A stretch of 21,291 bases of DNA from a virus. The stretch is taken from IMG/VR virus record IMGVR_UViG_3300010388_000054, positions 1-21,291 of that record, one strand, 5' to 3'. The notes below the pieces were generated by a model that was not told where the DNA came from, did no database searches, and worked only from the letters and a program-made list of their open reading frames with translations. The position numbers and the translations under genes are program-made. This document shows, piece by piece, positions 1-21,291 of this stretch. Position 1 is the first letter of the stretch. Each line of letters begins with the position of its first letter.

Positions 1-601
1 GCTTGTGGATGTTGTTTGCAATCTGTAGAGCAAGCGTCGACTTACCAGTCTTAGGAGTTGCTACTACAACGATTAGCTGACCCTTTTGCAGACCGTTAGT
101 CACTGCGTCAATGGTCGGGAATCCAGTGGCAACACCTAGAAGTCCAGGGTTGTTCTTGCGGAAGATGTAGTCGTCCCAGCGAGACTCGGTGGTATCGATA
201 AGGTTGACGTCAGAGGTCTTGTTTAGGCCCTCTTCTTCAAGCTTGACCAGACCACTCTGCATCATCAGGAGCGCACTCTCGTGGTCCTTGTTGTTCTGGA
301 TCTCGTCGATCGCAGCTCTAACAGTGGTCGTGATGGAAAGCTTACGGCGCTTGTCTACAAGATCATCGAGCAGGTAGTCGATGGAGTCAGTTAGTTCCTG
401 AATCTGGTAGGCAGGGAAGTTTGACTTGACTACCTCTACGCTTGGAGCCTCTGCGTACTTGGAGTAGTGCGTACGCATGAATACCCATACGCGCTTGTCT
501 TCATCATCGTTGAACCAGTGGTCCGATACGTTGCGTTCGAATAGCGGTGACAGATCTCGGATCTGAATTGCCGCACTTAATAGTTTTGACTCGGTGCTCA
601 T
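1..601 (-). CDS. dnaB: DnaB-like replicative helicase, N-terminal part (cut by window edge)
   Basis: I translated this from the ATG at 601; 200 residues are visible before the left edge. Residues 1-120 form a charged, helical N-terminal region. They are followed by the entry to a RecA-type helicase core: GVATGFPTIDAVTNGLQKGQ, then a Walker A motif ATPKTGKST at residues 181-189. This order (short N-domain, 'GxxTGFxxxDxxTxG', GxxxxGKS/T) is characteristic of the DnaB/T4 gp41 family. These hexameric helicases unwind DNA at the fork and interact with primase. The start overlaps the stop of the upstream gene as ATGA (598-601), indicating translational coupling. A DnaC-type loader and a probable initiator lie upstream in the same operon, which supports the role. 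The Walker B and arginine-finger regions lie outside the window. The family call is firm; primase fusion or intein insertion cannot be judged. Confidence 0.85.
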   Translation of the reverse strand, partial: MSTESKLLSAAIQIRDLSPLFERNVSDHWFNDDEDKRVWVFMRTHYSKYAEAPSVEVVKSNFPAYQIQELTDSIDYLLDDLVDKRRKLSITTTVRAAIDEIQNNKDHESALLMMQSGLVKLEEEGLNKTSDVNLIDTTESRWDDYIFRKNNPGLLGVATGFPTIDAVTNGLQKGQLIVVVATPKTGKSTLALQIANNIHK

Positions 602-1005
602 AGTGAAGGAAAATCCAATCCCCAACGGCCGTACCGTAGGAGTCTAGCTGGCGTGTCGATCACGCCGATAAGTTCTGGACGGTAAGGTAGCTCGTCCACT
701 AGCTTGTCAACTGACTTGTAGGCAGAAGCATAGCGGAATGGATTGGTACCAAACTCATCTAGGTAGATCATTACATCTTTTAGCTCGTCCTCTGAGTGAG
801 TAAAGCTGATTAGTTCCATGGTGGTGCCTCGCTTTAGCGACACCATGTACAGGTGGCTAAGAACCAGACGGTTGTACTCTACACGCTTTTTAAGGCTAGG
901 CACAATACGCCACTTCTTTACCTTGTCCTCGTAGATGTCAGTAATAACATCTATCGTTACTAAAATACGCTGGGGCAGTGCGTTGCTGATATCGCCGTTA
1001 AGCAT
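598..1005 (-). CDS. Hypothetical protein of the replication operon (135 aa)
   Basis: I do not recognise this protein. It is soluble-looking, with no signal peptide or membrane segment. An N-terminal hydrophobic strand (RILVTIDVITDIY) resembles the first beta strand of an alpha/beta fold. The C-terminus is conserved-looking and aromatic-rich (ELIGVIDTPARLLRYGRWGL). The gene is coupled at both ends: its ATG shares a base with the stop of the SWIM gene (TAATG at 1003-1007) and its stop overlaps the helicase start as ATGA. Lying between a helicase-loader/SWIM pair and the helicase, it most likely serves DNA replication or repair, but that is inference from position only. Confidence 0.7.
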   Translation of the reverse strand: MLNGDISNALPQRILVTIDVITDIYEDKVKKWRIVPSLKKRVEYNRLVLSHLYMVSLKRGTTMELISFTHSEDELKDVMIYLDEFGTNPFRYASAYKSVDKLVDELPYRPELIGVIDTPARLLRYGRWGLDFPSL

Positions 1006-1304
1006 TAGAACACCTCTACCTTTCCATATTTAATAATGAACTCGCGGAAGGTTTGCTCGGTCTTCATCGCGGAAGTAATTTGTGAAGAAGTAACCTTATC
1101 AGAAAATTCGAACGGGTAAATTCCGTTGTTCAATTCGATACGTCCACTGACCAGCTTGACGTGCTTGCAGACCTGCTTTACCACGAACCCCGGACAATTG
1201 CACTCTAGGTTTCGTTTCTTGTCGGCACTTACCTCGAATATGTTTGGGCCTGGCGACCCCTCCTGTTGTGTCAGGAATACCTGAATCAATCTCTTATGCT
1301 TCAT
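1005..1304 (-). CDS. Small SWIM-type zinc-finger protein (99 aa)
   Basis: Residues 35-48 (CNCPGFVVKQVCKH) fit the SWIM zinc-finger pattern CxCx(n)CxH, with candidate ligands C35, C37, C46 and H48. SWIM domains are known to bind DNA or proteins and occur in bacterial SWI2/SNF2 ATPases, MuDR transposases and the Shu2/SWS1 recombination factors. Here the finger is nearly the whole protein. It is preceded by a short beta-rich segment that may position it (IQVFLTQQEGSPGPNIFEVS) and followed by about 50 residues without recognisable features. The gene is coupled by TAATG to the loader gene upstream and to the 135-aa gene downstream. A DNA-binding accessory role in replication or recombination is plausible. 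The motif is visible; the function is inferred. Confidence 0.75.
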   Translation of the reverse strand: MKHKRLIQVFLTQQEGSPGPNIFEVSADKKRNLECNCPGFVVKQVCKHVKLVSGRIELNNGIYPFEFSDKVTSSQITSAMKTEQTFREFIIKYGKVEVF

Positions 1305-1990
1305 TACTTCCTCAAGTCCGAGCTTACGTCCATGTTGACATAAATGAAAGCCTCATGGACAAATGACTGAGTAGCGGTGCCATAGTGAGTCTCCCAGTCG
1401 TCAAGCTTAACGTTGGTAGTCATAATGGTCGGAAGCCCGTTGTTGAATCGAGTGCGTAGTACGTGGTGAAGCATGTTCTTCTGCCAGCCCGAAGCGCTTG
1501 CGTGCTCCTTGCCTACATCGTCCAATATCAAGACACGGACATTGTACGCGTCATCCGCGGCCTCGCCAAGAATGCTGTTGTACAGAAGCTCGTCGTCGTT
1601 GTCGTGGGCGTCCATGATGTCACCCTTGAGGTCTAGTAGACCGTTGTAGGTGATGAAGTAGCACGGGCGGACTACGGCCTTACCTGGGGCAAAGCCGATG
1701 ACAGCAGGGTCGATGTTGCGGATGATCTCCTGGACCAGCGTATTAGCCAATGTGGTCTTACCGCGGCCAGGAAGCCCGTACAGCATCAAACCCAGTCCAC
1801 AGGTCTCTTTACCCTCAGCACGGATGATTCGGTCCTTGTAGAGGGCACTGAGCCACTTCTGGACGGCACTCATAGGTTCCGCTGGAACGTCAGTACAGTC
1901 CTCCAGAGTCCAGCCGATCTTGGCAGGCGGTAGGGACGCGATCTTGACCCACGTACGGCGTCTAGCCGGCAGTTCGTCAGGCTTATACAT
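1304..1990 (-). CDS. DnaC/IstB-type AAA+ ATPase, probable helicase loader
   Basis: This 228-residue protein has a Walker A motif at residues 72-80 (GLPGRGKTT), a Walker B at 153-160 (VLILDDVG) and a sensor-1-like segment at 188-193 (TIMTTN). The arrangement and length match DnaC/DnaI-type AAA+ proteins, which load the DnaB-family helicase onto single-stranded DNA. The N-terminal 60 residues are basic and tryptophan-containing and could be the helicase- or initiator-contacting part. The ATG start overlaps the end of the upstream initiator gene by 8 nt, and its stop forms TAATG with the SWIM gene. Initiator-loader-helicase genes in one operon parallel lambda O-P, except that this phage also encodes its own helicase. 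The ATPase call is certain; the loader role rests on fold type and context. Confidence 0.85.
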   Translation of the reverse strand: MYKPDELPARRRTWVKIASLPPAKIGWTLEDCTDVPAEPMSAVQKWLSALYKDRIIRAEGKETCGLGLMLYGLPGRGKTTLANTLVQEIIRNIDPAVIGFAPGKAVVRPCYFITYNGLLDLKGDIMDAHDNDDELLYNSILGEAADDAYNVRVLILDDVGKEHASASGWQKNMLHHVLRTRFNNGLPTIMTTNVKLDDWETHYGTATQSFVHEAFIYVNMDVSSDLRK

Positions 1991-2876
1991 CTTCGTCCTC
2001 CAATAGAGCTAGCTTGCGGTTTGTAAGCTCCTGGTCCTTGATGATAGCAGTCTCAACCTGCTCCACAGTAACCACACGCTCACGGGCAGTCTGCACCATG
2101 CTAGGGGCCTTGTACAAGAACGCACGCCATAGGTGGTTGCCGTCCTCGTACTTCTCGGCTTCGAGACTAGAGAAGAACATGTTAACCATCTCAAGCTCTA
2201 GCGCGCCGTTGGTGTCGTGCTGCTTACGGAAAGCGGATAGCGCAGGTACGAAGCGAGACTGGATAACGCTGAAGGGCTTGATGTTCCACATGTCCGCTAG
2301 GCGGTCAGAGAACTCAAAGGCCACGTCCTTGCAAGTCCAGCTAAGCGGGTCAATCTTAGATCTGTGCATCTCACGACGAGCCTCGGCTTTCTTCTCCTTG
2401 CCCTCCTGATACTCAGCCTTCCTAACTGCCTCGTACTTCTGTCGCTCGCGGAGGTCGTCATTGTCACTAGACGAGGTGCCTCCGAAGAATTCGTAACCCA
2501 TGTTTTTTTCTTTCCCTTTGACCTCGTCAAAGAATTTATTTGTAGCAGTAATAGTAGTTCTAGCTGTATAGCTATTGGAAATAGCACTTACTTGCTGAAC
2601 TGCTAAATAGCTGTTATCAGACGTGCCCACTCCGGGCACATCCGACGTGCCCACTCCGGGCATGTCCGACGTGACCACTTTTATGTTAGTTCCGCCACCT
2701 GCAAGCTTGACAATTTTGATCTTATTTCCGTCGCGTAACTCTTTCAGGATCGCCAAGCTCTTGCGCTTGCTAAGGCCCTTTTCGATCATCAGGTTACGGT
2801 AATTAATCCTTATCTCAGGATTAGATTTAAAGAATTTAAGACAGTCCCTAGCAGGGCGGCTTAGTGTGTCGCTCAC
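1983..2876 (-). CDS. Winged-helix replication initiator-like protein (lambda O-like role)
   Basis: The start is GTG at 2876, overlapping the previous stop (GTGA at 2873-2876). Residues 1-60 look like a winged-helix DNA-binding domain: RPARDCLKFFKSNPEIRINY, then a helix pair with KGLSKRKSLAILKELRDGNK and a beta wing. Residues about 67-86 are a tandem repeat (SDMPGVGTSDVPGVGTSDNS) encoded by 24-bp DNA repeats. A low-complexity linker and a charged helix (residues 145-175) follow. The C-terminal part, residues about 176-297, is helical and could contact the loader or helicase. Directly downstream lies the DnaC-like loader. DNA-binding N-domain, repeat-bearing linker and partner-binding C-domain is the layout of lambda O and related initiators. 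The exact family is not identified. A DnaT/DnaD-like primosomal protein or a transcription regulator is the alternative. Confidence 0.6.
   Translation of the reverse strand: MSDTLSRPARDCLKFFKSNPEIRINYRNLMIEKGLSKRKSLAILKELRDGNKIKIVKLAGGGTNIKVVTSDMPGVGTSDVPGVGTSDNSYLAVQQVSAISNSYTARTTITATNKFFDEVKGKEKNMGYEFFGGTSSSDNDDLRERQKYEAVRKAEYQEGKEKKAEARREMHRSKIDPLSWTCKDVAFEFSDRLADMWNIKPFSVIQSRFVPALSAFRKQHDTNGALELEMVNMFFSSLEAEKYEDGNHLWRAFLYKAPSMVQTARERVVTVEQVETAIIKDQELTNRKLALLEDEDV
2501..2678. other. Candidate replication origin inside the initiator gene
   Basis: The 24-bp repeats at 2620-2678 are GC-rich. The adjoining 120 bases (2501-2620) are about 34% G+C, markedly lower than the flanking coding sequence. 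This AT-rich part contains small dyads such as GCTATT-gga-AATAGC at 2571-2585 and AGCT-gtat-AGCT at 2562-2573. In the direction of the gene the order is repeats, then AT-rich stretch. In lambda, gene O has the same order of iterons followed by an AT-rich unwinding region. Basis: the repeats and the composition are seen directly; origin function is inference. Confidence 0.45.
2620..2678 (-). repeat. Tandem 24-bp repeats (2 full, 1 partial), each with an inverted repeat
   Basis: Two 24-bp units at 2620-2643 and 2644-2667 differ at only two positions. A third unit is truncated to 11 bases at 2668-2678, with one mismatch in the part kept. On the plus strand each full unit begins gacgtgcccactccgggca and contains a dyad: GTGCCC-actcc-GGGCAC in unit 1 (2623-2639) and TGCCC-actcc-GGGCA in unit 2 (2648-2662). 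The repeats are in frame and encode about eight residues each in the initiator linker. GC-rich tandem repeats containing dyads resemble initiator-binding iterons. Confidence 0.8.
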
Positions 2877-3463
2877 TTGCTGAGCTTACGGGTAACTTCC
2901 GCCACAATCTTTTCGGCAAGAAGGTCAGCCAGTTCGTTTAGAACTTCTTGGATGGTCTCATCTAGATTGATGACGAGGTCTGATTCGTCCTCTGGATCCT
3001 CCTGGGCGGCAAGTACTTCCTCAACCGTAATAAGCGCAGGTGCTTCCTCCACGATGTCGTGTGCGGGTGCCTGAGCCGGTTTAGGGATAATTGCCATAGA
3101 AGGCATACCAATCAAAGTAAGACCCTCGGTTAGGTCATACATACGGACTGCGAATTCTTGCGCCTTTGAGGCAGCAAGTTGACACTCAGAGTCTTCATCA
3201 TCCCAGAGCATAAAGAACTGAATCTCGTTCATCGCGGTTTCCGCAAATAAAGAATCGTAGTTATTGTCTGGGTACTGAAGTACAGGGATTTCTTTATCCT
3301 GCGCCCACTGTTCGGCCCAGACCTGTCCTTCGGATTGTTTAGATCCGTAAACAGTAGCGATCGTAACTTCATCTGATGAGTCTGCTACATCACTGATAAG
3401 AGCCTCTACATTGGCTCTAGTTGACTTTCCATTTCCAATAACCACTATGGTTACTCGTCTCAT
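2873..3463 (-). CDS. SLOG/YspA-like Rossmannoid protein, first gene of the replication operon
   Basis: This is a 196-residue protein starting at ATG 3463, behind a perfect AAGGAGGT Shine-Dalgarno at 3469-3476. The N-terminal 115 residues read as an alpha/beta fold: a first strand with a glycine-rich turn (VTIVVIGNGKST), then VTIATVYGSKQSEGQVWAEQ and a helix-strand unit ending IPVLQYPD, then FFMLWDDEDSECQLAASKAQ. This pattern resembles YspA/DprA-type SLOG domains, which bind nucleotides or nucleotide-derived signals. Residues 120-196 form an acidic tail (EEAPALITVEEVLAAQEDPE) ending in an amphipathic helix that may oligomerise. The gene is first behind the 3490-3518 promoter, and its stop overlaps the initiator's GTG. 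SLOG assignment is by pattern only and should be treated as tentative; the gene itself is secure. Confidence 0.45.
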   Translation of the reverse strand: MRRVTIVVIGNGKSTRANVEALISDVADSSDEVTIATVYGSKQSEGQVWAEQWAQDKEIPVLQYPDNNYDSLFAETAMNEIQFFMLWDDEDSECQLAASKAQEFAVRMYDLTEGLTLIGMPSMAIIPKPAQAPAHDIVEEAPALITVEEVLAAQEDPEDESDLVINLDETIQEVLNELADLLAEKIVAEVTRKLSK

Positions 3464-3468
3464 GATTT

Positions 3469-3476
3469 ACCTCCTT
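3469..3476 (-). promoter_or_regulatory. Strong Shine-Dalgarno for the first replication-operon gene
   Basis: The minus strand reads AAGGAGGT followed by AAATC and the ATG at 3463-3461. This is an exact anti-16S match with 5-nt spacing and the strongest ribosome-binding site seen in the window. It fixes the start of the 196-aa gene. Confidence 0.85.
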
Positions 3477-3489
3477 GGACGGAAGTTTC

Positions 3490-3518
3490 ATACTACGGTC
3501 GGAATATTAGTTTGTCAA
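3490..3518 (-). promoter_or_regulatory. Sigma70-type promoter of the replication operon
   Basis: On the minus strand there is a consensus -35 box TTGACA (3518-3513), a 17-bp spacer and a -10 box TAGTAT (3495-3490, 4 of 6 matches). Transcription would start near 3483, giving a leader of about 20 nt that carries the AAGGAGGT site. The -35 box overlaps the TGA stop (3517-3515) of the last tail gene, so the promoter sits at the seam between the late tail genes and the replication genes. Confidence 0.7.
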
Positions 3519-5542
3519 ATGATATAGCCGATAAAGGTTGCCCAAGGCGCGTAGTTAGGAACATAGTCTTCCATTACAGCCTTAAGGCGCTTGTAAGTAA
3601 CCACACGGTTTCTGTAGTAAAGGCTTCTTCCGCCTACTTCGTCGTTAGCAGTAGCCCCGTGAGATTCCCACAGAAGGTCAGTCAGTTCTTCATAACCAGA
3701 GTCACCGTCAAAGTATGGGTGCAAGTAACTGGTTCTCTCAAACAGCAGCGCGTCCGCAAATACTTCTCTAGTGTTGGCTGAGGTGTATAGGAGTTTGACC
3801 TTAGCTTTGACGGTGTCGGCTGGGGCGGTTGCTGTGTAAGATACACGCCCCCAAGCGGTAGTCAATGTGAAGTTCTCTGAGGTGTCGTCGTCTGTGTCGA
3901 TCACAGTGTCAGTGTCGTCGTACCATTCAATCTTCAGCGCAACTGTATCTGTAACCGGACCTTTAACGTAGGCGCTAAAAGTGTGGGCGTCCAGTGCCGT
4001 AGCGTCCATCATGAAGTCAGACTCGATTGCGGGCTGAGTACCAGAAGATACAATCTTCAAGGAATTAGAACCGCCTACCCCTGTAGGTGCGCTAGCAACT
4101 ACTGAGCCGGTACCTCCAGTGATGATCCAGTTAGTTGTCGCTGATTCAAAGCTAGGGTTAAGGATTTCATTGATGCGGTTAGGGCCTAGGTAGATATCAA
4201 TTCGGCGTGCGTCAACAAAGTCAGTGGCAGAAGAGCCTTCTTCAAACTGAGCAGCATCAAAATAGTGAGGCTCGCCAGAGGCAGCGCTTACAATCGTTGC
4301 GTATGGAATAGCCCATACTGCGTCAGAAGGAGCCGTAGCTGTTACTACAGTTGTGCGGTTCCACGCATCAGTAGCCTCGTTGGTAGAGGTGACTTCAGTA
4401 ACAGTGGTGCTAGAAAAAGTGCCGTCGCTCTTTACCCACTTGATACCAGTTTTGATATTCTTAGCGGTGGTCTTAGCTCTAGCAAAGATAGTGAAAGCGT
4501 ATGCGGTTCCAGCGGTTACTGGGATGCTTTGAGTTCGCGCCTTTACCGTGTCCGACAGAGATCCGCAGTAGATAGTGACGTCTGCGGAAGAAGTAGGAAC
4601 CACCTTCAGCATTCCAGCTTGGGCGTTAGGGTAGTTAGACGGTGAAGTACTCTCCTGGTACGGAGAGACTACAGGAGACTCAGATAGTCCTGTGATTGAC
4701 GACAATGTGCCGTTAGAGGTTGAAGTCCAAGAGCCGATGCCTAGTTCAAACGAAGAGTCATCTACGTTTAGCATCAAGTTTGTCACCGCGTCTAGTTTGC
4801 AGCTGTATCCAGTGAACGCAGGCACAAAAGTCTTAATACCTGCAACTGACCCTTTTTTGCGGTGGATGTTTGCGGCGTTCTGCAACATACGTCTACCCTG
4901 CTGGATACCCAACTCACGTTCGTATGTAAAGCCGAACTGGTCTAGCATGTTAGGGATCAGACGACCGTCTAGGTTGTTTATGTTGTACTTGTTCTTCACG
5001 TTTTCAGCGTGAGTCTTAAGCATGTCGTGCTCAAACGCGAATACTTTCAAGAAGTTGTAGAGGTCATTGTTAAACTCGTCGACGGCATCAGTGATGGCTG
5101 TGATGTTTAGAGTCTTGTAGATGAACGGCATGTACTCGTACATAAGCGTTGCAGTTCCGTAGTCCTTTACGGACACTCCAAGGGTAACTCCGGCCTTAAA
5201 CCATTTGCCATCGCTGGTTCTGCGCACAAAGATTGAGTAGTAATAGGTTTTGCCAGAGGCAAGCCCTGCTCCATTAGGCAGCTCTCCAGCATCAATGAAC
5301 GAGGTCTTTGAGTATGTGTCATCCACATCTAAAAGGACATCCCCGTCATCAGCGGTCATAGGGAAGCCCAAAGAGTTGCGTATTAGTCGAAACTTGTCCC
5401 AAGCACCTTGAGGAGGAACCCACCTAAGCTGGATTGTTCCATAGTTAATTGACTTAGCTCTAAACGGCGTAGCGTCGTAGTCAACCAAGGCCTCGCGACC
5501 GTATTGAAATACGCTATAAAAATTACCGCCATAAAGTGCCAT
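3515..5542 (-). CDS. gpI-like baseplate/tail-fibre protein with carbohydrate-binding modules
   Basis: This 675-residue protein has several domains in order. Residues about 30-125 resemble a fibronectin-III-like sandwich (TIQLRWVPP, YYYSIFVRR). Residues about 130-250 match phage tail protein I (P2 gpI type): YEYMPFIYKTLN, then DGRLIPNMLDQFGFTYERE and NAANIHRKKGSVAGIKTF. Two beta-sandwich modules of CBM4/9 type follow, recognisable by their openings at about 255 (NLMLNVDDSSFELGIGSW) and about 460 (NEILNPSFESATTNW). The C-terminal 40 residues are tyrosine-rich (RNRVVTYKRLKAVMEDYVPN). In P2, gpI sits at the edge of the baseplate and connects to fibres. The sugar-binding modules suggest that here the same chain also contacts the cell surface. 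It is the last tail gene. The start ATG has CGGAG 6 nt upstream. Confidence 0.8.
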   Translation of the reverse strand: MALYGGNFYSVFQYGREALVDYDATPFRAKSINYGTIQLRWVPPQGAWDKFRLIRNSLGFPMTADDGDVLLDVDDTYSKTSFIDAGELPNGAGLASGKTYYYSIFVRRTSDGKWFKAGVTLGVSVKDYGTATLMYEYMPFIYKTLNITAITDAVDEFNNDLYNFLKVFAFEHDMLKTHAENVKNKYNINNLDGRLIPNMLDQFGFTYERELGIQQGRRMLQNAANIHRKKGSVAGIKTFVPAFTGYSCKLDAVTNLMLNVDDSSFELGIGSWTSTSNGTLSSITGLSESPVVSPYQESTSPSNYPNAQAGMLKVVPTSSADVTIYCGSLSDTVKARTQSIPVTAGTAYAFTIFARAKTTAKNIKTGIKWVKSDGTFSSTTVTEVTSTNEATDAWNRTTVVTATAPSDAVWAIPYATIVSAASGEPHYFDAAQFEEGSSATDFVDARRIDIYLGPNRINEILNPSFESATTNWIITGGTGSVVASAPTGVGGSNSLKIVSSGTQPAIESDFMMDATALDAHTFSAYVKGPVTDTVALKIEWYDDTDTVIDTDDDTSENFTLTTAWGRVSYTATAPADTVKAKVKLLYTSANTREVFADALLFERTSYLHPYFDGDSGYEELTDLLWESHGATANDEVGGRSLYYRNRVVTYKRLKAVMEDYVPNYAPWATFIGYII

Positions 5543-5555
5543 TTAAAACTCCGTA

Positions 5556-6032
5556 TTAGCCGAACACTACGCTTAGCACGTATAGGTTGTTTAGATCCGC
5601 AGCTGTGGCTGTGTCAACTAGCCTTGCGTCCTTGTCGATGTAAACGCCAACAGTGCCGGCAGAGGTCTGCCACTCTTGAAGGTTAGCTGTCTGACCAGAC
5701 GCGCCCTTGATTACAAGGCCCTTAGTAGCCGAAGTGCTGGCAGTGATAACATCGCCACCAGACTTAGTGACATAGTTAGTATTGATCGCCTTGTAAAGGC
5801 CAGCTTCAATGTTCTCTAGGCGTGTCTTAACGTTTCCGTAAGCTGTGCTAGTTGCATTAGAGAACGTGAGCGAAGCCATAGCAGTCGCAGATGTCGTGTC
5901 AGGGTAGGTTCCCAGAGCAGTCTGAATAGCACGTACTTCGCTCTGCAAGTCGTTTACGTGCGCAGCGAGTACGTAGTCGGTGTTATCTACCTTGGTAGTA
6001 AAGTCCGCTATTGTGCTTGGATATGCTGTCAT
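5556..6032 (-). CDS. Short tail-fibre-like protein (158 aa)
   Basis: The N-terminus has the pattern common in phage fibre and baseplate-attached proteins (NTDYVLAAHVNDLQSEVRAI followed by a short 'QTALGTYP'). It is followed by beta-helix/trimer-type sequence (GLVIKGASGQTANLQEWQ, then GTVGVYIDKDARLVD). The protein ends soon after, so it is short for a receptor-binding fibre and may be a trimeric adaptor or a minimal fibre. It lies between gpJ-like and gpI-like genes, the usual place for peripheral baseplate parts. Translation starts at ATG 6032 with AAGGAG 7 nt upstream. No chaperone or catalytic motif is visible. Confidence 0.65.
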   Translation of the reverse strand: MTAYPSTIADFTTKVDNTDYVLAAHVNDLQSEVRAIQTALGTYPDTTSATAMASLTFSNATSTAYGNVKTRLENIEAGLYKAINTNYVTKSGGDVITASTSATKGLVIKGASGQTANLQEWQTSAGTVGVYIDKDARLVDTATAADLNNLYVLSVVFG

Positions 6033-6042
6033 TGGTTTCTCC

Positions 6043-7734
6043 TTATGCGATACCGCCGGAGGCGGTTAGGGTAAATGTTCCTGCCGAAGGAACTTCGTTA
6101 ACGGCACACTCGATAGTTTCAACGACGATTGCACGAACGGTAGACGAGGTAACGCTGGTAGGGCCTGCGTTTGTTCCCACGCTACCGAAGGAAATTGTGG
6201 TAGAGGCAACAGCGGTTACGACGTGGCTTCCGCTGATGTTTGTGTCAGAGCTGGTTACGTATACAGTCTGGCCTGCTGTGATGGTGTGAGTTCCTACAGT
6301 GATGGTCATGATGTTGGTAGCGCGTGTCCATGAGGTAACCGAGTAGTTTTGCTCTTCGTCTGTTCTACGTAGGTAGTCAACAGTAGAGTACTCCACGCCA
6401 GGAACCGCAGAGATAGCTCTCATCAGGTACTGGGAAGGGATGCGGTCAGCAAAGAACGAGTTCTCGATAGACACTAGCGCCTTCACCGCTGCCTCAGCTT
6501 GAGGTATAACGATGTCTTGGCGATACTGAGGGAGAATGTGGACAGTGATGTCAGAGTCTACCTGCACGTAGGTAGGAGGGAGAACTGTTAGAGAAACGTT
6601 AGGGGCGGCTTTGTCTGTGAAGTGTAAGATCACTTTTTCAGCCAAGGCGTTGAACGCAGCGCTAGCGCCACCTCCGGCAGCAAGACCTGTGTCACCAAAA
6701 GGTGCGACGTACAGATTGATGCTGTTGAAGCTGTCGGACTCCGCAATCGCCTTTGCTACACCAGATACTTGAAGAGCTAGATAACCGTAGTCCTTCAGAG
6801 ACACGGCGCGCAGGTTGGTTCGCATAGCCAGTGGAGCATTGGTTCTGATAGAGTCTGTAGACTCTTCATCAGATCCTCCGGTAGCGGCCTCTAGGTTGGT
6901 TACTGAAAGTCCGTTGTCAGAGTTGGTTAGAAAGTTTTCAAGAGTGCCTGCGTTAATGTTACCGTCAGCCCCGTTACCTACTCGGTAAGTCGAAGTGATT
7001 GACCCGGAAGTAGGCGGGATACGGCCGCTGATGCCGTCTCCGAAGATGATGTAAGTTTCACCGTTAGCGTCGTTTTCGGTACTAAACACAGGGTCATAAA
7101 TACCGTTCTCGATTAGAGAAGAGGTGTATGTGTATTGAATACCATTGACGTATATCTCAATGCTGTCTTTGATTACAGGATAGTTAGCCAGTTTGTACAC
7201 CTGACTAGGCGCACCGGTAGAGGTACCGACCTCTTCATCAGCTATAGTCTCGCCTTGAGTAGCTGCGGCGGTAATAGTTCCGGCCACACCATCTACTGCA
7301 GCGGGCACAGTTACAGCGGCATCAGTCTCAAATACGATTTGTGTAGAGGTACCGTCAACTATTACCGAGTTGGCAACCTGAGTTCCTGCAGGGACTACTA
7401 CGGAGCTTTCTGTAGTGTTGCTGAAAGTTAGTGTTACGGTAGCCGCGGAACTTGCTGTCGGCACGTAGCCAATCATGGCTGCAATTTGCAAAACGCTGTC
7501 TCGCTGGCTAGACGTAGCCAAGAGGCCTTCGTTGGCAGCTCGGTCAATATAGAAACCTAGCATGTCGCCCATGTACGAGAACAGCTCAACTAAGGTCATG
7601 CCCAAGTCAGCAGGGTCACGGCTTGTCCATGTAGGGGCAATTACATCGATAAGGGCCAGAAGGTCTTCACGGATGGCGGAGTAGTCACGCGACGTGTAAT
7701 CTATTTGGGGTACATAGTTTACGGTGTTATCCAT
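6043..7734 (-). CDS. Baseplate wedge protein J / T4 gp6-like
   Basis: This is a 563-residue member of the baseplate J-like family. Diagnostic features are the N-terminus (YTSRDYSAIREDLLALIDVI), the next segment (DPADLGMTLVELFSYMGDML) and the middle motif (GGSDEESTDSIRTNAPLAMR). These proteins form the wedge ring around the hub and switch the baseplate from its loaded to its fired state. After the family core, about 100 C-terminal residues rich in T, S and V (from about NYSVTSWTRATNIM) look like an added Ig-like beta-sandwich, which is more than the family minimum. The ATG at 7734 overlaps the gp25-like gene by 8 nt, with GGAG 7 nt upstream. Membership is clear; the extra domain is inferred from composition. 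Confidence 0.88.
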   Translation of the reverse strand: MDNTVNYVPQIDYTSRDYSAIREDLLALIDVIAPTWTSRDPADLGMTLVELFSYMGDMLGFYIDRAANEGLLATSSQRDSVLQIAAMIGYVPTASSAATVTLTFSNTTESSVVVPAGTQVANSVIVDGTSTQIVFETDAAVTVPAAVDGVAGTITAAATQGETIADEEVGTSTGAPSQVYKLANYPVIKDSIEIYVNGIQYTYTSSLIENGIYDPVFSTENDANGETYIIFGDGISGRIPPTSGSITSTYRVGNGADGNINAGTLENFLTNSDNGLSVTNLEAATGGSDEESTDSIRTNAPLAMRTNLRAVSLKDYGYLALQVSGVAKAIAESDSFNSINLYVAPFGDTGLAAGGGASAAFNALAEKVILHFTDKAAPNVSLTVLPPTYVQVDSDITVHILPQYRQDIVIPQAEAAVKALVSIENSFFADRIPSQYLMRAISAVPGVEYSTVDYLRRTDEEQNYSVTSWTRATNIMTITVGTHTITAGQTVYVTSSDTNISGSHVVTAVASTTISFGSVGTNAGPTSVTSSTVRAIVVETIECAVNEVPSAGTFTLTASGGIA

Positions 7735-8134
7735 TAGTGATCTCCTGAATCAAGTCTCCGGATCGGCTGAAAATAGCTGCTTTAATAGTCAATGAGTCTG
7801 TCTCTCCAGACGGCAGTGAATAGATAAGTGATATGTCGAGGAATCCGGTGGTTGCGTCGTATTCTGGGGTTATTTCTATCAAGTTTAGCGCGGTTAGCCA
7901 GGTATTAAAGGCGATATTAATAGTTCTAGTGGCTAAGTCAACGGCTACAGACTCGGCCTCAAACAGGACATCGTGGATATCGCTGCCGAAGTTAGGGCGC
8001 ATCACTCGCTCACCAAAGCGGGTAAGAAGTACCATAAGTACGCGGTTTTTCCAGATTACTCTAGGGTCCGAGGTACTGTTTACTTGGCCGTTTGAGTTAA
8101 ACGAGAACGGCACGTTCATAGTGGCGCTGTGCAT
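7727..8134 (-). CDS. gp25-like baseplate wedge protein
   Basis: The 135-residue product matches the gp25/gpW-lysozyme-like fold family of baseplate wedges. It contains DPRVIWKNRVLMVLLTRFGE, then RVMRPNFGSDIHDVLFE, and a C-terminal beta region ending SGETDSLTIKAAIF. RxRPxFG-type sequences are the usual hallmark. gp25 joins the sheath end to the baseplate; despite old naming it is not an active lysozyme. A longer reading from a TTG at 8152 is possible. I chose the ATG at 8134 because it forms a TAATG junction with the spike gene's stop (8132-8136), as at many other junctions here, and because the extra residues (LDWNLL) are not family-like. Confidence 0.88.
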   Translation of the reverse strand: MHSATMNVPFSFNSNGQVNSTSDPRVIWKNRVLMVLLTRFGERVMRPNFGSDIHDVLFEAESVAVDLATRTINIAFNTWLTALNLIEITPEYDATTGFLDISLIYSLPSGETDSLTIKAAIFSRSGDLIQEITNG

Positions 8135-8796
8135 TAGAAGGTTCCAATCCAAATAGGGAAATTAGGGTCTCCGCCTTCAAACATGACCCACACAGGTGAG
8201 CCTTTCTTAGGCTTGTACTTGCCAATCAAGTTAAGGCTGGCAATAATGCTTGGGTTATTTGTAAAAGCTTCTAGGGAAATATCAGTCCCGCTCACAATTC
8301 CAGCTACTATCTGCACGTAATCATTGGCCTCTAGGTCTACTATAAAGTTTAAAGTAGCCAGAAGCTCATTAGGGTTTCCTTGCAGGGCTACTCTTGACCT
8401 AGTTCTAGGGATATCAGTGCCGTTTTTTCTAAGCCAAATGTCGGCTTGTCCGGCGCTACTTCCCGCTTTAGCAAATTGCGCTGAAAACTGAAAGAAGTAG
8501 TCTCCGCCTTCTTCTACTTTTAGTTTGGTGCTGTCAACAAGTTTAATGTTGGTGTTGTCTTCGGTTCTGTCAAAACTGACTACAGTAGTGCTACTAAGGG
8601 TTTGGTCTACGCCGCTGGAGAATATCCCGTAAGGCATTCTATTTTGTCCCGGAACTCCAGAGACAGGCCATGCCCATCCACTCACTGCTTTTCCGTACAC
8701 CTGAGCGCACTTAAACTGAATGCGTCCTTTTTTCAGAGGATCATTGCTGTTTACTACTTCTCCGCGGTACATGCCGAAGTAATTAGGATCGTGCAC
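8134..8796 (-). CDS. Baseplate spike, gpV/gp5-type OB fold with inserted C1q-like domain
   Basis: The 220-residue protein starts with GTG at 8796. Residues 1-55 (YFGMYRGEVVNSNDPLKKGR, ending WAWPVSGVPG) and 193-220 (KYKPKKGSPVWVMFEGGDPN) form the two halves of the gp5/VgrG N-terminal OB fold, which seats the spike on the hub. Between them, residues about 60-192 are a separate beta-sandwich: VVSFDRTEDNTN, KLKVEEGGDYFFQFSAQFAK, LRKNGTDIPRTRS, VDLEANDYVQIVAGI. It resembles C1q/TNF-like jelly rolls, which normally form trimers. No lysozyme domain and no long beta-helix are present, so the membrane-piercing tip is either very short or on another protein. The gene overlaps its neighbours by 14 nt and 1 nt. 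The OB assignment is strong; the C1q-like call is by pattern. Confidence 0.8.
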   Translation of the reverse strand: MHDPNYFGMYRGEVVNSNDPLKKGRIQFKCAQVYGKAVSGWAWPVSGVPGQNRMPYGIFSSGVDQTLSSTTVVSFDRTEDNTNIKLVDSTKLKVEEGGDYFFQFSAQFAKAGSSAGQADIWLRKNGTDIPRTRSRVALQGNPNELLATLNFIVDLEANDYVQIVAGIVSGTDISLEAFTNNPSIIASLNLIGKYKPKKGSPVWVMFEGGDPNFPIWIGTF

Positions 8797-10099
8797 GATT
8801 AGCCACCGCCTTAGCCTTAACTGCAGATGAAACGCTGTTAGGTTTAGTTGACCGATTGAGGTTGCCTTGAGTAGACTTCCAAACCGCAGCAGACACCGAC
8901 TTCCCAGATGAGCTTGCGCGGTTTACTTGTGAAATAAGTTTTGAGGTCTTTACTGGCATGATGTTTAGCCCTGTGCTATTCAGCACAGTGGTTGCTTTAA
9001 TCTTTGTGTTTTTTACATTAGGCTTAATAAGTCTAGCAGGCTTTGAGCTAGGTTCTTTAGGGTACTTAGAGGAGGCTACTGCACCTAAAGAGTCCGTGCC
9101 TAGTGAAAGTATTGAAGTGTATGTGTGGTCGTTTAAGGTCTCTTCTTTAGACTGGTGTTCTACGTTCAAGATCGTCCAGTACCCGGAATAGTCGCTGCCG
9201 ACTCCAGATAGGTATATAGGCATCCCTGGGCGAAGGTCAGACATGCCAATAACCTCAGCCTCAGCTGTGTATGGAAAACGGCTTTTATCATCAGCACTAT
9301 TTGCTTCGTGAATAGCAGTTTTGTAATCGTTCACTACTACGTGAGTGTCGTGGCGGTCAAACAGTTCTGGGTGTGATATCTTCCTGGTAGTGGCGCTTCT
9401 CTTTTGCTTAGTGTATTTAAACTGCTGCCCTGTACTAGGGTTAACACCAGCAATAGACGTTGCAGCCTTGTCTGCGCCATGATGGGCTAGAGTTTCCCCA
9501 ATAACAGGTCTAAAGTTATACATAATGTTTCCAGATTTGATACCTGCGTCTGCTTTTGCAAAAGACTTAGCTTCGTATATCAATTCGTCGAAGTCCTGCA
9601 AAAGAGGCTGGAAATAAATGGCTGTGTTTTCGGCACGCAAGAAATACCCACACTGCTTAGCTAACTTGACCATAAGCTGCCAGTCAGTCATGCCCGCCTG
9701 TGAGATGTGCGGAAATACGCGAGGGTGCGGCGTTACTTTATACGCAAACCCGTACTTCTTGGCAATCTTAGTAACTACCTGATCAGCAGTCATATCCCTA
9801 TAAACAGTTTGGCTAGCCTGGCGCATTACGTAAGATGCGCCAATGATGCTGAGCTCTGTGATGTTCTGGTTGCTAGTTTGGTGGCTCTTTACATCGTGGA
9901 TATAACCGTAGAACTTTTTGCCGTCCAGGGTAAACTGAATCGGCCTTCCTGCCTTTACTGCGGAAGGCTCTACTGCCCAGTCTCTAAATGTAATTCTCGT
10001 AAAATCGTGCTCGTAGTTCTGCTGGCGGTGTACTGCCTTGTGAACGCGAGTAAGTTGAGTCTTACTGTTAGGGATGGTTACAGATATATGGTTAGCCAC
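8783..10099 (-). CDS. Baseplate hub protein, gpD / T4 gp27-like
   Basis: This 438-residue protein starts at GTG 10099 with AAGGA 7 nt upstream. It has the late-control gpD/gp27 layout. It begins with a beta domain (IQFTLDGKKFYGYIHDVK). Then comes YVMRQASQTVYRDMTADQVV, the KIAKKYGF segment (the LysM-like insertion seen in many gpD proteins) and the family signature (QAGMTDWQLMVKLAKQCGYF, continuing 'LRAENTAIYFQPL'). Such proteins trimerise as the hub and adapt the tube to the spike encoded directly downstream. About the last 100 residues are a low-complexity basic tail (KSVSAAVWKSTQGNLNRSTK) that is unusual for the family and may be disordered or bind the neighbouring LysM proteins. Confidence 0.85.
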   Translation of the reverse strand: MANHISVTIPNSKTQLTRVHKAVHRQQNYEHDFTRITFRDWAVEPSAVKAGRPIQFTLDGKKFYGYIHDVKSHQTSNQNITELSIIGASYVMRQASQTVYRDMTADQVVTKIAKKYGFAYKVTPHPRVFPHISQAGMTDWQLMVKLAKQCGYFLRAENTAIYFQPLLQDFDELIYEAKSFAKADAGIKSGNIMYNFRPVIGETLAHHGADKAATSIAGVNPSTGQQFKYTKQKRSATTRKISHPELFDRHDTHVVVNDYKTAIHEANSADDKSRFPYTAEAEVIGMSDLRPGMPIYLSGVGSDYSGYWTILNVEHQSKEETLNDHTYTSILSLGTDSLGAVASSKYPKEPSSKPARLIKPNVKNTKIKATTVLNSTGLNIMPVKTSKLISQVNRASSSGKSVSAAVWKSTQGNLNRSTKPNSVSSAVKAKAVANRARS

Positions 10100-10373
10100 G
10101 AGGGATCCTTAGCACTGTTCCAGGAGTAATGTTCTGAGGGTCGGTAAGCTCAGGGTTGTACTCAGGGATGAGCCACCAGCGCTCAGGGTCCATGTAGTGC
10201 TCCATAGCCACCTGATCTAGGCGGTCTCCCTCTTTCCAGGTGTACTCGGAGTACTCCAAGTAACCCATCTCACTAAATTGGTAGAACACGATTGGGTGAG
10301 CGTCAGTAGTTTCTGTAAACGCTACGAAGTCAACCGTAGATTGCTCGTATCTAGAGCCTAAGTAAATAGTCAT
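10092..10373 (-). CDS. Small LysM baseplate protein (gp53/gpX-type)
   Basis: This is a 93-residue protein. Residues about 43-91 are one LysM domain: YTWKEGDRLDQVAMEHYMDP, then 'WWLIPEYNPELTDP' and a closing PGTVLRIP. In contractile tails such short LysM proteins (T4 gp53, P2 gpX, Pvc7 relatives) clamp the hub or wedge rather than bind free peptidoglycan. Residues 1-40 form an N-terminal beta extension. The ATG at 10373 has AAGGA 6 nt upstream, and the stop overlaps the hub gene by 8 nt. Assignment is firm at domain level; which of gp53 or gpX it corresponds to is open. Confidence 0.82.
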   Translation of the reverse strand: MTIYLGSRYEQSTVDFVAFTETTDAHPIVFYQFSEMGYLEYSEYTWKEGDRLDQVAMEHYMDPERWWLIPEYNPELTDPQNITPGTVLRIPRG

Positions 10374-10381
10374 AGTTGTCC

Positions 10382-11524
10382 TTACTGAGAAGCCGAAAGT
10401 CCGGAAGTCGCTAGGATGTTTAGAGAGATAGTCACGTCCGTACGGATAGGGATCATCTCGCCGGTAAACGCAATGTGGTTTACGTTAAGCGCGGTAACAT
10501 AGCCAGCATACGAAAGCGGGCCAATGTCAATGTTCATAAGCGTAGGCATCAAGAAACCGATGTCAGAAGTAGCGATACCTCGACCGTTTACCCAGCTAGT
10601 TGCCTTACCAGAGGCATCGGACCCGCCAGGGCCAGGGCCATTAATTGCGCGGTACAAGTACTCAATGTCAGCTAGGGTACCGCGCTGGTAAAGGTCTACC
10701 AACTTACTCTTGATAGTTGCTTGGTCAGACGCTCCGAGGAATCCACCTGCGGTGTACCCAGCTATCATTCCCGGAGTAATGTGGCCCGGTTGAATATAGC
10801 CAGGGTTTGTGTACCCAGACTTTCCTACAATCATTCGGGTAGCTCTTTCAAACTTAGACGCAGCCGCAGCAAAGTCGTTAGTTCTGTCTAGTCGAATGTT
10901 GAAGCTAATAGTTTCAGTAGCAGGGAAGAATCCAGCTGCACCGAGGAAGCGGTCCTTAGCGTCAGGAGTAACGTCCATTTGGATAGCAACCTGAGTACCA
11001 AAAGTTTCAGGGTTCCACAAAAACTGGAAACCGTAGCTGCGCAACTTAGTGTTGTTATCTATCTTGGTCTTCTTGTCGCCCTTGCCGACCACCTCAATAG
11101 AGTCGTCGTTGTACTTCCACCAGATACGGCCGCGACGGTAGTCGTGCTTAAGCGGGGTGCGCTTGTAGTCCTTACCCATGAAGTTAGGATCAGCCGTAGG
11201 GAGAGTAGGAAGGCTCCACTTGTGAGGAGGCAAATTCCACATGTAGTTCTTAGGGTTAGATGGAGGAATAATAGTACTGCTATTGTTTTTCTTATTAGTC
11301 GCGCGCTCTACAGCATCAGGGCTGACCTTCTGCTTCTTTCTTTCTGCGGCAAGTCTGCGCTCTACCGCATCAGGAGAAGTTACGCTAGACGGATTAGGTG
11401 TTGGGTTGGTATACGCGCCCGCAGGGAACTCGTCATACACAATCCAAGGGTCTGCCTGTGGAGTAGCCTTCTTGAACGAAAGCGCAGTGGAGCTAGCACC
11501 GCTGTCTAGTCTTGCAGTTGCCAT
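10382..11524 (-). CDS. Baseplate hub/tube-adaptor protein (CIS-tube-like)
   Basis: The first about 115 of 380 residues are low-complexity and probably disordered. They include a duplicated SPDAVER heptad (residues 50-56 and 68-74) separated by a basic helix. From about residue 120 the protein resembles contractile-injection tube-adaptor proteins that sit between tube and hub (the Pvc7/Afp7-type N-domain): TKLRSYGFQFLWNPETFGTQ, then TETISFNIRLDRTNDF, and near the end GPLSYAGYVTALNVNHIAFT. No LysM is seen in this chain; the separate 93-aa gene downstream supplies it. The start forms TAATG with the tape-measure stop. The role is inferred from position between the tape measure and the LysM/gpD genes plus the partial similarity. 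Confidence 0.6.
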   Translation of the reverse strand: MATARLDSGASSTALSFKKATPQADPWIVYDEFPAGAYTNPTPNPSSVTSPDAVERRLAAERKKQKVSPDAVERATNKKNNSSTIIPPSNPKNYMWNLPPHKWSLPTLPTADPNFMGKDYKRTPLKHDYRRGRIWWKYNDDSIEVVGKGDKKTKIDNNTKLRSYGFQFLWNPETFGTQVAIQMDVTPDAKDRFLGAAGFFPATETISFNIRLDRTNDFAAAASKFERATRMIVGKSGYTNPGYIQPGHITPGMIAGYTAGGFLGASDQATIKSKLVDLYQRGTLADIEYLYRAINGPGPGGSDASGKATSWVNGRGIATSDIGFLMPTLMNIDIGPLSYAGYVTALNVNHIAFTGEMIPIRTDVTISLNILATSGLSASQ

Positions 11525-13908
11525 TATCTAATTACCGCCATTCTAAGTTGCTCTTCGTCTTGAAGAATTCTCTTGACCTCTCGGGCCAACTTGTGCTCGT
11601 CTAGGGCAGTTCCCTTTGGAACATTGATGTGTACAGTTACGCCGCCGTAGTTGACGCCTCCGCCAGATCCCATTACGCCTTCACCACCGACGCCTTCACC
11701 AGCCGTAGAGTTTACGTTTCCTGAGAACAGGCTGTTTCCGCCGCCAGAGAAGTTAAACAACTGACCGCTTGGTGTGGCTGTGGTCTCTCCGGCTTTATTA
11801 CCAGAAGAGCCGCCAGTGTAAACGCCTAGTGCAGTAGGGGCTGATGACCCTGTAAGGTACTGTCCAGGGCTGAATACTTCGCCGCCCTTTTCTACCGCGA
11901 TGTGAAGGTGGGCACCCGCAGGTCCGGCAGGGCTAACTCCACCAGAGTAACCGCTCAAACCAATTTGAGTTCCGCCGTCTACTTCAGCACCTTCGCTAAC
12001 CATGCGAGAGCTCAAGTGGGCGTACACAGTGCTGTAGCCGTCTGGGTGCTTGATGCGGACCATGTTTCCAAGGTCACCCTCAACTCCAGACTTTACAACC
12101 TTACCCTTCTTAATAGAGTAAACAGGAGTTCCATCTTTAGCGCGGTAGTCCTGACCGCGGTGCTTTCTGCTTCGGAACGACGCGTAGTTTCCAAACTCAC
12201 CGTTGTTCGGGGTAGACATTGAGCCCTTTAGCGGGTTGTAAAGACCAGAGACTACATCTCCACCTACGCCTTCACCGCCTACACCTTCTCCGCCAGCAGC
12301 GTCGAAGTTAGATCCAATAGCTTCACCAGCCATACCGCCAAGCCACCCACCGACCATACCGCCGACAAGACCGCCGACAACAGGGATTGGGATAAGGGCC
12401 TGACCAATTGCAGCACCAGCTACACCACCGATAGCAGAACCAATAGTTCCACCCCAGGCGCTTCCGCCCTTACCTGCGTTAGTAGCTTCAATGTTTCCAG
12501 GAGTGTCTAGAAGGGCACTTCCAAGCGCCATAACTCCACCGAGTTTAGCGCCGCCTTTGAAACGCGCTCCAGCGTTTGCCATGCGTGTTTGGCCCTTAGT
12601 CATAGGACCTACTGGGGCGTTCTTTCCTCTAGGGGATGCGGCTCCGCCACCGCCCTTGCCTCGTCCAACGCTTCCTAGCAAGCTTCCGCCTAGAGTACCT
12701 GCAGCGCCACCAGCGCCACCGGCTAGGGTTTGGATAGCGGCCATAGCGGTAACAATTCCGCCAAAGATCCCTACAGAGCTAGCAAACAGTTCGGCAGCAC
12801 CAGCAAGAACCGTGTTGGCAGCCATGATGCCTTCTACACCAGGAGTGGTGTAGGCGTTGTCTACCTTGTAGCCGCTCGCGTTTCTAGCGGAGATGGATTG
12901 AGCAATTGCTGGGTTGGCGTTAGACGCCTTCATTCCAGCTTTAGTAGTAGGGCTTCCAGATGCAAACTGGTATAGGTAAGAAACAACACCTTGTCTAAGG
13001 ACAGGGTCTCCGCTGAAGTACTGGTCCAGCATTGAGTCAAGGCTGTTACCGTCCATTAGAGAGCGGTCTAGGTCATCCTTGGTGATCTTTCCGCTACCGG
13101 TCTTTGAGCCGTTCATCTTGTTCCAGATGTCACGAGCAATAGCTTCTAGCTCGCGTGGCATACCGTTGTCGTCGCGTACCTTGACGCCAAGCATACGAAG
13201 TTTGTTTACGCTACCTGCGCTGTTAAGAGCTGCAGCGGCGTTCATACCGCCCTCTAGACCTGCGCCAGGGACCATGTTAGATACACCAGTTACGGTGTTG
13301 AACACGCCGCTCTTTTGCTGGATACCAGCCATAAGGCCGTTGCTTAGTCCAGACATGGCTGCACGTGCAGCGTCCATAGTGTCTGTGCTTGTACCAGCAT
13401 TCATCATGCGCTGGAACTGGCTGCCTAGCTGAGCGTTATTAGCAGCGGTGTTGCCCTGGCCATTAAAGAAGGCAAATCTACGACGGGCAATGTCGTTCTC
13501 AATGTAGGTAGCTGGGTTTACTGCCTGAGACAAAGCAGCGGTAGCACCGAGGGCAAAAGTGCCCGCGTTAAATGTCCACTTACCACCAGTGCCTCCGCCA
13601 GACATGCTGGATGAAGCAGAGCCTCCACCTGCGTTTGGTGGTTGTACGAACTGGTTAGCAGGGAAGTTCATGCTGCTAGCAGCACCGTTTACGGTACCGT
13701 TGCCGCCGCCACCCATTCCGGTGACTAGGCCTGTGCCAGCATCCTTAGCCTTCTTGAGGTTCTCAAAGATGTTCTTAGAGAACTGCTCAGTCTTGGATAA
13801 TACGCGATTGAGCTTTTCGTACTCCGCGGTAAGGTCGGCGACCAGCTTAGTTTTCTTAGCTGATCCGCCGCCTCCGCCGGTACCAAAGGCTTTTCTTATG
13901 TCTGCCAT
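11524..13908 (-). CDS. Tape measure protein with M23 peptidase domain
   Basis: This 794-residue protein begins with a coiled-coil-like helix (TAEYEKLNRVLSKTEQFSKN), followed by glycine/serine-rich linkers and long helical stretches. Residues about 480-534 are a glycine-zipper hydrophobic segment (GSAIGGVAGAAIGQALIPIP, then VVGGLVGGMVGGWLGG) of the kind thought to enter the host membrane. An M23 metallopeptidase domain follows, with H583xxxD587 (KHRGQDY), YAH ending in H631 and the terminal HLH at 667-669. H583, D587 and H669 are the expected zinc ligands. M23 enzymes cut peptidoglycan cross-bridges, so the tape measure probably also opens the wall during DNA entry. GEGVGG repeats flank the peptidase. 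The gene sits directly after the chaperone gene (TAATG at 13906-13910), as is usual. At about 1.5 angstrom per residue the length would suit a tail of roughly 100 nm (a family rule of thumb). Confidence 0.88.
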   Translation of the reverse strand: MADIRKAFGTGGGGGSAKKTKLVADLTAEYEKLNRVLSKTEQFSKNIFENLKKAKDAGTGLVTGMGGGGNGTVNGAASSMNFPANQFVQPPNAGGGSASSSMSGGGTGGKWTFNAGTFALGATAALSQAVNPATYIENDIARRRFAFFNGQGNTAANNAQLGSQFQRMMNAGTSTDTMDAARAAMSGLSNGLMAGIQQKSGVFNTVTGVSNMVPGAGLEGGMNAAAALNSAGSVNKLRMLGVKVRDDNGMPRELEAIARDIWNKMNGSKTGSGKITKDDLDRSLMDGNSLDSMLDQYFSGDPVLRQGVVSYLYQFASGSPTTKAGMKASNANPAIAQSISARNASGYKVDNAYTTPGVEGIMAANTVLAGAAELFASSVGIFGGIVTAMAAIQTLAGGAGGAAGTLGGSLLGSVGRGKGGGGAASPRGKNAPVGPMTKGQTRMANAGARFKGGAKLGGVMALGSALLDTPGNIEATNAGKGGSAWGGTIGSAIGGVAGAAIGQALIPIPVVGGLVGGMVGGWLGGMAGEAIGSNFDAAGGEGVGGEGVGGDVVSGLYNPLKGSMSTPNNGEFGNYASFRSRKHRGQDYRAKDGTPVYSIKKGKVVKSGVEGDLGNMVRIKHPDGYSTVYAHLSSRMVSEGAEVDGGTQIGLSGYSGGVSPAGPAGAHLHIAVEKGGEVFSPGQYLTGSSAPTALGVYTGGSSGNKAGETTATPSGQLFNFSGGGNSLFSGNVNSTAGEGVGGEGVMGSGGGVNYGGVTVHINVPKGTALDEHKLAREVKRILQDEEQLRMAVIR

Positions 13909-14060
13909 TATGCGCTCTTACCTCTACCTGCCCTGGAAATCCAGTTCATACGTTCTCTTACGGACATGCTTCTGATATCAGATAGCGTCCAGCCAGGATA
14001 TGATCGAGATAGTGCTTCGTATTGGTCGAGTAAGTGTTCGTAATCTTCTTGCTTATAGAC
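13908..14060 (-). CDS. Downstream tail-chaperone reading frame, probably made as a +1 frameshift fusion
   Basis: Fifty codons in the +1 frame relative to the gp26-like gene run on past its stop to the tape-measure start. The peptide is helical and acidic (YKQEDYEHLLDQYEALSRSY) and then contains a motif of the kind typical of the second half of G-GT tail chaperones (RSMSVRERMNWISRAGRG). An independent start exists only as a GTG at 14105. A product from there would begin with an odd cysteine- and histidine-rich stretch (IFQCHCHLQTCF) that looks like out-of-frame reading of the other gene, and its GAGG lies only 3 nt away. A fusion of 264 + 50 = 314 residues through the TTT-C site at 14064-14061 is therefore preferred. 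Its stop forms TAATG with the tape measure. Confidence 0.55.
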   Translation of the reverse strand, partial: VYKQEDYEHLLDQYEALSRSYPGWTLSDIRSMSVRERMNWISRAGRGKSA

Positions 14061-14853
14061 GAAACAAGTCTGCAAGTGACAATGGCATTGGAATATCCTC
14101 GCCACATGCCTCGCAGGTCGTGCTCACCTCCCCGAGGCGTGGGCCCGGGTTCTTCTCAATGATCTGAGCAATGATCTTCTCGCGGTCGTTCATACCCAGC
14201 TTGAGAACCGAAGAGGCTCCCATGGAAGGTACTCCACCGATTGACTGGATACATCCAGCCAGCAAGATGGTGTTTAGCTCAGCCACAGTCTTTTCGCTGT
14301 TTTCCAAGAGCTTCTTTTGGGTAGCTCCAGTAGGAAGTGTGACAACGATGTCCCCATAGTTCTTAGACTCGTAAACAAATCTACGGTCTGCGACAGGGTC
14401 CTCAAGAACTTTGACAGGAATGTCTTCGTTCAAGTTGACTGCTACGTCTAGGTCTGCGTTGCAGTGCGGACATGGGAAGCTAAAGTTGACCTCGTCACCA
14501 AAGGTGAGTCTACGAATGCCGATAAGGATTGCATCGCGGTCTCCGCCTAGAAGAGCGTCGAAGTCTTCCTTGTTAACCTTTTCCATGCCCAAAGACACTA
14601 GCCCTCGCTGCAACATCACAACTAGGGCTCTACCGACAGATCCAGCCTTAGAGATGGCTTCTTCATCCACCCCGTTTAGCTCACGGACTTCGGCGTATTT
14701 TACGACGGAGCCCTCCCCAGTGATGAAGCCACCAGGGAGGGTTACGTCGGAGTTCGAAGGGGCTACGGTCTTTACGGCCGAAGCTGGTTCTTCGTTGATT
14801 TGGCGAGTTAGCTCGTCCAGAATCGTTGGATCGCTTGTAGTAATTTCTGCCAC
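14053..14853 (-). CDS. T4 gp26-like baseplate/tail assembly protein with zinc ribbon
   Basis: The 266-residue product starts at GTG 14853 with AAGGAG 8 nt upstream. It resembles the T4 gp26-like baseplate family of phage hub/chaperone proteins. It contains SKAGSVGRALVVMLQRGLVS, then GGDRDAILIGIRRLTFGDEV and two CxxC knuckles, C128/C131 (FPCPHCNADL) and C247/C250 (TTCEACGEDI), which probably form one zinc ribbon. In T4 the corresponding gene products act in hub assembly. Lying between the tube and tape-measure genes, it takes the place of the tail assembly chaperone, which keeps the tape measure soluble. Its 3' end overlaps a +1 reading frame (see 13908-14060), as with lambda G/GT. Confidence 0.75.
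   Translation of the reverse strand: MAEITTSDPTILDELTRQINEEPASAVKTVAPSNSDVTLPGGFITGEGSVVKYAEVRELNGVDEEAISKAGSVGRALVVMLQRGLVSLGMEKVNKEDFDALLGGDRDAILIGIRRLTFGDEVNFSFPCPHCNADLDVAVNLNEDIPVKVLEDPVADRRFVYESKNYGDIVVTLPTGATQKKLLENSEKTVAELNTILLAGCIQSIGGVPSMGASSVLKLGMNDREKIIAQIIEKNPGPRLGEVSTTCEACGEDIPMPLSLADLFRL
14061..14064 (-). other. Candidate +1 frameshift site (UUU C)
   Basis: The zero frame reads TTG TTT CGT CTA TAA, with TTT at 14064-14062. A Phe-tRNA in the P site can re-pair from UUU to UUC by moving one base forward, after which translation continues GTC TAT AAG into the 50-codon downstream frame. The zero-frame stop is only three codons later. Other +1 shifts here (CGT to GTC, CTA to TAT) would lose pairing. 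No upstream Shine-Dalgarno-like stimulator or clear downstream structure was identified. Confidence 0.4.
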
Positions 14854-14905
14854 GATTTATGCTCCTTGTTAGTTAATTAATATTATCACTGCGTTATTGC
14901 ATTTA

Positions 14906-15490
14906 CTACTGTACGTACGAAACCGAAAGGCCTTCGTGTACAAGCTGCACGGTCTCGAACAACAGCTGGTTGTCCTGAGCGTTTAGGTCCGAATAGCTTA
15001 GGCTAGAGATCCAAGCGTTGTGAACCTTGAACTTCATCTTGTATGCCTTCTTTGAGATGACGTCGTTTGCGTCAATCAGAGGGGCACCTGTAGCTGGGTG
15101 GTCCAGTACGTAGATGGTTAGGTTCACGCGGAAGGTCTTGCCGTCTGCGTTAGGGATACCTTCGCCAGAAGCAGCTGCGAATAGACCCTGCATCCAAGTG
15201 ATAGCTTCGTCGTTCTTCCAGATCGCACCGCGCTGCAGTGTAATAGGGTTGAACGAGGTCATGCCAGGAACCTGGTGAAGGGTGGTGTTCATGCCACCTT
15301 CGCGGTATGCGATTGACTGGGTGTTGATGTTTAGACCTGACACCTGAGTAAAGCCACCTACGAATGAGGTTAGCTTAGGGCTGTATGGGTCGCCATCGTA
15401 TGCGTTGCTAAACTCCACTAGGAATCTAAAATTGCGAAGTGGATCTGTCGCAAGCTTAGAGAAGCGGGCTAGATTGCTTGTTGCTGCCAT
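14906..15490 (-). CDS. Tail tube protein (T4 gp19 family)
   Basis: This 194-residue protein matches the phage tail tube/gp19 family. The N-terminus is typical (DPLRNFRFLVEFSNAYDG), followed by the GGFTQVSGLNINTQSIAYRE segment with GGMN, and by ITLQRGAIWKNDEAITWMQG. The C-terminal LSYSDLNAQDNQLLFETVQL is also characteristic. It polymerises as hexamer rings around the tape measure to form the inner tube. The ATG at 15490 has AAGGAGATC 4 nt upstream. It lies directly after the sheath gene, as in nearly all contractile tails. The 52-bp spacer downstream (14854-14905) is AT-rich, contains the palindrome TTAATTAA and shows no convincing promoter or terminator. Confidence 0.93.
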   Translation of the reverse strand: MAATSNLARFSKLATDPLRNFRFLVEFSNAYDGDPYSPKLTSFVGGFTQVSGLNINTQSIAYREGGMNTTLHQVPGMTSFNPITLQRGAIWKNDEAITWMQGLFAAASGEGIPNADGKTFRVNLTIYVLDHPATGAPLIDANDVISKKAYKMKFKVHNAWISSLSYSDLNAQDNQLLFETVQLVHEGLSVSYVQ

Positions 15491-15501
15491 GAATGATCTC
15501 C

Positions 15502-16992
15502 TTAAACAATCGTTACAACAGCGCCGCTGTCGTACTGGCTAATGCGGATAACCACAAATTCAGCAGGACGCTGCAACGCAACGCCAACCTCGATGTGGAC
15601 TTCACCGTTGTCTACGGATGAAATAGGGTTGTTTTCGTCGTCAACCTTGATGAAGAAAGAATCCGCTGGGGTTGTGCCTCGTAGACCGCCCTGCTGCCAG
15701 AAGTCAGTCAAGAACGACTCCAAGGTAGAGTTAATGCGGTTCCACAAGCGGAAGTCATTCGGCTCAAAGATAGCGAACTGTGTAAGGTCAGTCATAGCCT
15801 TGCGCAAGTAAATCAGGCTGCGACGTACTGGTACGTAGCGGTCTGCATAACCTGGCTTAAGGGTACGAGAACCCATGATTACAATTCCCGAACCTGGGAT
15901 GTAACGGATAGCGTTTACAGGAGCTACTGCGCTGTTTAGGCTGTCCAACTCAGCGTTGGTTAGCTTAGATACAGCTACTGCACCTGCGATACGAGAGCCT
16001 AGACCAGCTGGGGCCTTGAAGACACCACGAGCTGCGTCAGTAGCAACTACCTGACCTACAACCGCACCACCAGGGTTAGCCGTAACAGTAGCACCAGGAG
16101 TGCTGTTGGTCGGGCTTGGGATGGTTAGGCGTGGGTAGTAAACAGCACCTAGCGAAGTAGATGTGTAAGCTGCCGAACGAGTTAGCTGGTTAGCTACGGT
16201 GTCGTCCATACCGTCGATAACTACGAATACGTCATCGCGAGCTTCAGCGTAGGCAAGGATTGTGTTAACGTCAGCACTTCCAGTAACTCCAGGTACGTTA
16301 AGTACAAGAGAGTTAAGTACGGTGTCTAGTCCGCTAGTAGCAGCAGCTAGGTCTCCACCGTCAACAGCGTCGCCATCAGCACCTGCAGTACCGTCTACAA
16401 CTTCGTTAGTTACTACAGCAGGGTTGTCAGCCGCAGTGTGTGAGTCGCTAGCGTTTGCGTCCGTAGCAACCACATATGCCGAAGCAGCATTGATCACGGT
16501 AGGGGCGTAACGAGTGTCGCTTAGTAGCATGGTAAGGTCTGTAAAGCGCTCTACTACAACGCCAGCAAGCTTAATTACTAGGTCAAAGTAGCCAGTGATT
16601 ACTGAGTTAGAGACCGATACGGTAAGGTCGTTACCCCATGCACCAACAGACTTAGCAGTGATGGTTAGAGTGTCGCCTGCGGTAGGAGTAGCGCGGTCTA
16701 GAAGAGTTACAGAAGAAGCCGCTGCGTTAGCGCCTACAGTACGCAAGATGTAAGCAGAGCTTCCACCGTTAGCAAAGAATAGGTAAACTGCAGTAGCCAG
16801 CACGTTGTCAGTTGTGTTCCACGAGCCGAATAGGCTTGTGTACTGAGTCCATGATGTTACAAGGGTAGGTGTAGTCGGACCCTTCTTCGCGGTACCAATG
16901 AAGGCTGCCACAGAAGTAGAGCTAGGACCCACAACAGGTGGAATAGGGTTAAGGGTTTCCTCAACATATACTCCAGGACGTAGATACGTCAT
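15502..16992 (-). CDS. Tail sheath protein
   Basis: The 496-residue product has both ends of the contractile sheath family. The N-terminus is YLRPGVYVEETLNPIPPVVG, then 'VAAFIGTAKKGPTTPTLVTS'. The C-terminal domain contains the segments RYVPVRRSLIYLRKAMTDLT, FEPNDFRLWNRINSTLESFL and WQQGGLRGTTPADSFFIKVD. The middle, residues about 85-290, is alanine- and threonine-rich and holds the variable surface domain (SSVTLLDRATPTAGDTLTIT, GAWGNDLTVSVSNSVI). Sheath subunits surround the tube and contract to drive it through the envelope. The ATG at 16992 has AAGGAG 8 nt upstream. Length and order before the tube gene are standard. Confidence 0.95.
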   Translation of the reverse strand: MTYLRPGVYVEETLNPIPPVVGPSSTSVAAFIGTAKKGPTTPTLVTSWTQYTSLFGSWNTTDNVLATAVYLFFANGGSSAYILRTVGANAAASSVTLLDRATPTAGDTLTITAKSVGAWGNDLTVSVSNSVITGYFDLVIKLAGVVVERFTDLTMLLSDTRYAPTVINAASAYVVATDANASDSHTAADNPAVVTNEVVDGTAGADGDAVDGGDLAAATSGLDTVLNSLVLNVPGVTGSADVNTILAYAEARDDVFVVIDGMDDTVANQLTRSAAYTSTSLGAVYYPRLTIPSPTNSTPGATVTANPGGAVVGQVVATDAARGVFKAPAGLGSRIAGAVAVSKLTNAELDSLNSAVAPVNAIRYIPGSGIVIMGSRTLKPGYADRYVPVRRSLIYLRKAMTDLTQFAIFEPNDFRLWNRINSTLESFLTDFWQQGGLRGTTPADSFFIKVDDENNPISSVDNGEVHIEVGVALQRPAEFVVIRISQYDSGAVVTIV

Positions 16993-17031
16993 AGGGTTAT
17001 CTCCTTAAATAGGTTTACAAAAATACAAGTA

Positions 17032-17643
17032 CTAGATGATTATTAGATCGTCTGGAATATCCGATGTGGTGTCGTTGATGAAGACTGTCTCGACTTCTGG
17101 TGTAGGACCAGTAGAGATCGAGGTACCTTCGCTACTCACTGTGACGGTGAACACGTTGCGGTATAGTCGGCGACCATCTTCAACAGTGTCTCGTTTGGTG
17201 AATTCTTCTAGGATCACGTGACGGTAGCCCGTCTCGGTTCCCAAGTCATTTTCAATTGCCACGTAGCCGCGGTTGCCAGGGAACACGTTGTTTAGCAAGT
17301 GTGCCATGATCATGCGGTCGTGACGAGGGTGGCGGGCATAGGTGGTGATCTGGTAAACAAGGTCCCAGGCCACAGGAATTTCATAAGTGTAGGCGATGCC
17401 AGATACAGGAGCAGTGGTTCCCTGCTTGTCATTGTCAACAAGCACGCCAGATGTCTGACGGTAGGTAGCTCTGTTAAAATCCAAAAGGTCTAGCGTTATG
17501 TACGGGTAAGACTGAGCCTTAGACTCTAGGTCAGGCTTAGTGAACCAAACGCCAACTTCACGAGTCGCGTTCTTTTCGTCAGCAACTACGATACCTCTGA
17601 GGAGAGCCTTGAGGGCCTCGTCTTCGCTTACAATGAAGGTCAT
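17032..17643 (-). CDS. Probable tail terminator/completion protein
   Basis: This 203-residue protein sits directly upstream of the sheath gene, where tail completion proteins (T4 gp15, or gpU/Tc1-type) are usually encoded. Visible features that fit are the short N-terminal helix (EDEALKALLRGIVV), a beta-rich middle (YPYITLDLLDFNRA, YEIPVAWDLVYQITTYARHP), a helix with DRMIMAHLLNNVFP and a final beta segment (RRLYRNVFTVTVSSEG). This strand-helix order is like hexameric tail terminators that cap the tube and contact the head neck. It is coupled by ATGA (17640-17643) to the 107-aa neck gene. No exact family could be named, so the role rests on context and secondary-structure pattern. Confidence 0.6.
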   Translation of the reverse strand: MTFIVSEDEALKALLRGIVVADEKNATREVGVWFTKPDLESKAQSYPYITLDLLDFNRATYRQTSGVLVDNDKQGTTAPVSGIAYTYEIPVAWDLVYQITTYARHPRHDRMIMAHLLNNVFPGNRGYVAIENDLGTETGYRHVILEEFTKRDTVEDGRRLYRNVFTVTVSSEGTSISTGPTPEVETVFINDTTSDIPDDLIII

Positions 17644-17963
17644 GGAATCACATCCTTACCAATTAAGTAGTCAACAGAAGAGTCGCTCAAGGTGCTGAGG
17701 ATGTCGTCTTTGGGTGCTCGTCCGAACATGCGGAAGACAGCGCTAGGAGGAGTAGCAGCGTTGCCGTACTCCAAGTCTTCTACGGTCTCGGCTAGGGCTT
17801 CTGGGTACTCAACGTAAATACCGGAAGGGCCTGCCTTCACAAGCAGAGAGGATACGACGCTAGTAGGCCACCCAGCTTTGCGGGCGTCCTTGCGAAGGGC
17901 GTTTGTGAGAGCCTGCTCGTCTGACGAGAGGGAGCTAATTGCGGAGTCTAGTAGATTGCTCAT
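17640..17963 (-). CDS. Probable neck protein, HK97 gp10-like
   Basis: In this 107-residue protein a helical start (EQALTNALRKDARKAGWPTS) leads into YVEYPEALAETVEDLEYGNA and 'PPSAVFRMFGR'. The 'LEYGN...P..VFR' pattern recalls the 'EfGT...pArPFlrpA' core of HK97 gp10-type head-tail connector/neck (Ne1) proteins. It lies one gene before the presumed tail terminator, which is the usual position. It overlaps both neighbours by 4 nt (ATGA at 17640-17643 and 17960-17963), so the three genes are probably made together. The gene is secure; the neck role is a reasonable inference. Confidence 0.6.
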   Translation of the reverse strand: MSNLLDSAISSLSSDEQALTNALRKDARKAGWPTSVVSSLLVKAGPSGIYVEYPEALAETVEDLEYGNAATPPSAVFRMFGRAPKDDILSTLSDSSVDYLIGKDVIP

Positions 17964-18133
17964 TTACCACGCCGCATTGCTTTTCCAAGAATCCTTGATG
18001 CCAAAAGTGCTGCCAAGACGCCTAGTGTTTCTTTACGTCCGTTGCCAGCTGCGCCATGGGCATACCCGCGGATGAAGTCCGCCTCGGTAGGCTCAGAGAC
18101 CCTCCTGTGAGGATCTTTATAGATGCTAGACAT
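17960..18133 (-). CDS. Small glycine/arginine-rich protein of the neck region (57 aa)
   Basis: I start this gene at ATG 18133 because GGAG lies 7 nt upstream (18138-18144 region). A longer reading from 18190 would add 19 residues (MRRWNQNCAVFCLLHWRLD) without a better site. The product has a polar N-terminus (DPHRRVSEPTEADFIRGYAH) and a short hydrophobic alanine/leucine helix (LGVLAALLASRILGKA) with basic residues at the end, possibly a single amphipathic or membrane-touching helix. I do not recognise it. It is coupled by ATGA to the 107-aa neck gene. The 110-bp stretch upstream (18134-18243) shows no clear promoter, terminator or tRNA. Confidence 0.6.
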   Translation of the reverse strand: MSSIYKDPHRRVSEPTEADFIRGYAHGAAGNGRKETLGVLAALLASRILGKAMRRGK

Positions 18134-18243
18134 GTCAAGTCTCCAATGGAGTAAGCAAAATACAGCGCAATTTTGGTTCCACCTCCGCATGAGGCTACTA
18201 CCAGAATAAGAGAAAAGCAGGGCTAAACTCTTTAAACTACGGG

Positions 18244-18537
18244 CTACTTACGGCCCATCTTCTTTTCACGAAGGTTTTCGGCCTTTTCGCCCTTCTTACC
18301 TTCACGCTTCTCGTGAGCAGCGTCCTTAGCCTTGATGCCCTTGATGATCTTGGCGTCAATCTTCTTGTCTTCGGCCATGGTCTTAGGCTTGCCCTTAGCT
18401 GCGTGGGCAGCATCGGCCTTCTTGAACTTGGCCTTTTCGTCCTTCTCAGTCAGGCCCGCCTTCTTAAGCATGGCGGCGTCCTTCTTGGTGTCCTTAGCCT
18501 CTGTGTACTTGCCTTTTTCATAAGCTGGTTTCTTCAT
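18244..18537 (-). CDS. Lysine-rich protein (97 aa)
   Basis: Thirty of 97 residues are lysine, with alanine, glutamate and aspartate making up much of the rest. There is no hydrophobic core, so it is probably extended or helical. Short internal repeats are visible (KKADAAHAAKGK and KAKDAAHEKREGKK; also DTKKDAAMLKKAG). Such composition is histone-H1-like, and phages package comparable basic proteins with their DNA, but no family is recognised. The ATG at 18537 has AAGGAG 7 nt upstream. Two other basic small proteins lie within 850 bp in the same operon. A nucleic-acid-binding or virion-internal role is inference from charge. Confidence 0.7.
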   Translation of the reverse strand: MKKPAYEKGKYTEAKDTKKDAAMLKKAGLTEKDEKAKFKKADAAHAAKGKPKTMAEDKKIDAKIIKGIKAKDAAHEKREGKKGEKAENLREKKMGRK

Positions 18538-18548
18538 TAGTTAGCTCC

Positions 18549-18848
18549 TTAAGCTGAAATTACGTTTGAGTATAGAACAGAGACATCATAGCCAGAGCCT
18601 GTTCCAGCAGCCGAAACTGCATATAGGGTGTCTCCAGCGTTTAGCCAGACGTCCTGGTTTGTGAGGGTAGCGATCCTAAGACCGCGGTCTGCCGTACCAG
18701 CTGCGGCTACCGAAGAGTCCCCGATAAACACAGAAGAGCCGTTTGAGTTGCTTACGACTACGTGTGTCAGTGGGTTGCCTTCAGGGATGGTCGCAATCAA
18801 GACCGGGGTGTTTGCAGCTAAAACAAAGCTGTTGTGTACTAGAGCCAT
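18549..18848 (-). CDS. Small beta-sandwich virion protein (99 aa)
   Basis: The sequence reads as a compact all-beta domain: FVLAANTPVLIATIPEGN, VVVSNSNGSSVFIGDSSVAA, LNAGDTLYAVSAAGTG and a closing strand YDVSVLYSNVISA. Proteins of this shape (a 'VFIG...V...G..L..GDTLYAVSAAG' pattern) are common in phage structural regions as minor head, neck or decoration proteins. There is no signal peptide. The ATG overlaps the stop of the cysteine-rich microgene (TAATG at 18846-18850), with purine-rich GGAAAGAAAG upstream. The exact place in the virion is unknown. Confidence 0.65.
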   Translation of the reverse strand: MALVHNSFVLAANTPVLIATIPEGNPLTHVVVSNSNGSSVFIGDSSVAAAGTADRGLRIATLTNQDVWLNAGDTLYAVSAAGTGSGYDVSVLYSNVISA

Positions 18849-18898
18849 TAGTTATCTTTCTTTCCGCAACCGCAGTTGCCGCATCCGCAATCAGTCAT
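18848..18898 (-). CDS. Cysteine-rich 16-residue microprotein
   Basis: Seventeen codons on the minus strand encode MTDCGCGNCGCGKKDN and a TAA stop. Its ATG (18898-18896) shares one base with the upstream stop, and its own TAA (18850-18848) shares one base with the next ATG. It is thus held between two TAATG junctions that exactly bridge the gap between two accepted genes. The four cysteines in a CxCxxCxC pattern with a lysine tail could bind a metal ion such as zinc or iron. An AAGAAG stretch precedes the start. Short length means coding cannot be proven by composition; the double coupling is the main support. Confidence 0.6.
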   Translation of the reverse strand: MTDCGCGNCGCGKKDN

Positions 18899-19215
18899 TA
18901 CTTCTTGCCTTTCTTCTTAGAGTCTAGGCGCGTAGACATTGCTGCGGCCTTCTTTTTTGCATCGGCTTTTGAGGAAGCTCCCCAAGCCTGTAGCGATAGT
19001 AGTAGACGGGTAGGCTCGCCATTTGGCTTACGTTCCGGTCCAGGCATTCCGCCCATACGAGCTAGGAATGATGCTCGTCTAGGGTTGTCCCCAGACTTCA
19101 CTGGTGCTTTCAGGTCAGAGCCAGGGTTGGCTTTTTCGTAAGACTTACGGCCCTTTTCATTAAGGCCGCCCTTCTTAGCTTTACCTTCTTTTTTCTGCCA
19201 AGCTTCACTTGCCAT
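18898..19215 (-). CDS. DUF6321-like basic phage protein (105 aa)
   Basis: The sequence has the signature of a widespread small viral family that I associate with DUF6321: AWQKKEGKAKKGGLNEKGRK, then 'SYEKANPGSDLKAPVKSGDN' and PRRASFLARMGGMPGPERKP, closing with 'LLLSLQAWGASS'. Such proteins are frequent in aquatic phage genomes and have no established function. About one third of the residues are K or R, so nucleic-acid contact is possible. The ATG at 19215 overlaps the upstream 57-aa gene by 11 nt. The stop forms TAATG with the microgene. Family recognition is from memory of the conserved GGLNEKGRKSYE and NPRRASFLARM segments; the DUF number should be confirmed. Confidence 0.75.
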   Translation of the reverse strand: MASEAWQKKEGKAKKGGLNEKGRKSYEKANPGSDLKAPVKSGDNPRRASFLARMGGMPGPERKPNGEPTRLLLSLQAWGASSKADAKKKAAAMSTRLDSKKKGKK

Positions 19216-19378
19216 TTTTCTTCGCTTTCTTAGCTGCGTTCATGTTGTCTACCAAATTAGGGTACGGACGCCCGGCTGCCTTGGCCTTAGCCTTAGCTGA
19301 CGCCTTAGCAGATTTGCTAAGTGGTGTGTCTTTTTTAGTCGGGTCTTTGCTTTCCCATACAGGTTTCTTATTTGCCAT
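19205..19378 (-). CDS. Small lysine-rich conserved phage protein (57 aa)
   Basis: Translated from ATG 19378, preceded by AGGAG with 4-nt spacing. The first 35 residues are lysine/alanine-rich (SKSAKASAKAKAKAAG), and the end carries a conserved-looking motif GRPYPNLVDNMNAAKKAKK. I recall similar 'GRPYPNLvDNM' tails in short uncharacterised phage proteins, often beside DUF6321-like genes. Its end overlaps the next gene by 11 nt. The Shine-Dalgarno, the coupling and the non-random ending support it as a real gene. Function is unknown; its basic nature fits the neighbouring lysine-rich proteins. Confidence 0.7.
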   Translation of the reverse strand: MANKKPVWESKDPTKKDTPLSKSAKASAKAKAKAAGRPYPNLVDNMNAAKKAKKNGK

Positions 19379-19385
19379 GGTTCTC

Positions 19386-19919
19386 CTATGGTTGTGCGTA
19401 CTCTAGGAACTGAGCGTCGTTTACCAACTCGTCTGGAGCCAACTGGGTCAGATCCATTACAATCAGCGTGTGACGGTTTGCCACGAGGCCCGCTGGTTGG
19501 GTTTTGATTGGGCGGTAAACTTGGCCCTTAAATACTACACGATACTTGTTTGCCAAGTCGATAGTGGTTTTGACAAGACCTCGGTCATTAAACATCTCGC
19601 TGCTTACATCGCGCATGTCGTCAATGTTAAGGGTGAGGTGCAGGATGTCAGTGTTGTAGAAACCACGGTCATTGAGGATGTTAGTGCCCTGTGTAACTGT
19701 CGCACGGATCACTGACAGGGTAGAAGGACCAGTCCAGACACGGCCTACGCCAATAGGTTCTACGTCGTAGATTGGGTCAACGGTTGAATTAGTACCGTCG
19801 AACTTCCACCACTCAGCAGAGGTTCCCACAGGTGCGGTCAAGTCAGCGGAGATACCTTCGCTGATTAAATCTGATTCGAAGTCTGAGTCGAATCTTCCGC
19901 CTGGAGTATAGGCTCGCAT
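19386..19919 (-). CDS. Probable head-closure/neck structural protein (177 aa)
   Basis: I chose ATG 19919 (MRAYTPGG) because GAAGGG lies 5 nt upstream (19930-19925). The GTG at 19925 that would extend it by two residues overlaps that site. The protein is mostly beta: WWKFDGTNSTVDPIYD, then RATVTQGTNILNDRGFYNTD and 'LHLTLNIDDMRDVS', ending YRVVFKGQVYRPIKTQPAGL and HTLIVMDLTQLAPDELV. The latter 'Y.V.FKG..YRP......G...TLIV.DL' resembles small head-closure (Hc1/stopper) domains. It is the first gene of the late minus-strand operon, and neck and tail genes follow. The exact function is not certain. Confidence 0.5.
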   Translation of the reverse strand: MRAYTPGGRFDSDFESDLISEGISADLTAPVGTSAEWWKFDGTNSTVDPIYDVEPIGVGRVWTGPSTLSVIRATVTQGTNILNDRGFYNTDILHLTLNIDDMRDVSSEMFNDRGLVKTTIDLANKYRVVFKGQVYRPIKTQPAGLVANRHTLIVMDLTQLAPDELVNDAQFLEYAQP

Positions 19920-19937
19920 AAACACCCTTCGGGCTTT

Positions 19938-19966
19938 TTTACAATAATGCTATTTTACAGTATAGT
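19938..19966 (+). promoter_or_regulatory. Plus-strand sigma70-type promoter, leaderless arrangement
   Basis: TTTACA (19938-19943, 5 of 6), exactly 17 bp, then TATAGT (19961-19966, 5 of 6). Six bases (TGATGT) separate the -10 box from the ATG at 19973, so the predicted transcription start coincides with the start codon. No purine-rich ribosome site lies between. This is the signature of a leaderless mRNA. Confidence 0.65.
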
Positions 19967-19979
19967 TGATGTATGACAA
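19952..19979 (-). promoter_or_regulatory. Candidate minus-strand promoter of the neck/tail operon
   Basis: The minus strand has -35 TTGTCA (19979-19974), a 16-bp spacer and -10 TAAAAT (19957-19952). Transcription would begin near 19945, giving a leader of about 25 nt that includes the GAAGGG ribosome site. The boxes interleave with the plus-strand promoter, and the -35 lies in the first codons of the divergent gene. Each box matches the consensus well but not perfectly. Confidence 0.45.
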
Positions 19980-20980
19980 ATTTAGTGCAGAAAGCGGTCC
20001 AATACGGCGGCAAACTAGCTCCCCTAGTGCTGTCCCAAGGCCTGACTTCCGGCACCGGTCTAATGAACCCATCAGTCTTTATCACTGATGAGGGCCGTAT
20101 CCTGGTGAACCTTCGCCACGTAAACTACACCCTCTACCACTCAGAGAACAAGCAGAGGTTCAACTCCCACTGGGGCCCGCTGTCCTACCTCCATCCAGAG
20201 AAGGATCAGGCCCTCCGTACCACTAACTACATTTGCGAGTTAAATAGCGATCTATCAATAATCAATTACGGAGTCATCGACACCTCCGAATTTGACACCC
20301 CACCGGTTTGGGAGTTTACCGGCGAGGAAGATTGCCGCTTAGTTCAGTGGGACGGTAAATTTTACGCCATCGGTGTCCGCAGAGATACCAAGCCAAATGG
20401 CGAGGGCCGCATGGAGCTCAGCGAAATTACCATCAGCGACGACTTCGCTATAAAAGAAGTATCAAGAATCCGCATCCCCGCCCCGGAGCCAAACGACTCG
20501 TACTGCGAGAAGAACTGGATGCCTATCCTTGACAAGCCTTATCACTTTGTAAAGTGGACTGCGCCTACTGAGGTAGTCCGTACCTATCCAGAACTTCCGC
20601 CGCGTTGTGAACAAGTCTTACTGAAGCCGGGCCTCACACCGCCAGCAGACCAGCGCGGCGGATCCCAAGTGATCAAATGGGGCAACATCTACCTAGCTAT
20701 CACCCATGAGGTAGACCTGTTCAAGAACTACCTAAAGCAGAAGGACGGCATCTATCGCCACCGTCTAGTTCTTTGGGACGACCAGTTCAACTTAATAGGA
20801 CTGTCCCCAGAGTCGTTCTCATTCCTAGACGCCCGAGTAGAGTTTGTAGCAGGAGCCGCCAAGTTGGGCGATGACCTACTAATTAGCTTTGGTTTCCAAG
20901 ACAACGCTGCTTTCGTGCTCCGTGTACCTAAGCCTGTAATCGAAGACATGATCAGTGAGGCTCTTAACTATGAACGCTAA
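19973..20980 (+). CDS. GH130-like beta-propeller protein (glycan phosphorylase-related)
   Basis: This 335-residue protein has the strand pattern of a five-bladed propeller and segments like those of GH130 mannoside phosphorylases: EED at 118-120 with CRLVQWDGKFYAIGVRRD (compare 'vEDPRi...ygkyYltYta'), KNWMPILD at 180-187, GGSQVIKWGNIYLAITHEVD from 229, and ARVEFVAGAAKLGDDLLISF from 287 followed by 'GFQDNAAFVLRV' ('G...YyGaaD...a.v'). GH130 enzymes break or make beta-mannosides using phosphate. Conservation is too loose to claim the catalytic activity. It is followed by a TPR/glycosyltransferase-like gene overlapping by 11 nt, so a sugar-modifying role (virion or nucleotide glycosylation, or host glycan binding) is likely. 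It is transcribed away from the tail operon from a leaderless-type promoter. Confidence 0.6.
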   Translation: MTNLVQKAVQYGGKLAPLVLSQGLTSGTGLMNPSVFITDEGRILVNLRHVNYTLYHSENKQRFNSHWGPLSYLHPEKDQALRTTNYICELNSDLSIINYGVIDTSEFDTPPVWEFTGEEDCRLVQWDGKFYAIGVRRDTKPNGEGRMELSEITISDDFAIKEVSRIRIPAPEPNDSYCEKNWMPILDKPYHFVKWTAPTEVVRTYPELPPRCEQVLLKPGLTPPADQRGGSQVIKWGNIYLAITHEVDLFKNYLKQKDGIYRHRLVLWDDQFNLIGLSPESFSFLDARVEFVAGAAKLGDDLLISFGFQDNAAFVLRVPKPVIEDMISEALNYER

Positions 20981-21291
20981 TGCTGAGATCGAACGCCTAG
21001 TCGTAGACATGTCCAGTAATCCGCTTAACCCGGAAAAGAACTTCAAGGCAGCACTGGAGTACCAGCGCTTAGGGCAGACCGCGTCCGCTGTGGGCCTGTA
21101 TCTGCGGGCAGCAGAGTACGGCGTGGATGACTACCCAGAGATTACATACGCATCTTTGCTGCGGATCTCCTTGTGCATAGACGACCAGAAGGACCGCCAG
21201 ATAAGCGTGAAGAACGTTATTCTGCAAGCCTTGGCATACATGCCCTACAGGCCAGAAGCGTACTTCCTGCTATCTCAGTACCACGAGAAGT
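20970..21291 (+). CDS. TPR-containing protein, probable glycosyltransferase N-terminus (cut by window edge)
   Basis: Only the first 107 codons are visible, starting at ATG 20970 with GAGG 9 nt upstream and overlapping the previous gene by 11 nt. The residues form helical TPR-like pairs: NPEKNFKAALEYQRLGQTAS with 'AVGLYLRAAEYG', then SLLRISLCIDDQKDRQ and 'QALAYMPYRPEAYFLLSQYHEK'. Phage proteins with such N-terminal TPR helices ending 'RPEAYyLLSryhE' often carry a glycosyltransferase domain further on; that part is outside this window. The pairing with a GH130-like gene supports glycan metabolism. The TPR-like nature is visible; transferase activity is inference. Confidence 0.55.
   Translation, partial: MNANAEIERLVVDMSSNPLNPEKNFKAALEYQRLGQTASAVGLYLRAAEYGVDDYPEITYASLLRISLCIDDQKDRQISVKNVILQALAYMPYRPEAYFLLSQYHEK

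Follow-up and report, generated by a model that had tools for sequence, protein, structure and literature searches.

Does the initiator gene of this phage carry, within its own coding sequence, the origin at which replication starts? The stretch of DNA analysed here, the window, is a viral contig of 21,291 bases (IMG/VR record IMGVR_UViG_3300010388_000054) in which we found no end repeats, and a first-pass annotation of its letters had proposed a lambda-like origin inside one of its genes. After comparison with relatives of that gene, we consider it fairly probable that positions 2516-2678 are a phage replication origin lying inside its own initiator gene, lambda-like in arrangement but not lambda-homologous.

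The initiator gene, its neighbours and its relatives

The candidate replication initiator gene (1983-2876, minus strand) encodes a protein of 297 amino acids, predicted to consist of a winged helix (wHTH), a disordered linker and a helical C-domain. An AlphaFold2 model built on a 34-sequence alignment (mean pLDDT 65, pTM 0.40) places the wHTH at residues ∼5-67 and disorder at 70-138, followed by the helical C-domain. The winged-helix-coding part occupies 2676-2864 (minus strand, codons 5-67; pLDDT mostly 71-86), and in a PDB profile search it resembled winged helices of the MarR/Lrs14/CodY type. A fold search with the initiator returned generic wHTH matches only, none of them with an E-value below 0.2. 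The first-pass annotation had a DnaC-like loader and a DnaB-like helicase following the initiator gene, and PHROG matches support both assignments: the loader gene (1304-1990, minus strand; E 4e-26) overlaps the initiator stop by 8 nt, and the helicase (2-604, minus strand; 9e-25) is a fragment cut by the contig end. Both are indeed downstream, but the order requires correction since two small ORFs lie between loader and helicase. A 99-aa ORF in this interval (1005-1304, minus strand) shows a weak SWIM zinc-finger match (E 0.03) that falls below the Pfam cut-off. At the other end of the initiator gene, a 196-aa ORF (2873-3463, minus strand) overlaps its start by 4 nt; it has no Pfam match and only a weak match to a PHROG of unknown function.

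Used directly as a query, the single initiator protein found no relatives; it had no tblastn match among named phages, and a search of 84,980 cellular genomes likewise revealed no relatives of the initiator and hence no host link there. Relatives were reached via the loader first and by an alignment-based search thereafter. The loader search of IMG/VR identified 80 related loci (149 in all), in which the initiator gene immediately precedes the loader wherever the contig reaches that far, and addition of more distant relatives by the alignment-based search gave 92 distinct initiator genes. The window and its relatives are all incomplete metagenomic contigs. An exact 17-mer scan of IMG/VR gave four matches; none came with an initiator homologue that convinced us (best tblastn E 0.011), and we rejected them as coincidental. 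Since the named relatives of the loader are mostly actinobacteriophages (25-36% identity), the loader sequence suggests an actinobacterial host. Judged by its tail-sheath gene, the window phage is contractile-tailed. A 335-aa ORF (19973-20980, plus strand), on the opposite strand to the structural genes, belongs to no Pfam family and has only a weak match to a PHROG of unknown function (E 0.018). A literature search, mainly of openly accessible papers, returned no description of the family or of its palindrome.

DNA elements within the linker-coding region

Because AlphaFold2 places disorder at residues 70-138, the repeats and the AT-rich segment encode a disordered linker. About 120 bp of 34% G+C had been noted after the GC-rich repeats in gene direction, and our measurement agrees (34.2% over 2501-2620). 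The conserved AT-rich segment itself (2533-2609, minus strand; 31% G+C) is a candidate unwinding element, ranking 1 of 212 among 100-bp stretches of the window for low stability and 3 to 12 of 793-885 in relatives. We measured silent-codon identity among 27 non-redundant close genes as the share of pairs with the same amino acid that also have the same codon. This share was 0.72-0.93 over codons 85-126, where G+C is as low as 26-38%, and 0.43-0.58 across most of the initiator gene (up to 0.67 in one wHTH stretch). Five distant groups, aligned separately, likewise show elevated silent-site constraint at this position. The first-pass annotation had suggested silent-site conservation in relatives as a check on the 24-bp repeats; DNA-level constraint was indeed found, but its maximum falls on the AT-rich segment and not on the 24-mers. 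Within the disordered linker, Asn101-Ser102 does not vary across an alignment whose members are as little as 24% identical to the window protein, and almost every gene encodes the pair as AATAGC. Recombination through the AT-rich segment could account in part for its low silent divergence, but is unlikely to be the whole cause, because the constraint persists among groups whose proteins are 22-43% identical to that of the window.

A 19-bp motif, WATAGCWRTACAGCTAGTA, occurs twice within this segment in the close group. In the window, copy 1 (TTTAGCAGTTCAGCAAGTA, 2589-2607, minus strand) and copy 2 (AATAGCTATACAGCTAGAA, 2558-2576, minus strand) lie 31 bp apart; copy 2 contains the dyad TAGCT-ATAC-AGCTA and is overlapped by an inverted repeat, GCTATT-TCC-AATAGC (2571-2585, minus strand), that is absent from some relatives. 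The spacing is 30 or 31 bp in most genes and 34 or 40 in two. At 31 bp, the spacing of most close relatives, the copies read in different frames (ATA GCA GTA CAG CTA GTA and AAT AGC AAT ACA GCT AGT A), so that protein duplication cannot account for them; in two subgroups the spacing is 30 bp and the copies are in frame. Outside the initiator gene the motif was absent at up to 3 mismatches from five relatives of 79-88 kb. Out-of-frame repeats were present in the linker of 11/34 representative genes, compared with 0.3 expected from other segments and 1.2±1.0 under synonymous randomisation.

Right after the AT-rich segment lies a palindrome with a 3-nt spacer, CTTTGAC-GAG-GTCAAAG (2516-2532, minus strand), which covaries across the family. 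Arms of at least 6 bp were found in 84 of the 92 genes, against 2.7±1.5 (maximum 7 in 200) in synonymous randomisations. We identified 30 distinct stem-loops spread over all three codon phases, with compensatory changes giving CCTCGAC/GTCGAGG, TCTCCGAC/GTCGGAGA, CACGAAC/GTTCGTG, GCGAAC/GTTCGC and ATCGGG/CCCGAT. Among pairs 1-6 of 33 distinct 19-mers, three are A-C and one is G-U when read on the gene strand, which gives no sign of an RNA strand. On these sequences we regard the element, with moderate confidence, as a DNA palindrome or hairpin rather than an RNA hairpin; computed as single-stranded DNA, the hairpins have energies of -4 to -7 kcal/mol. An intrinsic terminator at this position was considered and rejected: a terminator-like call was made on the antisense strand of the window, but the T run is missing in distant groups.

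On the winged-helix side, the AT-rich segment adjoins a GC-rich 24-bp repeat (2616-2639, minus strand), followed by a second unit 92% identical to the first (2640-2663, minus strand) and a partial third, GTGGTCACGTCGGAC (about 2664-2678, minus strand), which has an equivalent half-site in type 3-5 relatives. G+C is 66.7% over 2616-2678. The first-pass annotation had described two repeats and a partial third just after the winged-helix region; the number stands and so does the place, codon 67 at the end of the modelled wHTH, but the repeats start at 2616 and not at 2620. Tandem 24-mers of at least 22/24 identity occur nowhere else in the window (shuffles give 0), and a 20-mer search with 3 mismatches returned just these two sites in the window, with 0 expected. 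Of the dyads claimed inside each 24-mer, one is perfect (GTGCCC-GGAGT-GGGCAC, 2623-2639) and the other has one mismatch. They are weak evidence, since the encoded VPGVGT already fixes four of the six pairs; we also set aside their statistics, as against synonymous randomisation every odd spacer gives a somewhat raised score, and make no spacer-specific claim. Dyads and AT-rich flank together had been taken to favour a DNA function, and it is the flank, constrained at the DNA level, that bears this out.

By wHTH the close group divides into five types, and each type carries a distinct set of repeats or dyads in the same position. These upstream GC-rich repeats vary in sequence and number, yet they follow the winged-helix type in natural domain swaps, which exchange wHTH and repeats together and have their junctions at the AT boundary. 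In the swap pair L006/L024, for example, nucleotide identity is 88% in the C-domain, 99% in the AT-rich segment and 54% in the wHTH, with the junction at the repeat/AT boundary. This shared inheritance may be plain linkage, since wHTH and repeats are neighbours and linkage alone could explain it. Distant groups have different repeats there: L124 has a perfect 10-bp inverted repeat, and L060 has GGGGCATACAG in different frames at the GC-rich repeat position. As judged from these alignments, the 24-mers are the type-specific, fast-changing part of the locus and the AT-rich segment is its conserved core.

A GC-skew switch near the locus had also been predicted. Total cumulative skew does show a local or global minimum near the initiator gene in four long relatives, but there was no consistent switch at 4-fold sites of same-strand genes, where 1 of 4 genomes reached p<0.01 (p = 0.005 at 10 kb). 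Since the minimum vanishes at 4-fold sites, it is probably a matter of amino-acid composition, and we take GC skew neither as proof of an origin nor as evidence against one.

A candidate origin and its alternatives

The initiator gene holds an arrangement of the origin type: repeats with dyads (two and a partial third, the dyads being statistically weak) beside an AT-rich, easily melted neighbour, with DNA-level constraint beyond the protein code. From the compared sequences we infer protein binding, unwinding and a replication start at 2516-2678. The N-terminal winged helix would bind the GC-rich repeats specific to its type, and this binding would open the adjoining AT-rich segment, with help from the conserved 19-bp repeats, which are separated by about three helical turns. 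At the opposite end, the palindrome with its 3-nt spacer may form a hairpin in the opened strand or mark the edge of the bubble, and the C-domain would recruit the DnaC-like loader and the DnaB-like helicase, whose genes lie a short way downstream. Finally, a ribosome start just after the palindrome would allow the same gene to yield the C-domain alone. We favour the origin reading because it covers all the DNA features together: repeats that go with the wHTH type, a segment that would melt, a hairpin, and an adjoining loader and helicase.

The candidate internal translation start (2499-2515, minus strand) consists of GGAAAGAAAAAAAC and then ATG (2499-2501, codon 126). The codon at this position is ATG, GTG or TTG in 92/92 genes; where it encodes Val it is always GTG (background 20%), and where Leu, always TTG. 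The mean Shine-Dalgarno (SD) energy is -8.7, compared with -1.9 elsewhere and -6.7 under synonymous randomisation, while that of the window itself is weak (-5.3, rank 67/277). Comparison supports constraint on the internal start, and we infer that the gene probably yields the short form, the C-domain alone, as well. That the C-domain can stand alone is indicated by gp100 of the Streptomyces phage GiJojo (L179:2331-2807), which lies directly before the loader, gives an E-value of 2.7e-4 against the C-domain profile (in a search of very small size) and has no wHTH match. This protein, which starts LGYDD and is annotated as hypothetical, is a candidate loader partner in Streptomyces phages. The linker, then, may be a former intergenic region turned coding.

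With an SD sequence and a start codon immediately downstream, the region might also serve to control a second product, and the main rival to an origin is accordingly a promoter/operator with a 5′ leader inside the gene. The winged helix would regulate a promoter in the AT-rich segment for a separate mRNA encoding C-domain, loader and helicase, with the palindrome as a leader hairpin or regulator site. We consider this unlikely, though it has real attractions: the internal start lies just downstream in every gene, usually with a strong SD, the C-domain is a stand-alone gene in GiJojo, and AT-rich DNA and MarR-like wHTHs suit regulation. Against it, a sigma70 promoter in the AT-rich segment was sought and rejected, none being present on the gene strand in the window, and inspection by eye across the groups revealed no -10/-35 pair. 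A promoter would not usually contain two 19-bp repeats at a 31-bp spacing. The palindrome keeps a near-fixed distance to AATAGC (48-60 nt in most) and not to the internal start, from which it lies about 11-17 nt in most groups and about 36 nt in two; the scarcity of G-U pairs and the lack of mRNA-strand bias likewise argue against an RNA hairpin.

Still less probable, in our estimation, is that the 24-bp repeats merely duplicate a disordered linker, TSDxPGVG, in frame and have no DNA function. It is true that the units are in frame and the linker they encode is disordered, that two changes, one silent and the other coding, separate the copies, and that type 5 relatives (L006, L013, L029 and L036) have one unit fewer. 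However, the number of lambda-type iterons likewise changes in frame (PMC7466680), and duplication leaves unexplained the silent-site constraint, the out-of-frame repeats, the neighbouring palindrome and the fact that each wHTH type keeps a distinct set of repeats or dyads in the same position; it can explain the extra 24-mer only. The conserved DNA could instead serve packaging, recombination or segregation, or be a hot spot at which recombination homogenises the AT-rich segment; this would suit the swap junctions at the AT boundary but is highly improbable, since AATAGC, the palindrome and their near-fixed spacing persist at 22-43% protein identity to the window, beyond what exchange alone would leave, and a place within an initiator gene, next to loader and helicase, is more in keeping with replication.

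Building on the origin reading, we tentatively suggest, as something well short of an even chance, that these loci form a new compact class of phage replication locus. In it, a wHTH gene and a gene for a helicase-recruiting C-domain would have been joined in frame across a shared origin, which would still work as DNA through type-specific binding repeats, a melting segment and a DNA hairpin maintained by compensatory changes; the old start of the second gene would still be used, giving a full-length initiator and a stand-alone loader partner, and winged helix and repeats would be swapped as a specificity cassette.

Comparison with known systems

Origins inside genes have been studied extensively in lambdoid phages, with few reports from other phages. 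In the present case some 90 relatives from an uncultured phage group, in which lambda O homology was not detected, appear to reach the same arrangement, and their diversity provides covariation evidence that is unobtainable from a single genome. The family offers exchangeable cassettes of putative origin specificity and a covarying hairpin that can be tested for helicase or primase loading, and annotators should be aware that these initiator genes probably conceal a second start for a protein. The long and short forms recall TrfA-44 and TrfA-33 of plasmid RK2, a long and a short initiator made from an in-frame internal start, although the origin of TrfA lies outside its gene. This likeness concerns the two forms, of which the short is predicted here, and we do not claim homology.

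Some family members match the PHROGs 'replication initiation O-like' (1e-5) and 'DnaD-like helicase loader' (3e-6). These DnaD-like and O-like PHROGs (phrog_186, phrog_678 and phrog_270) are wHTH-containing replication proteins, and the matches are weak, occurring in 6-7 of 34 members (O-like in 6/34); the window initiator itself matches none of the three. The DnaC-like loaders of GiJojo and of the Mycobacterium phage Phrappuccino are 32-35% identical to the window loader. In GiJojo the C-domain is a separate gene with no wHTH match nearby, and no C-domain is detectable next to the Phrappuccino loader.

The closest likeness is to lambda and the Stx phages, where the iterons are imperfect inverted repeats in the middle of gene O beside an AT-rich tract and differ in number in frame (PMC7466680). 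The window shares the layout of their origin in gene O: a DNA-binding domain, dyad repeats, an AT-rich tract, a C-terminal part and the loader gene next. This much of the lambda O-like arrangement proposed in the first-pass annotation holds, whereas homology to O does not (there was no O-family Pfam match and no tblastn match among named phages), nor does a P-type loader, that of the window being a DnaC/IstB-like AAA+ protein. Unlike lambda, whose P acts on the host DnaB, the window phage encodes its own DnaB-like helicase. Beyond the lambda layout, the family has conserved out-of-frame AT repeats, a covarying palindrome with a 3-nt spacer and then an internal start, and the universal presence of that start downstream is new here.
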